A stretch of DNA of 59,540 bases from Methanospirillaceae archaeon. Its GTDB lineage: Archaea; Halobacteriota; Methanomicrobia; Methanomicrobiales; Methanospirillaceae. Location of the stretch: contig JAFGOM010000061.1 in the NCBI GenBank assembly GCA_016926505.1, positions 1 through 59,540 of the forward strand. Reading direction: 5' to 3'. Position numbers and translations under genes: made by a program. The notes beneath the pieces were generated by a model that searched no databases, was not told the DNA's origin, and saw only the letters and a program-made list of their open reading frames with translations. How positions within the stretch are numbered: the first letter of the stretch is position 1; every line of letters begins with the position of its first letter. Positions 1 to 59,540 of this stretch are shown here, in pieces.

Positions 1-2
1 AT

Positions 3-902
3 AACCAGAATCTCATGAGCCGGCTCGAATCGTATCTCGGGGTGAGCACACCTGATATTCGCCTGCGAAAATCCCTCCCCGCTGAGCTCTTTTTACAATC
101 AAAATCAGCCAGGGTATATCTAAAATCAAACGAGACCGGAGTTTTGAAATTTGAAGAATCAGAATGTCCCTTCCCTCTCGAACTCTTTGCCAAAGGGCCG
201 AAAAAACTTCCACGGCCGGGAACATCAACAACGGCATTCAGCCCGATTATTGCAGGAGCTATCGGGATCTGGGTAATTACTGTCTCTGAAGGAAATCCTC
301 CCCACTCATTCTATCTCCCGACAAACCGGGGAGAGATAACAACCCACTATGACGAAGAGGTAGATCCTGTAAAAAACGCACCCATCGTTCTCGAACTCCT
401 GGAGGAATTTGATGGTTGTGAATTCAGGATAGAGCATTATGACTCTGAAACCTGGGCAGAAGATGAAACCAATCTCATCAGGGCATCCCCTCACCTTATC
501 GTCCACCCGGAAGGAGTATACGAGATCGCAGTCAAAATCAGCGGGAAAGACCTTCCTCCAAGTGAAACAACGCCCGATATTACGAGCCTCATCCCCATCT
601 TCCTCTCACTCAAATACCAAAATAATCCGGGTGATGTCTTCATCATCGAACACCCTGAAGAGCACCTGAACCCGGATCAGCAGATACATTTGGCCCGGTT
701 ATTTGCAAAGATGGCAAAATCCGGATACCGGGTCATCATCGGGACCGGTAGTTCAATCATCATCGATGAGATCAAGCAACTCCGGGCAGAATACCAGCAT
801 GATCCAACCAATGCATACTCAATTTCCCCAGAGGATGTTACTCTCTGCATTGAGAAACAGATGGCATGGGGGAGGGGATTGTCCCCGGTTGAACTCACCT
901 GA
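3..902 (+). CDS. C-terminal part of an AAA/ABC-type ATPase (5' end outside window)
   Basis: The frame is open to the left edge, four codons before the first ATG at 15, so this is probably the 3' end of a longer gene. The last third carries a Walker B-like stretch (FIIEHPEEHLNPDQQ) followed by a helix and IIGTGSSIIIDEI. This matches the closing half of OLD/RecF-like ATPases (AAA_21, DUF3696 type), where the acidic residues coordinate Mg-ATP and the following histidine/serine region closes the site. The Walker A must lie upstream of the window. Such ATPases serve in defence or DNA-repair modules, but the partner gene is not visible. A Fic gene follows 142 bp downstream on the same strand; co-transcription is possible but not shown. 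Confidence 0.7.
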   Translation, partial: NQNLMSRLESYLGVSTPDIRLRKSLPAELFLQSKSARVYLKSNETGVLKFEESECPFPLELFAKGPKKLPRPGTSTTAFSPIIAGAIGIWVITVSEGNPPHSFYLPTNRGEITTHYDEEVDPVKNAPIVLELLEEFDGCEFRIEHYDSETWAEDETNLIRASPHLIVHPEGVYEIAVKISGKDLPPSETTPDITSLIPIFLSLKYQNNPGDVFIIEHPEEHLNPDQQIHLARLFAKMAKSGYRVIIGTGSSIIIDEIKQLRAEYQHDPTNAYSISPEDVTLCIEKQMAWGRGLSPVELT

Positions 903-1044
903 AGATCGATGAGTTCATCTGATCTGATATCCTATCTTCACCGTATAAAAAACACTCTGTCGTTGTCGGTATCAGATCCTCTCATCGTGATCCACAACCC
1001 CCGTTGTCGGTATCTGATGACCCACAAATACCCCTGATATTTTT

Positions 1045-2151
1045 ATGAAACCAGAACCATTCATTCCTGACCCGCTTCCCCGGTCAGATATCGACTGGAC
1101 CCGTCACGTCACCCTCATCGGAAGTGCAAACGCTGCACTTGCCCGGTTTGACGGACTACTCCGGAGTATCCAGAACCCGGATCTCCTCTTAACACCGCTC
1201 ATCACTCAGGAAGCAGTCCTCTCTTCCCGCATAGAGGGAACGCAGGCAACCATGCGGGAGGTGTACATCTTTGAAGCGGGAACGCCTGCCAGCTCTGATG
1301 AGAAACGCGAGGATATCAGAGAGGTCATGAATTACCAGACTGCTCTCTCGTATGCAAAAGAACAGATGCGAGACCGGCATCTCTCCTGGGAGATGATCCT
1401 GCATCTCCACACCCTTCTTCTGGATGGAGTCAGGGGGAGAGCATATCAGGGAACGATCCGTGACGTTCAGAACTACATCGGCCCGATAGGACGGCCAATT
1501 GAAAGTGCAACCTACGTTCCGCCACCCCCGGAACTGGTCCCTGAGATTATCAGGAACTGGGAAGAATATCTCCTGGGGACTGAGAAGGATCCCCTTGTAC
1601 AGCTCGCTATCCTGAAGGGCCAGTTTGAAGTCATCCATCCCTTCTGTGACGGAAATGGAAGAATCGGGAGGATGATCGTCCCCCTCTTCCTTGCAGAGAA
1701 GGGAATACTGTCTAGTCCGGCCTTTTACATCAGTGCCTATTTTGACAGCACCCGGGATGAGTATTATACCAGGCTTCGAAACATCTCTGCATCAGACGAC
1801 CTCAATGGATGGATCTCCTATTTCCTCACTGCCATCCGTGACCAGGCAGTACAAAATATCACCCAGGCACAGCGGATAGTAACCCTGCATGAAGAGATGA
1901 AGATTACCATCCCGCTGGTAATCAGGTCACAATATTCCATCGCGGTGATCGATACCCTTTTTCAGAGACCTATCTTCTCCACGGTTGATTTTTCAGAGAA
2001 ATCTGCTATTCCCTCAGAATCAGCAAAGCGAATTCTGCAGAAACTTCGTGAAGCAGGAGTTATTGAATTGATCAGGGAAGGAAGAGGGAGAAGATCTTCG
2101 TTATTCCAGTTTACTCCGTTGGTACAGATCGCTGAGAATGAAGGGAATTGA
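1045..2151 (+). CDS. Fic family AMP-transferase with N-terminal inhibitory motif and C-terminal winged helix
   Basis: 368 aa, typical for the Fic_N/Fic/HTH architecture. The catalytic motif HPFCDGNGRIGR lies at about residues 198-209 and is complete (His198, Asp202, the anion-hole glycines and both arginines). An inhibitory motif of the S/TxxxE(G/N) type is seen at residues 60-65 (S60, E64, G65), which marks a class II, self-inhibited Fic protein. The C-terminal ~65 residues look like a winged helix (PSESAKRILQKLREAGVIEL). Fic proteins transfer AMP from ATP to a hydroxyl side chain of a target protein; the target here is unknown. Starts with ATG at 1045 after an AT-rich stretch. It stands alone, with no Fic-antitoxin gene next to it, as expected when the inhibitory helix is built in. 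Confidence 0.92.
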   Translation: MKPEPFIPDPLPRSDIDWTRHVTLIGSANAALARFDGLLRSIQNPDLLLTPLITQEAVLSSRIEGTQATMREVYIFEAGTPASSDEKREDIREVMNYQTALSYAKEQMRDRHLSWEMILHLHTLLLDGVRGRAYQGTIRDVQNYIGPIGRPIESATYVPPPPELVPEIIRNWEEYLLGTEKDPLVQLAILKGQFEVIHPFCDGNGRIGRMIVPLFLAEKGILSSPAFYISAYFDSTRDEYYTRLRNISASDDLNGWISYFLTAIRDQAVQNITQAQRIVTLHEEMKITIPLVIRSQYSIAVIDTLFQRPIFSTVDFSEKSAIPSESAKRILQKLREAGVIELIREGRGRRSSLFQFTPLVQIAENEGN

Positions 2152-2644
2152 CCGGTGACTTACCCTGACAGATAATAAGGACACAAATACAGCATCTCCA
2201 TCAGAACCAAATTCCGGGAAACCCTGACTATCATGCACTGGATAAAAGGAGACATATCTCGAGACCCTTTTCTGCAACGAGCTCACTAAACCCGGGGGGT
2301 CCATCCTCTCACTCAATAAACACCAACTCCCTTCTGACTTTCACCGGGAGAACTTCCGGGGAGGTGTCTCAAAAATCAGGTGGAAACAGAAATATAAAGG
2401 GAAAAAATTTCACCAATATGACAAAAACCTCGTAACAACTCACTCTACTTCTTAAAGGTGAGTTGGTAGGATTAGGCAAAAGAGTACCATGATTTAACAA
2501 AAAACTTACGACATGTATCATTGCCTGAGTGGTCCGGGTGTTTCATCTATCTGATCACACGGTCCAGACCAAACCATGAGAGTCACTTCCCTATGCCTGA
2601 TATCCAAAAAGAAGAAATTAAAGCTGTCAAAAAGGCAGAAGCGT
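2152..2644. other. Intergenic stretch with one hairpin
   Basis: No convincing gene. An 8-bp perfect inverted repeat (CAACTCAC ... GTGAGTTG) lies at 2436-2465 with a 14-nt loop. It could be a transcript end or a small structured RNA; nothing links it to a known family. Confidence 0.35.
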
Positions 2645-3310
2645 TCAATAAAACGCAATTACCAGAAAATACAGGCCCACCAGGATAATTCCATAACCGA
2701 TAATCCTGTCAAAGGTATCACCGCTCATCCGTGAATAATCTCTGATCTTTTTTCCGATTACACCCCCTATCGAAGCGATGATGAGAAGGGGGAGGGACAA
2801 TCCTGTTGCATAAATCAGAATCGTGAAAAAACCCTGCAATGCAGTCTGGTGGAGAGCGATATACGTCAGTATGATAAACAGCATCGGGGCCCCCCTTCCT
2901 ACCGTAATGGCTCCAAATGAGAGCCCGATAAGAAAAGTTCCTATCACGGTGTATGATACCGGAGCTTTCAGACATCGAAAAATTCTCCTGGTGGGTGGCT
3001 TATAGAGATGAAGCAGCTGAAGACCCATGAGAATTAGCACAATCCCTCCGAGAGACCAGGCAATGGTATCATTAAAAAAGAGCAGATACTGCCCGGCATA
3101 TCCTGCGATGAACCCAAGAGGAAGAAGTACGAGTATCGTTCCGGCACAAAATGACAACGTGAGCCTGATAATTGCTGCAGGAGACAGACAGGTATTGCTG
3201 CTGGTAAGATATCCGACAAGTCCCAGGCAGAGGACACTATTGCAGGGACAGATACCTGCCAGGATCCCGAAAATAAAGATCCCAAGTGTCGAGGGATCAA
3301 AGGAGACCAT
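2645..3310 (-). CDS. CcdA/DsbD-type six-helix membrane protein (thiol transfer)
   Basis: 221 aa, almost wholly hydrophobic with about six membrane segments. The start carries the family pattern of a first helix followed by a proline/cysteine kink (FGILAGICPCNSVLC), and helix four has GRGAP. In CcdA proteins a cysteine pair in helices 1 and 4 carries reducing power from cytoplasmic thioredoxin across the membrane for cytochrome c maturation or for keeping outside thiols reduced. Here helix 1 has three cysteines, while the helix-4 region shows no cysteine, so the usual pair is not obvious and the exact chemistry is uncertain. No thioredoxin-fold or cytochrome gene is next to it. It is divergent from the operon at 3915. 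Confidence 0.75.
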   Translation of the reverse strand: MVSFDPSTLGIFIFGILAGICPCNSVLCLGLVGYLTSSNTCLSPAAIIRLTLSFCAGTILVLLPLGFIAGYAGQYLLFFNDTIAWSLGGIVLILMGLQLLHLYKPPTRRIFRCLKAPVSYTVIGTFLIGLSFGAITVGRGAPMLFIILTYIALHQTALQGFFTILIYATGLSLPLLIIASIGGVIGKKIRDYSRMSGDTFDRIIGYGIILVGLYFLVIAFY

Positions 3311-3778
3311 AAAAAATATTGGTAATCTGCCCCTTTATTCTCTCTCATCTTTTGTCTGGTCCGGATCAGGATCGGGGGTGACAGAGCTGATCATCAGACA
3401 CGGTAGATTGATAATTGACTGCGTTGAACCGTTTTCCTGATACCCAGTAATGGAAAACTCTTTTGTCATCCCTAATCCCACATTTATTAGCCGGTTTTTT
3501 TAATCACGGGAAGATACGAAAATCAATGATGTAAAGACCGGTGCCTGTTGATCCTGAAGTCACGAGTAGCATATCTTCTCGTATTGTGTAAGGATTACAC
3601 GTGAGATCTCCTCCACACGTTTCGCTACCAGAGAGCTTTTCCTTTTTCCTCATTCATGATCCACTCCTCCCTGAACCGGATATCTCCCCGGGTAACGTTA
3701 TAGAAACAATCAATCGGTGGGATTTCGTACAAATGCTGAGAGAAAAATACTTCTGCCCCTATCACCAGTATACGGTAT

Positions 3779-3789
3779 CTTATATAAAA
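3779..3789 (+). promoter_or_regulatory. TATA-like box upstream of the 3915-7051 operon
   Basis: CTTATATAAAA sits about 130 bp before the first start codon of the operon and matches the archaeal box A. A start of transcription near 3812 would leave a leader of about 100 nt. Position and motif only; not proven. Confidence 0.4.
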
Positions 3790-3914
3790 ATAAAGGGCAT
3801 TATATCCTTATTTTTTGAAAATATCAGATTAATTGAGTATTTAGAGAGACTATCGAAACAATATGATGATATAGGGAGAGAACTAAATAACCTATCTGAT
3901 ATCTCCTGATAACT

Positions 3915-5135
3915 ATGTCAAAACGAATTATTATACCCATCATTGTTTTTGTTCTTTTTCTCATACCTCCGATTTCAGCAGATAACCCTACTGTCATGGT
4001 TACCGGATATGCGATAAGCCCACCCGTTGTCATGCCCAATGATGCTGCAACGATCACGGTTACCCTGTCCAACACGGCACAACAGGCCTCAAGAACCGCA
4101 TTATCTTCTATGGGGACCGGCACTACATACTCCATGTCAGAGTCACTGACAACTCCTCTGAGTGCGAATATTCAGTCAGCATCACTCAAAACCAGCGACT
4201 TTCAGATAGTAAACGGATGGTATAATAATGTCGGCGAGATCGGACCAGGACAGTCTGTTAATCTTACCTTTTATGTGATAGCCCCTCCGGTAGAGGGACT
4301 TTACTTTCCTGAGGTCTGGATTCGGGTACGTGATTCCGCAAGCGTGAAATATCCAATCCCGGTTAATGTAAATTCTCCTTATTCTCTCTCTAAATCACCT
4401 TTATTCAGTATTAACCGTATAGTTCCCGATCAGGTTACCCCGGGTTCTTCTTTTGACATACATATCGATCTCACGAATGCGGGTAAAGCAAAGGCTCATG
4501 ATATCAGAGTAGGGGTACATTCACCTGATGACTCTATCTCTTCTCTCACCCCTGAGCAGTATTTTATCAGTGATCTTGGTCCCGGAGAGACTCATACACA
4601 AAACCTCTCCTTTGCGACCGACAAGTCCATCCCAACCGGAATTTTTCAGTTTCCTCTCTCTGTACAATACCTGACTACAGACAACCTCAAACATGAACAG
4701 AAAGCACAAATCGGGGTTCGTATTCAGGGAAAAGGAGAACTGGGAATCTCAAAGTACCAGATATCACCCCAGATGATAAAGACAGGAGATACCTTCTCTC
4801 TTATTACGAGGATTGAGAATACCGGCACTGGTGATGCAAAGTCTGTCAGGGTAACCCTCGAGATCCCATTTGAGGGGATGAAAGAAGCTTTTGTCGGTAC
4901 CATTAAACCTGACAACGATGCTCCGGCAATTTTTAACCTGAAAGCCACTCAGGCAGGGGAGATCCCATATCAACTTACGATAGCATTTCAGGACGATTAC
5001 GGGGATCATGCCATAACAGAACCATTGTCACTTTCTGTGCAGGAGACAAACAATACTGGGATGTACCTGCTCATTATCCTCCTGATTATCGCAGGGGGAG
5101 CGGTAATACTCTACAAAAAGCGTTTCCTACCTTAA
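3915..5135 (+). CDS. Secreted, membrane-anchored COG1361-type surface protein of an ABC operon
   Basis: 406 aa. A signal peptide of about 23 residues (lysine/arginine, then IIIPIIVFVLFLIPPIS) is followed by three repeated beta-sandwich regions of the NEW3/CARDB kind, seen in recurring phrases such as VMPNDAATITVTLSNTA, VTPGSSFDIHIDLTNAGKAKAHD and KTGDTFSLITRIENTGTGDAKS. The tail is a single membrane helix (MYLLIILLIIAGGAVILY) and a short basic end. COG1361 proteins in methanogens commonly sit beside a MacB/FtsX-like permease and a LolD-like ATPase, and the same order is seen here with 3 bp to the next gene. The likely role is an extracellular partner of the exporter; the substrate is unknown. 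Confidence 0.8.
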   Translation: MSKRIIIPIIVFVLFLIPPISADNPTVMVTGYAISPPVVMPNDAATITVTLSNTAQQASRTALSSMGTGTTYSMSESLTTPLSANIQSASLKTSDFQIVNGWYNNVGEIGPGQSVNLTFYVIAPPVEGLYFPEVWIRVRDSASVKYPIPVNVNSPYSLSKSPLFSINRIVPDQVTPGSSFDIHIDLTNAGKAKAHDIRVGVHSPDDSISSLTPEQYFISDLGPGETHTQNLSFATDKSIPTGIFQFPLSVQYLTTDNLKHEQKAQIGVRIQGKGELGISKYQISPQMIKTGDTFSLITRIENTGTGDAKSVRVTLEIPFEGMKEAFVGTIKPDNDAPAIFNLKATQAGEIPYQLTIAFQDDYGDHAITEPLSLSVQETNNTGMYLLIILLIIAGGAVILYKKRFLP

Positions 5136-5138
5136 ATC

Positions 5139-6350
5139 ATGTCTTTACTCAAGGTTTCTGTCGCTTTTTTTCTTGCGCTAAAATCAGTACAGAATGGGAA
5201 CCGCTTCACCCTTTTTCTCACGATTGCCATTATGGGACTGGTATTTGTTAACCTGGTTTTCCTCCCCTCAATCATATCAGGGGTTATTGTCAATTACAAT
5301 GCACAGTCTATCGACTATACCTACGGCAATCTCGTGATCGAACCAGAAGAACAGGAGATCTATATCTCAAACGTCGCCTCTTTGCAACAGAAAGTAAATC
5401 AGATCCCGAATGTTTTAGGATCATCTCCCCGGATTCAGATCGGTGCGACCTATAACTACCGCGGCAAGACCATGTCGGGCTCACTTGTTGCCCTGACCCC
5501 GAGATATGATGAGCAGGTCACAAAAATTCATACAAAAATTATCGATGGGGAATTTTTGTCTGATAGTGATACTGACTCAATCGTTTTAGGGGCAACACTT
5601 GCAGGAAATATCGATAAAACAAAGGATAAAACCGATTCTCTCGGGGGTCCGACTGTTGGGGATTTTGTTCGGGTGACGTTTAACAACGGGGTCGAAAGGA
5701 GCATGAAAGTAAAGGGTATCCTCTCCTCCGGAGTGTATAGTGTGGATCAGTTTGGGTTTATTTCCACAAAAGAGATGCAGGAAGTTCTTGATATCGGGGA
5801 TAAGGCAACTTTGCTCCTTGTAAAGATGGCAGAAAACGGGAACGAGAACCAGGATAAACTACTTCTTATGGAGTATGGTATCAGAGAAGAGATAAAAACC
5901 TATGATGAAAAATCCGGTCGTATTGTAAAAGATGCAGTTACTGCGTTTGAGATAATCAATGCCATATCAACTGCAGTGAGCCTGGTTATCGCCATTGTTG
6001 TGATTTTTATTGTGATCTTTATCAATACCATCAATAAAAGACGACAGATTGGAATCTTAAAGGCGATTGGCATTCATAAAAACGTCATCGTTCTTTCATA
6101 TATCTTTCAGGTTCTCTTCATTGCGACCTGCGGGAGCATTATCGGTCTGATTCTTGCCTATATTCTCGTCACGTACCTGAATATAAACCCGCTCGTTTTT
6201 CCCGGCGGAGCAGTCTACCCGATAGTTGAAGCAGGACCGTTTATCAGGAGTATGATTTTTCTCTACCTTGTATCGCTGATATCCGGGTTTATCCCGTCGT
6301 ATAAGACAACGAACGAGCCGATTCTTGAAGCTATCAGAGGTCAGGCATGA
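5139..6350 (+). CDS. FtsX/MacB-like ABC transporter permease
   Basis: 403 aa with the standard layout: one N-terminal helix (about residues 20-45, MGLVFVNLVFLPSIISGVIV), a large extracytoplasmic domain of about 220 residues (MacB periplasmic core type), then three helices near residues 280-390 with the FtsX signature INTINKRRQIGILKAIG just after helix two. MacB-type permeases do not carry substrate through a channel but transmit ATP-driven movement to the outside domain. Begins 3 bp after the surface protein and overlaps the ATPase gene by 4 bp (ATGA), so translation is coupled. Confidence 0.9.
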   Translation: MSLLKVSVAFFLALKSVQNGNRFTLFLTIAIMGLVFVNLVFLPSIISGVIVNYNAQSIDYTYGNLVIEPEEQEIYISNVASLQQKVNQIPNVLGSSPRIQIGATYNYRGKTMSGSLVALTPRYDEQVTKIHTKIIDGEFLSDSDTDSIVLGATLAGNIDKTKDKTDSLGGPTVGDFVRVTFNNGVERSMKVKGILSSGVYSVDQFGFISTKEMQEVLDIGDKATLLLVKMAENGNENQDKLLLMEYGIREEIKTYDEKSGRIVKDAVTAFEIINAISTAVSLVIAIVVIFIVIFINTINKRRQIGILKAIGIHKNVIVLSYIFQVLFIATCGSIIGLILAYILVTYLNINPLVFPGGAVYPIVEAGPFIRSMIFLYLVSLISGFIPSYKTTNEPILEAIRGQA

Positions 6351-7051
6351 TTCTTGCAGAACATATCTCACGGGTATATTCCATGGGGCTCGTGGATGTG
6401 CATGCCCTGCGTGATGTCTCATTTACCATTGATAACGGAGAGTTTGTCGGGATAACCGGTGCCAGTGGAAGTGGAAAATCCACCCTGCTTCATATTCTCG
6501 GACTGCTTGATACCCCGACCACCGGTGGTTTATCCATTAACAACATACCTGTCACTTCCCTTTCTGAGGATGAAAAGACTGATTTCCGGTTGAATTATCT
6601 CGGATATATCTTTCAGGACTATGCTCTGGTGCCTGAACTCTCGGTACAGGAGAATGTATTCCTTCCGGCAAAGGCACGGGGGATGACCAGGGATGAATAT
6701 CTCCAGAAGAGCCGGGAGGTCCTCACCCGGGTGGGGCTTGCCCACAGGATCTCTCATAAACAGTATGAATTATCAGGAGGAGAGCAGCAACGGGTTGCTA
6801 TTGCCAGATCCCTGATTAATAACCCAACGATTCTGTTTGCTGATGAACCCTGTGCAAATCTTGATTCAAAAACCTCGCGAATAATTTTAGATCTGTTTAA
6901 ACAACTTAATGAAGAATATGGTCAGACTATAATCATGGTCACCCATGAGGAGTGGCACGAGGAGTACATGTGCAGGATGATAGTCCTTACAGATGGCCAG
7001 ATATCTGATCAACGGGAGTGCCGGAGGGTGAGACGAGATCCGCAGGAATGA
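6347..7051 (+). CDS. ABC transporter ATP-binding protein of the MacB/LolD type
   Basis: 234 aa. Walker A GASGSGKST (near residue 36), Q-loop (YIFQDYALVPELSVQENV), ABC signature LSGGEQQRVAIARSL, Walker B ILFADEPCANLD and the switch histidine in MVTHEEWHEEY are all present, so the protein should be active. The short form and the sequence around the Q-loop fit the LolD/MacB group, which energises FtsX-like permeases. The start ATG overlaps the permease stop. Last gene of the three-gene operon. Confidence 0.93.
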   Translation: MILAEHISRVYSMGLVDVHALRDVSFTIDNGEFVGITGASGSGKSTLLHILGLLDTPTTGGLSINNIPVTSLSEDEKTDFRLNYLGYIFQDYALVPELSVQENVFLPAKARGMTRDEYLQKSREVLTRVGLAHRISHKQYELSGGEQQRVAIARSLINNPTILFADEPCANLDSKTSRIILDLFKQLNEEYGQTIIMVTHEEWHEEYMCRMIVLTDGQISDQRECRRVRRDPQE

Positions 7052-7348
7052 TAGGGTTCAAATGCCTGGGTCATGGTATCGTTATCAGAAAAGATGGGAA
7101 AATGGTAGTTCTCATCTTTTAATACTCATCATTATCTGTTCCGAAATTTTTACGCGTGCAATCAGGTCCGGCAGGAGATATTATTTTGCCGTCAGAACCC
7201 GATTTCCTGTTCAAATTAAGGGAATAATCTCTTCATGAATCGTTGCCTGCGTTTTGTTACATTACCGGATCTTTATTTTTGCATTACGGTCTCTTGTATT
7301 CGTCTGCCTTCCGATGCCTGCTGAGAGAATAATTCCGTTTAGAATCAT

Positions 7349-8008
7349 TCACAATACGGGACCCATCTTATCAGAACGTGCATCAGAAGAGACTGCAGGG
7401 GAGATAAACCGGAAAAAATCATTGGAAAACTGTTCAAAGGAAAAACCCTCTGCCTCTATCACCCGTTTCCATTTCTCTTCCATTGAGAGGATATTCATAA
7501 AGGATATCATGAGGTACATCGATATCAGGAACGGATCGAGATCAGTCCGGATTGTTTTGTCAAGAATCCCCTCCCGTATCACATCCTCAAGAATCATGCG
7601 GCAATTCCCATATCCCTTTCCAATATCTGTGGTGTACGGATTTTCCTTTGAAAACCGCTCATACCCGTAAAAATGGATCATCCTGAGATAATCCGGATAC
7701 TCCTCTGAAAACCGGTAATATGCCTGACCAAGGAGAGAGACCTTTTTTATTCCTGAAACCTTTTTTTCCTTGCATCCGGTAAATTTTTCTTTTAGGAGAG
7801 CAACTCCCCGGAGAACGATGCTCGCGTACAAAGCCTCCTTGTTTTTAAAATACAGGTAGATGGTAGCCTTATTCAGTTCAACCTCCCTCGCTATCTCATC
7901 CATGGATACCTCTTCGTAACTCCGGGAAAAAAAGAGACGCTCGGCTGCATCGAGAATATCGTTTCTTCTCTGTTCCTTCTCCCGTTGTTTCCTATCAGCT
8001 ATTCCCAT
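7349..8008 (-). CDS. TetR/AcrR family transcriptional regulator
   Basis: 219 aa. The N-terminal ~50 residues hold the TetR helix-turn-helix (RRNDILDAAERLFFSRSYEEVSMDEIAREVELNKATIYLYFKNKEAL), with the typical YxYFxNKE end. The remaining ~160 residues are the helical ligand domain. It converges on the exporter operon at 3915-7051, and a 21-bp inverted repeat at 8060-8080 just upstream of its own start suggests self-regulation. Control of the neighbouring exporter is a guess from proximity. Confidence 0.93.
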   Translation of the reverse strand: MGIADRKQREKEQRRNDILDAAERLFFSRSYEEVSMDEIAREVELNKATIYLYFKNKEALYASIVLRGVALLKEKFTGCKEKKVSGIKKVSLLGQAYYRFSEEYPDYLRMIHFYGYERFSKENPYTTDIGKGYGNCRMILEDVIREGILDKTIRTDLDPFLISMYLMISFMNILSMEEKWKRVIEAEGFSFEQFSNDFFRFISPAVSSDARSDKMGPVL

Positions 8009-8059
8009 TACAATTCTCCAATCGCTGTCTGGTTATGAAATTATCGTTATTCAGTTCTT

Positions 8060-8080
8060 CCCTGATATCCTTCATCAGGG
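8060..8080. promoter_or_regulatory. Candidate TetR operator
   Basis: CCCTGAT-7 nt-ATCAGGG, a perfect 7-bp inverted repeat 52 bp upstream of the TetR start. Its size and place fit an auto-operator; inference only. Confidence 0.4.
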
Positions 8081-8236
8081 TAAAAATTACCTTTTCTCTG
8101 CTGATTATCTATTATTACGATTGTTGTTCTCATCATACACATCATTCGGTATCATCGTATCACTGCGGATTCTTCGCTGTTATTCCATACCATTGCATTA
8201 TAATCATTCCTGCTGTTATCGTATCTAACGACAGGT

Positions 8237-9079
8237 TCATATCTCCTCCCGAATCCATGCCTGGATCAGTGCCTGCGAAATGCTTGCCTGTTGGGGGTAG
8301 GAGGGCAGGGTATCACGGGCAAACCAGCAGGCTTCTTCTATCTCCCGGTTATCTACCCTGATATCTTCTCCGGCATAGTCTGCGACAAAACCTACCATAA
8401 GCGAATCAGGAAACGGCCAGGGTTCGCTTCCGAAATAACGCAGATTTTTTACTGCGATGCCAACTTCCTCGCCCACTTCCCGGTGGACGGTCTGTTCAAG
8501 ATTCTCACCAGGTTCATTAAACCCGGCGATGAGAGAGAAAAATCCTGGGGGGGAGCTGGGAGAACGGGAAAGCAGGATCTCTTCCCCCTTTTTTACCAGT
8601 ACGATGATCGCCGGGGAGATCCGGGGATAGGTGATGTGATTACAGGCGGTGCAGATCCATGCCCGTTCAATCAAAATTGGCCGGGTTATTGCACCGCACC
8701 TGCCACAAAACGTATTTGATTTGTCCGCGTCAAGAATCCGTAATCCATAGGAGGCAAGGGCTATCTCGTTGTCCGGAACCTTTCCTGATAGTCCCCGTAC
8801 CGGCGACTGCTTCCAGCCCATCAGTATTCCGGCATCGGCCAAAACCCCGGCTGCATAGTAGAGAAAGTTGTCTTTCATGCCAAGGTATACCGATCTCCCA
8901 CATGTAAGCCCGGCGGGAAACGGTTCTTTCATGAGAACTGTGCCGGGTAGCGAAGCATCCCGGAATATCACGGCATTACCCTTTGCTAAAATCCAGTACT
9001 TCTGAGTTGGTGAGGGGTTCCCTGGCTCCGGGTAAACAGGCAGCAGAGGTCTTACTGCATAGAATGGATAATGCTTCAT
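8237..9079 (-). CDS. nudC: NAD(H)/RNA-cap pyrophosphatase of the NudC type (Nudix with zinc ribbon)
   Basis: 280 aa. An N-terminal domain of ~120 residues leads to a four-cysteine zinc ribbon (CGRC ... CTAC, near residues 125-143), then the Nudix domain with a complete Nudix box (GFNEPGENLEQTVHREVGEEVGI: glycine, the REVGEE core and following glycine). The family signature SQPWPFPxS appears as SEPWPFPDS, which separates NudC from other Nudix enzymes; Gln to Glu is the only change. The enzyme splits NADH to NMNH and AMP, and bacterial members also remove NAD caps from RNA. It lies 57 bp downstream of the EFR1 gene on the same strand, so a redox-linked operon is possible. Confidence 0.93.
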   Translation of the reverse strand: MKHYPFYAVRPLLPVYPEPGNPSPTQKYWILAKGNAVIFRDASLPGTVLMKEPFPAGLTCGRSVYLGMKDNFLYYAAGVLADAGILMGWKQSPVRGLSGKVPDNEIALASYGLRILDADKSNTFCGRCGAITRPILIERAWICTACNHITYPRISPAIIVLVKKGEEILLSRSPSSPPGFFSLIAGFNEPGENLEQTVHREVGEEVGIAVKNLRYFGSEPWPFPDSLMVGFVADYAGEDIRVDNREIEEACWFARDTLPSYPQQASISQALIQAWIREEI

Positions 9080-9136
9080 ATCATAATCCGGGTTATTCCA
9101 GTCCTGATTGTGTCATTGAAAAGATTGATACAGGTA

Positions 9137-9937
9137 TTACAAAAACAATTCAGGTTCTTTTCGTTCTTTGTACAGGGTATGCAGGCGCAGCGACGCATCC
9201 CTGACCGGGCCGGGTTTCATGGTTCTGGCATGCTCTGGACAGTTCCTGATGCATGCACAGCAGGTGATGCATTTTTCAGTATCAATCAACAGAGAATTAT
9301 CCGGATCGATAGCACCGACCGGACATCCCTCTGCACAGATACTACATTGGGAACAGGCATTGCTGACCTCGATAAAATCAACAATCCAGAGCTTCGAATC
9401 TCCGCGGTACGGATGGCAGCCCGGCACGACTACCGGGGGGATCTGGTCTGCTGACGGGATGTGTGCCAGTTTTTCCCCTATTTTGTGCCCAAATGACTCC
9501 GCATGTTGTAGGTCGGATGCATCAGGACGATTCCTGGCAGTGGGAGTCTCTTCCGTTGAAAATGAATGTTCCCCGATAAATGCTCCCCCGGCAACCGGTT
9601 TACAACCACCCATCATAAGAATATCATGAAGCTCGAGGAGGGCATCCTCATAGACACGGTTCCCATACACCACGATGCCAGCCACAGGCGTATCCCTGGC
9701 TTTTATCGCATGCAGCCATTCTATCAGAAGTGCCGGTACCCTTCCCATATACACCGGTACACCAACTACGAGTAACTCTTTTTCCAATACCTGTAATGGC
9801 TTTTTTCGTGCGTCCGGCCGGGTAATATCGATAATCTCTGTCGTGCCGTGATCCAATCCTCGGGCAATTCCCATAACAACCGCTTTTGTTGTTCCTGTTG
9901 GTGAAAAATACACTAATTTCACCGAATCAATGTTCAT
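9137..9937 (-). CDS. EFR1-type protein: flavodoxin-like domain plus 2[4Fe-4S] ferredoxin
   Basis: 266 aa. The N-terminal flavodoxin fold begins with the FMN phosphate loop YFSPTGTTKAV (residues 9-19) and runs to about residue 165. The C-terminal ~85 residues hold two ferredoxin clusters, CSQCSICAEGCPVGAI and CITCCACIRNCP. The fusion passes electrons between FMN and Fe-S clusters in the cytoplasm. Partner proteins are unknown; this family is abundant in methanogens. The gene start overlaps by 4 bp the end of a short degenerate frame (9934-10260), and a long palindrome lies upstream at 10296-10326, so a regulator gene probably once headed this operon. A second intact EFR1 gene is at 37810. Confidence 0.92.
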   Translation of the reverse strand: MNIDSVKLVYFSPTGTTKAVVMGIARGLDHGTTEIIDITRPDARKKPLQVLEKELLVVGVPVYMGRVPALLIEWLHAIKARDTPVAGIVVYGNRVYEDALLELHDILMMGGCKPVAGGAFIGEHSFSTEETPTARNRPDASDLQHAESFGHKIGEKLAHIPSADQIPPVVVPGCHPYRGDSKLWIVDFIEVSNACSQCSICAEGCPVGAIDPDNSLLIDTEKCITCCACIRNCPEHARTMKPGPVRDASLRLHTLYKERKEPELFL

Positions 9938-10260
9938 TTCAGATACTCCGTCAGTTTGTGAATATACAGACCATGCCTCTTTTTATACAGATAAGAGGGT
10001 TCATCCTCTTTTTGGGAGATACCGGATTTCACTTCTTTTATACACATCCCGGACAGGCCGGGACGGATCTTTTTGTGCATATCACAGTACATCTGTCTGG
10101 ATGTAGTGATCGGAATAAGCATACCTCTGCTGCCAGCCCTGCCATCCAGGTGTATTCTTCGTTTGCTAACCAATTCTTTCGGACATTCTGTCTTTGTTTC
10201 ACGTTCACATGATCCAACGATCTCATGCAGGAAAAATATACCCGGTACTTCATGAAGGCA
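9934..10260 (-). pseudogene. Possible remnant of a MarR-type regulator gene
   Basis: An open stretch without a good start codon (only TTG at 10173 or an internal ATG) ends at the start of the EFR1 gene. A part of the frame (ELVSKRRIHLDGRAG ... MLIPITTSRQMY) resembles the wing and following helix of MarR proteins (LxxRRxxxxDxRAxxxxLT), but the N-terminal ~80 residues with the recognition helix cannot fit before the palindrome at 10296. If real, the gene is truncated. Weak similarity by eye; it may also be non-coding. Confidence 0.25.
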
Positions 10261-10295
10261 GTTTCAGTACAGAAGTATGTCTTTCAGTAATTTTA

Positions 10296-10326
10296 TAACT
10301 ATTGGTTATTTAATAACTACTAGTTA
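10296..10326. promoter_or_regulatory. 31-bp palindrome, operator-like, in front of the EFR1/NudC genes
   Basis: TAACTA..GTTATT.AATAAC..TAGTTA reads almost the same on both strands (centre T/A at 10311; four mismatched positions). The AT-rich core TTATTAAATAAC could double as a TATA box for the minus strand. The size and symmetry fit a MarR-type dimer site. No intact regulator gene is adjacent, so the binding protein would have to be encoded elsewhere. Confidence 0.5.
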
Positions 10327-10545
10327 CAGATCGCATCAATCAGATGATGGGCAGAAATTTTTCTCATGATTGATTCAGCGATGAAAGAATAAGGGAATGA
10401 ATCGGTCTTTCCTGGTGTTGATTCAATCTGGCAGGGTAAAAAATGCGGGAACTAGGAATCGTATCCCGTTGCTCCTGATATCTTCCTTACAACACGATAT
10501 CATCGAGGATTCGGTTAAGGTATACCCGGTCATCCTTCAACCCAG

Positions 10546-10905
10546 ACCACCTCTGCTTTGATATATGGCAGGATATAAGGATCCACTCCTTCAACGGTGA
10601 TGAGATGCAGTCGTCAGATAATATGGCAAACTGGATCGCTTCCGGGAACCGGTAGAACAGGGGAGTTGTAAAGAACCATAAGATCCGGGGAGTTCCAGGC
10701 CGGAGCAAAAACCTTCATGTTCGGGTAAAGGTAGGGGATACTATTCTTATGGATGCACGGTCTGAAACGCATGCCGGTGAACTCTTCCCCTCGGTCATCC
10801 TTGGAGAGGACAAGGTTATAGAACGGTACGAGGATTAAAAACCGCTCTTTACCGCACCTCCCCAAATAGACGATGAGGTCTTTCCATACCGGTTCAGATT
10901 ACAGC
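10546..10905 (-). pseudogene. Unidentified degenerate gene
   Basis: Three pieces in different minus-strand frames read like one protein: a start near SEPVWKDLIVYLG, a middle from 10865 (LVPFYNLVLSKDDRGEEF, then FRPCIHKNSIPYLYP and VLYNSPVLPVPGSDP), and after a stop at 10614 a further stretch ITVEGVDPYILPYIKAEVVW in another frame. The codon-like regularity and protein-like composition suggest a decayed coding gene; I do not recognise the family. The rest of the gap, 10906-11342, shows nothing I can name. Confidence 0.35.
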
Positions 10906-11342
10906 CGGTAACGATTTTCAAGACTCCGGTTGAGTTAAAACCACTCATTTCCAAACACGGGTTTATTACAAACAAAACAATGAGGTCAGAACATTTCCAT
11001 CAGGCAATGCGGGAGACCCCGGAAGAGGACTATTAAACGATTGTATCGGCCGGGGGATAGATTCACCCGGTTTCCCGTTTGATTTCCAGCTCCTCTCCTG
11101 AATAGGATGACACCAGTCTAATCAGTGTAATGATGCCCGAATTCCATTGAAATCACAAGGTTTTCAGACCAAAGTGATGTTAACCGATGAATTGGTCTCC
11201 ACCATGGCAATAAAAGATGGGGATCTCCCATCTGATTATGGATGATTTCCTATTAAATTGGGTTCGGAAAAAAATCGAAGATATTCATGAACCGGAATAA
11301 TCTCTTCGGTTAGGCTTTCATCGCTGACCACCCGAAAAATAC

Positions 11343-12689
11343 TTACAATTCTGTTCTTTTTATCATAAGCACAGTAATATCATCAGACTGCGGTGACTTC
11401 CCGATAAATTGACTGATATCAGAGAGAATCGAAGATACAACCTCTTCTGTAGCCTGTTCCCGGACTTCTGCCAGAACCCGGGAGATCCGCGGCATTCCAT
11501 ACATATCCCCCTCTTTGTTTGTGCTTTCTGAAACACCATCAGTATAACAGAAAAGAAGATCTCCGACATTGAGCATGACGGTTTCATCATGATACACCTC
11601 ATCCTTCTCAAAACCGATTATCTTTCCGGTTTTGGTAAGCAACTGAATACCTCCGTCTTTTCGCACCAATACAGGGGGAGGATGACCTGCATTACAGTAC
11701 CTGACATTCCCGGTTTCTGCATCCAGAATGCCATAAAAAAGACTGAAAAACATCCCGCTCTCAACGTATTTATATATCAGGTTATTGGCAAGCGAAACTG
11801 CCTTTCCAGGATGACGCACCCATTCTGCAGCTGCACGTATGGTCATACATGATAATCCCATGAAGATAGCTGCAGGAATACTTTTTCCAGACACATCGGC
11901 TATTAAAAAACCACATTCATTCTTCTCGAACTGAATAAAATCATAGAAATCTCCTCCCACCTCCCTGGCCGGCTTGGAGTATGCAGTCACTTGAAATCCC
12001 TGTATATCAGGAAAATGGCTTGGAAGAATACTTTCCTGTATCTGAAACGCTATCTCAAGTTCGGTATTCCTTCGTTTAAGCTCCTCCCCGGTCTTTTTTT
12101 CAAGGAGATAGTTATGAAAAACAACAGAGAAACAGAACATCCCGATACAATTCAAGGCCATCCCGCTCGTCCCCATGGTCCAGAGGATCTCATCAAGACC
12201 AGGAGTATCAGGAGTCAGAAGAGAGACCAACCAGACATGAACGAGTTCAAGAATAAGTACCAGGATTACCGCGGGTAGTGTCCCTATGAATCGTTTCTTA
12301 TGATACCACCAGACAAAACCGGCGATGAGAGCTGATAAAAGGGTAGCCAGACAGCACGGGATCATGGTTATACCACCCAGAGAAACCCGGTACAGGACCC
12401 CGATAATACCTGCTCCAAGCCCTACCAGTGGTCCGCACGTAAGACCTGCAATAATCGGTCCAAGATCCCTGACATTTGCCTGAGCCCCAAAAAGGGAGAA
12501 CCCACTCATCGTTCCATATATCGAGAGGGCACCGAAAAAAAGGATGAGAAGGAGTTTATCCTTCAGGCTTCCCTGCTGGAAAACCACCCGGTAGTAGACA
12601 GATGTGCGTGAGATAAAGTATGATACAAGAATAATCACACTGGTGAGTTGAAAAAGTTCAACTCCGGCAGGGACAATCTGATCATGCAT
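11343..12689 (-). CDS. Membrane SpoIIE/RsbU-type protein phosphatase with LytS-like sensor region
   Basis: 448 aa. Residues ~1-200 form five to six membrane helices with the 5TMR-LYT pattern (GPIIAGLTCGPLVGLGAGIIGVLYR), as in LytS-type receptors. A short coiled linker (EELKRRNTELEIAFQIQESILP) leads into a PP2C-like SpoIIE domain: PAREVGGDFYDF and FLIADVSGKSIPAAIFMG hold the first metal aspartates, CYTDGVSES and SDDITVLMIK the last. All key acids are present, so the enzyme should dephosphorylate a serine/threonine. Six bp upstream on the same transcript lies a STAS protein, the standard substrate of such phosphatases, and before it a permease with an RsbW-like tail. The membrane part probably senses a small ligand or envelope state. 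Confidence 0.92.
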   Translation of the reverse strand: MHDQIVPAGVELFQLTSVIILVSYFISRTSVYYRVVFQQGSLKDKLLLILFFGALSIYGTMSGFSLFGAQANVRDLGPIIAGLTCGPLVGLGAGIIGVLYRVSLGGITMIPCCLATLLSALIAGFVWWYHKKRFIGTLPAVILVLILELVHVWLVSLLTPDTPGLDEILWTMGTSGMALNCIGMFCFSVVFHNYLLEKKTGEELKRRNTELEIAFQIQESILPSHFPDIQGFQVTAYSKPAREVGGDFYDFIQFEKNECGFLIADVSGKSIPAAIFMGLSCMTIRAAAEWVRHPGKAVSLANNLIYKYVESGMFFSLFYGILDAETGNVRYCNAGHPPPVLVRKDGGIQLLTKTGKIIGFEKDEVYHDETVMLNVGDLLFCYTDGVSESTNKEGDMYGMPRISRVLAEVREQATEEVVSSILSDISQFIGKSPQSDDITVLMIKRTEL

Positions 12690-12695
12690 TATTGT

Positions 12696-13055
12696 TTATG
12701 TCGTAAATGCAGCCCGTGCATCTGCAATATCAGGATAGATCTCAAAACTATTCAGCAGGTCTGCCAGGTCTAATATCTCGTGCACAAACGGTTGAAGCGA
12801 TGAGATTGCAAACCGGATATTGGCATTTTTCAGATGACGACGGATCTTTATCAGCACCCTGATCCCTGAACTGCTCATGTAGGTAAGACCTGATAAATCA
12901 ATGATCACACCTTTTAAAGGGAGGAGATCAATTGAAACAATCTCCTCTTCAACCGGATCTGCATTCGATGCATCCAGCATCCCTTGTAATGATACCACTA
13001 AAATGGCATCCTTAACCCCTGACTGTATCTCCATATCTTTATTCCTCTCATTCAT
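12696..13055 (-). CDS. STAS-domain protein (anti-sigma antagonist type)
   Basis: 119 aa, one STAS domain. The phosphorylation helix region is intact: VIIDLSGLTYMSSSGIRVLIKI, where the serine run before GIR holds the residue phosphorylated by RsbW-like kinases. In bacteria such proteins release a sigma factor from its anti-sigma kinase; archaea lack sigma-70 factors, so the partner must be something else. Lies 15 bp after the permease and 6 bp before the phosphatase. The context suggests that this STAS protein binds the permease tail, or a kinase elsewhere such as the one at 21532, and is reset by the phosphatase. Confidence 0.93.
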   Translation of the reverse strand: MNERNKDMEIQSGVKDAILVVSLQGMLDASNADPVEEEIVSIDLLPLKGVIIDLSGLTYMSSSGIRVLIKIRRHLKNANIRFAISSLQPFVHEILDLADLLNSFEIYPDIADARAAFTT

Positions 13056-13070
13056 TGATTTCTGCTATGA

Positions 13071-14777
13071 TTAATGATCATAATGAATTAATACGTGTGC
13101 AGTTTCTTCTTTTTGCGTAGTCGAGACCTTATCTGCCAGACGGCGAATCATGAATCCTGCCAGTTCCGGCAGGGTTGATTCATCTTCTGCTATCTCTTCT
13201 TCACTGGGACGTTTCTCTGCTAATGGAATCTCGGATCCCAGGTAACTGATATCTGCATCAAGATTAAACTCGTCAAAAATAACTTTGACATCAACCTCTT
13301 TCAGATCCCGGTTTAACATGCATATCATCTCAACACACTGGTGTATTGCTGATGTGGCATGGGTGATTACATCAGGACGTGCTCCCCACACACCACCCTG
13401 TACCTTCATGAAATAAAAGATCGACTCCGCAATATTGGACTGTCTCTCAACGACAAGAGTTGCTGTTTCTTTGATACCGATACGGAGAACGAGGTGAAGG
13501 ATGATGACCGTCAGGGTAGCCATGGATAATGTTGAAGAGAATATCGGTTCCAGTGCCGATGGAATACCGATATAAAGTCCTGGCATCAATACCGACAACC
13601 CCATAAAAAAGGATAATCCCACGACAAACGTTCTCCGTACATCCATCATTCGCGAAGAGATGATATTAAGCCCGGTTATAAGCATAAAACTCATGGAATA
13701 CAGAATGGCAGCAGCCATCACCGGATCCGGCATGATAACAAAGATCATGGCAAGTTTGGGAAAACATGCAAGAACGATCAGTATGGCCCCGATGGAATAG
13801 CCGATATATCGGGAGGTTGCACCGGTACCGATAGAAAGACCGATATTTCCTGATGATGTTGACTGCCCGTATGTCCCTAATAGACCGCTGATAATATCCC
13901 CAAGTCCGTCAACAAATATCCCGTCCCTGATATTTTTCATATCAGGCCGTTTCCAGCTGAGATCATTGATCCGTTGACAGGTTGTGATATCACCTACACT
14001 CTTGAGCGTTACACAGACCATTGCTATGAGAAAAGGAGCAGCAAGTGTGATATCAAACGAGAGACCAAAATGCGAGGCATCAGGAAATCCGAGAATTGGG
14101 GCGTTGAGGATCTGCTCGATATGAGAATAATCCAATATACCGGTAAGAAACGAGATGATATATCCGAATATCATCCCGATAAGAACACAGTAGAGTTTCG
14201 CCTTTCCTTTTGAATAGACATTCAGACCAATGATCAGTACAAGGGTTAGTATTGAGAGTCCCAGTGAAAGGGGATCGAGAACACCGGTCTGCTCATGTAT
14301 CCCAAGGAATTTCGGGAACACTATCGGCATGACTGCAATAGCAACGAAACAGACAACTGTTCCGGTAACCTCTGAAGGGAACATGAACCTGAGGCGGGTG
14401 ATAAGGCGGGATAAAAATGTCTCGAATATCCCGGCAATGACAGTCATTCCGTATAAGAGATGCAGACCCCCGGCCTGGGCAGCAAGAACCGATGATGAGA
14501 TATATGAGGGTCCGCAGAGTGAGGGGCACAGGTACCCGCAACCGATTCCTTTCTTTCCATATGCCTGAAGACAGGTGCAGATGCCTGCTGCCAGCATCCC
14601 CATGCTGACCATGAACATGGCCTCGGTATCGCTCCCACCGATGGTTTTTACCACCATCACGGGAAGGATGAGACTGATGATGATGAGAAAGATATGCTGA
14701 ACCCCAAGCAGGAAAAGCGGTACCGGTGCAGGTTTTTCATCAACGCTATAAATGAGTTCCGGGGGTCGTTGTACCAT
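13071..14777 (-). CDS. NCS2-type nucleobase permease with extra C-terminal RsbW-like domain
   Basis: 568 aa, about 120 longer than plain uracil/xanthine permeases. Residues ~20-435 carry some 12-14 membrane segments with NCS2 features: two alternating half-repeats, and the helix-10 region with IISGLLGTYGQSTSSGNIGLS, which forms the substrate site in UraA. Residues ~445-568 form a soluble domain resembling the HATPase fold of anti-sigma kinases (HATSAIHQCVEMI for the N-box helix, VDVKVIFDEFNLDADI for the central strands, FMIRRLADKVSTTQKEETAHVLIHY for the last helix and strand). The N-box Glu/Asn and the DxGxG loop are not clear, so ATP binding is doubtful. Related SLC26 transporters end in STAS; here the STAS protein is a separate gene 15 bp downstream. 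Confidence 0.85.
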   Translation of the reverse strand: MVQRPPELIYSVDEKPAPVPLFLLGVQHIFLIIISLILPVMVVKTIGGSDTEAMFMVSMGMLAAGICTCLQAYGKKGIGCGYLCPSLCGPSYISSSVLAAQAGGLHLLYGMTVIAGIFETFLSRLITRLRFMFPSEVTGTVVCFVAIAVMPIVFPKFLGIHEQTGVLDPLSLGLSILTLVLIIGLNVYSKGKAKLYCVLIGMIFGYIISFLTGILDYSHIEQILNAPILGFPDASHFGLSFDITLAAPFLIAMVCVTLKSVGDITTCQRINDLSWKRPDMKNIRDGIFVDGLGDIISGLLGTYGQSTSSGNIGLSIGTGATSRYIGYSIGAILIVLACFPKLAMIFVIMPDPVMAAAILYSMSFMLITGLNIISSRMMDVRRTFVVGLSFFMGLSVLMPGLYIGIPSALEPIFSSTLSMATLTVIILHLVLRIGIKETATLVVERQSNIAESIFYFMKVQGGVWGARPDVITHATSAIHQCVEMICMLNRDLKEVDVKVIFDEFNLDADISYLGSEIPLAEKRPSEEEIAEDESTLPELAGFMIRRLADKVSTTQKEETAHVLIHYDH

Positions 14778-14952
14778 GAAAAAGAATGATTGTGTTCCCT
14801 GATAAATCTACTGAAACCGGCTGGAATGAATACAGAACCAATACCAGGAGGTTTACCATACCGGGTTGTTTTCATATGGCCTGTACCTTTCACGGGTGAT
14901 CTCTTTAATCCGGGACTCTGACGGAATGTGAGTGAAGATACACCCAATTACC

Positions 14953-15328
14953 ATGATTTTCAGACATGCCTCTGATGTCCCTGGCACATCCATTGACAAG
15001 CCCGGATTTTTTGGTATGCAGGTTCGTTTCCTTCTTACATCTGATGAAACTGTCCCCGGTACGCCCTGCGGCTGATGGAATCTGCTCCCGGGGGATACAC
15101 GTTCTGCCACAAACACAAGGAGGAGCATGAATTATACATTCTGGAAGGAGAAGGCATTCTTTTGACAGAAAAAGAAGGTGAGCAAACGATCCGTCCCGGG
15201 GATGCTATCCTCGTAATGCCATGTGAACTTCATCAGATGAAAAATACCGGTGTCATCCTATCAGGATGATCTGTATCGTTCCTTTGCTGCCGGGTAAAAA
15301 CGGGAAAGAAACCACCCCGTGCGTGTGA
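14953..15328 (+). pseudogene. Cupin-domain protein, broken by two frameshifts
   Basis: Three frames join into a complete ~120-residue cupin: ATG at 14953 to about 15055 (MIFRHASDVPG ... GMQVRFLLTSDETVP), then RYALRLMESAPGGYTFCHKH with EEHELYILEGEG and RPGDAILVMPCELHQMKNTG to about 15253, then HPIRMICIVPLLPG ending at 15328. Both breaks need one added base. The metal motif of cupins (HxH, then E, and a later H) is intact. Either a recent pseudogene or two single-base read errors. An intact copy would start at 14953; the longest undisturbed piece is only 64 codons (15075-15269). Confidence 0.7.
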
Positions 15329-15402
15329 GACCCTCTCTACCGAAGAGATAATCTATTCCCAATGACCGGGATACTCTGATAACTCCCGCTTTTTTCCCTC
15401 CC

Positions 15403-16176
15403 TCAATCTGCGTACCGGTTCTGTAAAACGAAGAAGGTGTATCCGTATTCATGAGAATACTTCTGGTGGATCTCCATCTCCTCTTCTAAACCACGGATAA
15501 TCTCCTGTGCATCACGGTTATCTGCATACATCTCCTTCAGCATCGGTATCCTTGTGGTTAACGGGGTGTAATAATGATCCCACCAGCCTGAATCAGGAAG
15601 CCGGAACGATTTGATGACCGTATAGCCGATATCCTTGATCATCTCTTCGGTTTTTTGTACCGTTTCCATGTCAGGGCACATTGCATTGAGAAATTTCCTG
15701 CATTCAGGAGAAGGTGAATCAGTAAACCAGGTCGTATCTGATACAACCAGGTATCCGTCAGGTTTTACAAACTGTTTCCAGTATGAAAGGGCGTTTGATA
15801 ATCCCATGATAAATGCAGAGCCTTCTGACCAGATGAGATCAAATGTGGCTGTATCAAAGGGGAGATCATCCATTGATGCCTGATACGTTAAAATTCTCTC
15901 ATCCAGTCCCTGTTTCTTAGCCCGGGATACCAGATCATCAAGAAACGGCTGATAGATATCTGAGGCAGTTATCATACAATCAGGATAGAGTTTTGCGAGA
16001 GTCAGTGTCTGCATACCTGATCCACACCCGATATCAAGTATTTTTCCACCTCCGGGAATCGGAGGAGTCAATGAAGACGCATACGCTGTCGATTCATCCA
16101 ATCCCGGGCCCTGTCTTGGCAGTTCCTCAAACATCCTGCAGATAAGTGTTACATTCATGAACGTACACGTCCGCAT
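15403..16176 (-). CDS. Class I SAM-dependent methyltransferase
   Basis: 257 aa. Motif I is clear (KILDIGCGSGMQTLTLAK), followed by the acidic residue after beta-2 (ITASDIYQPFLDDL), the motif with D in FDLIWSEGSAFIMG, and PDGYLVVSDTTWF. The fold is the Rossmann methyltransferase of the UbiE/Methyltransf_11 group; the substrate cannot be told. The start may be ATG 16176 or the methionine six residues later. It is convergent with the broken cupin and stands alone. Confidence 0.88.
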   Translation of the reverse strand: MRTCTFMNVTLICRMFEELPRQGPGLDESTAYASSLTPPIPGGGKILDIGCGSGMQTLTLAKLYPDCMITASDIYQPFLDDLVSRAKKQGLDERILTYQASMDDLPFDTATFDLIWSEGSAFIMGLSNALSYWKQFVKPDGYLVVSDTTWFTDSPSPECRKFLNAMCPDMETVQKTEEMIKDIGYTVIKSFRLPDSGWWDHYYTPLTTRIPMLKEMYADNRDAQEIIRGLEEEMEIHQKYSHEYGYTFFVLQNRYAD

Positions 16177-16681
16177 AAAGAGATGAAATTCTTTCCTGTC
16201 TCAAGGAAGCAGGAAAAAAGGGAAGAGAGGTCCAAGGTGGGTGAAAAGTTATGAAACACCAGAGTATAATATTACTCAGTTTGAGATGTCCCGGATAACC
16301 AGAAATGTTTGTGTGTACCACACCATTTGTTATCCAAAGAATGAATAAGACGAGGTTCTGTGCATCCCTGATCTCTGGTAAAGGTCAAGGTACTGACTCA
16401 CCTATGAACATTTTTGTCTCACGAATTATTTCGGCAGGGAAACTTCTATCTGATACTGCTACCATAATGCCGGATCTCATTTGAATAAAGAAAAACAATA
16501 GATGCAATAATAGAAGGAAAATGACTTTTATCGGATAAAGAGAGGATATTCACAGATGAAGGATACCGGCAGGGGGTTTGCCACCAAATACCTGCCAGGG
16601 AATTTGAGAGGATGGTGATTAAGATTCTGCAAAGGAGAAAAAATCAGGGGAGCGGATATGCATGGATATAAAGATGCGTAA
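16177..16681. other. Intergenic stretch with a hairpin
   Basis: No gene seen. An 8-bp stem with one bulged A (CCGGCAGG ... CCTGCCAGG) lies at 16566-16599 with a 17-nt loop. It may be a structured leader, terminator or nothing. Confidence 0.3.
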
Positions 16682-17011
16682 TCAGTGGGTCCATTCAATG
16701 ATTTGGATATCCGGACCGATAGCCTTAATAATACAATCCCTCACATCAGGGTAATGAGGGCAGGGATATCCAATCGGATTTCCCCTGGTGATGCATGATG
16801 CGAATACGATTGCTTCTGCACCTTTTTCCACAAGCATTTTCGCCCGTGGTATGGCTCTTTTTCCAGGGCATCCACCACAGGTTACAAATCCAACAACCTC
16901 AACGGGTCCGATATCTTTGAATGCTCCCTTCCCCTCTTTTATCACGATGAAATCCATGGTTCCCGGGCACATATCCTCGGTCATCAGACAGCGAACGATA
17001 CCGACTTTCAT
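16682..17011 (-). CDS. CGGC-domain protein (probable metal or Fe-S binding)
   Basis: 109 aa, full length for the CGGC family (PF08821). The family motif is TCGGCPGKRAIPRA, with further cysteines in the N-terminal RCLMTEDMC and the ASCITRGNPIGYPCPHY stretches, arranged as in other archaeal members. The function is not established; the cysteine set suggests a metal or Fe-S site. Starts at ATG 17011, back to back with the cysteine desulfurase at 17165. Confidence 0.9.
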   Translation of the reverse strand: MKVGIVRCLMTEDMCPGTMDFIVIKEGKGAFKDIGPVEVVGFVTCGGCPGKRAIPRAKMLVEKGAEAIVFASCITRGNPIGYPCPHYPDVRDCIIKAIGPDIQIIEWTH

Positions 17012-17164
17012 AGAAAATTATTGGCTTTTAATCTGATAAGACATTCGAAATAACGAAAAAATCAAATTATTCGGCATCCCGATAAACATGACAGAATAAT
17101 CCCATGCGATCCCTTTTTGCTTGCCTTTATCATACGATATAAGGTGGCAGCTTTCAAAAAACCA

Positions 17165-18301
17165 ATGATATACCTGAATAATGCTGCAACGAGCTGGCCT
17201 AAACCACCCGAAGTACAGGCAGCGATTACTAAATCTCTCTCCCTTCCTGTTTTCGGATCCGGGAGGACAACCGGGACCGAAGGAGAAGATTATATTACGC
17301 AGACCCGGGAGTGTCTCTCTTCTTTCCTCGGAGCAGAACCCCCGGAACATATCGTATTCACCCATAATGCAACTGATTCCTTAAATATTCTCATATCTGG
17401 TTTTCTGGCAGGAAAGAAGGATGAGTGTCATGTTCTTACCACAGCACTGGACCACAATTCGGTCCTCCGGCCTCTTTTTGAATACAACGAACAAGGCCGG
17501 ATCCGGTTGAGTATCATTCCGTTTAAGGGGAGTTCAGTCTCTCCGGAAGCAGTCGAAGCATCCATCAGGCACGATACCCGGCTCATGGTAATGACCCATG
17601 GCAGCAATGTGCTCGGATCTGTACAGGATATCAGGGCAATCGGAACGATCCTGCACGATCACGGCATCTGCTTCATGGTAGACGGAGCACAAACGGCAGG
17701 ACACATTCCTGTAAACCTCAAGAACCTGCCGGTCGATGCCTATGTATTCACCGGTCACAAGGGACTTCTCGGGATACCGGGAACCGGAGGATTTTTCCTC
17801 CGGGATCCTGAATCTGTCTCTCCTGTCCGATTTGGTGGAACCGGTACTGACTCTTTCTCTCTCATGCACCCCCGTGGGATGCCGGAGCGGTTCGAGATTG
17901 GAACCCATAACTACCCGGGTCTTGCAGCCCTTGCCGCCGGAGTGAAATTCATTTCAGACCGGGGGCTACATGGGATTATGGAAAAAGCAGAGAGACAAAC
18001 AACCTTTCTCATCAATGAAATGAAAAAAGATGCAAATATCACGATCTATAATAATCAGCCGGACCTGCCGATTATCGCTTTTAACATCAAGGGATTAAAG
18101 AATGATGATGTCGGTTTTATACTGGCCCGGGCGTACGGTATCATTGGCAGGACCGGTCTTCATTGTGCCCCGTTGGTACACAAGGCCATTGACGGAGGCG
18201 AAGGGTGCGTGCGGCTCAGTTTATCCTGGTGTACGACTGATGAAGAATGCCGGATCGTAGCAGATGCCATTCAGGAGATTGCAGAAAATGCGAATTATTA
18301 G
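17165..18301 (+). CDS. Cysteine desulfurase-like PLP enzyme (class V aminotransferase fold)
   Basis: 378 aa from ATG 17165, preferred over an upstream non-ATG start because MIYLNNAATSWPKP is the standard family start and AAGGTGG lies about 20 nt before. Features: THNATDSLN, MTHGSNVLGSVQDI (PLP ring), VDGAQTAGHIPV (Asp to the pyridine N and Gln to O3'), the Schiff-base lysine in FTGHKGLLGIPGTGGFF, and the catalytic cysteine region GRTGLHCAPLVHK. The GxGCVRLS end also fits. It removes sulfur from cysteine (or selenium from selenocysteine) for Fe-S cluster or thiolation pathways. The next gene overlaps its end by 14 bp. Confidence 0.93.
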   Translation: MIYLNNAATSWPKPPEVQAAITKSLSLPVFGSGRTTGTEGEDYITQTRECLSSFLGAEPPEHIVFTHNATDSLNILISGFLAGKKDECHVLTTALDHNSVLRPLFEYNEQGRIRLSIIPFKGSSVSPEAVEASIRHDTRLMVMTHGSNVLGSVQDIRAIGTILHDHGICFMVDGAQTAGHIPVNLKNLPVDAYVFTGHKGLLGIPGTGGFFLRDPESVSPVRFGGTGTDSFSLMHPRGMPERFEIGTHNYPGLAALAAGVKFISDRGLHGIMEKAERQTTFLINEMKKDANITIYNNQPDLPIIAFNIKGLKNDDVGFILARAYGIIGRTGLHCAPLVHKAIDGGEGCVRLSLSWCTTDEECRIVADAIQEIAENANY

Positions 18302-18662
18302 GTCAGTTCGCCATAAAGTCTGTGCTGATGGGGCCTTCATGAAGGAGTTCCTTCTCGATACACCGGTACCGGCAGAATTTTATGCCTATCTCGGCAATTT
18401 CGGACATATCGAGAAACTCATTAATGTCGGGGAGGACTTCTACAAGTTTGAGAAGCCGGACTGGTTCTCTATCAAGGGTTTTGCAGGGGATACTACCGTT
18501 GAAGTACGATTCAGGAAAGAGGTGATGGACCTGACGGTTGACTTTGTCTATCTCCTCTTCTCATCGTACCATGACGGGAAGGTTGATCTTTCTGCCCTGA
18601 AAAGAAGAGAACAGGCAATCGGAGAACGTGTCCGCAAGCATCTTCATGGGAGTCAGGAATAA
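18288..18662 (+). CDS. Conserved hypothetical protein next to cysteine desulfurase
   Basis: 124 aa from ATG 18288, which has GGAG ten bases before it inside the end of the desulfurase gene and overlaps that gene by 14 bp; an earlier ATG at 18264 has no such site. No family recognised. The protein is soluble, mixed alpha/beta, with blocks GAFMKEFLLDTPVPAEFYAY, NVGEDFYKFEKPDWFSIKGF and a long helical end. Translational coupling with the desulfurase suggests a related task, perhaps a sulfur-acceptor or accessory role, but a single cysteine near the start is the only candidate site. Confidence 0.75.
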   Translation: MRIIRSVRHKVCADGAFMKEFLLDTPVPAEFYAYLGNFGHIEKLINVGEDFYKFEKPDWFSIKGFAGDTTVEVRFRKEVMDLTVDFVYLLFSSYHDGKVDLSALKRREQAIGERVRKHLHGSQE

Positions 18663-18755
18663 AAAGAGAAGGAAAAAGGATATATCTTGATAAAAAAAGA
18701 TTCGATAGATCAGAAATATCAGATTCCGTGCCAATATTTCCTGTAAATCATACTG

Positions 18756-19865
18756 TTACGAACCGATACTATTCTTTTTCATATTCTGCCCCAGTGTATC
18801 AGCCGTCATCATCGCATCATAAACCATTCCGGATGTAACCGGGAAGGGCTCACTCTCCATGAATGAATCCGGCCCGCATGCCATCACAGAAACATTCATG
18901 AGATCCTCCCGGGTCAGTTTTGTCTCTGACAATTCGTCCAGAGTGACAGGTAATCCCACACTGGTGCAGAAGAGAAGTGCTTCTCTGATCTCTGCAGACG
19001 ATCTTTTTTCCAGAACGAGCTGAACAATAGAACCAAAAGCAACCAGTTCGCCATGATACCTGTGATGGCACTGCGGCAGCACGGTAAGACTGTTATAGAT
19101 AGAATGGGCACAGGCAAGGCCGTTGCTCTCAAAACCAACGCCGCTCAGATAGATATTCGCCTCGATAACATTTTCCAGTTCAGGGGAACATACCTGGTTC
19201 TCTGCAGATTGTCTGGCTTTTTGGCCGTCCCGGATAAGAATATCATAGCACAACCGTGCCAGTGCCAGCGAGGTGTTTGTTGAACTCCCACCAGCAAAAT
19301 TCTCATGACCTGATTTCGCATTTGCCCGTGCTTCGAAGTACGTTGATAATGCATCTCCCATACCAGCAACCAGAAACCTGACGGGAGCCCGGGCAATGAT
19401 ATCGGTATCCACAATCACTGCCAGCGGATTATCAGGGAGGAGAAGATTCCCGTCAAAAACGTGGTCCTCGGTGTAGGTAACCGATATTGCACTGGTCGGA
19501 GCATCGGTTGATGCGATCGTTGGTACCGAGATGACCGGACCACCTTCGTAAAATGCAACCCCTTTTGCCGTATCGAGGGTCTTGCCGCCACCGACTCCAA
19601 CCACGACCCTGCAGCCGTGTTCTTGATAAACCCTACGCAGACGATTTATCTCATTTCCGGTACATTCCCCGCAAAACTGTTCAAATACCAGTACTGCCCC
19701 TGACTGCGTAAAACTCTCAATAATCACTTCCTTTAAATTGGCAAACGCAAACCGGCACATGACAAAAAGAAACGGGCCGCCAAGTCGCGAGAGATGATCC
19801 TTTATCCGGAAGAGTTCCCCTGATCCCTGGATATACCGGGCCGGAGATGCAAGTACCTTTGACAT
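18756..19865 (-). CDS. gldA: Iron-containing alcohol dehydrogenase, glycerol dehydrogenase type
   Basis: 369 aa from ATG 19865, with AGAGGT upstream. The N-terminal Rossmann half has the NAD motif VVVGVGGGKTLDTAKG and the STDAPTS loop. The C-terminal helical half has the metal ligands of the group III dehydrogenases: GMGDALSTYFEA (Asp), CAHSIYNSL (His) and YHGELVAFG (His). The layout and length match GldA, which oxidises glycerol to dihydroxyacetone with NAD and Zn. The related sn-glycerol-1-phosphate dehydrogenase of archaeal lipid synthesis has a similar core, but sequence around the STDAPTS and HSIYN motifs favours GldA. Confidence 0.88.
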   Translation of the reverse strand: MSKVLASPARYIQGSGELFRIKDHLSRLGGPFLFVMCRFAFANLKEVIIESFTQSGAVLVFEQFCGECTGNEINRLRRVYQEHGCRVVVGVGGGKTLDTAKGVAFYEGGPVISVPTIASTDAPTSAISVTYTEDHVFDGNLLLPDNPLAVIVDTDIIARAPVRFLVAGMGDALSTYFEARANAKSGHENFAGGSSTNTSLALARLCYDILIRDGQKARQSAENQVCSPELENVIEANIYLSGVGFESNGLACAHSIYNSLTVLPQCHHRYHGELVAFGSIVQLVLEKRSSAEIREALLFCTSVGLPVTLDELSETKLTREDLMNVSVMACGPDSFMESEPFPVTSGMVYDAMMTADTLGQNMKKNSIGS

Positions 19866-20000
19866 CACCGGTACCTCTTGCCCTTCCGGTATTACTGTTT
19901 TTTCATTGGATGCTGCCCGGAGGTTTTACCAGAGCCACAAACTGGTTTTTTAGACAGAAAAGAGGTGTCAGTTTAATAGCATGTACTTCCAACCGGATGT

Positions 20001-20414
20001 ATGCGAGAGCCTGATGTCCCTGCTCTGAAACCCGAACATATCGCTCCCTGTGGCATGAACTGTGCTATCTGCCTCGCGTATCTCCGTCCTACAAAAAAGT
20101 GCCCGGGGTGCCGGGAAGATAGCAGGGATAAGGCAAAATCCTGCCAGTTGTGCATCATCCGTACCTGTCCGACAATCGAACACAATTCGTCTCACTTCTG
20201 TTATGAATGTGATGAGATGCCATGCAGACGATTGAAGCAACTGGATACAAGGTACCGTACAAAATACGGTATGAGCATGATTGAGAACTTAAAAGAGATA
20301 AAAGAGCAGGGAATGAGTACTTTTCTCTCTCAGCAGGCTGAAACATATACCTGCACAACCTGTGGTGGCCTTATCTGTGTTCACCGCTCATGTTGCCTTA
20401 CGTGTGATCCATAA
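20001..20414 (+). CDS. DUF3795 cysteine-rich protein
   Basis: 137 aa. The typical start HIAPCGMNCAICLAYLR, followed by KCPGC, SCQLCIIRTC and HFCYECDEMPC, is the DUF3795 pattern. Extra C-terminal cysteines (CTTCGGLICVHRSCCLTC) look like a second zinc or Fe-S knuckle. The function is unknown; the paired CxxC motifs suggest metal binding. Transcribed away from gldA across a 135-bp shared promoter region. Confidence 0.9.
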   Translation: MREPDVPALKPEHIAPCGMNCAICLAYLRPTKKCPGCREDSRDKAKSCQLCIIRTCPTIEHNSSHFCYECDEMPCRRLKQLDTRYRTKYGMSMIENLKEIKEQGMSTFLSQQAETYTCTTCGGLICVHRSCCLTCDP

Positions 20415-20522
20415 GACCTTCTGATGAGAACAGAGGTGTACCTGACCAGCCGATGGGGTCTGTCTTTTATTGTACCTGTCCTCGTGGGCCATCTAGCTCC
20501 CGGACGATATCCGGCTCCGGAG

Positions 20523-21531
20523 TTATCTCCGCAAATCAGCCATCCTGCCTGTTATATCGTCCTTTAAATATTTTCCAAATCCGGGATAGATCTGAATAAG
20601 GCTGAGATCAAACGGGACGCACACCCGTTGCAGGCGGACATGGTCTTTATCTTCTACCTGACAGGGGCGGATCCCGGTAAAGACAAAACCCGGCCGGATT
20701 CCGCGAGCAAAACGAGCAGTCCGGTAGCGGGCTGGGAAAGTGGCAGATCGAGACTCACAACTTCAGCACCTGCAAATTCCACCATGTCTTCTGCAACCCG
20801 CAGGATCTCAGGCCACTGGCGTTCATCAGCGTTGATAACGGTAATTATCCCTTTTTTCAGAGATCTGTCAAAAAAACCCGGTAATCCCCGGAAGAGTCTG
20901 CAGGAACAGGTCTGCCTATCGTGCACGGCTGGTGAAGATTCTCATAGATCCGGGTAATGATTGCACGGTAAAGATCAGGAACATATACGCAAATCGGAGA
21001 GGGAGGGGAGAGGTATTTGAAACAATGAAGGTATGACTCCCGCTGCTCTGGGATATCGTCACTGACAAGGGCCTTGAACATACGGGGAGGACATGCTGCA
21101 AGATCAAGACTGCACGGAACAAAGTCCCGCCGATAGAACGCCTTCTGGCTTTTATTATGACTGGTAACCGGGTTTGCCGAGAGACCAGAGAGACCCAGCT
21201 CGGCAGCCTTTGTAAAGATGGCTATCTTCAAGGAAGGTCATGATCCCTCGGCCCCGGTGTGCAGGAGAGACAGCAAGAAGAGCGACCTCAGCCATGGGAA
21301 CGGGCTTGGGCATGAGCAGGCCTGCGTGTCCTGCCAATTCTTTATCCTCACCGACGGCAACTAAATTGAAAAGGCGACCGCTGCTTATGAGTTCTAATAA
21401 CCTATCCGGCCGTTAGAAATCCTCATTTTTGTACGTGCATCCATACACCAGCCAGAAAAGCCGGGTAACCTGTTGTGCCTCCTCGTCACGCATCGCCCGA
21501 ATCTCATAGTGCTGGGGGGGAGCGGGAGTGA
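20523..21531 (-). pseudogene. GNAT-family acetyltransferase gene, broken by a stop and frameshifts
   Basis: Read on the minus strand the pieces give: HYEIRAMRDEEAQQVTRLFW ... YKNEDF, a TAA at 21413-21415 where a sense codon is expected before RPDRLLELISSGRL, then the acetyl-CoA loop AEVALLAVSPAHRGRGIM, a frame change near 21230, a long piece with NPVTSHNKSQKAFYRRDF and PPRMFKALVSDDIPEQ, another change near 20860 to KKGIITVINADERQWPE and VEFAGAEVVSLDLPLSQP, and last DHVRLQRVCVPFDLSL to a stop at 20523. Together they cover a whole ~330-residue protein of a methanogen family that I recall next to RsbW-like ATP-binding proteins. The nonsense codon argues against simple read error. Confidence 0.8.
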
Positions 21532-22002
21532 TCACATGTTCCTCCTGAACCGGTACTGGTTTTGTTGGTCTGGTAACTTCTTGACTTGAAAGAGGACTTT
21601 GCCCTGCTTTCCCAGATTCTCAAACCAGACTTCATCGACGCTATATCGGATAATCTGAAATCCCAGACCACGGGTATCGATATCCACGTCAGAATCGATA
21701 GCATACGAATACTCATATGGTGATTCGTGAAAAGGGATCTCCTCGTCGTGAAATGAGAGTACCATCTCGGTCGATGTAATTGTACCTTTTATGTGAATAT
21801 CTCCGGGTTTACAGTCAGGATATGCATGTTCAAGGATATTTACAAATGCTTCTTCAGAAGCAAGCTCAAGGTTGGAGAGAACCGTATCAGTAAAGCCGGC
21901 AATATGGCATAGTTCACGGATTTTTTTTGGAGAGGATACTAAAAATGGGTAAATTTCATTCTTCTGGTTATATCCCCGGATTACATCTGTCAATTCCCAC
22001 AT
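21532..22002 (-). CDS. RsbW-like ATP-binding protein (anti-sigma type serine kinase)
   Basis: 156 aa, one HATPase_c domain of the anti-sigma kinase kind. The N-box helix is intact (NLELASEEAFVNILEHAY, Glu and Asn present), the D loop reads FHDEEIPFH, and the G2 region is DTRGLGFQIIRYSVDEVWF, so ATP binding is likely. Such kinases phosphorylate STAS proteins, and the STAS gene at 12696 is the only candidate partner in the window. Its stop coincides with the start of the broken GNAT gene, which was probably co-translated. Divergent from clpB. Confidence 0.88.
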   Translation of the reverse strand: MWELTDVIRGYNQKNEIYPFLVSSPKKIRELCHIAGFTDTVLSNLELASEEAFVNILEHAYPDCKPGDIHIKGTITSTEMVLSFHDEEIPFHESPYEYSYAIDSDVDIDTRGLGFQIIRYSVDEVWFENLGKQGKVLFQVKKLPDQQNQYRFRRNM

Positions 22003-22106
22003 CTACCCGGGCATACTTTTTGGGAAGCGTGGGTAAAGTATTTGAGACAAAAAAGCATTATATCGAGTAAGAACAGCAATTACAAAAACATCAACAGGTA
22101 TCAATC

Positions 22107-24698
22107 ATGAATCTTAACAATTATACCATTAAATCCCAGGAGGCTATCCAGAAAGCAATGGAGATTGCCACGGGAAAACAGAACCAGGCGATTGAGACAT
22201 CACATATATTAAAAGGGATGCTTATCGTTGATGAGAATGTCATCCCGTACCTGTTAAAGAAACTCAATGTGCATATCGACAATTGTACCCAGGCTCTGGA
22301 CCGGATCGTTGAGTCATTACCCAAAGTCACCGGTGGAGAACCGTACCTCTCGCAGGATGCGACGAGAGCCCTTCAGAAAGCAACGGGCTTCTCCCAGGAG
22401 TTCAAGGATGATTTTGTCTCGATTGAGCACCTCCTTCTGGGAATTCTTTCGGGTAACGACGCCACCTCACGGCTTTTAAAACAGAACGGAGTCACTGATA
22501 AAGACTTAAAGACTGCTATTAAGCAGCTCAGGAAAGGCTCGACTGCAAGCAGCCAGAATGCAGAAGGAACCTACAACTCCTTAAACCAGTATGCCCGTAA
22601 CTTAAACGATCTGGCCGGTAGCGGGAAACTGGATCCGGTTATCGGTCGTAATGACGAGATCCGGAGGGTTCTGCAGATCCTCTCGAGGAGAACAAAGAAC
22701 AATCCGATCCTTATCGGGGAGCCGGGGGTAGGAAAAACCGCCATTGCTGAAGGTCTGGCCCACCGGATAATCGACGGAGATGTGCCTGATAACCTCAAAA
22801 CCAAGCAGATCTACTCCCTTGACATGGGAGCCCTTATCGCCGGTGCCAAATACAAGGGAGAATTTGAAGAACGACTCAAGGGCGTCGTGAAAGAGGTGAT
22901 ATCAGCCGAAGGGGAGATCATCCTTTTTATCGACGAGATCCATACCCTGGTCGGAGCGGGTGCCAGCGAAGGAGCGATGGACGCAGCCAATATCTTAAAA
23001 CCAGCCCTCTCAAGGGGAGAACTGCATGTCATCGGTGCAACCACGCTTAAGGAGTACCAGAAGTACTTTGAGAAGGACAAGGCACTGGAACGACGGTTCC
23101 AGCCTGTGATGGTCAATGAACCTGATATGCTTGATGCAATATCGATCCTTCGCGGAATAAAAGAGAAGTACGAGACCCACCACCATGTCAGGATCAAGGA
23201 TGAGGCCATTATTGCCGCTGTTGAACTCTCTCAGAGATACATTTCTGACCGGTTCCTGCCTGACAAGGCTATCGACTTGATAGACGAAGCTGCGGCAAAA
23301 CTCAGGCTCGAGATTAACTCGGTACCAGAAGAACTCGAGATAATCGAGAGGAAGTTTCGCCAGCTCGAGATAGAAAGGGAGGCGATAAAACGGGAGAAAG
23401 ACCAGGGGAAACTGGATCACCTAAACGAGGAGATCGGAAACCTGACCGAGGAGAGAAACCGCCTAAAGGCTAAATGGCAGTCTGAAAAAGATATTGTCGA
23501 AAAGATCCAGCTTCAGAAAAATGAGATCGAGAACCAGAAGTTCGAGGCAGAGAGTGCCAACCGCCGTGGAGATCTTGGGAAGGTGGCCGAGATCCGTTAT
23601 GGCCGCATTCCTGATATCGAGAAGAAGATACACGAGTTCGAGGAGAACCTGAGCCTGCTGCAGAAGGATTCTGCGATGGTAAACGAGGAAGTAGATGCCG
23701 AGGAGGTTGCCGAGGTGGTCTCACGCTGGACCGGGATTCCCGTCAGCAGGATGCTGCAGAGTGAAAAGCAGAAACTCTTAAGCCTTGAGGCCGAACTTCA
23801 CAAGCGGGTCGTCGGTCAGGATGAGGCGATTGAGGCGGTATCTGATGCAATCCGCAGGAGTCGGGCCGGGCTTCAGGACACGAAACGTCCTATCGGGTCA
23901 TTTATCTTCCTCGGTACAACCGGGGTGGGAAAGACAGAACTTGCAAAGGCTCTCGCTGAGTTCTTATTCAACAACGAGAACAGCATGGTGCGTATCGATA
24001 TGTCTGAGTACCAGGAACGGCATACCGTATCCCGGCTGGTCGGGGCACCCCCGGGATACATCGGGTACGAAGAGAGCGGGCAGCTGACTGAAGCGGTCCG
24101 GAGAAAACCGTACTCTGTCGTACTGCTTGATGAGATAGAAAAGGCCCACCCCGATGTCTTTAACATCCTGCTCCAGGTTCTTGACGATGGTCGTCTTACC
24201 GATAATAAGGGCAGAACCGTTGATTTCAAGAATACCATCATCATCATGACATCAAACATCGGTTCCCCTATCATCCAGGAGAATCTGGAGAACGTGACTG
24301 ATACGAACAGGGATGAGGTGTATGACCAGACACGGGAGCAGGTCTTTGATCTCTTAAAAAAGACCATCAGGCCTGAGTTCCTCAACCGGATTGACGAGGT
24401 CATCATGTTCAGTCCGCTCACCATGGATGAGATAGAGACGGTTGTCAGGCTCCAGCTGGGATATGTTCAGAAGATGCTACTAAAAAATGAGGTCAGATTT
24501 ACTGCAACAGAGAACGCAATCCGTTTTATCGCCACGCTGGGCTTTGACCCCCAGTTCGGTGCCCGTCCCATAAAGCGGGTTATCCAGAAAAATCTTTTAA
24601 ATGAACTCTCAAAGATGATTCTCGAGGGAATAGTCAGGAAAGAGGAGGAGATCGTGGTTGATGAGAAGGATGGAAAATTAATCTTTAAAAACCGGTGA
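22107..24698 (+). CDS. clpB: ClpB disaggregase (Hsp100)
   Basis: 863 aa, full length. Order: N-terminal Clp repeat domain (residues ~1-150), AAA-1 with Walker A GEPGVGKT near 204-211 and Walker [16 protein letters not shown], a long coiled-coil middle domain (~400-530, rich in E/K/L), and AAA-2 with GTTGVGKT near 603-610, [16 protein letters not shown] and the sensor/arginine region [11 protein letters not shown]. The middle domain separates ClpB from ClpA/ClpC, and no IGF/L loop for ClpP binding is seen. It extracts and refolds aggregated protein with DnaK. ClpB is patchy in archaea and usually thought acquired from bacteria. A TATA-like CATTATATC lies about 45 bp upstream. Confidence 0.97.
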
Positions 24699-24772
24699 TC
24701 CTGATGTCAGTCGGATAATCACAATGCTTGTTTCTCATACATCCTTTTTTCAGGAAAAACGCCCAATTATCT

Positions 24773-27574
24773 TTATTCTGATACCCTAAACCGCCATTTG
24801 CCTTTCGGCACCTGTATCTCAAATCGTGCTCCTTTCCCGAACTCACCTGTCTCTTCAATGACAATTCCGGTAATATCCAGGATCTCCCGTGAAAGATTAA
24901 GCCCGAACCCGGTATGTTTGAAATATTCGCGCCTGAAAATTTTTGTCTTAAACTCATCCGGGATCCCGACTCCGTTGTCTTCACAGATGATGGTATATCC
25001 CTCATCCCTTTCCCATCCAGAAAACCGGATTTCGGTAAGTGTTTCACCGTATCGCCTTGCATTGTCAATCAGGTTGTAAAAAACCTTCTGTAAGAGTGGA
25101 TCTGCAAAGATCTCAACCCCGGACATATCCACATGTACCTGTATCGGGCTGATATCAATTAATTGACCTGCTTTTGTTATCACCGTACAGAGATCCTGCC
25201 AGACGGGTGTGTGAACCCCGATATCCTCGTAATCCCTGGTAAATGCTATCTGTCGTTTAATATTATCGGTAGATGAAAAAACCTTCCCGATATAGGTGCG
25301 GATTTCAGGATTTAATTCTGATTCTTTTACCAATTCAAGATAACCCAGAATAATCTGGATCTCATTATTGATATCATGCCGGGTGATGCTTGACAACAGG
25401 TTGAGTTTATGGTTTGCCTGTCTGAGAGCTTCTTCTATTTGGTTACGCTCAGTAACATCCTGGATAATCGAATGGAGAAATTTTTTCCCTTTCACAGAAA
25501 TAGGACCGCTGAAAACCTCAACATCTCTGATATCTCCATCTCTTTTCCGATGTTTAAATAGAAAAACTGCCCCTTTCTTCTCAACTGCATGATCCATATC
25601 TTTTCTGATAGAATCAGGATCTGCGACATTGATCTCACAAATTCGCATCTGAGTTAATTCCTCGTGAGTATACCCGTAATACCTGATTGCAGCAGTATTT
25701 GCATCAATGATACAGCCATCCCGAGGATCGATGATGAACATGACCGCATTATTGATCTCAAACATATCGCGATACCTCTTCTCGCTCTCTTGTAATGCTT
25801 CTTCAGCCTGCTTGCGTTGGGTAATATCCTGAACCTGAACAAGGAATCCGGTACTATCATCAGGCTTACCTCCCAACGGAGTGATGAGCACATCAAGCCA
25901 GATTATTCCTTCCCTGCTGGTCGGATACAGGTTATTCACTTTAACCTTTCCAAAATCAAACGGCACCGGATAGTGAGTTGATTCTCCCTGACGGAGTTTT
26001 TCTTTGTTCTCATCGCTGAGATTCGGATCGGAAAAAAGAGAGAATGTTCGGATCGAATCGATATCCCGAACGCCGAATAAATCAAGGCACGCCGGATTAA
26101 CATCCACTAAAGCACCATCTTCATCATAGAGTTCTATGGCGATGGGAGACTGATCATATATTGCATGGTATCGTTCTTCGCTCTCTCTGAGATCTTTTTC
26201 TCTCTGTTTGCGTTCAGCAATCTCCTTTGTTAAATCTTTATTTAACGCTAATAACTGGGCTGTGCGTTCACGAACCTGCATTTCGAGTTCGTCTTCTCCC
26301 CGCTTCCTGTCAGTGATATCATGAGCAAAAACTGCAACACCAATTATTTCGTCTCCGCTCCTGACAGGAGTGTATGTCACCTGGAAAAATTGACGAGATT
26401 CCGTTTCTGTTCCTGAATATAACTCTATTACATATTCTTTTCCGGATAATGCCTGATCAAGATTATCTCTTTTGGTTATTGGGTCTTGTGGGACTGATAT
26501 GTAATCAAAAATACATTTTCCGTTTTCTATATCTGCTCCGTACGATTCCTTCATAAAAACAGCATGTGCCCGATTAAAACTGGTATACCGATATGTACGA
26601 TCTATCGAGAAAATAGGGGTATTCGTGCTGTTAATGATATCACGCAGGGTAGAATACTGCTCTTTTGCAATCTTCTCTGCTGTTTTTCTTCCTGTTAATT
26701 CTCTTCGTATGGTGCCTACCCAGATAACAGCAATGATAAATAAGAGAATTAAAATGAAAATAATAACCCGATAATATCCTTCTGTAATCTGTTGTTGTGT
26801 CTGAAAAACACCCTCTGTCGGTCTCCAGGTGTCAATTATCTTCTGGTACGTGCCATCATTTCTGATAACCTGCAGTGCATGGTTAATTTCATGTAACAGT
26901 TTCGTATTTCCTTTCCTGACCGCTATTTTTGAGTACGAAGAAGCGATGGGTGCCCCGGATATCTTTACATCCCGGATATTATTCTTTGACAGAATATAGG
27001 ATCCAACCCGGTCATCCACAACAACTGCATCAAGAGTACCATTGTGCAGCTGTCTGAATCCCTCATAAAAATCAGGAATCGGTGAGATGATAATATCAGG
27101 ATCCTTCTTTATAATCTGAATGGGTAGACCTTTCGATTCAACACCGACCCGTTTTCCCCGGAGACTTGAAATATCTGACAGACCTATGGTATCTGACCGG
27201 GTAAATATGGAGAAACGTGATTCGAGCAGATTATCTGAAAAATCATACATTTTCAACCGCTCTTCTGTCGGGTTTATCTGGATGAGGGCATCTGCACTGC
27301 CTTGTGCTACGAGTGACTGGGCCTCTGACCAGTTCATGGCTTTGATCTCAATTTCTTGTGACAAATAAGGCGCAAGAGCATTGACCAAATCAACAGCGAC
27401 TCCTTTTGTTATATTGTCTTCTACATATATAACCGGAGCAATATTTTCATTCCCAAGAAAGAGGAGGGGAGTATTGCCAGATATAATACCTGATGTCGGT
27501 GTCATATCAGCAAAAGTTGCAATGACTACAGTAATGAACAGCAAAAAAAAGAATATCCACTGCAGATCCTTCAT
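24773..27574 (-). CDS. Hybrid sensor: periplasmic binding domain, PAS repeats and histidine kinase
   Basis: 933 aa. A signal/anchor helix (residues 7-22) is followed by an SBP_bac_3 domain outside the cell (~35-255, with VAVDLVNALAPYLSQEIEIKA and LRGKRVGVESKG), a membrane helix (~268-290), then three PAS domains inside (~310-425, 475-590, 605-725) linked by coiled coils. The phospho-acceptor helix has the unusual form SITRHDINNEIQIILGYLEL (His near 731), and the HATPase end has NLIDNARRYG (N-box), CEDNGVGIP and GFGLNLSREILD. It probably binds an amino acid-like solute outside and phosphorylates an unknown regulator. The C-terminal half is strongly like the kinase at 27800. No receiver gene is adjacent. 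Confidence 0.92.
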   Translation of the reverse strand: MKDLQWIFFFLLFITVVIATFADMTPTSGIISGNTPLLFLGNENIAPVIYVEDNITKGVAVDLVNALAPYLSQEIEIKAMNWSEAQSLVAQGSADALIQINPTEERLKMYDFSDNLLESRFSIFTRSDTIGLSDISSLRGKRVGVESKGLPIQIIKKDPDIIISPIPDFYEGFRQLHNGTLDAVVVDDRVGSYILSKNNIRDVKISGAPIASSYSKIAVRKGNTKLLHEINHALQVIRNDGTYQKIIDTWRPTEGVFQTQQQITEGYYRVIIFILILLFIIAVIWVGTIRRELTGRKTAEKIAKEQYSTLRDIINSTNTPIFSIDRTYRYTSFNRAHAVFMKESYGADIENGKCIFDYISVPQDPITKRDNLDQALSGKEYVIELYSGTETESRQFFQVTYTPVRSGDEIIGVAVFAHDITDRKRGEDELEMQVRERTAQLLALNKDLTKEIAERKQREKDLRESEERYHAIYDQSPIAIELYDEDGALVDVNPACLDLFGVRDIDSIRTFSLFSDPNLSDENKEKLRQGESTHYPVPFDFGKVKVNNLYPTSREGIIWLDVLITPLGGKPDDSTGFLVQVQDITQRKQAEEALQESEKRYRDMFEINNAVMFIIDPRDGCIIDANTAAIRYYGYTHEELTQMRICEINVADPDSIRKDMDHAVEKKGAVFLFKHRKRDGDIRDVEVFSGPISVKGKKFLHSIIQDVTERNQIEEALRQANHKLNLLSSITRHDINNEIQIILGYLELVKESELNPEIRTYIGKVFSSTDNIKRQIAFTRDYEDIGVHTPVWQDLCTVITKAGQLIDISPIQVHVDMSGVEIFADPLLQKVFYNLIDNARRYGETLTEIRFSGWERDEGYTIICEDNGVGIPDEFKTKIFRREYFKHTGFGLNLSREILDITGIVIEETGEFGKGARFEIQVPKGKWRFRVSE

Positions 27575-27799
27575 TGATACACCTTTTTTTTCATTAATTA
27601 TCGTCCTCTAAAAACGAACGCTAACCAGATACAACTTCAATTTTATGTAAGGATTATTGGCATTTATGAATTTCACAAAAAATGTTTTATATTTTGTAAC
27701 GGTTCGGATATCTGATAATCATTCCCTTCCTTCCCATATGGATTAGTATCGATGCAGGTAAGAGAAAATAGTATCTTTTTCATACTCTCTCATCAGGAT

Positions 27800-30337
27800 T
27801 CATTCGCTATCAGGATCCAATGAAGGACTGGAAAACCGGAACGCTCCTTTTGGAACGAGAATCTCAAACCTGGCCCCTTCCCCGAAAACTCCGGTCTCTT
27901 TTATGGTAATCTTTGTGATATCAAGGATCTCCCGGGACAGGTTCAGTCCGAATCCTGTGTGTTTGTAATACCCCCTGTTAAATATCTTTGATTTGTACTC
28001 CAACGGAATTCCTGCCCCGTCATCCTCACAGATGATACGCACCATACTATCTTCTCTGTCCGCAAAAAACCGTATCAGGGTGATCTTCTCACCGTACCGC
28101 TTTGCGTTATCGATAAGATTCAGAAATACCTTCTCCATCAGGGGATCTGCATAGACTTCCAGTCCTGATATCGTGTTTTCGATCTCAATTAAAGCAACAT
28201 CCACAGACCTGACCACTGATGAGATCACCCCGCCCACATCCTGCCATATCGGGGAATGAACCCCGATATCCTGATAATCGCGGGTAAATGCAATCTGGCG
28301 TTGTATATGATGTACTGCGAGTATCATCTTCTCAAGGTAGGTACTCACCGGAGGGTTTACACCCTCTTCCTGTATCATCTCCATGTATCCAAACAGGATC
28401 TGGAGTTCATTGCCGATATCATGCCGGGTGATGCTTGAGAGAAGGTTGAGTTTCTGATTCACATGACTGATGGCATCTTTTGCACGCTTGGCTTCGGTAA
28501 TATCAGTACTCACCACCAGTACGCCATCAACATCTCCTTTTTCATCGATTAAGGGAACGGTGTCTGTCTGTACCCAGAGGGTCTCACCGTTGTAATTGGT
28601 AATCTTCTGAATAATCCCCAGTTTTGGATTTTTTGACTGGATTACTTCACTATCAGTTTGAAGGAAGAGGTCATCGATATCGGGATATAATTCTGTGAGC
28701 GTTTTTCCTTCTATTTCACTGACCGGCCTTCCCATGACCTGTGCGACCGCAGGATTAACCCTGATATACCGGTTGTTTGTGTCTTTAAAACTGATCAGTG
28801 CAGGAACATTTAAAAGGATTGTCTCCTGCTCACTGATGATATTATTGAGGCGTTTTTCTGCCAGTTTCCGGTCGGTAATATTCTCAAATACCGCGACGAA
28901 GTGCTCATCACAGGGTTTGAATACTGATATACGGAGCCAGATATCAAGATGGATAAAGAACGTCTCAAATACATGGGGGTTTCCGGATACAACAACGCTG
29001 TTATAGATATCAAACAGTTCCGAAGATTGTTCCCGAATCCCGGGAAATATCTCTGAAGCACGTCTGCCTGCCACATCAGCCAGACCGGTATTCTTCTCAA
29101 AGGCATCATTGACATCAAGGTAAATCCAGTCAATCGGATTGCCTGCATCATCAAAGAGCATCTGACAATATGCAAACCCCTCAAGCATATTCTCAAAGAG
29201 TGACCTATACAGGGTCTCGCTCTTTTTGAGTGCATTCTCACTTTTTTTCTGTTTGGTGACATCCAGGAATGCCCCTATCAGTCCGGAAACACGGCTTTTA
29301 TTATCAAGAACGGGGGCCTTGTAAAATACCTCATCATGAACAGACCCGTCAGCATACCTGACAGATGCCTCGTACCGCTGGTTGCCGGGAGATTCAAAAA
29401 CTGCGGTATCGGCATGGTAATACACATCTGCCATCTCTTTTGGCCAGAGATCATAGACCGATCTGCCGATGATATCATCGCGGTTCTTTCCAAAATACTC
29501 CTCAAATGCTGCATTACATCCGGTATAGAACCCGTCCCGATTCTTGTAGAAAACCGGAACCGGCAGGGTATCGATAAGAGTCTGGAGAAACCGTGTCTGA
29601 TCAGCAAGAGCATCTGATGCCATATGCATATCGGTAACATCCACTCCGACTGCGATAATATTCGTCTCTCTACCGGTATCATCTGCAAGAGTCTTGATAT
29701 TCCAGGAGATTATCCTGTTTTTTCCGGTTTTTGTCTGGATTGTTGTCTCAAAATCATCAAAAAAACCGGCATTCGCACTATGGCGATAAATGAGATCTCT
29801 GACCTGTTTTCTATATTCTGAGTCTGGAAATAACTTTTTCCAGACCTCAGTCTTTCCAATGACCTCATGGGAGCGATATCCGCTCATCTCCTCAGCGGCA
29901 TGATTCCATACAGAAATGTTTCCCTTCCTATCAAGAACCATGAGCCATATCCGGGCATCCCTGATGATGCTATCCTTAAAATCACCAGAATTACGGAGTT
30001 TTTCTTCGGTTTTTTTCAGTAAAGCGGCAAGTACGGTAACGATTCCCGCGATACTGATAAAAATGATTACACGGACGATTGCCTGAGAAAGTACCAAAAA
30101 ATCCTTTGTATGCAGGAACACCAGAACAAAATAGATGAGTGCTACCATGCAGGAGAAGAGAAATCCTTTCCTGATGTAAAAGATACAGGCGAGAATGATA
30201 GGAATATAAAAGAGATTCTGAAAGATAACAAAATATCCTGCCTGCAGACAGATAATACTCATGAGAATGCAGCCGAGACTCGAGACAAAAAGAAGTGCCT
30301 GTGGGATATACATCCGATGCAAATGTATCAGGTTCAT
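27800..30337 (-). CDS. Membrane PAS-domain sensor histidine kinase
   Basis: 845 aa. Four to five N-terminal membrane helices (residues ~12-105) replace the outside domain of its neighbour. About four PAS domains follow (~120-235, 250-365, 375-485, 495-615), the second with the PAC-like MADVYYHADTAVF region. The acceptor helix is SITRHDIGNELQILFGYMEM (His near 636), and the HATPase has NLIDNAKRYG, CEDDGAGIP and GFGLNLSREILD. The last ~230 residues are nearly parallel to those of the kinase at 24773, so the two arose by duplication and exchanged sensor parts. Separated from that gene by 225 bp of AT-rich DNA; each probably has its own promoter. Confidence 0.92.
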   Translation of the reverse strand: MNLIHLHRMYIPQALLFVSSLGCILMSIICLQAGYFVIFQNLFYIPIILACIFYIRKGFLFSCMVALIYFVLVFLHTKDFLVLSQAIVRVIIFISIAGIVTVLAALLKKTEEKLRNSGDFKDSIIRDARIWLMVLDRKGNISVWNHAAEEMSGYRSHEVIGKTEVWKKLFPDSEYRKQVRDLIYRHSANAGFFDDFETTIQTKTGKNRIISWNIKTLADDTGRETNIIAVGVDVTDMHMASDALADQTRFLQTLIDTLPVPVFYKNRDGFYTGCNAAFEEYFGKNRDDIIGRSVYDLWPKEMADVYYHADTAVFESPGNQRYEASVRYADGSVHDEVFYKAPVLDNKSRVSGLIGAFLDVTKQKKSENALKKSETLYRSLFENMLEGFAYCQMLFDDAGNPIDWIYLDVNDAFEKNTGLADVAGRRASEIFPGIREQSSELFDIYNSVVVSGNPHVFETFFIHLDIWLRISVFKPCDEHFVAVFENITDRKLAEKRLNNIISEQETILLNVPALISFKDTNNRYIRVNPAVAQVMGRPVSEIEGKTLTELYPDIDDLFLQTDSEVIQSKNPKLGIIQKITNYNGETLWVQTDTVPLIDEKGDVDGVLVVSTDITEAKRAKDAISHVNQKLNLLSSITRHDIGNELQILFGYMEMIQEEGVNPPVSTYLEKMILAVHHIQRQIAFTRDYQDIGVHSPIWQDVGGVISSVVRSVDVALIEIENTISGLEVYADPLMEKVFLNLIDNAKRYGEKITLIRFFADREDSMVRIICEDDGAGIPLEYKSKIFNRGYYKHTGFGLNLSREILDITKITIKETGVFGEGARFEILVPKGAFRFSSPSLDPDSE

Positions 30338-31315
30338 TTATTCACTCATCCCCTCTGTAATAGTATCCCCTGTTCACGGTCAGGCCGTATCGTGCCTGTT
30401 TGAATGCAAAAATCCTGCAGGATAGAATAATACCTGACAGAGTACCCATATTCCGGATTATATATGATTCAAGGATATTCTTTACAATCCTTACCTGAAA
30501 TGCGTTATCAATCAGTTACTATTTATTAATACCGAAAAAGATTCGAAATCTCGATTAATTAGTATTCACTGCATACTATATTACAGTTAGTAATAACGAT
30601 CTTTAACTTCCATCTCTCATCATGGTAAGGCTCTTTTATCGTGTAATAAGGCAGGTAACCGGCATCTCCTATAAATATAAGAAATCCGGACTCTGCCATT
30701 CCCAATCTCTTTTGCATACATTGCAGATTCAGTTTCTGTGCAGACACCCGGCATGCAGAATGACAAAAAAATCGATGACTACAAAAGATTGGATATACCT
30801 GTGAATCTTTGTCTGTTCTTATGAAATGAACGAAAAAACAGGCAGCCGGTCGCCTGTACTCTTTCCTGAAGCATGATAATCATTGATTACCCGGTAATGA
30901 CCAGAGCGCGTACTATATGCAGGCTTGACAATATCCTACCTTTCTCCTTTCGATATTATTAAGAGGACACCTGGTATCAAATTTGAGAGGATGCTTTTCT
31001 GCATGTGAGCACCGATTCCGGGGAGAGTATCCCACATAACGGAAACAAAACCGGTAAAAGTTAAATTAAAAAAAAGAAGTGCGAATACGATAGTTTAGTA
31101 TATTATTGCCGGGACATCGGAAATGCTGACCAGACTGCAGGCTGTAATGAGCAATAATGCGACAAACCCATTAAACCCCTAGCTCCCTTATCCAGTATAA
31201 CGACTTCTAAAAACCTGATTCAATCAATGCAATACTCCCGAAAAGTATATCGTGCTCCCCGATACTCATAACATGTTAAAAATCATAGTGATACCATACA
31301 GACGGAGGAGAGAAG
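30338..31315. other. Long intergenic region, no gene seen
   Basis: About 980 bp between the kinase start and pspA. Short frames exist on both strands but none looks like protein. The last 75 bp probably hold the pspA promoter (AAGTATATCG near 31237 as a TATA candidate) and a strong ribosome site, GGAGGAG, at 31303-31309. AT-rich blocks near 30480-30600 may hold the promoter of the kinase. Confidence 0.4.
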
Positions 31316-32014
31316 ATGAGTCTTATTGATCGCACCGTTGCTGTTATTTCAGCAAAATTAAGCAAGTTAGTGGGAAAGATGGAAGACCCCAGGGAGACCC
31401 TTGATTATTCCTATGAAAAACAACTGGATCTCCTGCAGAATGTCAAACGGGGAATTGCAGATGTCACCACATCGAAGAAGAGACTGGAGTTACAAAAAGT
31501 AAAACTGGTTCAGAACAGCGAAAAACTGGAAGCTCAGGCAAAAGAAGCGATAGCAGCGGACAGGGAGGATCTCGCACGGCTTGCACTTGAGCGGAAAAAT
31601 GCTATCACATCACAGATAGCAGATCTTGATCCCGAGATCGCAAACATGGAGAAGGAGCAGGAGAAACTGGTTGCTGCAGAAAAACGACTTTCCACGCAGA
31701 TAGAGATATTCAGATCCAAAAAAGAGACGATAAAAGCACAGTACTCTGCTGCTGAGGCACAGGTTAAGATCGGTGAATCCCTGTCAGGCATCAGCGAAGA
31801 GATGACGAGTCTCGGAACCTCGATAGAGAGAGCAGAGAGCAAGACAGAAGAGATGAAAGCACGCTCTGCTGCCATTGACGAACTCATCGAAGGGGGAACC
31901 CTCGTAGATTTCTCTGCCGGACAGGATGATATCGCACGTGAACTTGCAAAGATAAGCAATCAGGGAAGCATTGAATCAGAACTTGCACGGTTAAAATCTG
32001 AAGCAGGAAAGTAA
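31316..32014 (+). CDS. pspA: PspA/IM30 family membrane-stress protein
   Basis: 232 aa, almost wholly coiled coil, with the family start MSLIDRTVAVISAKLSKLVGKMEDPRETLDYSYEKQ and the usual length. PspA/Vipp1 proteins are ESCRT-III relatives that coat and repair the cytoplasmic membrane. A strong GGAGGAG ribosome site stands before ATG 31316. It faces PspAB and HtpX with only 2 bp between stop codons; the same three families occur together in actinobacteria and haloarchaea, supporting one envelope-stress function. Confidence 0.95.
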   Translation: MSLIDRTVAVISAKLSKLVGKMEDPRETLDYSYEKQLDLLQNVKRGIADVTTSKKRLELQKVKLVQNSEKLEAQAKEAIAADREDLARLALERKNAITSQIADLDPEIANMEKEQEKLVAAEKRLSTQIEIFRSKKETIKAQYSAAEAQVKIGESLSGISEEMTSLGTSIERAESKTEEMKARSAAIDELIEGGTLVDFSAGQDDIARELAKISNQGSIESELARLKSEAGK

Positions 32015-32016
32015 GG

Positions 32017-32589
32017 TTACAGTGGGATGCCCCAGAGGGGATACCACTTTTCTATATCTTTTTCAACAGGAAGTTCCCTGCCAAGCAATGCCTGCATCCT
32101 GAATTCAGCTGCATTATCACGCATTTTCCCACTTACAGGAACAAAAGGATAAAACCGTCCCAGTTTGAAATGATAGATCCAGTAGACCGGAGTCTCGTTA
32201 CCAAACCGGAAGACTGCACAGAGGAGGTAGGTACCAACGCCCTTCTCGATGAGAGTCTGGCTTATTAAATGAATTCCCGTGATGAGATCCTCAAAGTCCG
32301 GGTCAGATAGTATTATCCAGGTAAACCGGAATTCATCGGTCACAAGCCGGAATGTTGTTCCGGTCTCTTGTGAACTATAGGTAAGCAGTTCCTCGATCTC
32401 TCTTGTTGCAGAATCATAGTGCGAGGATTCAATTGGTTTAAAACATATTCCTGCAGATGGGGAGGGAACGAGGTCAAGTTCGACCTGCATAGTGATACTG
32501 GCAGACGAGATGGCAAAAAGGGTCTCAAGTGATGCTTTTGGAAGTGCTGTTGTACCTAACAGCGAATGGATTGCATCCCTAAACCCCAT
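32017..32589 (-). CDS. PspA-associated protein PspAB
   Basis: 190 aa. The start MGFRDAIHSLLGTTALPKASLETLFAISSA and the phrase RFTWIILSDPDFEDLITGIHLISQTLIEKG are typical of the PspAB family named for its place beside PspA in actinobacteria and archaea. A soluble alpha/beta protein with no catalytic motif known. Its start overlaps the end of htpX by 11 bp, so the two are co-translated. Probable role in sensing or controlling the PspA response; mechanism unknown. Confidence 0.85.
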   Translation of the reverse strand: MGFRDAIHSLLGTTALPKASLETLFAISSASITMQVELDLVPSPSAGICFKPIESSHYDSATREIEELLTYSSQETGTTFRLVTDEFRFTWIILSDPDFEDLITGIHLISQTLIEKGVGTYLLCAVFRFGNETPVYWIYHFKLGRFYPFVPVSGKMRDNAAEFRMQALLGRELPVEKDIEKWYPLWGIPL

Positions 32590-33469
32590 GCCCTGCCATC
32601 TCCTGTTCTATCTTCGCGAGAGCAGCAATCCGCTGCTGTGTTGAAGGGTGCGTTGAAAGAAGTTCCAGGATAGATGAACCTGATAGTGCCGGGATGATGA
32701 AGAATGCATTCAGCCCTTCGACATCACGGAGATCGCGTGTTGGAATCCGGGTCATCTGTCCGCTTATCTTCAGGAGCGCAGCGGCAAGCTCTGAGGGCCG
32801 TCCGGTCAGAACCGCAGATCCCCGGTCTGCTGCATACTCACGGTACCGGGAGAGGGCTTTAATTAACAGGAAACTGATAACCCAGACTGCCGCCGCGACG
32901 ACAGGGATGAGAATCCATAAAAAATCTTTCCCGTTCCTTCCTCCGGTTCTGGGAATCATAAAAGAGTTCCGGAACAGAAAAAATGCTGCAGTAGAGATCA
33001 GGCTGGCGATAGTTATCACCATCACATCACGGTTCTTTACATGACTGAGTTCATGGGCTATCACTGCCTCTAATTCCCCTTCGCTGAGCATGGACAAGAG
33101 CCCGGTGGTTACGGCAACCACCGATTTTTTCTGACTTCTCCCGGTCGCAAACGCATTGGGAACAGCCTTGTCTGCAATAGCAATCTGTGGCTGCGGTATT
33201 CCTCCGATTGCACACAGACGTGTCACGATCTGGTGCAGGCGGGGTTCTTCCTGCTCGGAGACGATTCGGGCACCCATCGAGAAGAGTACCATCCTGTCAG
33301 AGAAGAAGTACTGGAGGAGGAGCATGACCGTGACAATAAGAATGAGAAAGAGTGCGTTAATCCCGATGTATGCAAGCACCGCGATGAAGATGAAATAGAC
33401 CAGGGCAAGTAAGAATAACGTTCCAATCATCCGTACCTCAAGCCCCCTGTCCCTTTGCCATCGAATCAT
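32579..33469 (-). CDS. htpX: HtpX membrane zinc metalloprotease
   Basis: 296 aa from ATG 33469, chosen because MIRWQRDRGLEVRM matches the usual HtpX start; an upstream TTG would add nine residues. Two N-terminal membrane helices (~15-55) are followed by the protease domain with HELSHVKNRD (HExxH zinc site near residue 140), two more helices (~155-205) and the third ligand in YREYAADRGSAVLTG (Glu). The end SSILELLSTHPSTQQRIAAL is the standard M48 tail. It degrades damaged membrane proteins on the cytoplasmic side. Operon with PspAB. Confidence 0.95.
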   Translation of the reverse strand: MIRWQRDRGLEVRMIGTLFLLALVYFIFIAVLAYIGINALFLILIVTVMLLLQYFFSDRMVLFSMGARIVSEQEEPRLHQIVTRLCAIGGIPQPQIAIADKAVPNAFATGRSQKKSVVAVTTGLLSMLSEGELEAVIAHELSHVKNRDVMVITIASLISTAAFFLFRNSFMIPRTGGRNGKDFLWILIPVVAAAVWVISFLLIKALSRYREYAADRGSAVLTGRPSELAAALLKISGQMTRIPTRDLRDVEGLNAFFIIPALSGSSILELLSTHPSTQQRIAALAKIEQEMAGHGV

Positions 33470-33658
33470 AAATATGGGTTTCTCCTGAAATATCAATTAG
33501 CAGAATTTTTGCTGCAGTATTGAGTGGTTGCAGCGGGTTTTTCTCTCTATATCAGATGGACAATGGAATGATAAATAAATTCTTACCTCCCGGTCTCCTG
33601 AAAGGCAGAAACTTAATACTGAAAATTTTGGTTTGAATGGAAAAAGAAGGTGAGATGT

Positions 33659-34177
33659 TCAGGATTTTTTTGATGTATCAAATAACTGTTCCGCAGGACA
33701 ACCAATCTCTCTCTGTCTGCAGTGCCTGCAGGCTACATTTCCCCGCACTAACGCATTACCCAAAAAACCAAGGATAAAGAGAGTTAGTACCAATAAAACA
33801 ATAATCCAGGAGAGATTTATTGCAAGATAAAGCAGACCGGCAAGCAGGGGAATCAGGAACACGAGTAGATCCGGGACAATATCTGCCCCTGAACACTTTT
33901 TTTGGCTGAAACGTTCCGGATGACCCGGTTTACAGAGAAGAGAACTCAACCTGCTTTTCCCAAAGGCACAGACTTTTCCGAAGTAGTAACAGTCTGTACA
34001 GTGTCTGCAGATCAGGCGAAATTCAAGGATACCAATAAAACAGAGATACAAAATTGCCGGGAAGGGGCTGTATAAAGAGAGGATATATACCCCGATCACA
34101 TAAATGAGCAGTGAAATGAGGTTTGATGCGATGACGATTTGTATGGGATACTCTTCATACCCGCGTGGTTCCTGCAT
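33659..34177 (-). CDS. Small cysteine-rich membrane protein, unknown
   Basis: 172 aa with about four membrane helices in two pairs (residues ~12-52 and ~105-145). Between and after them lie cytosolic or outside loops rich in cysteine: LICRHCTDCYYFGKVCAFGKSRL, LCKPGHPERFSQKKCSG, and ACRHCRQREIGCPAEQLF at the end. The CxxC and CxxxxC spacing suggests a metal site or a ferredoxin-like electron carrier at the membrane. No family recognised with certainty. It lies 163 bp downstream of the redox island on the same strand and may be read from it or separately. Confidence 0.7.
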   Translation of the reverse strand: MQEPRGYEEYPIQIVIASNLISLLIYVIGVYILSLYSPFPAILYLCFIGILEFRLICRHCTDCYYFGKVCAFGKSRLSSLLCKPGHPERFSQKKCSGADIVPDLLVFLIPLLAGLLYLAINLSWIIVLLVLTLFILGFLGNALVRGNVACRHCRQREIGCPAEQLFDTSKKS

Positions 34178-34340
34178 GTATCTGAATCAGTCAGGGAGGG
34201 ATATAATTTCTTTTGTTCCCTTCCGGGTGATCCGGCCATGATTACCCATCTACTGACTCTGTTACTGATTCAAAAGATATTACAGCCTTTCTCTCTGATT
34301 CCTTTGATTAAAGACGAAATAATTCAGGTATTATGAGGAA

Positions 34341-35174
34341 TTACTCTCCGACCGGGATTAATTTTCCTCTCAGTGCTGACTCGGGATCAAGACGCATCAT
34401 CTCTATTACATTATGCACGACTCCCTGTATTTGTTGAGCAATAAGATTGTCAGTTCGGAAAAAATCTGCATCTGTGCTGCTGTTGTATTCGGATCCATGT
34501 GTCCTAAACCCGATACCGAACGGTGCAAGGATAAATCCCATCTGTTGAAGTACGAAAAAGATGTCGAGTGCTGTCTTGATAGCGCCATCCTCGTGCCCAC
34601 AGATAAGAATTCCTGCGATCTTCCCCTCGGTAAGTCCGGGTTTTCCGAGGTGGTACAGGTTCTCCATGCAGGTCATCCGGTCAAGAAAGATCTTGAGCCG
34701 TACAGCCATGGTATTCCAGTTTATCGGGGAGGCAATAATGACCGCTTTTGATGCGGCAATCATCTGGTGAAATGCAGGCATATCGTCTTCCTTGTTCCGG
34801 CAGGGATAGGTACATGACTCGTCCCTGATACTATAGCAACACCAGCAGGGATCTATCGAGTATTCGGCTAAATTATACCTCTGATACAAAACACCTGTTT
34901 CCCGAAGCAGTTCTTCTGCACAATCAACCAGAAAACCGGTATTTCCGGCACGGTGGGTGCTGCCGTTGATAAGCAGAACATCAGCGGGTTTTCCGTCATA
35001 AACCAGTGACCGGTGTGTAAGCACCGTACGAAATTCCCGGGACGGACTATGGCATCGGGGACATCCCTTCGGAGGTTTCTTTCCAAAAAAGACAAAACCA
35101 CATACAGTACACCGCCATGACGGATTCTCTTCTCCTGCCTTTTTTGATCCTGTTTCTTCCAGATTGTTTGACAT
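34341..35174 (-). CDS. Iron-sulfur flavoprotein-like FMN reductase with N-terminal rubredoxin-like domain
   Basis: 277 aa from ATG 35174, which has GGAGAGGAG five bases upstream; the longer frame to 35240 lacks this. Residues ~18-50 hold a rubredoxin-type knuckle (WRCTVCGFVFFGKKPPKGCPRC). The rest is an NADPH-dependent FMN reductase/flavodoxin fold with LLINGSTHRAGNTGFLVD for the FMN phosphate, a cysteine patch (DPCWCCYSIRDESCTYPCRNKED) like that of iron-sulfur flavoproteins, and SPINWNTMAVRLKIFLDR. Likely a cytoplasmic electron shuttle. Last gene of the island starting at 40012. Confidence 0.9.
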   Translation of the reverse strand: MSNNLEETGSKKAGEENPSWRCTVCGFVFFGKKPPKGCPRCHSPSREFRTVLTHRSLVYDGKPADVLLINGSTHRAGNTGFLVDCAEELLRETGVLYQRYNLAEYSIDPCWCCYSIRDESCTYPCRNKEDDMPAFHQMIAASKAVIIASPINWNTMAVRLKIFLDRMTCMENLYHLGKPGLTEGKIAGILICGHEDGAIKTALDIFFVLQQMGFILAPFGIGFRTHGSEYNSSTDADFFRTDNLIAQQIQGVVHNVIEMMRLDPESALRGKLIPVGE

Positions 35175-35253
35175 CTCATCTCCTCTCCAGTATTCATATA
35201 TGTATGGCAGACAGGTCAGGTATATCGACTTCTTCTGCACTTGTAATTATTGA

Positions 35254-35559
35254 TCATCTGAAAAGATAGGAATTATCAGATGGCATCAGGGAATATAATC
35301 CCTCCCCATACGGGGTACCGGAGAACCGGATCTTCTGAACAAAATCCTTCACAATATCAGGCATACCAAGGAAATAGAAGGGAAAAGCAATGCCCACGGT
35401 ATCAGTCTCATCAACAGAATCCGGATCCGGCAGTGCATTTGGAATGGAAACAGATTCTGTATCACCAGGATAATCCGCAGGATCCGGGATTACAGCGAGC
35501 GTGTTGCCGGCTCCGGTATGGAATAGATTCGGATCTTCATGAATCTGCACTGGTCTCAA
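35254..35559 (-). pseudogene. N-terminal remnant of an EFR1 flavodoxin-ferredoxin gene
   Basis: The frame reads like the first third of an EFR1 protein: a phosphate loop FHTGAGNTLAV, then ETDTVGIAFPFYFLGMPDIVKDFVQKIRF, which aligns well with the intact copy at 37810 (FTGTGNSLAA and GIVCPVYDAGIPVIVRDFLGRL). It stops after ~100 codons, without the ferredoxin half, and the first ten residues are not flavodoxin-like. It overlaps the end of the next gene upstream by 4 bp, so it may still be translated. I take it as a deletion remnant. Confidence 0.65.
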
Positions 35560-36338
35560 TTTTTTAACTCCTTTTGTATCTTTCGGGCTGAAATAGAGCC
35601 AAGGATCTTCCCGATACCATGATACAAGGGGTTTACCCGGACATCAGTAAAGTATCGGGCACCCGGATTGAACCACCCCCGGCTTTTCCAGTACTGGTAA
35701 TCTGCCGGGGATATCTTCTCCAGTTGCGAGAAAGCACCACGCTGCCCGTGAAAGATAATAACATCCCAGAGCCCTGGTCTCTTTTTCCGGGGATTTTGCA
35801 GAGATTTTGTAAAAACCCGTGCAGAATCAGCAATCATCTTCTCATTCTTCGTGACTATCTTACCGGAGTCCAACCCGGGAGTGATTAATCCCACCTTCCC
35901 TACAACCTCGCAACCCCAGATGCGGGCAACCTTCTCCAGGTATGAAAGGACGGAAGGAGCACCGAGTACACCAGTCGTCACAAGCAGAAATGCTTTCTTG
36001 CCAAAGAACCGGGGACGGTGAAACACGTAACTGAACCGGTCAATAAAAATCTTCATCTGCCCGGTCACGTTCATGCCATACACTGGTGAGGCAAAGATGA
36101 ATGCATCTGCTTGGTGCATCTTCTGCTCTATTGCAATGGCATCATCCTTGTTCGGACACGTTTCTTCACCATGGGTAAAGCAGGTAAGACATCCCCTGCA
36201 GGGAAGCAGGTGTGCATCCTGTAACCAGAGGTACTCAAACGTTACCGGAATATCTTTCTGCATCTGTTCATGGAGATCTTCACAGGCCCGGAAGGTGTTT
36301 CCTTTCCGCGGACTGCCCATAATAACAAGTATTTTCAT
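35556..36338 (-). CDS. Flavodoxin-fold FMN reductase family protein
   Basis: 260 aa. Starts MKILVIMGSPRKGNTFRACED (FMN phosphate loop), with CRGCLTCFTHGEETCPNKDD, the cysteine patch of iron-sulfur flavoproteins and related quinone or FMN reductases, and SPVYGMNVTGQMKIFIDRFSYVFHRP. The last ~70 residues are an extension with aromatic and basic residues (QYWKSRGWFNPGARYFTDVRVNPLYH) that may contact a membrane or partner. Upstream neighbour is the NapH-like Fe-S membrane protein, 27 bp away, which could be its electron donor. Confidence 0.9.
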   Translation of the reverse strand: MKILVIMGSPRKGNTFRACEDLHEQMQKDIPVTFEYLWLQDAHLLPCRGCLTCFTHGEETCPNKDDAIAIEQKMHQADAFIFASPVYGMNVTGQMKIFIDRFSYVFHRPRFFGKKAFLLVTTGVLGAPSVLSYLEKVARIWGCEVVGKVGLITPGLDSGKIVTKNEKMIADSARVFTKSLQNPRKKRPGLWDVIIFHGQRGAFSQLEKISPADYQYWKSRGWFNPGARYFTDVRVNPLYHGIGKILGSISARKIQKELKN

Positions 36339-36365
36339 TGGAATCCCTCCTTTTGTTCTCTCTTC

Positions 36366-37187
36366 TTATGATCGAGTCCAGGCATATCTGATAGCATCCC
36401 GGGGACAGGTATCAACACAGTTCCCGCAGAGGATACAGTCAGTATGCTCCATTCTCCCCTCCTTAAGCATATTATATACATCAAGGCTCATGGGACACCC
36501 TTTTGTGCACTTCTGGCAGTCAATGCAGAGGTTTACATCGCCTGCGAGGTGAAGAGCCGGCCATCCGACCATATTCCGGATCTTCCGGCCGATGATAAGC
36601 ATTACGGCAATCGGACAGAAGGTATGACAAAAACCCCTTCTCCCGAAAATCACCGTAAAGATCATGATAATCGTTACCGGGCCGTAGAACATGAGAGCTC
36701 CCCCGGCAGCTGCTATCGAGATCCCACCACCGGTTCCGTAAACGGGATCAAAGGCGTGAAAGCCTCCGGCTTCATATGCACCATAAAACAGGCTGCCGAA
36801 TATCCCGAGAAAGACCGGATACTTAAGCCATTTAACTATACCCGGTTTCGCTCTCCTGTCATCAGCAAGACGGTACATCTCCTGGAGGCCACCTGACGGG
36901 CAGAGATACCCGCACCAGAGCCTTCCAACAATAAGAGAACTGAGAAAAACCAGGGAAAAGATCACGAGGCCGCCAGATATAATCCCTAATTGTGTCGCTT
37001 CTGTAATAAGCGGGCAGGAGACATAGGCAAAGGTTACAGGATACAGGAGAAAAGAGAATATAAGAAGTGTTTTTCGAAACCTCTGGCGCAATGCCGCTCT
37101 CTTCTCATTTGTATCTGACAATACATTATTCGTCATCTCACATACATTTGAGGAACGTATACTCTCGCCCTTTTCCTTATTGTTCAT
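36366..37187 (-). CDS. NapH/CcoG-like membrane protein with 2[4Fe-4S] ferredoxin end
   Basis: 273 aa. About five membrane helices (residues ~38-200) carry two CxxxCP motifs at membrane faces (WCGYLCPSGGLQE and FCHTFCPIAVM), as in NapH, MauN and RnfB-like quinol electron-transfer proteins. The C-terminal ~65 residues hold two ferredoxin clusters (CIDCQKCTKGCPM and CILCGNCVDTCPRDA). It probably moves electrons between a membrane carrier and a cytoplasmic flavoprotein. Set between two flavodoxin-fold genes in the same operon, which fits that role. The N-terminal ~35 residues are polar, so a later start is possible. Confidence 0.9.
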   Translation of the reverse strand: MNNKEKGESIRSSNVCEMTNNVLSDTNEKRAALRQRFRKTLLIFSFLLYPVTFAYVSCPLITEATQLGIISGGLVIFSLVFLSSLIVGRLWCGYLCPSGGLQEMYRLADDRRAKPGIVKWLKYPVFLGIFGSLFYGAYEAGGFHAFDPVYGTGGGISIAAAGGALMFYGPVTIIMIFTVIFGRRGFCHTFCPIAVMLIIGRKIRNMVGWPALHLAGDVNLCIDCQKCTKGCPMSLDVYNMLKEGRMEHTDCILCGNCVDTCPRDAIRYAWTRS

Positions 37188-37210
37188 AACACTGTTCTCT
37201 TTATGACAGG

Positions 37211-37747
37211 TTACCCGGTTCCTGCCAGCTGCTTAACCTTCTCTGCAAACGCTTCTGCATTCCTGATATCCTCATCATTAGGTCTGCCCTTGTTCAATCC
37301 GCCAAAAAGGGTGAGAAAACTGTTCGTGTTAAAACCGGGACAGGCAAACTCATCAATAACCCTGTATCCTTTCAACTGTAGTTTCTCTCTTAATTTCGCG
37401 TGATTCTGTGCAATAAACTTCTTCTGCCGCTCCCCCTGAAAAAGGCGATCCGGGGCTCCATAGGTTGAGAAGATACATGCACTCGTGCCTTTCACCGGGG
37501 GCAGGGCATCAACCAGCTCGAGAACAGACTCATGGTTCTGGCCTGAATAGATACCGGAACCAAATCCGATAAGGCGATAGCCGGAGAGATCCTCTGCAGA
37601 TACCTGTTCCGGGGTTTTTACCGGTGCATCGAGGACCCTTCCGATGGCGTTTGCTATCTTTTCCGTGTTGTGGTGATGGTAGGAGTATACGATCACAAAA
37701 GATTTCACTCCTTTCGAGTCGTCTTGCTCTGCTTCATTGTTCTTCAT
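37211..37747 (-). CDS. Flavodoxin
   Basis: 178 aa, single flavodoxin domain. FMN phosphate loop SYHHHNTEKIANAIG with a triple histidine in place of the usual T/S/G run, then GFGSGIYSGQNHESVLELV and FSTYGAPDRLFQ. The N-terminal ~15 residues are polar and could be a linker or mis-called start. Electron carrier of unknown partner, in the island operon. Confidence 0.88.
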   Translation of the reverse strand: MKNNEAEQDDSKGVKSFVIVYSYHHHNTEKIANAIGRVLDAPVKTPEQVSAEDLSGYRLIGFGSGIYSGQNHESVLELVDALPPVKGTSACIFSTYGAPDRLFQGERQKKFIAQNHAKLREKLQLKGYRVIDEFACPGFNTNSFLTLFGGLNKGRPNDEDIRNAEAFAEKVKQLAGTG

Positions 37748-37809
37748 GATTTACCTTTTTCATTCACCTGATTTACCGGTTTGTAGATACAAATCCGGAT
37801 ATTCCGGTA

Positions 37810-38616
37810 TCAGGGATTTTTTCCCTGCTGAATCATGAGATCTTTTACCGTAAGAGCGGGATGCAGGTATCGTCCCCGCCCTTTTGTTCCTCTCATCAAA
37901 GAAAGCTCAATTGCCTCGGCAGGACAGGAATGAAGACAGGCACAACATAACTCACAGTGGTGCTGCCATACGGGCCTTTCATTCTCCATGACAATATTAC
38001 CTACCGGGCAGACCTCGCTGCAGGTCCCACAGGAGGTGCAGGCCTCTCCGACTGAGAAGTTCGTATCAGTTGCATGCACTTTTCGTGCAAACGGCGGGTA
38101 GAGGAGCAGCCGTAATAGGGAAGAACCCGGGGAGAACCGGGGTGAGACCCGCTTTTTGTTCGCAATTTTCTCTGCAATGGCTGCAAGGCTTTTATCCGCA
38201 TCAGCAAGGATCTGCTTTTTCTTCTCTCCGACGGGCGGGATCCCGACAGGAGGAAAATTGCCGGGCATCTTTACTGCAAAGGCAGCATCGAGTTTCTTCT
38301 GATGGTTCCGAACCAGGAAACTGTTTATCTGGTGAAGAGCAGAGACTCCCATCCCGCCCATGGTAACAATACCAAACAAATATGGCTCTGCACTGAGATC
38401 CAGCCTCCCGAGAAAATCCCGCACAATGACAGGGATACCGGCATCGTAAACCGGGCAGACGATTCCGACCCGGTCCGTACCAGGGATGATACGCGTTTTT
38501 GTCTCGTGCAGCGATGCTATCGGGACAAGATCAGTCTCACCAAGTATTTCTGCAACCTTCTTTGCAGCAGCAAGAGAGTTGCCGGTCCCGGTAAAGTAAT
38601 AGATGGTAGTATTCAT
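37810..38616 (-). CDS. EFR1-type protein: flavodoxin-like domain plus 2[4Fe-4S] ferredoxin
   Basis: 268 aa. The start TTIYYFTGTGNSLAAAKKVAE is the FMN loop of the family. The middle has DRVGIVCPVYDAGIPVIVRDFL and FGIVTMGGMGVSALHQ. The ferredoxin half has CTSCGTCSEVCPVGNIV and CELCCACLHSCPAEAIEL. It overlaps the flavodoxin gene at 38613 by 4 bp, giving tight co-expression. A paralogue of the gene at 9137 and of the remnant at 35254. Confidence 0.93.
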   Translation of the reverse strand: MNTTIYYFTGTGNSLAAAKKVAEILGETDLVPIASLHETKTRIIPGTDRVGIVCPVYDAGIPVIVRDFLGRLDLSAEPYLFGIVTMGGMGVSALHQINSFLVRNHQKKLDAAFAVKMPGNFPPVGIPPVGEKKKQILADADKSLAAIAEKIANKKRVSPRFSPGSSLLRLLLYPPFARKVHATDTNFSVGEACTSCGTCSEVCPVGNIVMENERPVWQHHCELCCACLHSCPAEAIELSLMRGTKGRGRYLHPALTVKDLMIQQGKNP

Positions 38617-39098
38617 GAGGATCCTCCAGACCCCCGGATGGCCTTTACCAGAGCAGCAATCTTTTCCGGATCCTGTACCTCATCTTTATCAAAAACAAAC
38701 TCACCGACGACCTTTATGCCTTTTCCGGTCAGGGCTTTCTTGAGGACCGGGAGGGTATCCCCTCCGCCGGCTTTGCAGGTTGCATAGATAACAGCCGGTT
38801 TTCCTTCGCAACCGGAAAGGGCCTGCACCGCTGCATTGATTGCGGGCGTGGGTTTTCCTGCCCAGACAGGAGTCCCGATGACAAGAAGATCATCGAAAGA
38901 GACATCGATGATATCCGGTTTAATCGGGTCACATATCCCTCTCATTGCCCTGAAAATCCCGGCGGTATATGCCTTTACGCGGGACGGGTATTCGTTTGTC
39001 TGTACCTCGGTAAGGGATCCTTTACAGATCTCCTGGATCTGTTCTGCTATCCTGCGGGTTACTCCGGTGTAGGAGTAAAAAATGATGCTTATATTCAT
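38613..39098 (-). CDS. Flavodoxin
   Basis: 161 aa. FMN loop SIIFYSYTGVTRRIAEQI, then DDLLVIGTPVWAGKPTPAIN and YATCKAGGGDTLPVLKKAL. It is closely similar, including long runs of DNA identity near 38840-38890, to the flavodoxin half of the ArsR fusion just upstream (39370-39440), so the two come from a tandem duplication. Overlaps both neighbours by 4 bp. Confidence 0.93.
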   Translation of the reverse strand: MNISIIFYSYTGVTRRIAEQIQEICKGSLTEVQTNEYPSRVKAYTAGIFRAMRGICDPIKPDIIDVSFDDLLVIGTPVWAGKPTPAINAAVQALSGCEGKPAVIYATCKAGGGDTLPVLKKALTGKGIKVVGEFVFDKDEVQDPEKIAALVKAIRGSGGSS

Positions 39099-40012
39099 GG
39101 GTAATCCTCGATTGGGTTTTCATTCTGTTTTTCGGGCATATCCGGCTGGTCAGTGCAGGCGTTGTACGCTGCAATTACCTGTTCTATCAGGCTGTTGCCG
39201 TCTTCCGGGTTTCCTATCTCGTTTTTGGTCAGGCTGATCTCTCCAATTACACTGACACCACGTTTTGCGAGAGCTGCTTTTAAGAGAGGCAGGGCTTCTC
39301 CGGGAATTCCGCAACTGGTAACGAAAATTAAGGCCTTCTTTCCTTCGCAGCCTGAAAATGCCTGCACCACTGCATTTATTGCCGGGGTTGGTTTTCCTGC
39401 CCAGACCGGTGTTCCGATGACAAGAAGATCATATCCCGAGACATCGATCTCTTCAGGGATTATCGGATCACAGGCTCCCTTTCGGGAACGAAAAACCCCG
39501 GTTGTATACGCAGAGAATGACGAGTACTCTTTCTTTGTTTGTACCGGGACCAGGTCACATCCGCAGGCATTCCCGATCTTTTCAGCAACTCCCCTGGTAA
39601 TGCCGGTGTATGAGTAAAAGATAACACAGGCGTTTAAGGAGATCTGACGGGTTTCCGTCCAGACGAATTCTTTGTCACATTTATCCATCACGCTTGCATA
39701 TATCCGGTCAAACTGTTTACGGAAAAGAACCATCCTTTCACGGTTGATTGAGTAATAGATGAAAAATCCTTCCCGTCGGGAATCAACAATCCCTTCGCTT
39801 TTTAGTGTCTTCAGATGCTGTGAAACAGCCGGTTGTGAGATCCCGAGACGGGTGGCGAGCTCGCTGACACCGAGTGTACCGCTTGAATCACTCGAGAGGA
39901 GATAGATGAGCCGGAGGCGGGTGAGATCACCGAGGGCCTTGAATGTCCTGGCCATTTCCGGGACAATCTCACAGAGGTTGTCACACGCATCACAACAAGT
40001 ACAGGGATCCAT
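39095..40012 (-). CDS. ArsR-type regulator fused to a flavodoxin
   Basis: 305 aa, two domains. Residues ~15-115 are an ArsR winged helix (MARTFKALGDLTRLRLIYLL; LGISQPAVSQHLKTLKSEGIVDSRREG). The very start carries a cysteine cluster (CTCCDACDNLC) that could bind a metal or Fe-S centre. From ~130 a full flavodoxin follows (ACVIFYSYTGITRGVAEKIG, DLLVIGTPVWAGKPTPAIN). First gene of the redox island and the only regulator in it. A perfect 9-bp inverted repeat lies 8 bp upstream of its start. I infer that flavin or metal state of the same chain controls DNA binding, which would make it a self-contained redox switch; ArsR proteins with other enzyme fusions are known. Confidence 0.92.
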   Translation of the reverse strand: MDPCTCCDACDNLCEIVPEMARTFKALGDLTRLRLIYLLSSDSSGTLGVSELATRLGISQPAVSQHLKTLKSEGIVDSRREGFFIYYSINRERMVLFRKQFDRIYASVMDKCDKEFVWTETRQISLNACVIFYSYTGITRGVAEKIGNACGCDLVPVQTKKEYSSFSAYTTGVFRSRKGACDPIIPEEIDVSGYDLLVIGTPVWAGKPTPAINAVVQAFSGCEGKKALIFVTSCGIPGEALPLLKAALAKRGVSVIGEISLTKNEIGNPEDGNSLIEQVIAAYNACTDQPDMPEKQNENPIEDYP

Positions 40013-40020
40013 TGGTTACT

Positions 40021-40040
40021 GTATAAGTATTTACTTATAC
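40021..40040. promoter_or_regulatory. Operator-like perfect inverted repeat of the redox island
   Basis: GTATAAGTA-TT-TACTTATAC, 9-bp arms with a 2-bp centre, 8 bp before the start of the ArsR-flavodoxin gene and just downstream of its TATA box. A third half-site on the same face (ACTTATA at 40041-40047) continues the pattern. Size and place fit an ArsR dimer site that blocks transcription start. Confidence 0.7.
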
Positions 40041-40041
40041 A

Positions 40042-40052
40042 CTTATATAAAG
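40042..40052 (-). promoter_or_regulatory. TATA box of the redox island
   Basis: CTTTATATAAG on the minus strand, centred 35 bp before the start codon at 40012. Transcription would begin near 40020, giving a leader of only about eight bases that falls in the operator. Confidence 0.65.
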
Positions 40053-40463
40053 ATTTCAGTTGAGAAGAACGCCCCTTTTCTGTTCGTATATGAGGTTTTT
40101 CATTTCAGACGGGTAAAACACAAGTGTAACAGAAACTCTTCTTTCATTGGTGGGTTTTATCACATAAAAATATAAATTAAAGAAAATTTAAATTCTAAAA
40201 AAATTGGGTTAGAATTGAGAAAAAACCAGGATCTATGAATATGAAACTAATCATTCAGATTTGCTGGCGTTTTTAACGAGTGAGAAACAGAATACGGACA
40301 AAGCATGGTCATGATACTTTTTTTTATCTACTCTTAAATGAATGGTTGATGAAAAAAAGACCTGCAGGAAGAAAGTGTTGGTATCACCATACTGCCGGCG
40401 GGAAGGTTTCTTGATTATAGTATCTTGCAATACTCTCTATAATATTAAAGATAATAATAGGAT

Positions 40464-40955
40464 ATGGTAAATGTAGAACAAATTGAGATTATAAAGCATA
40501 TTCCTTTAGCAGAATTAACAAAAAAGATTAAGGATTATTCAATCCAGGCTAAGATTTTAAAACGCTTATTGTTTATAAATCTTCGCTATTCAGGTAAAAC
40601 GGTATCAGAATCGTGCATATTAATAGGAATTTCGATTGCAACGGGCTATACGTGGCAGGAACGTTGGAACTTAGAAGGTTATGTAGGTTTGATTCCAAAA
40701 TATGGAGGAGGGAAACCTTCAAAGATGACGAATCAACAAAAGGAGGCCCTATGGGAGGTATTGCATACTCGGGATCACTGGTCCACGAATGAGGTTAAAC
40801 AACTTATTCAATTGGAATTCGATATATCATACAGCATGGACCAAACAAGACGCATTTTACGCAATTTCAATATGTCATTTGGGAAGCCCTACCCTCACGA
40901 CTATCGAAGGCCAATAGATGCAGAGGAAATATTTAAAAAAAAATCCCAAAAATGA
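40464..40955 (+). CDS. IS630 transposase, N-terminal frame (DNA-binding)
   Basis: 163 aa with two helix-turn-helix units: RLLFINLRYSGKTVSESCIL with SIATGYTWQERW, and a winged-helix region MTNQQKEALWEVLHTRDHWS through YSMDQTRRILRNF. This is the end-binding half of an IS630 transposase. It stops after a run of nine A residues (near 40936-40944) and overlaps the next frame by 4 bp (ATGA). Either a -1 slip on the A-run makes the full protein, or two subunits are made. Confidence 0.9.
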   Translation: MVNVEQIEIIKHIPLAELTKKIKDYSIQAKILKRLLFINLRYSGKTVSESCILIGISIATGYTWQERWNLEGYVGLIPKYGGGKPSKMTNQQKEALWEVLHTRDHWSTNEVKQLIQLEFDISYSMDQTRRILRNFNMSFGKPYPHDYRRPIDAEEIFKKKSQK

Positions 40956-41494
40956 GTAAAAACACGGTTTTAGGTTTTTTTGACGAATCTTCACCTCAGA
41001 CAACAGCTAACACACAACGAGTATGGTCCTTTACAAAGAAGCCCATAATAAAGAATACATCGAAATTTAGGGCAAATACATTTGGAATTTACTCTCCAAA
41101 TGGCAATTCGATCCTGACCTTTAGAGAGAATTCAAAAAAGGAGGACGTCTGCGAGGTTTTAGAGGAATTTGTAATTGCAAATCCTGGGAAACGCATTGTT
41201 TTAATACTTGATAATTTCTCATCTCACCGATCGCAAATGGTCCGAGAATATGCATGCCGGAAAAATATTCGGTTGGTATATCTACCTCCCTACTCTCCCG
41301 ATTTAAATCCAATTGAACAGATCTGGAGAGCTATTCGGAGATTCATTTCGACGATTTTTATTCATGATCTCACCCACCTAAAATCAGTAATTTGTGAGGA
41401 ATTTTTTGATCGCGTAATGAGAGATTCTTATATAAAGGGTTGGGCAGAAAAATTTCTGAGCGCAGATTATTATTTTAGAATGTTATGCAACTAA
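40952..41494 (+). CDS. IS630 transposase, C-terminal frame (DDE catalytic)
   Basis: 180 aa with the catalytic acids of the DDE_3 fold: FFDESSP (first Asp), IVLILDNFSSHRS (second Asp) and YSPDLNPIEQIWRAIRR (Glu). Complete to the usual C-terminus, so the element may be active if both frames are joined. Confidence 0.92.
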   Translation: MSKNTVLGFFDESSPQTTANTQRVWSFTKKPIIKNTSKFRANTFGIYSPNGNSILTFRENSKKEDVCEVLEEFVIANPGKRIVLILDNFSSHRSQMVREYACRKNIRLVYLPPYSPDLNPIEQIWRAIRRFISTIFIHDLTHLKSVICEEFFDRVMRDSYIKGWAEKFLSADYYFRMLCN

Positions 41495-41788
41495 CTATAA
41501 TAATACTTGCACTATCTCCGGTTGCCCTGATAACAAAGAGTCCTTTCTTCTCTGCCATGGTATGCACACATGAATCTTCAGTCAGGTATGCAACAGCCAC
41601 AATGATTCTATGAATATTCATGACATTTTGCTTTCATGCAAATTATCTGATGATTATTTCTTCAGCGCTTACCTTCACAGGTCATGATGTTGCGGAATAT
41701 GGCAGATATTCCCAGTTAAGAAAAACGAATGTGGATCAATAATTGGTAAGGGAAGCATATAACCGAAAATCCCCTTTTAAATCCCATC

Positions 41789-43171
41789 TCACCCACCAAT
41801 ACCGAGATCTGCCAGGTCACGGATGAAATACCCTTCCCTGATGAGTTCTTCCTTCCCTGTCACGGTACGGGCAGCAATACCCAGCGTCACGGGTCCGCAG
41901 ATCCCCTTCACGAGCGGAATCTTTTTTTCAAGGGTATTTAATATGTCCCGGGCATCAGAATAGGAAAGATTACGATTTTTAATCTCCACCGCAAGATTCC
42001 CTCCTTCGCCCAGAGCAAGGAGATCAATCTCATCTCCCCGCCGGTTCCACCACGAGCCGATATGCCCATACTCTCCGGTAAGGTCCTGTGCAAGGAGTGA
42101 GCGGACCATATCTTCAAACGAAACGCCGGAAAACCCCTTCCATTCCGAGAGGATGCGGTCTTTGAGAAGTCCGTACTGTCCGCTCTGGTACAGGCTCATG
42201 TTCCGGTAGATATAACGGGCGTAGAACCGGAAAAAATTGTCCGAAAAAAAATACCTCCCCATCTTTGAATGCCGGTCATGTTCGGTAACCGGGACACGAT
42301 ACTCGATAATCCCGAGGAGATCTGTGAGGTCTTTGAGATATGAGGGTAGTGAAGTCGGTGCAAGATGAGTAAAGTCCGCAATTTCCTTCTGGGCACATTT
42401 ACCCTCTGCAATAGCAGCAAGGATCTCATAGTATGTTGCATGCTCCCTCCCAAACTCCTCAATGAGCACATCACTCATCTCCCGCCTGAATGGAGCGAGA
42501 TCGTTAAGGACAAGGCGGTCAAGTGCATCCTCAAGACTGGTGCACTGATATTTTTCCAGAAATGTGTAATAGTAAATAGTCCCTCCAAAGAGAAGATAGA
42601 GATCAAGCTGAGCTTTTTGGTCCAAAACGCCAAGATCCGCAAGAATCAACAGACATTCCCGGGGTGAAAACGGGCGGAGGGTGAGGATATTATCTGCCCG
42701 TTTAAAGAGCGGCGATTCCCCATCATGAAAGATTTTTCTGATCATCCCCACTGAAGATCCTGAAATAATTAAAAAAACACAGGATGTTTTATTCTTCATA
42801 TCCCAGAACCGCTGAACCTGGGAGATAAATGATGGATGAACCTTCAAGAACCGCTGGAACTCATCGAAAACGACGATAACCGGGTGTTCATACGAAAATA
42901 GAAATTCAAGCAGGGATTCCTGAGAGTCGATTTTAACATAACCGGGCAGGTCAAGAATCGTTGCAGTATAACGCCCGAACTCCTCCATCATGATATCAAT
43001 ACTCTTGTTCTGATCAACGTAATAATAGAGGAATTTTTTATCCCGGCAGAACTCCCTGATGAGCTCTGTTTTCCCTACCCTTCTACGGCCGGTGATGACC
43101 AAAAACGAGGGCGATGCATTCTTTAACTGCTCCATAAGAATGAGTTCATCCTCCCTGGCGTAGAATTCCAT
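41789..43171 (-). CDS. Archaeal AAA+ ATPase with C-terminal DUF234 nuclease-like domain
   Basis: 460 aa from ATG 43171 (MEFYAREDELILMEQL is the usual family start; the frame upstream is a low-complexity AT stretch). Walker A TGRRRVGKTELI, Walker B VVFDEFQRF, and sensor region LIISGSSVGMIRKI. A winged helix follows (~residues 250-310). The C-terminal DUF234 region has GDEIDLLALGEGGNLAVEIKN, i.e. the D...ExK pattern of a PD-(D/E)XK nuclease fold. These ATPases are multiplied in archaea and mobile DNA; their job is unknown. An AT-rich direct repeat (43182-43209) just before the start may be its promoter. Confidence 0.92.
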   Translation of the reverse strand: MEFYAREDELILMEQLKNASPSFLVITGRRRVGKTELIREFCRDKKFLYYYVDQNKSIDIMMEEFGRYTATILDLPGYVKIDSQESLLEFLFSYEHPVIVVFDEFQRFLKVHPSFISQVQRFWDMKNKTSCVFLIISGSSVGMIRKIFHDGESPLFKRADNILTLRPFSPRECLLILADLGVLDQKAQLDLYLLFGGTIYYYTFLEKYQCTSLEDALDRLVLNDLAPFRREMSDVLIEEFGREHATYYEILAAIAEGKCAQKEIADFTHLAPTSLPSYLKDLTDLLGIIEYRVPVTEHDRHSKMGRYFFSDNFFRFYARYIYRNMSLYQSGQYGLLKDRILSEWKGFSGVSFEDMVRSLLAQDLTGEYGHIGSWWNRRGDEIDLLALGEGGNLAVEIKNRNLSYSDARDILNTLEKKIPLVKGICGPVTLGIAARTVTGKEELIREGYFIRDLADLGIGG

Positions 43172-43181
43172 AATAATTATA

Positions 43182-43209
43182 AATATAATCATTATGAATA
43201 TAATCATTA
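43182..43209 (-). promoter_or_regulatory. Direct repeat with TATA-like core before the DUF234 ATPase
   Basis: Two copies of AATATAATCATTA (plus-strand reading), 15 bp apart at 43182-43194 and 43197-43209. On the minus strand each gives GATTATATT, a TATA-like box; the outer one lies 25-35 bp before the ATG, so the message may be leaderless. Confidence 0.45.
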
Positions 43210-43734
43210 CCCCCCAAGTGGTGATCGGATTACTGAAAAGATTTCCACCTAATAAAACCGGTTCTATTTCTCGTTCCTTATGAAGATTTTTGCCCATGAA
43301 AGTGCAGTTTTACATACTAAATATTCATATTTCAGGCGTATTTCCCCTTGTTATCCAGATAAACGGCGAATCTCTATCAGATAACCGGTCTTCGCAGGGG
43401 TAATCAGGTTAAAATCGCGCTATCTCTAAAAATAAGCAGGATCCTGATAGTAATGCAAGCCAGATAACCGCTCTGTACCAGGTGCTAGTCGGCAGGGGTA
43501 CTGACTGATGGTCCTCTGTGAGGGAAATCGGGGATTAAAGGGGCAGGAGAAAGGCCGGAAAACAGAGGGATCAATTCCAAGAAAACCGCAATGTGATCTT
43601 TATCCGGTATCTGATCATTGGTAATCAATGGAATGGTTCTCCTTCGCATTTCACTCCTTTTCTGAATCATACCGTTCCTGAAATTGATAAAAACTAAATG
43701 GAGAAAATAAAAAGAATTGAGTTAGAATCGATCA
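43210..43734. other. Intergenic region, nothing identified
   Basis: About 520 bp between the ATPase promoter and the PIN toxin stop. Short frames only; a possible hairpin of weak quality near 43480-43500. No RNA gene or repeat recognised. Confidence 0.3.
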
Positions 43735-44169
43735 TCATCCCGTAAAGGGGTCGATAACTGTCATCCACGGGATCTTTTTAAAATGGGAATTCTCGGTGTA
43801 GATTGTGTCAATATTGTGCTGTTTCATGGTTGCAACTATCAGAGCGTCCCAAAAGTTGAGGGAGTATTTCCCCCTGATACCGACCGCATCTATAATCGTT
43901 CCCGGGTCATAGCCAATAACCCTCCAGCCATCAAAAGAGACGACATTCTGGATAAACCGCGTTACAACTGCATCCGGTACCGGATGTTTAACTTTCTCTG
44001 TCAATACAACGGAGAACTCTGCAAGGTTTTGCACCGAAACAGCAAGAACCGTCTCTGATCGCCAGCACTGGGAGAGAAGTTCTACCGCAACCGCCCGCTT
44101 CTCCGGCTCTCCGGTATCGAGGGCATAGCAGAGGATAGTCGTATCAATAAGAGCCGGGAGTGCGATCAT
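43735..44169 (-). CDS. vapC: PIN-domain (VapC-like) ribonuclease toxin
   Basis: 144 aa from ATG 44169. Acidic residues expected for the PIN site: Asp in ALIDTTILCYALD, Glu in QNLAEFSVVL, Asp in LNFWDALIVA. The fourth, normally Asp in YTEDxxF, is Asn here (IYTENSHF), which may weaken metal binding. The start lies 26 bp inside the end of an antitoxin-like frame on the same strand, the usual arrangement of a vapBC pair. The upstream extension to 44262 is in a different frame from the antitoxin and is not needed. Confidence 0.88.
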   Translation of the reverse strand: MIALPALIDTTILCYALDTGEPEKRAVAVELLSQCWRSETVLAVSVQNLAEFSVVLTEKVKHPVPDAVVTRFIQNVVSFDGWRVIGYDPGTIIDAVGIRGKYSLNFWDALIVATMKQHNIDTIYTENSHFKKIPWMTVIDPFTG

Positions 44170-44330
44170 AGAGGTCCTTTCGTTCCGTATAGAGGTGTGT
44201 ACCAAGATGATGCCCCGTTTCCAGAAGAGCAAGAGCGTCGCGTGCGATTCATGTAGCCTCATCCCTGATATCCGGAGGGAGGGGAATAATATCTGAGGAT
44301 TCTGACCTGACTAAACTTCCTTTCCTTGAA
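44144..44330 (-). pseudogene. Antitoxin-like frame for the PIN toxin, with in-frame TGA
   Basis: On the minus strand the frame gives SLVRSESSDIIPLPPDIRDEAT, a TGA at 44249-44251, then IARDALALLETGHHLGTHLY and TERKDLYDR to a stop at 44144. It looks like one antitoxin of ~60-65 residues whose C-terminal part overlaps the toxin start, broken by a stop. No ATG start is visible upstream. If the TGA is real, the antitoxin is lost or split. Confidence 0.5.
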
Positions 44331-44867
44331 TGTGCTTGGCTTATAAATATTGATGATCTAATTGAGCCATCCGAGCCCATAGCCTAGATATCTTCATTCA
44401 TCCTTTTTCCTAACAGATGAGGCTGTTGCATAGACCATTTCAAGTGATATCATGAGGGCAATTCAAGCCGTGAAAGTCGCGATTATCCTCAAAAATTGCC
44501 CTGATTGTATTAACCGAAAGCATTCGTGCAACAGACTCATGTGCGAATATGAACCTGAACTGGTGAGATCATGTACACTACCTACTATCTTACTCTGTGC
44601 GATCTCTTACGTTCGCGCCTTATTTTATTTATAACCCCTCATATTATGTGATAAATTTAGGGTTTGTAATGTTTATTACACCTCACATAAGACAACCTGC
44701 GTATGAAAAGAGGCCAAAAAAGTAACATGATGCATACTGAAGTGTCGAGAAAGACAAAATATATGGAACAAATTAGTTCGGTATCATGAAAAAGATAGTT
44801 CTAAGAAATAAATTAAGGTCTTTTGGGAAGAATTCAGGTATCTCCCCGAGAGTTATGACATCCTCTC
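44331..44867. other. Intergenic region, nothing identified with confidence
   Basis: About 540 bp, AT-rich. Contains an 8-bp inverted repeat (TTATGTGA near 44646 and TCACATAA near 44686) and short frames without family features. It may hold more of the decayed AglB gene, but I could not join further pieces. Confidence 0.3.
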
Positions 44868-45661
44868 CTGGTGAAGATCAGGACTCTGGATAACGATTCT
44901 TGCACATCGCATTCCTATCACGAATCCTTTCCAGGACAATCTGAAAGGGATAGGAAATGGAGCTGCATTTTTTTGCAGAGAAATGAGAGCCAGGCTAAAG
45001 TAATTGCTGATTCAATCGGGGCACGGTACATTATCACTGAGGAGGATCTGCTACTTGGTGCATACCCATCAATAATATCCTGGGCAGACGATTCATACCG
45101 TCTGCAGGATTTTATAAAAAAATGAATGCACCAGATTCCAATAAACAAAATACCGGAACAGTATAATTTACCCAGGCATACTACGAGACCTTGGTAACAC
45201 GTCTGCATCTCTTTGATGGTTCAGAAGGGAATGGCCTCTATTCGTTCTACGAGGAGAATCAGGTTGATAACAGGGGAATTATGGAGGAGATACGAAAAAA
45301 TCGGGTTTCCGGGAAAATTACCGAACCGCTTTTTACTGTCCCGGCACTGCAGCACTATCGGTTGATCTATGAATCCCCTACACCCGGATTTCTCAAAGCT
45401 GAAAAGGATATCAGGATGGTAAAAATTTTTGAACGGGTGTATGGTGTTTTTATCCAGGGGGAAGGGACCATTGAGATCCCGATACAGACAAACCAAGGGA
45501 GGGAGTTTATATATCGTCAGCAATCAAGAGACGGACAATTTATCCTCCCATACTCAACAAAAAATAATCCCTATGGTGTTGTTGCCACCGGACCGTATAC
45601 CATTGTTGAGACAGGTGAAACCTTTCCGGTTGATGAGAGTGAGTTGCATAATGTCAAATGA
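44868..45661 (+). pseudogene. C-terminal remnant of an AglB/STT3 oligosaccharyltransferase gene
   Basis: Pieces in three plus-strand frames join in order: WITILAHRIPITNPFQDN with GNGAAFF; a shift to NESQAKVIADSIGARYIITE and the rest to FIKK at 45124; MNAPDSNKQNTGTV, a TAA, then FTQAYYETLVTRLHLFDGS; and the clean end 45191-45661 with HYRLIYESPTPGFLK, VFIQGEGTIEIPIQTNQG and NPYGVVATGPYTIV. This is the order of the C-terminal soluble part of archaeal AglB, which transfers glycans to asparagine on surface proteins. The membrane half with the catalytic motifs is absent. Dead gene fragment, probably of a second aglB copy. Confidence 0.7.
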
Positions 45662-45739
45662 TAGGACATTCTCTCCCTCTCATTTCACCTATCAATTTCT
45701 TATAGACCCATCCTCGTTTAACCGCATGATACGAACCAG

Positions 45740-45910
45740 TCAGTTATTACCGCTAAACCTCTGGAAGGTTTCTCGATTAATAATACCTGCACAATCTTCA
45801 GTTGCTCTGATAACAAAGAGTCCTTTCTTTTCAGCCATAGTATTCACACCAGATACCTCTGACAGGTATGCAACCGCCCCATAGATTTTTGGGTTTCCCC
45901 CAGTTAACAA
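45740..45910 (-). pseudogene. Second C-terminal fragment of the DUF3782-like gene
   Basis: Minus-strand frame GNPKIYGAVAYLSEVSGV, then MAEKKGLFVIRATEDCAG and IINRETFQRFSGNN to a stop at 45740. It is about 70% like the fragment split by IS630 at 40384-41612, also at the DNA level (shared run near 45805-45830 and 41535-41560). No upstream part is found. Confidence 0.6.
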
Positions 45911-46224
45911 CTGATATCACGAATCGAAAATTGATATCATTAATCTCCAAATATTCACCATTCTGCGGATATCTTTTATGTGGGTATTATTTCCCTGACC
46001 TGAAAGTTATCCGGGAACTCTATTATTTCCAAAAAACCAGGAAACTGTTCAGCCCCTCTCTTAATCTCAATCAATTTTGATATGAGGGATGTACTAATTT
46101 CCCTGAAACGCGTTCCTGATTTCATGATACGACAATTTTCCATTATTTCTCACCGCAGATATACCCCGAGTCCGGGCAAAACGCTTTAATTTCCTGTTTC
46201 GTTTCATCATGCGCATATTATTTG
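45911..46224. other. Short region flanking the group II intron
   Basis: No clear gene. Two minus-strand stretches look protein-like: one ending near 45960 (KLIEIKRGAEQFPGFLEIIE) and one at 46094-46223 (KLKRFARTRGISAVRNNGKL), the latter being the exon side of the intron. Either could be debris of the gene the intron entered. Confidence 0.3.
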
Positions 46225-46256
46225 GTGAATAACAGGGTATTACCCCCGTCTTCGAC

Positions 46257-46290
46257 GAACCGTGCGTACGAGTTTCCCCATACACGGCTC
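46257..46290 (-). ncRNA. Group II intron domain V
   Basis: 34 nt on the minus strand: GAGCCGUGUAUGGGGAAACU followed by CGUACGCACGGUUC. It has the catalytic AGC triad, the GAAA tetraloop and the two-nt bulge of domain V, the active centre of the ribozyme. Confidence 0.9.
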
Positions 46291-46307
46291 TGGCATTTGA
46301 CTACCCG

Positions 46308-47783
46308 TTATGACGGGTACAGTTTAGCGAATTTTTCAAGATTCTTCTGATTTGAGATTCTCCTCTCAATCTCCCCTCGCTTTCTTCCTTCGAAGTACTC
46401 TTGATCCAAGAATGGATTTTTATCCATTTTCAGATAAGGGTGGCGTACTATCTTTGAGTCCGAAAAGAGGAAAAGGGCATAAGAATCTCGAAACGTCCAT
46501 TTCCGTGTCAAAGTTGGTTGCCAATATCTTTCACTTACCCATCTTCTTCCTTTCTCTGGATGACGTCTTTTAGCCCATGTCCAAAGCATGTTCCATAGAA
46601 TGTGATCAAGTTTAGAGAAAGTCTCTGTCGCAACAATATGATGATGGTAATTTGTCCATCCTCGAATAATTGGATTTAACAGACTTATCAGTTTGTCTTG
46701 AGTCCATGCTTTAGCTCTCGCTATGGTTATTCTGATTTTTTCAATAATGGATGCAATAGACTTTTTCGAAGGTTTAATGAGCAATACACCTCGATATTTT
46801 CTAAAGTTCCATCCCAAAAAATCAAAACCTTCGTTGATGTGGGTTATTCGAGTCTTTTCCAGAGAAAGTTCTAGCCCTCTTTCACAGAGGAACTGCTGGA
46901 CAACACTAATAATCTCTTCAGCAAGTTCTTTGGATTCTGCTGTAATCAGGAAGTCATCTGCATATCGAATGAAATTGACTTTTCTCCCATTATATCTGGA
47001 TTCAAGAATCTGTTGAAGTCCATCAAGCGTCATATTCGCGAGAATCGGAGAAATTAGCCCGCCTTGGGGAGTACCTATTTCCGTTGGAAACAGTTCATTC
47101 TCGTGAATAAATCCTGACTTGAGAAATTGATTTAATACCTTTTTATCCATTGGAATGTGCTTCATCAGCCATTCATGGGATATGTTGTCAAAACATCCCT
47201 TAATGTCTCCCTCAATCACCCACGTTGCTCTGTTTTTTTGACTGAGACAGGTGAATGCATAGACGGATGCATCTTGTGCAGATCTTCCTTTCCTAAATCC
47301 AAAAGAATTTTTATCCGCTGTTGTTTCCGCCCAAGGTTGGAGTCCCAGTGCGTAGAGAGCTTGCACTGCCCTGTCAAACATTGTTGGGATAGAAAGGGGT
47401 CTCATTTTTGTTGTCCCAGGCTTTGGAATAAACACACGTTTTAATGGTTTTGAACGATAGCGTTTCTTTGAAAGACTGTTAACCGCTTTCATTTTGTCTC
47501 CAGAATGGAGCCAAATTTCACCGTCAATTCCAGGTGTATTTTTCCCATCGTTTTTAGTGACTGTTTTCACTGCAAGTACTTTTGCATAGAATGAGTGAGT
47601 AACAAGATACTGCAATCTTTTTGCCAAACGAAATTTCTTTTGCTTAACTGCTTTTGCTATCCGGGTTTGTAGCCTATTCATGTATGCTTGGGCTTTTTCA
47701 ATTGGGATAGAATCCCATTGTTTACTCAAAGCATCATTAGTAAGGTCCTCGCTTTGAAGCGTCTTTGAACTTCCTACATCCAT
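46308..47783 (-). CDS. ltrA: Group II intron reverse transcriptase/maturase
   Basis: 491 aa from ATG 47783 (MDVGSSKTLQSEDL), preferred because AAGGATG precedes it and the longer frame to 47867 runs into intron RNA. RT motifs: KNTPGIDGEIW (RT0), KRVFIPKPGTTKMRPLSIPT, VIEGDIKGCFDNISHEWL, GTPQGGLISPILANMTL, FIRYADDFLITAES (YADD active site) and LEKTRITHINEGFDFLGWNFR. The maturase X domain follows (IRGWTNYHHHIVATETFSKLD). A C-terminal HNH endonuclease is not clear (few cysteines), so mobility may use nicked or single-stranded targets. Confidence 0.95.
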   Translation of the reverse strand: MDVGSSKTLQSEDLTNDALSKQWDSIPIEKAQAYMNRLQTRIAKAVKQKKFRLAKRLQYLVTHSFYAKVLAVKTVTKNDGKNTPGIDGEIWLHSGDKMKAVNSLSKKRYRSKPLKRVFIPKPGTTKMRPLSIPTMFDRAVQALYALGLQPWAETTADKNSFGFRKGRSAQDASVYAFTCLSQKNRATWVIEGDIKGCFDNISHEWLMKHIPMDKKVLNQFLKSGFIHENELFPTEIGTPQGGLISPILANMTLDGLQQILESRYNGRKVNFIRYADDFLITAESKELAEEIISVVQQFLCERGLELSLEKTRITHINEGFDFLGWNFRKYRGVLLIKPSKKSIASIIEKIRITIARAKAWTQDKLISLLNPIIRGWTNYHHHIVATETFSKLDHILWNMLWTWAKRRHPEKGRRWVSERYWQPTLTRKWTFRDSYALFLFSDSKIVRHPYLKMDKNPFLDQEYFEGRKRGEIERRISNQKNLEKFAKLYPS

Positions 47784-48270
47784 TGGTCTACATCCTTTCA
47801 TGCTGTTAAACACCTGCAGTAAGTCTGCCTCCTTTCGGAGAGGGTAACGTTTAAACCCATATCTCAATCATTACAATTGAGCTTTCGCGATTTACTGCTT
47901 CCTCTGCCTCCAGAATAAACAATTCTTGAGGTTTACCAAGTTTCACATGTGCGATAATTGTGAACATTTTAGGAGCTACCCATAGGCCGGAGATGCAATG
48001 TCCATTCGTTTTTGTGTTAGCAGAGCCACAAAAACCAGATCTCTGCCATTTTGGCCGGGCGTTAATTCAACCAGTGTTTCGCCCTCAATAATCACGACCC
48101 TGTAGTAGTTCAGTTTCCTTCTCCATGATGTTCTTTCCCTAGCAGATGGTCCCAACTGGTTTGGATGACTTCTCCACATTGTCAATCAAGTTTCAGACAA
48201 TCCCGTTACCAGAAATGCCTGCTGATATAGGGACATTCCGAATGGATGGAGTGGCATAAAGCAATCGCAC

Positions 48271-48562
48271 ATGCGCCTTCTTGTCACAGCTGCCAGGTTA
48301 TTATCTAATGGCACCTGAAAACCCCAGAATTCGATCAACCGCCATAAACACGAAACACAGATATCCTCTCAATGAAGCGGATAAAGGCGCCTGAACCAGG
48401 AGAAACGCCTGCGCCGGAGACCGAAAGGATGGGTGAGCTGTGCCCCTCGGAAGGACGGAGGTGACAAAATCCCATAAGCAGGAGGATACACACAACCCAG
48501 ATCTCCAAACCAGCCGTGACAGATAATGACGAAAGGTATCTCGTTCTTTTATTCCTGTGAAA
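48271..48562. other. Upstream flank of the group II intron
   Basis: No gene recognised. GC-richer than its surroundings with several short inverted repeats (for example around 48400-48460). A minus-strand frame of 94 codons is present but has no protein features I trust. Confidence 0.3.
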
Positions 48563-48563
48563 G

Positions 48564-48573
48564 AAATTATATC
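48564..48573 (+). promoter_or_regulatory. TATA-like box of the RelE-type toxin-antitoxin operon
   Basis: AAATTATATC lies 26-35 bp before the antitoxin ATG at 48599, which would give a leaderless message. Confidence 0.45.
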
Positions 48574-48598
48574 TATAATCAGCATATATTAAAATTCA

Positions 48599-48784
48599 AT
48601 GTCGGGTACGGAAAATATCCCCGTTTCTAGAGAGACATATTACGAGATACTTGATCTCAGGCAAACCAACGAGACACTTGAGGATTGCCTTGCGAGGTTG
48701 ATAGATATCATAAAAAAACAGCGTCTCACGGATGATATCGAAGAAGTCATGGCTCGTAACGATTTTGTGGAGTTAGATCTGTGA
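48599..48784 (+). CDS. Antitoxin of a RelE-type pair (DUF7557-like)
   Basis: 61 aa. N-terminal IPVSRETYYEILDLRQTNETLEDCLARLI is the ribbon-helix-helix-like start common to small archaeal antitoxins (PVSxETxxxLxxL...ETxxDxLxxLI), with an acidic C-terminal tail (DDIEEVMARNDFVELDL) for toxin binding. Its stop overlaps the toxin start by 4 bp, so the two are co-translated. Confidence 0.85.
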   Translation: MSGTENIPVSRETYYEILDLRQTNETLEDCLARLIDIIKKQRLTDDIEEVMARNDFVELDL

Positions 48785-49071
48785 CATTCCACCTCATGGT
48801 GGACAAACAAGAGCTTGAATTCCTCAATTCGCTCGATACTAAAGATCAACGGATTATTAAAGACAAGCTTAACATATTACAGGATAATCCATATCCCGGT
48901 CAGGACGGAGATAAAGAAAAACTCCGTACAAATGAGAAACGGGAATCGTACCGCCTCCATATCGCACGTTCATTCACGGTGATATACACTATCAATCCAG
49001 ATAAGAAAATTGTCTATATCACTCATATCATGACTATCGAGAGGGCACACCGAAGATATGGGCGTATTTAA
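48781..49071 (+). CDS. RelE/ParE superfamily toxin
   Basis: 96 aa, GTG start at 48781 overlapping the antitoxin stop. Pattern QELEFLNSLDTKDQRIIKDKL (two helices), GDKEKLR, YRLHIARSFTVIYTINPDKKIVYI and IMTIERAHRRY, the RelE fold with basic and aromatic residues near the end. Acts as an mRNA-cutting ribosome-dependent toxin if RelE-like; a ParE-like gyrase toxin cannot be excluded. Confidence 0.88.
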   Translation: MTFHLMVDKQELEFLNSLDTKDQRIIKDKLNILQDNPYPGQDGDKEKLRTNEKRESYRLHIARSFTVIYTINPDKKIVYITHIMTIERAHRRYGRI

Positions 49072-49249
49072 AGAATGCATTAACAAAAAACTGGACAAAT
49101 TGTGGTACTGAAGTTGATACACTCCATCAGAAATTATTCCAGAGAGTATCAAAAAGCGATATCAGTCATCGTATACCATCAGTCCTGACATTCCCGCATA
49201 AAAAACCAGTCAGTATTTACAGCCATAAAAGACTGAAGAAATGCATTTT

Positions 49250-49903
49250 TCAGGATTTTGCACAGTGAAGCACACCAATCTGGATAAGGGCAGAACGGAT
49301 CTCTCTGACTTCCTCACGCATCTCCGCAAGTTCTTTCGAGAGGATTTTATCGAGATCCTGCCTGGTTCCCTTTATCTCATCCAGGGTTTCATTCTGAAGG
49401 GAAATTGTTTCCTTCTGAAGAGAGATCGTTTCATTTTGAAGAGATAATGTTTCCTTCTGGAGGGAGATCGCTTCATTTTGAAGGGAAATTGTTTCCTTCT
49501 GAAGACCCAGACTTTCTGTATGGATACCTAATGCAGTGTCCTGTTTCTTCTCCATCCGGGACAAAATTCCAATGGCCGTATCAAATCGTTCTGCAAGTTC
49601 TTCATCTGAAGAGCCCCGTAAAACCTCGAAATAGGAGTATTCACCGGTATAGCGACCTTCGGTGATCTCGATACTCTCAACAAAAATTGGACAATCCTCG
49701 ATTTTAATTGCATTTTTAAACCAGGTAACGTCATCAACGGTTCCTTCTGCGATTACCTCCACATCATACCCTTCCAGGTTCCTGATAGAACCGGTAACAT
49801 GATGCCTGCGGGCAATATCCTGAACTATATGGCGATAGCCAACCCGCTGTAAAGAGCCTGAAATTCGCAGGTTAAGCCGGAGGAAACGATTATCCATGTT
49901 CAT
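49250..49903 (-). CDS. Acylphosphatase-like domain with long heptad-repeat coiled coil
   Basis: 217 aa. Residues ~8-95 are acylphosphatase-like: RISGSLQRVGYRHIVQDIAR holds the phosphate-loop arginine and VTGSIRNLEGYDVEVIAEG the catalytic asparagine, both in place. After a linker comes a long coiled coil: eight near-identical heptads (LQKETIS, LQNEAIS, LQKETLS ...) at ~133-175, then an amphipathic end with EEVREIRSALIQIG. Free acylphosphatases are ~90 residues; the extension would make an oligomer. Function not predictable; the acylphosphatase fold may bind rather than cut acyl phosphates. The 21-nt periodicity in the DNA means that repeat number may vary between strains. Confidence 0.8.
   Translation of the reverse strand: MNMDNRFLRLNLRISGSLQRVGYRHIVQDIARRHHVTGSIRNLEGYDVEVIAEGTVDDVTWFKNAIKIEDCPIFVESIEITEGRYTGEYSYFEVLRGSSDEELAERFDTAIGILSRMEKKQDTALGIHTESLGLQKETISLQNEAISLQKETLSLQNETISLQKETISLQNETLDEIKGTRQDLDKILSKELAEMREEVREIRSALIQIGVLHCAKS
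49390..49505 (-). repeat. 21/42-bp tandem repeat coding for heptads
   Basis: About five to six units of 21 bp, alternating TTGAAGGGAAATTGTTTCCTT-like and TTGAAGAGAGATCGTTTCATT-like forms (plus-strand reading). It encodes the LQKETIS/LQNETIS heptads of the acylphosphatase protein. Confidence 0.85.
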
Positions 49904-49996
49904 TATCTATCCTCCTGTATTTTATAAGGTTTTTCTCCTGAATGAATATTCATAAAGACAAAAAAAAAGGTATGCAGATCGATCACTTTTCCATTA

Positions 49997-50545
49997 TCAC
50001 TTCCAGCGGGGAAGTGTCGAGGTAAAGATCTCAACCATCTCTTCTGCTTTCTGTACCGGGATATCAAGTTCTGCTGCCATCAGGGGAGCATATTTTTTAA
50101 TCATTTCTTCCCGGGTAAGGTCCGGATCAGTAAATGCACCATTCTGATAGCAGTGCGTGCAATACCTCATGCTTGCAGTTCCGTCAACTTCGGTTCCACA
50201 ATCTGTCTCACTCATAAGTGGCATTCCGCAACTCTCACAGACCGGAATGATCCTCCCGCTCCACCGTTTTAATGGCTGTAACTGTTCCAGTGCAAAGCCA
50301 ATGGCCTTTTCTGGAGGGATTTCATACATCTCTGACATAATCGCAGCTCCTTTTCCGGCCATCTCTTTTATACTGATATCAGGATCAGTAAACGTTCCCT
50401 TCTGATAGCAGTAATGGCAAAATATCCGGCTTTTGGAACCATCTGGCTCTGTTCCATAGTCATCCGGTTTTTGAAGCGGCATCCCGCAGCTCTGGCATAT
50501 CGATACAATTTCTGTCATCATTATCCTCTGGTTATCATTTTTCAT
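49997..50545 (-). CDS. Protein of two tandem zinc-ribbon (Zn_ribbon_2) units
   Basis: 182 aa. Two parallel halves: ICQSCGMPLQKPDDYGTEPDGS with FCHYCYQKGTFTDPDISIKEM, and VCESCGMPLMSETDCGTEVDGT with YCTHCYQNGAFTDPDLTREEM. Each has two CxxC pairs and the GTExDG turn of PF12674, so two zinc sites are expected. Most family members have one unit; this is an internal duplication. Function unknown. The true start may be the second or third methionine (about residue 9-10). Confidence 0.88.
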   Translation of the reverse strand: MKNDNQRIMMTEIVSICQSCGMPLQKPDDYGTEPDGSKSRIFCHYCYQKGTFTDPDISIKEMAGKGAAIMSEMYEIPPEKAIGFALEQLQPLKRWSGRIIPVCESCGMPLMSETDCGTEVDGTASMRYCTHCYQNGAFTDPDLTREEMIKKYAPLMAAELDIPVQKAEEMVEIFTSTLPRWK

Positions 50546-50580
50546 GGTAATGGAGATGAAAGTACTACATAATAATTCGG

Positions 50581-51084
50581 TTATTCTTCGTCCCTTTCAC
50601 CAAAAACAATCGAGCCGGATAGTACTGCCCTGACGAACTCAATCGGGAGATAAGTCTGCTCTGATATGTCTTCATCAGATATTCCTGTCTGTGCAATTCT
50701 CGTAATAACATGGATCATTGACTCTCCAACCTCAATAAGATGGCCGTCAGGATCATAGAACCGGACGGTCTGTTGCTGCCAGGGAGTCGTCTCTACCGGA
50801 TGCAACAAGGGAACAGATATCCGGGTAATTGTCTCGAAAAACCCTTCCATATCATCAGTCTCAAAATATAACTCATTTGTCGGAAATTGCTGGGGTGGTG
50901 ACGGGTCTGACCCGGAATAGAGAAGGGTTTTAGCCCGGGATGTATCCCAGAGAGAGATACCCCCTTTAAACGTTACAAGCGCACCGATATCCAATTCTAT
51001 CTCAAGGGAGAAGAGATCCTGGTAAAATGATTTCGATGCATCCATATCTTTGCAGAGCAGAACCACTGAACTATATTGTATCAT
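50581..51084 (-). CDS. VOC-superfamily protein (glyoxalase/bleomycin-resistance fold)
   Basis: 167 aa. The first ~125 residues carry the two beta-alpha-beta-beta-beta units: VVLLCKDMDASKSFYQDLFSLEI and LYFETDDMEGFFETITRI, with RFYDPDGHLIEVGESM as the usual end. The final ~40 residues are an extra helix pair. Metal ligands are not fully clear. Substrate unknown. Confidence 0.88.
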   Translation of the reverse strand: MIQYSSVVLLCKDMDASKSFYQDLFSLEIELDIGALVTFKGGISLWDTSRAKTLLYSGSDPSPPQQFPTNELYFETDDMEGFFETITRISVPLLHPVETTPWQQQTVRFYDPDGHLIEVGESMIHVITRIAQTGISDEDISEQTYLPIEFVRAVLSGSIVFGERDEE

Positions 51085-51221
51085 ACGATAAACTCCAAAA
51101 AATGCAGAGAATGGTCTGATGATGAGAGGGGGTTACCTGTAATAAGGGGGAGTAATGGGGGATTTGCAGGCGAATTATCTTCATACCACCGAAACTCTGC
51201 AATATCAATGTCTGAAACAGA

Positions 51222-51445
51222 CTATTTAAAGGTTAAATAAACGGGGTGAAAGTTATCATGTACGTTTTTGTGCTTAAAAGACCCAATCGTATTTAGATCA
51301 TCCAGATTATACTCTCCAGATAATTTCGGAAACAAATCCGACAGAAAAACCTCCACAAATCCTCCTGATTCACGCAATCCTTCTTTCGTGAATAATGACA
51401 ATCCCTTACTCTTCTCTTCCAAAGAAACAAATACCAGATCTTACC
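51222..51445 (-). pseudogene. Short protein-like frame, possible remnant
   Basis: An open minus-strand frame without ATG (TTG at 51422) reads LEEKSKGLSLFTKEGLRESG with GFVEVFLSDLFPKLSGEYNL and ends near VYLTFK. The composition is protein-like and no obvious frame competes. Family not recognised. Its upstream end runs into the promoter of the secreted protein at 51472. Confidence 0.3.
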
Positions 51446-51471
51446 ATTAATCAGAGGAATACCCGAATCAC

Positions 51472-52128
51472 ATGAAATCTCAGAGTTTTTTCTATAATCA
51501 AACTGTCAGGCGGGGTATCATCATTCTTTTCGTTCTGGTATCACTGATCGGATGGCAGGTGACAGGAGATGATCCCAATCTATCCACAGATTCAGTCGTA
51601 TCATATTCTGCAACCGGAGGGACCAGTCTTATGACACATGAAACGATATCACTTCGAATTGCTGGTAATTATTCAGACAGTATGGTGACAGGAAGATCAG
51701 TCAGCAACCAGAATACGGTGATACCTGCATTTATGTCAGAGATTCATGCCGAGAGTTCACTTCTCGGAGTTACCAGCATGGCTGCAGAGAGTTCTTCCCG
51801 GGCATCAGATACCGGACTGAACGGGAATAAAGCCGCAGGCCTCCGATACTCAATTCATATCAATCCCCGCACAAGGGAGGATACCTATGCCAATGGTACG
51901 GCACGTGTCATTTTTTTAAGTGAGATTAGGGAAGCGGCAGGTAGTATCGGTTCTGATGGCATCTATTATTCAGGAAACAGGCGGACAGACCCGGATGATC
52001 GGACATGGGATGAGAATTACTGGGATAAAGCCGCTAGAACAACAAAATATGCTGACATAACCACCGTATCCGGCGGTATCCTTGATCTCTCAAAAAAATT
52101 TGAGTACGTATCCCGTATATCAGTATAA
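51472..52128 (+). CDS. Secreted hypothetical protein
   Basis: 218 aa. After a short polar start comes a signal/anchor helix (GIIILFVLVSLIGWQVTG, residues 15-32). The rest is polar and rich in Ser, Thr, Asn and Asp, with few cysteines and N-glycosylation-type sequons (NYSD, NGTA). A surface protein is likely; no family recognised. It precedes another exported protein (52196) by 67 bp on the same strand. Confidence 0.7.
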   Translation: MKSQSFFYNQTVRRGIIILFVLVSLIGWQVTGDDPNLSTDSVVSYSATGGTSLMTHETISLRIAGNYSDSMVTGRSVSNQNTVIPAFMSEIHAESSLLGVTSMAAESSSRASDTGLNGNKAAGLRYSIHINPRTREDTYANGTARVIFLSEIREAAGSIGSDGIYYSGNRRTDPDDRTWDENYWDKAARTTKYADITTVSGGILDLSKKFEYVSRISV

Positions 52129-52195
52129 TGATTCAAAAAGTACACCATAACGACAGAACAGAAATGCTTATCTGATTCCTATCCAAATCAGAACT

Positions 52196-52993
52196 ATGAA
52201 TAGGTACCAGATAATCCTGATTGTTCTTTTTATCTCTCTCCTCCTGCCAGGAACAGGTGCAACAGTCCTTGATGAAAAGACAGACCTTCTGTTCGCTGCT
52301 TCAGATGCAATCTCTGATATTCTCACACAGATAGATACCCTTCTGGCCGATTCCCAAAACCGCCTGAAAGACGATGAATTAAGTGGAGATACAGCAACAA
52401 AAGTATTGTCCGATTTAATATCAGTATCATCTGTTCCCGGAATACGCTCTGCAGTTACCGTAGATACGGATGGTATCATCAGAGCAGCAAGCCCTATTGA
52501 ATATACTGATATCATCGGTACAGACATCTCGTACCAGTCACATATCATCACAGGTCTTCATTCAAAACAACCGGTCAGAAGCGATTATTTCAGGGCTGTT
52601 GAAGGTTTTGACGCGGTTACTCGATCATATCCAATCTTTTCTGACGATAATATATACCGGGGTATGGTAATCCTTGTGTATGATCCCCAGTTTCTCTATG
52701 AGGCTACCCTCAATCACCTTCTGGATTCCTCAACTGATTCTGCCTGCATCTTAAACCCTGACGGATTGATTCTCTACTGTTCTGATGAATTTTTACAGCC
52801 AAATACCAGTATCATTACTGATTATCCCCATATCCCGGACCTGCAAAAAGCAGGAAGTGAGATGATCCGGACATACGCCGGGAGCATGACCATCAACTGG
52901 CCATTCGAAAAAGGGGCTGATCCTACCTCTGGCGAGATACTCTGGAACACTGTTGATTCCCAGGTAATCGGGATTATCAGTCCATCGAAATGA
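52196..52993 (+). CDS. Exported double-cache domain protein
   Basis: 265 aa. Signal peptide (residues 1-20, IILIVLFISLLLPGTGA) followed by a helix and a dCache-like body: SVPGIRSAVTVDTDGIIRAASPIEYTDIIGTDIS and later DSACILNPDGLILYCSD are the strand pairs of two cache units. Cache domains sense small molecules outside the cell, and in most proteins they are joined to a kinase or chemoreceptor. Here there is no membrane helix or cytoplasmic part at the C-terminus, so it would be a free or lipid-anchored sensor or binding protein. Confidence 0.75.
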   Translation: MNRYQIILIVLFISLLLPGTGATVLDEKTDLLFAASDAISDILTQIDTLLADSQNRLKDDELSGDTATKVLSDLISVSSVPGIRSAVTVDTDGIIRAASPIEYTDIIGTDISYQSHIITGLHSKQPVRSDYFRAVEGFDAVTRSYPIFSDDNIYRGMVILVYDPQFLYEATLNHLLDSSTDSACILNPDGLILYCSDEFLQPNTSIITDYPHIPDLQKAGSEMIRTYAGSMTINWPFEKGADPTSGEILWNTVDSQVIGIISPSK

Positions 52994-53292
52994 GAAAAAA
53001 GATCTACACGAATCAGTACCGTTTCTTAAACAACATGCAAAATGAAAGATGAATCATAAGAAAAAATTTATAGTAAACAGCGGCAGTACAGTTCAACAAG
53101 AAAAAGAACTTTATTTTAAGAGAGGTAAGGCATATTCTGATTCCTGCTCTCTTGTTTATAAATCCCCTTGACGTATTGGAGAGGGGGATACAACACGGAG
53201 ATCATATTTTTCCAGCCGTTATCACTAATTCCTACAATGAGACATTCCATTCTTCCGTCCGGCAGCATCCGGTAATGATGGAGAACATTTTT

Positions 53293-55872
53293 CTACACGT
53301 CCGTATTGTTGATACGGGTTTTTTCTCCACCCGGGAGAATCTGCAGCAGTGGCCAGAGCAGCAGAACCGGCATGGTCACCACACCGATAAACACCCATTG
53401 GAAGAGTGAAAGTGGCACGGTGCCGAACAGGTCCCCCCCATAGGTCACAATCAGAACCTGGAAGAGTACGATAAGTCCCATTACCACAAAAAATAACGGA
53501 TTTCCCTTAAATATCCTGGGCATCACACCGTTTATCCCTCTGCAGTTTATCCCGTTATATACCTGTGCAACAACAAAGGCGGTAAAAAATGCCGTGGCCT
53601 CCTCCTCCGGAGTATTCATAAACGGTATTCCCTCGAACATGAGGACAATACCTACAAGGATATAGCAGGCTGCTGTGATGAGTATCGCCCGTATCATGTA
53701 AGGAGTGATAACCGGTGCATCCCTCCGAATCGGTTTTCGGTTCATGAGTGCCGGGTGGGGTGCCTCTGAACAGAGAGCAAATGCAGCAAGTGAGTCCATA
53801 ATAATATTTATCCAGAGTAACTGGATGATGGTAAACGGGAGAGGATAGCCAAGAAGCGGTGCAACAAAGGTAAGAATTGCTGCAGAGATGTTAATAGTGA
53901 GCTGAAAAATTAAAAACCTCTGGATATTTTCATATAACGCCCTTCCCCACCAGACCGCCCTCTCAATCGTCGGGAACGAGTCATCAAGCAGGATGATGTC
54001 ACTGGCCTCGCGGGCGACTTCTGTACCTGCAATACCCATCGCAAGACCGACATCTGCATTCCGTAAGGCAGGAGCGTCATTGGTTCCGTCACCGGTGACA
54101 GCAACCACCTCACCGTCTGCCTGCAGTGCCTGAACAAGCAGGAGTTTATCGTGAGGTTCGGATCGTGCGAGAACCTGGAGATCTCTGGCTGCCTCACACC
54201 GATCTTCATCTGACAGGGTTCGGTATTCAACCCCGTTTATCACCCTGCCATCTGTGAGTATCCCTGTCTCCCTCGCTATTGCAGTTGCCGTCATGAGACT
54301 GTCGCCGGTAACCATCTTTACCTTGATCCCGGCATGAATACAGGTTTCAACCGCCTTTAAAACATCAGGACGGACCTCGTCGCGAATCCCGACGTACCCG
54401 TCCCATATCAGGTCTGCAGGAAGATTATCTCCATCCGGTACAACAGCATGGGCAAAAGCCAGTGTCCTCATCGCTCTGCAGGCGAGATCCTGCAGATGAG
54501 AGAGATCAGAGGAGTAACTGCATTGTGCAGCGATTATCTCAGGAGCTCCTTTCACGAGAATTACCTGGCTATCCCCGATCATTATTGTTGTTCTCATCTG
54601 CTTGGTATGGGATGTGAAGAGATCCTGGGATACCGGCGGATACCTGTCCCGAATTTTCCAGTACTCAATCCCTGCCCGGTGAAGCCATCTGAGCAGAGCA
54701 GCTTCCGTTGAGTTACCGACCGTTTTTAACAGACCATCACGTACCTCAAGCTCAGCCGTGCTGTTAACCGCTGCATTGAGTGTTATCCAGTCCTCAGGCT
54801 GTTTTGCAGTACCAGAGAGATCACCAGGAGAATCAATTGAGGATGCCGCCACCTCCATCTTGTTCATAGTAAGGGTGCCGGTCTTGTCAGTGCAGATAAC
54901 CGTAACAGAGCCAACGGTTTCACAGGCAATCATTCTCCTGACAAGGCTGTATGCTCGTGTCATCTTCTGCATGGTCAGTGCAAGTGAGACGGTCACACTG
55001 ACAGGGAGTCCTTCCGGTACCGATACCACAATGATGACGACCGCAAACATGCAGGCATCAAGAAAAAATTTTGCTGATTCAAGGGGTGTTTTTGCAGGGC
55101 CGTCAATGATAAGACCCTGGATCATCACGACAGAGACGATAAGAATCGCCATGCAGTAACCGAATTTACTGATTATTCGTGCAAGATCCTTTAACTTCAC
55201 CTGGAGCGGGGTGAGAGGTCTGCTCCCCTGTCTGAGAGAAGCTGCTATCTCACCCATCCGGGTTTTGTCCCCGACCGCAGCAGTGATCATCCGTCCCCTG
55301 CCGGCAGTCACGAACGACCCTTTCAGTATGGTATCGCACTCTTCCTTCCTGACCGGTTCACTCTCTCCGGTAAAGGCAGATTCATCCACCTCAAATCCTG
55401 CATTCTGTATCACGTAACCGTCAGCAGGTACGGCATCTCCTGCTTCAAGCAGGATGAGATCCCCAACCACCACATCCCGCATCGGGATGGTACTGGGCAT
55501 AGAATCCCTAATACACTTTATCTCAGTATCTTCCCGTAATGCATCCAGTAATGCAAACTGCCGGTCACTTTTCCATTCAGTGAGAAACGCGATACTCGTT
55601 GCAAGAATGATTGCAGATGCGATCCCAATCGAATCAATAAGACTGGAGCCTTCAATGAGTGCGACAATCGATGAGAGTACTACGGCAATGAGGAGAATTT
55701 TGATGATAGGATCATCATAATGGGAAAAATACTGCTTCCAGAGAGGTTTTTTTGGGGGAGGGGTAACCTCATTCTTCCCATACCGGTCCCGGGAGCGAGA
55801 GACTTCATCTTTTGATAAACCTAATTCCCGGTCTCCCGGTATCTCATGGTATGAGATCATTATTGTACTCAT
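53293..55872 (-). CDS. Calcium-type P-type ATPase (P2)
   Basis: 859 aa from ATG 55872 (MSTIMISYHEIPGDREL, with GGAAG before it); the longer frame to 56016 adds an unlikely hydrophobic head. Order: cation ATPase N-terminal, two helices (~60-105), actuator with TGES, helices with SVPEGLPVSVTVSLALTM (PEGLP in M4), phosphorylation site CTDKTGTLTMNKM, KGAPE nucleotide region, GDGTNDAPALRNADVGLAMG hinge, and six C-terminal helices with NIIMDSLAAFALCSEAP. This is the plasma-membrane/SERCA Ca2+ pump group. Exports Ca2+ from the cytoplasm. No auto-inhibitory tail is seen. Confidence 0.95.
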   Translation of the reverse strand: MSTIMISYHEIPGDRELGLSKDEVSRSRDRYGKNEVTPPPKKPLWKQYFSHYDDPIIKILLIAVVLSSIVALIEGSSLIDSIGIASAIILATSIAFLTEWKSDRQFALLDALREDTEIKCIRDSMPSTIPMRDVVVGDLILLEAGDAVPADGYVIQNAGFEVDESAFTGESEPVRKEECDTILKGSFVTAGRGRMITAAVGDKTRMGEIAASLRQGSRPLTPLQVKLKDLARIISKFGYCMAILIVSVVMIQGLIIDGPAKTPLESAKFFLDACMFAVVIIVVSVPEGLPVSVTVSLALTMQKMTRAYSLVRRMIACETVGSVTVICTDKTGTLTMNKMEVAASSIDSPGDLSGTAKQPEDWITLNAAVNSTAELEVRDGLLKTVGNSTEAALLRWLHRAGIEYWKIRDRYPPVSQDLFTSHTKQMRTTIMIGDSQVILVKGAPEIIAAQCSYSSDLSHLQDLACRAMRTLAFAHAVVPDGDNLPADLIWDGYVGIRDEVRPDVLKAVETCIHAGIKVKMVTGDSLMTATAIARETGILTDGRVINGVEYRTLSDEDRCEAARDLQVLARSEPHDKLLLVQALQADGEVVAVTGDGTNDAPALRNADVGLAMGIAGTEVAREASDIILLDDSFPTIERAVWWGRALYENIQRFLIFQLTINISAAILTFVAPLLGYPLPFTIIQLLWINIIMDSLAAFALCSEAPHPALMNRKPIRRDAPVITPYMIRAILITAACYILVGIVLMFEGIPFMNTPEEEATAFFTAFVVAQVYNGINCRGINGVMPRIFKGNPLFFVVMGLIVLFQVLIVTYGGDLFGTVPLSLFQWVFIGVVTMPVLLLWPLLQILPGGEKTRINNTDV

Positions 55873-56036
55873 TCTTCCTGATGTGTCTTCAGATTTGCTA
55901 CTGATGACTATTCTATTGAATAGAAACAAGCGGTATAAGACCAGGGTATTAACGCAGGGTAATGTCGGATATACATGAGGAGGAATCAGAAAAATAGGTA
56001 ATAAATACCCGGTCACGAATGTGTCGCAGATACTAT

Positions 56037-57257
56037 CTAAATAACGGTAATGGTATCATCGAGGGTGACTGCAACCGGCACCCAGTGATACGAACCGGAA
56101 TCATCCTTTCGTACCTGGCTGATGATAAACCGATCAGATATCCGTTCCCCGTTTGTATCAAGAGCAAGGGATCCGGTTGCACCATAGAGAGTTGAAGATA
56201 CAAGAGGGATGAACTCAGGGTATTCTCCGGAAGAGAGATACGGTGCATCTTTGAGCAGCATCCCTGCAAGCAAAACCTGGTCATACGCAGTAAGCCCCTG
56301 CACAGTTACCGGGTTTCCTGTTCTCTTCTCTATCTCCTGTAAGACCGATAAGAAACGGGGATTGGTATCTGTGGTCCCATCTGATAGGGCAACCGAATAG
56401 GATGTTTTTTCTGCAAAAAGGGCAGCATCTCCTGTTTCAACAATAGCGGGATCGGGGATCTCAGAGAGACCAAACCACCTGAGTTCTGCAAGGGATGGAT
56501 ATGCATTCGCCTGGTCCAGGAGGAGAGAAACCTCATCACCTCCGGTAACCATGATAACAACTGGCACTTCTGGATCCATGGCTTGTATGGATTTGATATG
56601 TGCATCCAGTCTATCCAGAAGATCAGAAAAATCACGGACCTTAATGCCATACATGATTGGTTCTGACCACCGGAACCCGTATTCTGTTAAAAGAGAGGTC
56701 ATATCAGAAAAAATCCCGAGATCGGCGATATAATCTTCCCTCCCTACCGGAACAATAAAGGGAGTGGTATCAAAAAATTTCTTCTCGTATGCCAGCAATG
56801 CATGGATTCGTGAAGAAGGATGGGGATTAAGAGAGAAGAACGTATCTCCCGCTGGCAGGAGATAACCCGAACCGATGGAACCAAGAGAGAGTATTTTTTC
56901 ATTGTTAAGGTATTCATATACCTCCCGGGTCTGATTCGTTATATAGGGTCCGACATAGAGAACCGCCCCCTGCAGGTTCAGATTTCGGACTGCTTCTTCT
57001 GCAGTTGTAGCGTTTCTTCCTGCATCAGCCGCAATAATGTGAAGATTCAGAGGAATATGAGCGGCACGATAGTATGAATTGATATCGTCAACAGCCATAT
57101 CCCATCCGGCAAGGATTTCAGCTTCCGAATCCGGATCCTGCCCCGGATAGAGTCCACCAATGACAATATCAGTTCCTGCCGCATCCACACCTGCTCCTGA
57201 TAAAATCAGTAATAACAGGAGAAATAGCCCCGTTACGAGTATCGTATCTCTGGTCAT
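56037..57257 (-). CDS. Periplasmic-binding protein, branched-chain amino acid type
   Basis: 406 aa. Signal peptide (ILVTGLFLLLLLILSGAGVDA) then a type I binding fold (Peripla_BP_6): DIVIGGLYPGQDPDSEAEILAGWDMAVDDINSYY at the start, LNLQGAVLYVGPYITNQTREVYEYL, and the second lobe with VQGLTAYDQVLLAGMLL. No membrane permease or ATPase gene is next to it, so it may serve a transporter elsewhere or act as a sensor. Divergent of no gene; 180 bp after the Ca pump start on the same strand. Confidence 0.85.
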   Translation of the reverse strand: MTRDTILVTGLFLLLLLILSGAGVDAAGTDIVIGGLYPGQDPDSEAEILAGWDMAVDDINSYYRAAHIPLNLHIIAADAGRNATTAEEAVRNLNLQGAVLYVGPYITNQTREVYEYLNNEKILSLGSIGSGYLLPAGDTFFSLNPHPSSRIHALLAYEKKFFDTTPFIVPVGREDYIADLGIFSDMTSLLTEYGFRWSEPIMYGIKVRDFSDLLDRLDAHIKSIQAMDPEVPVVIMVTGGDEVSLLLDQANAYPSLAELRWFGLSEIPDPAIVETGDAALFAEKTSYSVALSDGTTDTNPRFLSVLQEIEKRTGNPVTVQGLTAYDQVLLAGMLLKDAPYLSSGEYPEFIPLVSSTLYGATGSLALDTNGERISDRFIISQVRKDDSGSYHWVPVAVTLDDTITVI

Positions 57258-57470
57258 ACTCTTTTGCTCACTATGGGATATCTATCGTTTCTATTTAGGG
57301 TTTCCGGGAAATCCGAGAAGTAATCCCTGATATCTGCCTAACGAGAGGGATTCAAAACAGGAAACGTCTGATTGAAGATAACTTCCCTCTCAAAGTCACG
57401 AGCGGGATACTTTGCATGCCTTGCCTTTTTGGACAACAGTACACATGACCCGGGCAAAGGTTTCATGAGA

Positions 57471-57500
57471 AAAAAGCGGGGTTTATTGATACCCCGCTCG
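57471..57500 (-). terminator. Hairpin and T-run after the DUF6159 gene
   Basis: On the minus strand AGCGGGGT and ACCCCGCT form an 8-bp stem with an 8-nt loop (57477-57500), followed by TTTTTTC (57471-57477), 37 bp after the stop of the gene at 57537. It fits an intrinsic-type transcript end; in archaea the U-run alone may suffice. Confidence 0.7.
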
Positions 57501-57536
57501 TGACAGCGCTACTGTACTACCGGGAGGATGCAGGAT

Positions 57537-58361
57537 TTAACTCATTTTTGGCGCATAGGCACCTGCAAGAAGATCCCGGTCAATACCCCGGGGAACGGTA
57601 CCTGATATGGCATACTCATACATCATTGCAACAAATATCCCCTGCAGTGCAGAGATAAAGACAATCGCAACAACCAGGAGGATAATAGCGATGCCAATGA
57701 GTGGGATGGCTAATGCCCCGATAAAAGGGGCAGTACAGATAGCAAGAACAAGGAGGATGATAAATGGGATTACGATAAATCCCAGTGAGAACTGACCGGT
57801 TACCGTCTCTCCCCACGTCCTTTTAAACAGTTCCCATGATGTGGATATGGACGGTATCACGCTGATATTCTCAACGATAAAGACCGGAATGACAAAGAAG
57901 GTGACAAGATTCCAGGCTGCCCCGATGACTGACGTGATGATCTGGCCAAGACCCTGGGTCTGATCCCGTATCAGCTGGAGAATTACCCCTACGGTTGCAG
58001 TAATGATCGCCCAGCAGAGTATCTGGGGGAGATGTGCTGCGGCCACCGATACACCATAGGAGAAGGAGGCATCTTCACCCCGTATCAGTCTTCTTGCCGC
58101 GGCAATAAGACCTGCCTGGAAGAATATCCCAATGAAACTACAGATCAGGTAAAAGAGGAAGAGAAGGAGGATCGAGAGTACCTGGGATGAAGATATCTCG
58201 GTGATGAGTCCGGTCAGGATGAGGGGAAAAATAAATGATGCGATCACCATGATAATGGCGATTCCTGATATCAGAGGAAAGAGAATCAGGGATTTCTTCT
58301 GTGAGAAGATGGAAAGAGTACCTTTGGCGAGTTCAAAACCCCGTTTTATCTTTTCAAACAT
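57537..58361 (-). CDS. DUF6159-type multi-pass membrane protein
   Basis: 274 aa. About six membrane segments; the family start FEKIKRGFELAKGTLSIFSQKKSLILFPLISG and the end MYEYAISGTVPRGIDRDLLAGAYAPK (helix-capping motif and charged tail). Function unknown. Transcribed alone, ended by the hairpin at 57471-57500. Confidence 0.8.
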   Translation of the reverse strand: MFEKIKRGFELAKGTLSIFSQKKSLILFPLISGIAIIMVIASFIFPLILTGLITEISSSQVLSILLLFLFYLICSFIGIFFQAGLIAAARRLIRGEDASFSYGVSVAAAHLPQILCWAIITATVGVILQLIRDQTQGLGQIITSVIGAAWNLVTFFVIPVFIVENISVIPSISTSWELFKRTWGETVTGQFSLGFIVIPFIILLVLAICTAPFIGALAIPLIGIAIILLVVAIVFISALQGIFVAMMYEYAISGTVPRGIDRDLLAGAYAPKMS

Positions 58362-58454
58362 AACTTCTGGTTTCTCATTCGGAGATTTAAAGATTGGGAA
58401 GGAGATTGCAGTATCTCCATTATCATTTTATTGTTCCCATAACGATGGAAAAAA

Positions 58455-59540
58455 TCAATGATGATGGTGACCCCCACCTCCACTTACCCCACTCTTCCTC
58501 TCGACTGGGGGAGGGGAGGTTTTTTCCTTGTATTCCTTTTCAGTCATCCCACAAGGAAGAAGAATGAAATTCTGTGAACTTTCTTCATTCCCATGATATG
58601 CATGTACCTGATAATTTCTACACGACTGTTCCTCATTCCAGGAGTTTATCTGAATTGAAACCGATTTGGTCGCAGAGCCGATATCATCAGGGAGTGCAAA
58701 GTTTACCGTTAACGTGACCGATTCTCCTCCCCGTAAGGGAACAAATGATGACTCACCCGCCGGCTGAAGGTACCGGGTACCTCCCAACCATCCTTCAACA
58801 CCAATGTTGCTTGTTCCGATATCGGTCTGCCCTTCATTTGTTATCGTAAGAGTTACCGGCAGATCATCTTTACACGGATCAATATAATCAGGCACCGATA
58901 TGGATGTAATGACATAATCGACACAACCGCGGGTAACTGGACCGGGTTCTGGACTGGGACCATCAATTGCAGGACAGAACAATACATCATCAGGAATCGC
59001 CCGTATATCAAAGTACCAGTTACCGGTAGATGGGCAATATTTTGTTGCAACACCTATCTGAGCCAGATCCGTCCCTTTAAATAAAGTGCCTTCTGATTGT
59101 GTGGGTAGCAATGAACCAAGATAATTGGCAAACTGTTGTTTTGTTGTTCCCACACCGCCCCAGGCAGTGTTTGCAAAGGATTTCCAGTGTACTCCTCCGA
59201 TACCCTGGGCGATTCCAACTGCAGAGACGGTAGATTTCAGAGAATAACCCCCATTATTCTCAAATATCGAATTCATAATTGCCATATCATCATTCGTATC
59301 GGTGTAATCAGAAGAACCCGGACCACAGTCTATTGCACCTGCCAATGCCTCGCTCAGGCAGGGATTTTCTACAAGACCTGGTAGATCGTTCGTTGCTCTA
59401 AAATTGTTAACAGCGTTGATGATATCCTGTTCGGAAGATAATTTGGTGAGAACAGGGGTCGTGGGAACAGGGGTCGTGGGAACAGGGGTCGTAGGAACAG
59501 GGGTCGTAGGAACAGGGGTCGTAGGAACAGGGGTCGTAGG
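58455..59540 (-). CDS. C-terminal part of a secreted CARDB protein with PTTPV repeats and a His-rich tail (5' end outside window)
   Basis: The frame is open to the right edge, at least 361 residues. It begins with a PTTPV repeat linker, goes on to a region like a CAP/SCP fold (ILNAVNNFRA-like start NAVNNFRATNDLPGLVENPC and IGVATKYCPSTGNWYFDIRAI), then a CARDB-type beta-sandwich (PVTLTITNEGQTDIGTSNIG, LTVNFALPDDIG). The protein ends SGVSGGGGHHHH. Cysteines are paired as in exported proteins. A signal peptide must be upstream of the window. The natural four-histidine tail after a glycine run may bind metal. Likely a cell-surface or wall-associated protein. Confidence 0.75.
   Translation of the reverse strand, partial: PTTPVPTTPVPTTPVPTTPVPTTPVPTTPVLTKLSSEQDIINAVNNFRATNDLPGLVENPCLSEALAGAIDCGPGSSDYTDTNDDMAIMNSIFENNGGYSLKSTVSAVGIAQGIGGVHWKSFANTAWGGVGTTKQQFANYLGSLLPTQSEGTLFKGTDLAQIGVATKYCPSTGNWYFDIRAIPDDVLFCPAIDGPSPEPGPVTRGCVDYVITSISVPDYIDPCKDDLPVTLTITNEGQTDIGTSNIGVEGWLGGTRYLQPAGESSFVPLRGGESVTLTVNFALPDDIGSATKSVSIQINSWNEEQSCRNYQVHAYHGNEESSQNFILLPCGMTEKEYKEKTSPPPVERKSGVSGGGGHHHH
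59448..59540 (-). repeat. 15-bp tandem repeat coding PTTPV
   Basis: At least six units of GGAACAGGGGTCGTA/G (plus-strand reading), running off the right edge. They encode a PTTPV linker typical of extended, glycosylated surface spacers. Copy number is likely to vary. Confidence 0.9.

What the first reader, a model, noticed from the sequence alone, without database searches (positions are those of the whole stretch)
11343..14777. A transporter wired to a partner-switching pair in an archaeon
One tight operon (gaps of 15 and 6 bp) holds an NCS2 nucleobase permease with an added C-terminal domain like an anti-sigma kinase, a free STAS protein, and a membrane SpoIIE-type phosphatase with a LytS-like sensor. 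In SLC26 carriers, relatives of NCS2, a STAS domain is fused to the carrier; here the carrier bears the RsbW-like side and STAS is separate. The likely circuit is that phosphorylated or free STAS binds the permease tail and changes transport, and the phosphatase resets it. There is no sigma factor in archaea for STAS to release, so a transport target is a sensible alternative. The kinase step could be the RsbW-like protein at 21532, since the permease tail lacks clear ATP-binding residues.
Basis: partly seen in the sequence, partly recalled or inferred. Interest (0 to 1): 0.8.

Follow-up and report, generated by a model that had tools for sequence, protein, structure and literature searches.

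The report
Transporter with a dead-kinase switch tail
In a methanogenic archaeon, a membrane transporter carries at its end a domain shaped like a bacterial anti-sigma kinase that has lost its ATP site, encoded next to the small switch protein and the phosphatase that normally work with such kinases; the same linkage recurs in other archaea and bacteria, which suggests that this switch controls a transporter directly instead of gene transcription.

Summary
The three genes form a tight operon: NCS2/SLC23-type permease, STAS protein, 5TMR-sensor SpoIIE phosphatase. The permease tail (residues ~436-568) has no Pfam match. Its predicted structure (pLDDT 95) matches SpoIIAB/RsbW/UsfX anti-sigma kinases as the 18 best PDB hits, and its profile aligns end to end with RsbW (E 2e-9). 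The ATP site is lost: Mg-binding Asn 0/52, adenine Asp replaced by Tyr 51/52. Relatives in several archaeal families and in bacteria carry the tail, always on this permease clade. 17 of 51 loci have STAS, SpoIIE or RsbW within 3.5 kb, in several gene orders, against 0 of 20 untailed NCS2 loci.

The proposed kinase at 21532 is a fragment of a frameshifted HATPase-GNAT gene; an intact RsbW lies elsewhere in this genome. The permease is unlikely to be an ordinary nucleobase carrier: the substrate-binding Glu is Lys/Arg/Gln/His in 49/49 tailed relatives.

Best reading: dephosphorylated STAS docks on the tail and gates transport (inferred). It would give a first concrete target for archaeal 'anti-sigma' modules, an open question since 2009.

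The parts
13479..14777 (-). Permease transmembrane part (residues 1-433), NCS2/SLC23 fold; K259 (codon 14001-14003) replaces the TM8 substrate Glu
   Evidence: PF00860 9e-55; Foldseek SVCT1/UapA/UraA best; residue counts
13074..13472 (-). Permease tail (residues 436-568), RsbW/SpoIIAB-fold domain without an ATP site
   Evidence: AF2 pLDDT 95, Foldseek PDB, hhalign E 2e-9, residue counts
12696..13055 (-). STAS protein (anti-sigma antagonist type); S62 in S61-S62-S63-G64 is the expected phospho-serine
   Evidence: PF01740 6e-22, TIGR00377 above cut-off; S61, S62 and G64 invariant in 14 aligned STAS; motif position
12123..12596 (-). 5TMR-LYT membrane sensor of the phosphatase, with N72-x-R74, R101, C112 at the BtsS spacing
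   Evidence: PF07694 1.5e-31; spacing; PMC10653868
11343..12122 (-). Linker and SpoIIE/PPM serine phosphatase domain with GGDFYD, DVSG, YTDG and SDDIT motifs
   Evidence: PF07228 1.5e-47; motifs at 245, 265, 382, 435

Best explanation
A partner-switching module whose output is a transporter. The permease tail is an RsbW/SpoIIAB-fold receptor that has lost its ATP site, so it can hold the STAS protein as RsbW does but cannot phosphorylate and release it. The 5TMR sensor sees a small ligand and controls the SpoIIE phosphatase, which removes phosphate from S62 of the STAS protein. Dephospho-STAS docks on the tail and changes transport. A true RsbW-type kinase, in the same operon in several relatives and in trans here (best candidate on contig C109), rephosphorylates STAS and frees the permease. 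Shown: gene order, tail fold (predicted), loss of the ATP-site residues, phospho-serine and phosphatase motifs, recurring linkage. Inferred: STAS-tail binding, its dependence on phosphorylation, the effect on transport and its sign, the ligand, the kinase used here.
For: Tail fold and profile match only the STAS-binding anti-sigma kinases; ATP site uniformly lost while the domain stays conserved; every long tail found is on this permease clade; module genes adjacent in 17/51 loci in different gene orders, with RsbW in L005, L067, L068, L069, L129, against 0/20 untailed controls; at least nine changes of linkage on the permease tree; SpoIIE present in 29/29 tail-bearing genomes against 136/203 others; STAS phospho-serine and phosphatase metal motifs intact; no sigma factor in archaea for the module to act on (PMC2686161); dephospho-STAS is the binding form for RsbW in known systems (PMC8256260).
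Against: No interface was predicted or measured. Two thirds of tailed permeases have no module gene within 3.5 kb; they would need STAS in trans (such modules do exist elsewhere in some of these genomes) or use the tail for something else. The STAS-SpoIIE-RsbW module is common in the class next to other genes, so some of it has other targets. No kinase gene is in this operon.
Confidence: 0.5

Rival explanations
1. Transceptor: information flows out of the permease. The tail holds STAS (or pairs with the RsbW kinase) depending on whether the carrier is loaded, so the permease is the sensor and the module carries the signal to another target, for example transcription.
For: RsbW is in the operon in several relatives; the module also exists without the permease in many genomes, next to other genes; RsbW-type proteins are dimers in known systems, so tail-RsbW pairing is possible.
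Against: The phosphatase already has its own membrane sensor, so a second sensor is not needed; no second target gene recurs next to the tailed permease in the operons read.
Confidence: 0.22
2. The tail is only a structural part (dimer contact or stability) left from an old fusion, and the operon reflects shared expression without direct contact.
For: 34/51 loci have no module gene nearby; a genus with the same permease clade has shortened tails and no module nearby.
Against: The fold that was retained is the STAS-binding one, and the neighbours that recur in different orders and lineages are exactly its known partners; untailed NCS2 loci never show them (0/20).
Confidence: 0.15
3. One reading: a nucleobase permease regulated by STAS that is phosphorylated by the RsbW-like protein at 21532.
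For: 21532 matches HATPase_c_2 (E 1e-12) and keeps the N-box Glu and Asn and the G1 Asp; it lies about 7 kb away on the same strand.
Against: It is the first piece of a frameshifted HATPase-GNAT gene; G129, with the same operon, has no homologue at E 1e-6 and G207 is not among the matches. The carrier's substrate Glu is replaced in 49/49 tailed relatives.
Confidence: 0.04

Closest known systems
Partner-switching systems SpoIIAA/SpoIIAB/SpoIIE and RsbV/RsbW/RsbU of Bacillus, and sigma-independent ones such as SypA/SypE, BtrU/V/W, HmpU/V/W (PMC8256260)
   Same: STAS with a conserved phospho-serine, PPM serine phosphatase with a sensor, RsbW-fold binding partner
   Different: The RsbW-fold partner is fused to a transporter and lacks the ATP site; no sigma factor; the true kinase is outside this operon
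SpoIIAA/AB/E-like modules of Methanomicrobiales (PMC2686161)
   Same: Same order of archaea, same three protein types; targets declared undeterminable from the genome in 2009
   Different: That report names no target; here a carrier with an RsbW-like tail is in the operon
SLC26/SulP carriers (SLC26Dg, prestin, BicA)
   Same: Related 7+7 transmembrane fold with a cytoplasmic domain from the partner-switching world
   Different: They carry the STAS side; this carrier bears the RsbW side, STAS is a separate protein, and the fold is nearer SLC23
NCS2/SLC23 carriers UraA, UapA, SVCT1
   Same: Closest solved folds and Pfam family; Q-H of TM1 and N of TM10 kept
   Different: TM8 Glu is Lys, TM10 Gln/Glu is Ser/Gly; extra C-terminal domain
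BtsS/BtsR pyruvate sensor and the BtsT pyruvate transporter of E. coli (PMC10653868)
   Same: Sensor of the same family with the R72, R99 and C110 equivalents at identical spacing; the controlled function is a transporter
   Different: BtsS is a histidine kinase acting through transcription; here a phosphatase is attached and control would be on the transporter protein; Ser113 is Ala

Membership tests
RsbW/SpoIIAB GHKL serine kinase (for the tail) | RsbW/SpoIIAB fold | tested here: met
   18 best PDB hits, probability 1.00; hhalign E 2e-9
RsbW/SpoIIAB GHKL serine kinase (for the tail) | ATP site: N-box Asn, G1 Asp, G2 glycines | tested here: not met
   Asn 0/52, Asp 0/52, first G2 Gly 4/52; also no Pfam HATPase hit
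RsbW/SpoIIAB GHKL serine kinase (for the tail) | Binds STAS | not testable with these tools
   No complex prediction or binding assay available
NCS2/SLC23 carrier | Family profile and 7+7 fold | tested here: met
   PF00860 9e-55; Foldseek SVCT1/UapA/UraA E 5e-16 to 1e-14
NCS2 nucleobase permease (by function) | TM8 substrate Glu and TM10 Gln/Glu | tested here: not met
   K259 and G310; Glu 0/49 among tailed relatives, 30/35 in untailed NCS2 of the class; roles from PMC3405029
STAS anti-sigma antagonist (SpoIIAA/RsbV type) | STAS profile and phospho-serine motif | tested here: met
   PF01740 6e-22; TIGR00377 72.1 bits over 53.45; S62 in SSSG, serines invariant
SpoIIE/RsbU PPM serine phosphatase | Family profile and metal-binding Asp motifs | tested here: met
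   PF07228 1.5e-47; GGDFYD, DVSG, YTDG, SDDIT
Complete partner-switching module | Active RsbW-type kinase in the module | tested here: not met
   None in the window operon; 21532 is a broken gene. Met in relatives L005, L067-L069, L129; a candidate in trans on C109
Complete partner-switching module | STAS phosphorylation by the kinase and dephosphorylation by the phosphatase | not testable with these tools
   Needs biochemistry
SLC26/SulP carrier | STAS domain fused to the carrier | tested here: not met
   The tail does not match a STAS profile (0.2%); STAS is a separate gene

The most novel reading that the evidence does not exclude
A sigma-independent partner-switching system whose direct output is a membrane transporter: an SLC23-like carrier clade with a changed substrate site acquired an ATP-dead RsbW domain as a dock for dephospho-STAS, and this circuit works in archaea and in some bacteria.
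Probability: 0.5. Interest if true: 0.85.

Novelty: new variant of a known kind. Interest (0 to 1): 0.73.

Why it matters
SpoIIAA/AB/E-like genes in Methanomicrobiales have had no known target since 2009, because archaea have no sigma factor (PMC2686161). A transporter that carries the RsbW-side domain and sits in the same operons is a concrete, testable target. It would show partner switching used for post-translational control of transport, the mirror image of SLC26 carriers, in which the STAS side is fused. It also defines an SLC23-like clade whose substrate Glu is replaced, mostly by Lys, and whose cargo is unknown and perhaps anionic.

Tried and rejected
RsbW at 21532 as the kinase: rejected, frameshifted HATPase-GNAT remnant. 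Tail as a STAS-like domain: rejected. Tail as an active kinase: rejected from residues. A sequence-only search of the PDB with the tail profile found nothing meaningful; the fold search did. Linkage limited to archaea: rejected (L117, L118, L010). Chance neighbourhood: rejected by 20 untailed controls. SpoIIE modules dedicated to this permease only: rejected, the module is common in the class in other places. Covariation between tail and STAS was not attempted: too few operon pairs. Literature searches found no description of a permease-RsbW fusion in the open library; subscription papers were not searched.

Full report
Observation. On the minus strand at 11343-14777 there are three genes with gaps of 15 and 6 bp: a 568 aa permease, a 119 aa STAS protein and a 448 aa phosphatase. 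Pfam gives Xan_ur_permease (9e-55), STAS (6e-22), SpoIIE (1.5e-47) and 5TMR-LYT (1.5e-31); the permease tail alone has no hit. NCBIfam places the STAS protein above the cut-off for anti-sigma antagonists, and the permease below the cut-offs for the named xanthine and uracil permeases.

The tail. An alignment of 52 tails gave an AlphaFold2 model with mean pLDDT 95. The 18 PDB matches with E up to 0.001 are all chains of SpoIIAB, RsbW or mycobacterial anti-sigma F (UsfX) entries, probability 1.00, TM-score 0.54-0.70 by query length. Profile-profile comparison with 14 RsbW proteins, most of them from related loci, gives 96% and E 2e-9 over 127 collinear columns; a STAS profile as control gives 0.2%. 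Genome searches with the tail profile also return true RsbW genes at E 1e-5 to 1e-6. At the ATP site, 14/14 RsbW keep the N-box Glu and Asn, the G1 Asp and the G2 glycines. The tails keep the Glu in 44/52 (Gln here), but have no Asn in 52, Tyr for Asp in 51/52, and the first G2 Gly in 4/52. The tail is an RsbW-fold domain that should not bind ATP in the usual way.

Distribution. Tailed permeases occur in 29 of 232 genomes of the class, after removal of three hits to RsbW genes or very short frames, and more rarely in other families of the phylum, in Nitrospirota, in the class of a Chromatiaceae genome and in the phylum of a KSB1 genome. Every long tail found was on this permease clade. One genus (g25) has the same permease clade with shortened tails.

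Gene order. Permease-STAS-SpoIIE: window, L003, L059. Permease-STAS-SpoIIE-RsbW: L067, L068, L069. STAS-SpoIIE-RsbW-permease: L005, L129; convergent with the permease in L126. STAS-SpoIIE-permease: L127. SpoIIE-permease: L072, L128. STAS-permease-SpoIIE with gaps of 3 and 13 bp in a gammaproteobacterium: L117. Permease-STAS with divergent RsbW: L118. STAS-RsbW 2.3 kb upstream in a Nitrospirae genome: L010. In all, 17 of 51 loci have a module gene within 3.5 kb; 20 untailed NCS2 loci have none within about 6 kb (Fisher p 0.002, relatedness not corrected). On the permease tree the linked state changes at least nine times (quick tree, several long branches), so the association was made or lost repeatedly. 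SpoIIE is present in 29/29 tail-bearing genomes and 136/203 others. The STAS-SpoIIE-RsbW module is common elsewhere in the class, so this last figure shows opportunity rather than specificity.

The kinase. The ORF at 21532 is not a free RsbW. Its closest relatives are about 500 aa proteins, HATPase_c_2 plus GNAT acetyltransferase, and the window holds the rest in five pieces in three frames down to 20541: a broken gene, or less likely several sequencing errors. Genome G129, which has the same three-gene operon, shows no homologue at E 1e-6, and G207 is not among the matches. The best RsbW of this genome is on contig C109, in the order STAS-SpoIIE-RsbW-STAS followed by a sodium:solute symporter; it is the better candidate, not a proven one.

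The carrier. The fold search puts it with SVCT1, UapA and UraA, ahead of SLC26. In UapA, Q85, E356, D388 and N409 are irreplaceable, and E356 and Q408 hold the purine (PMC3405029). Here Q27, D290 and N311 are kept, but K259 and G310 stand for E356 and Q408. Over 49 tailed relatives the Glu position is K 41, Q 4, R 3, H 1; in untailed NCS2 of the class it is E in 30 of 35. An ordinary nucleobase substrate is therefore unlikely; an anionic one is possible (inference).

The sensor. The 5TMR domain has N72-x-R74, R101 and C112 at the spacing of N70, R72, R99 and C110 of BtsS, whose two arginines and cysteine take part in pyruvate binding (PMC10653868); Ser113 is Ala here. 36 of 42 such phosphatases keep this spacing, 35 of them with the Cys. 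Fusion of this sensor fold to PPM phosphatases, prevalent in archaea, is already described (PMC11109136). The ligand is unknown.

Mechanism. In known systems dephosphorylated STAS binds RsbW and phosphorylation releases it (PMC8256260). A binding domain of that family without an ATP site, fused to a carrier and encoded with STAS and its phosphatase, is best read as a dock: phosphatase on, STAS docks, transport changes; kinase on, STAS leaves. Fold and gene linkage are shown; binding, effect and direction are inferred. A transceptor reading, in which the carrier signals outward, is the main rival.

Novelty. Partner switching with outputs other than sigma factors is known, and SpoIIAA/AB/E-like genes in Methanomicrobiales were reported in 2009 with targets that could not be determined (PMC2686161). 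No description of an RsbW-fold tail on an SLC23-like carrier was found in the open library. I rate it a new variant of a known kind.

Noticed in passing
window 20541-22002 (-): Broken HATPase-GNAT acetyltransferase fusion gene in five pieces and three frames; intact relatives of about 500 aa in L228-L231.
   Followed up: yes
L020 5959-10603 (own genome, contig C109): Second module in the same genome: STAS-SpoIIE(5TMR)-RsbW-STAS followed on the same strand by a sodium:solute symporter (PF00474), possibly another transporter under such control.
   Followed up: partly
L214, L215, L218, L219, L221, L224, L225, L226: In many genomes of the class the STAS-SpoIIE-RsbW module sits beside a 420-435 aa protein with a STAS-like part and, in most, a large protein that looks like a metallo-beta-lactamase fold plus an ABC ATPase: a different, unknown output.
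   Followed up: no
L191-L198, L203, L204: One genus (g25) has the same Lys-bearing permease clade with shortened, degenerate tails and no module nearby.
   Followed up: partly
L074, L075, L076: Tandem pairs of permeases of this clade, the first with a partial tail and Asn at the TM8 position, the second with a full tail and Gln there.
   Followed up: no
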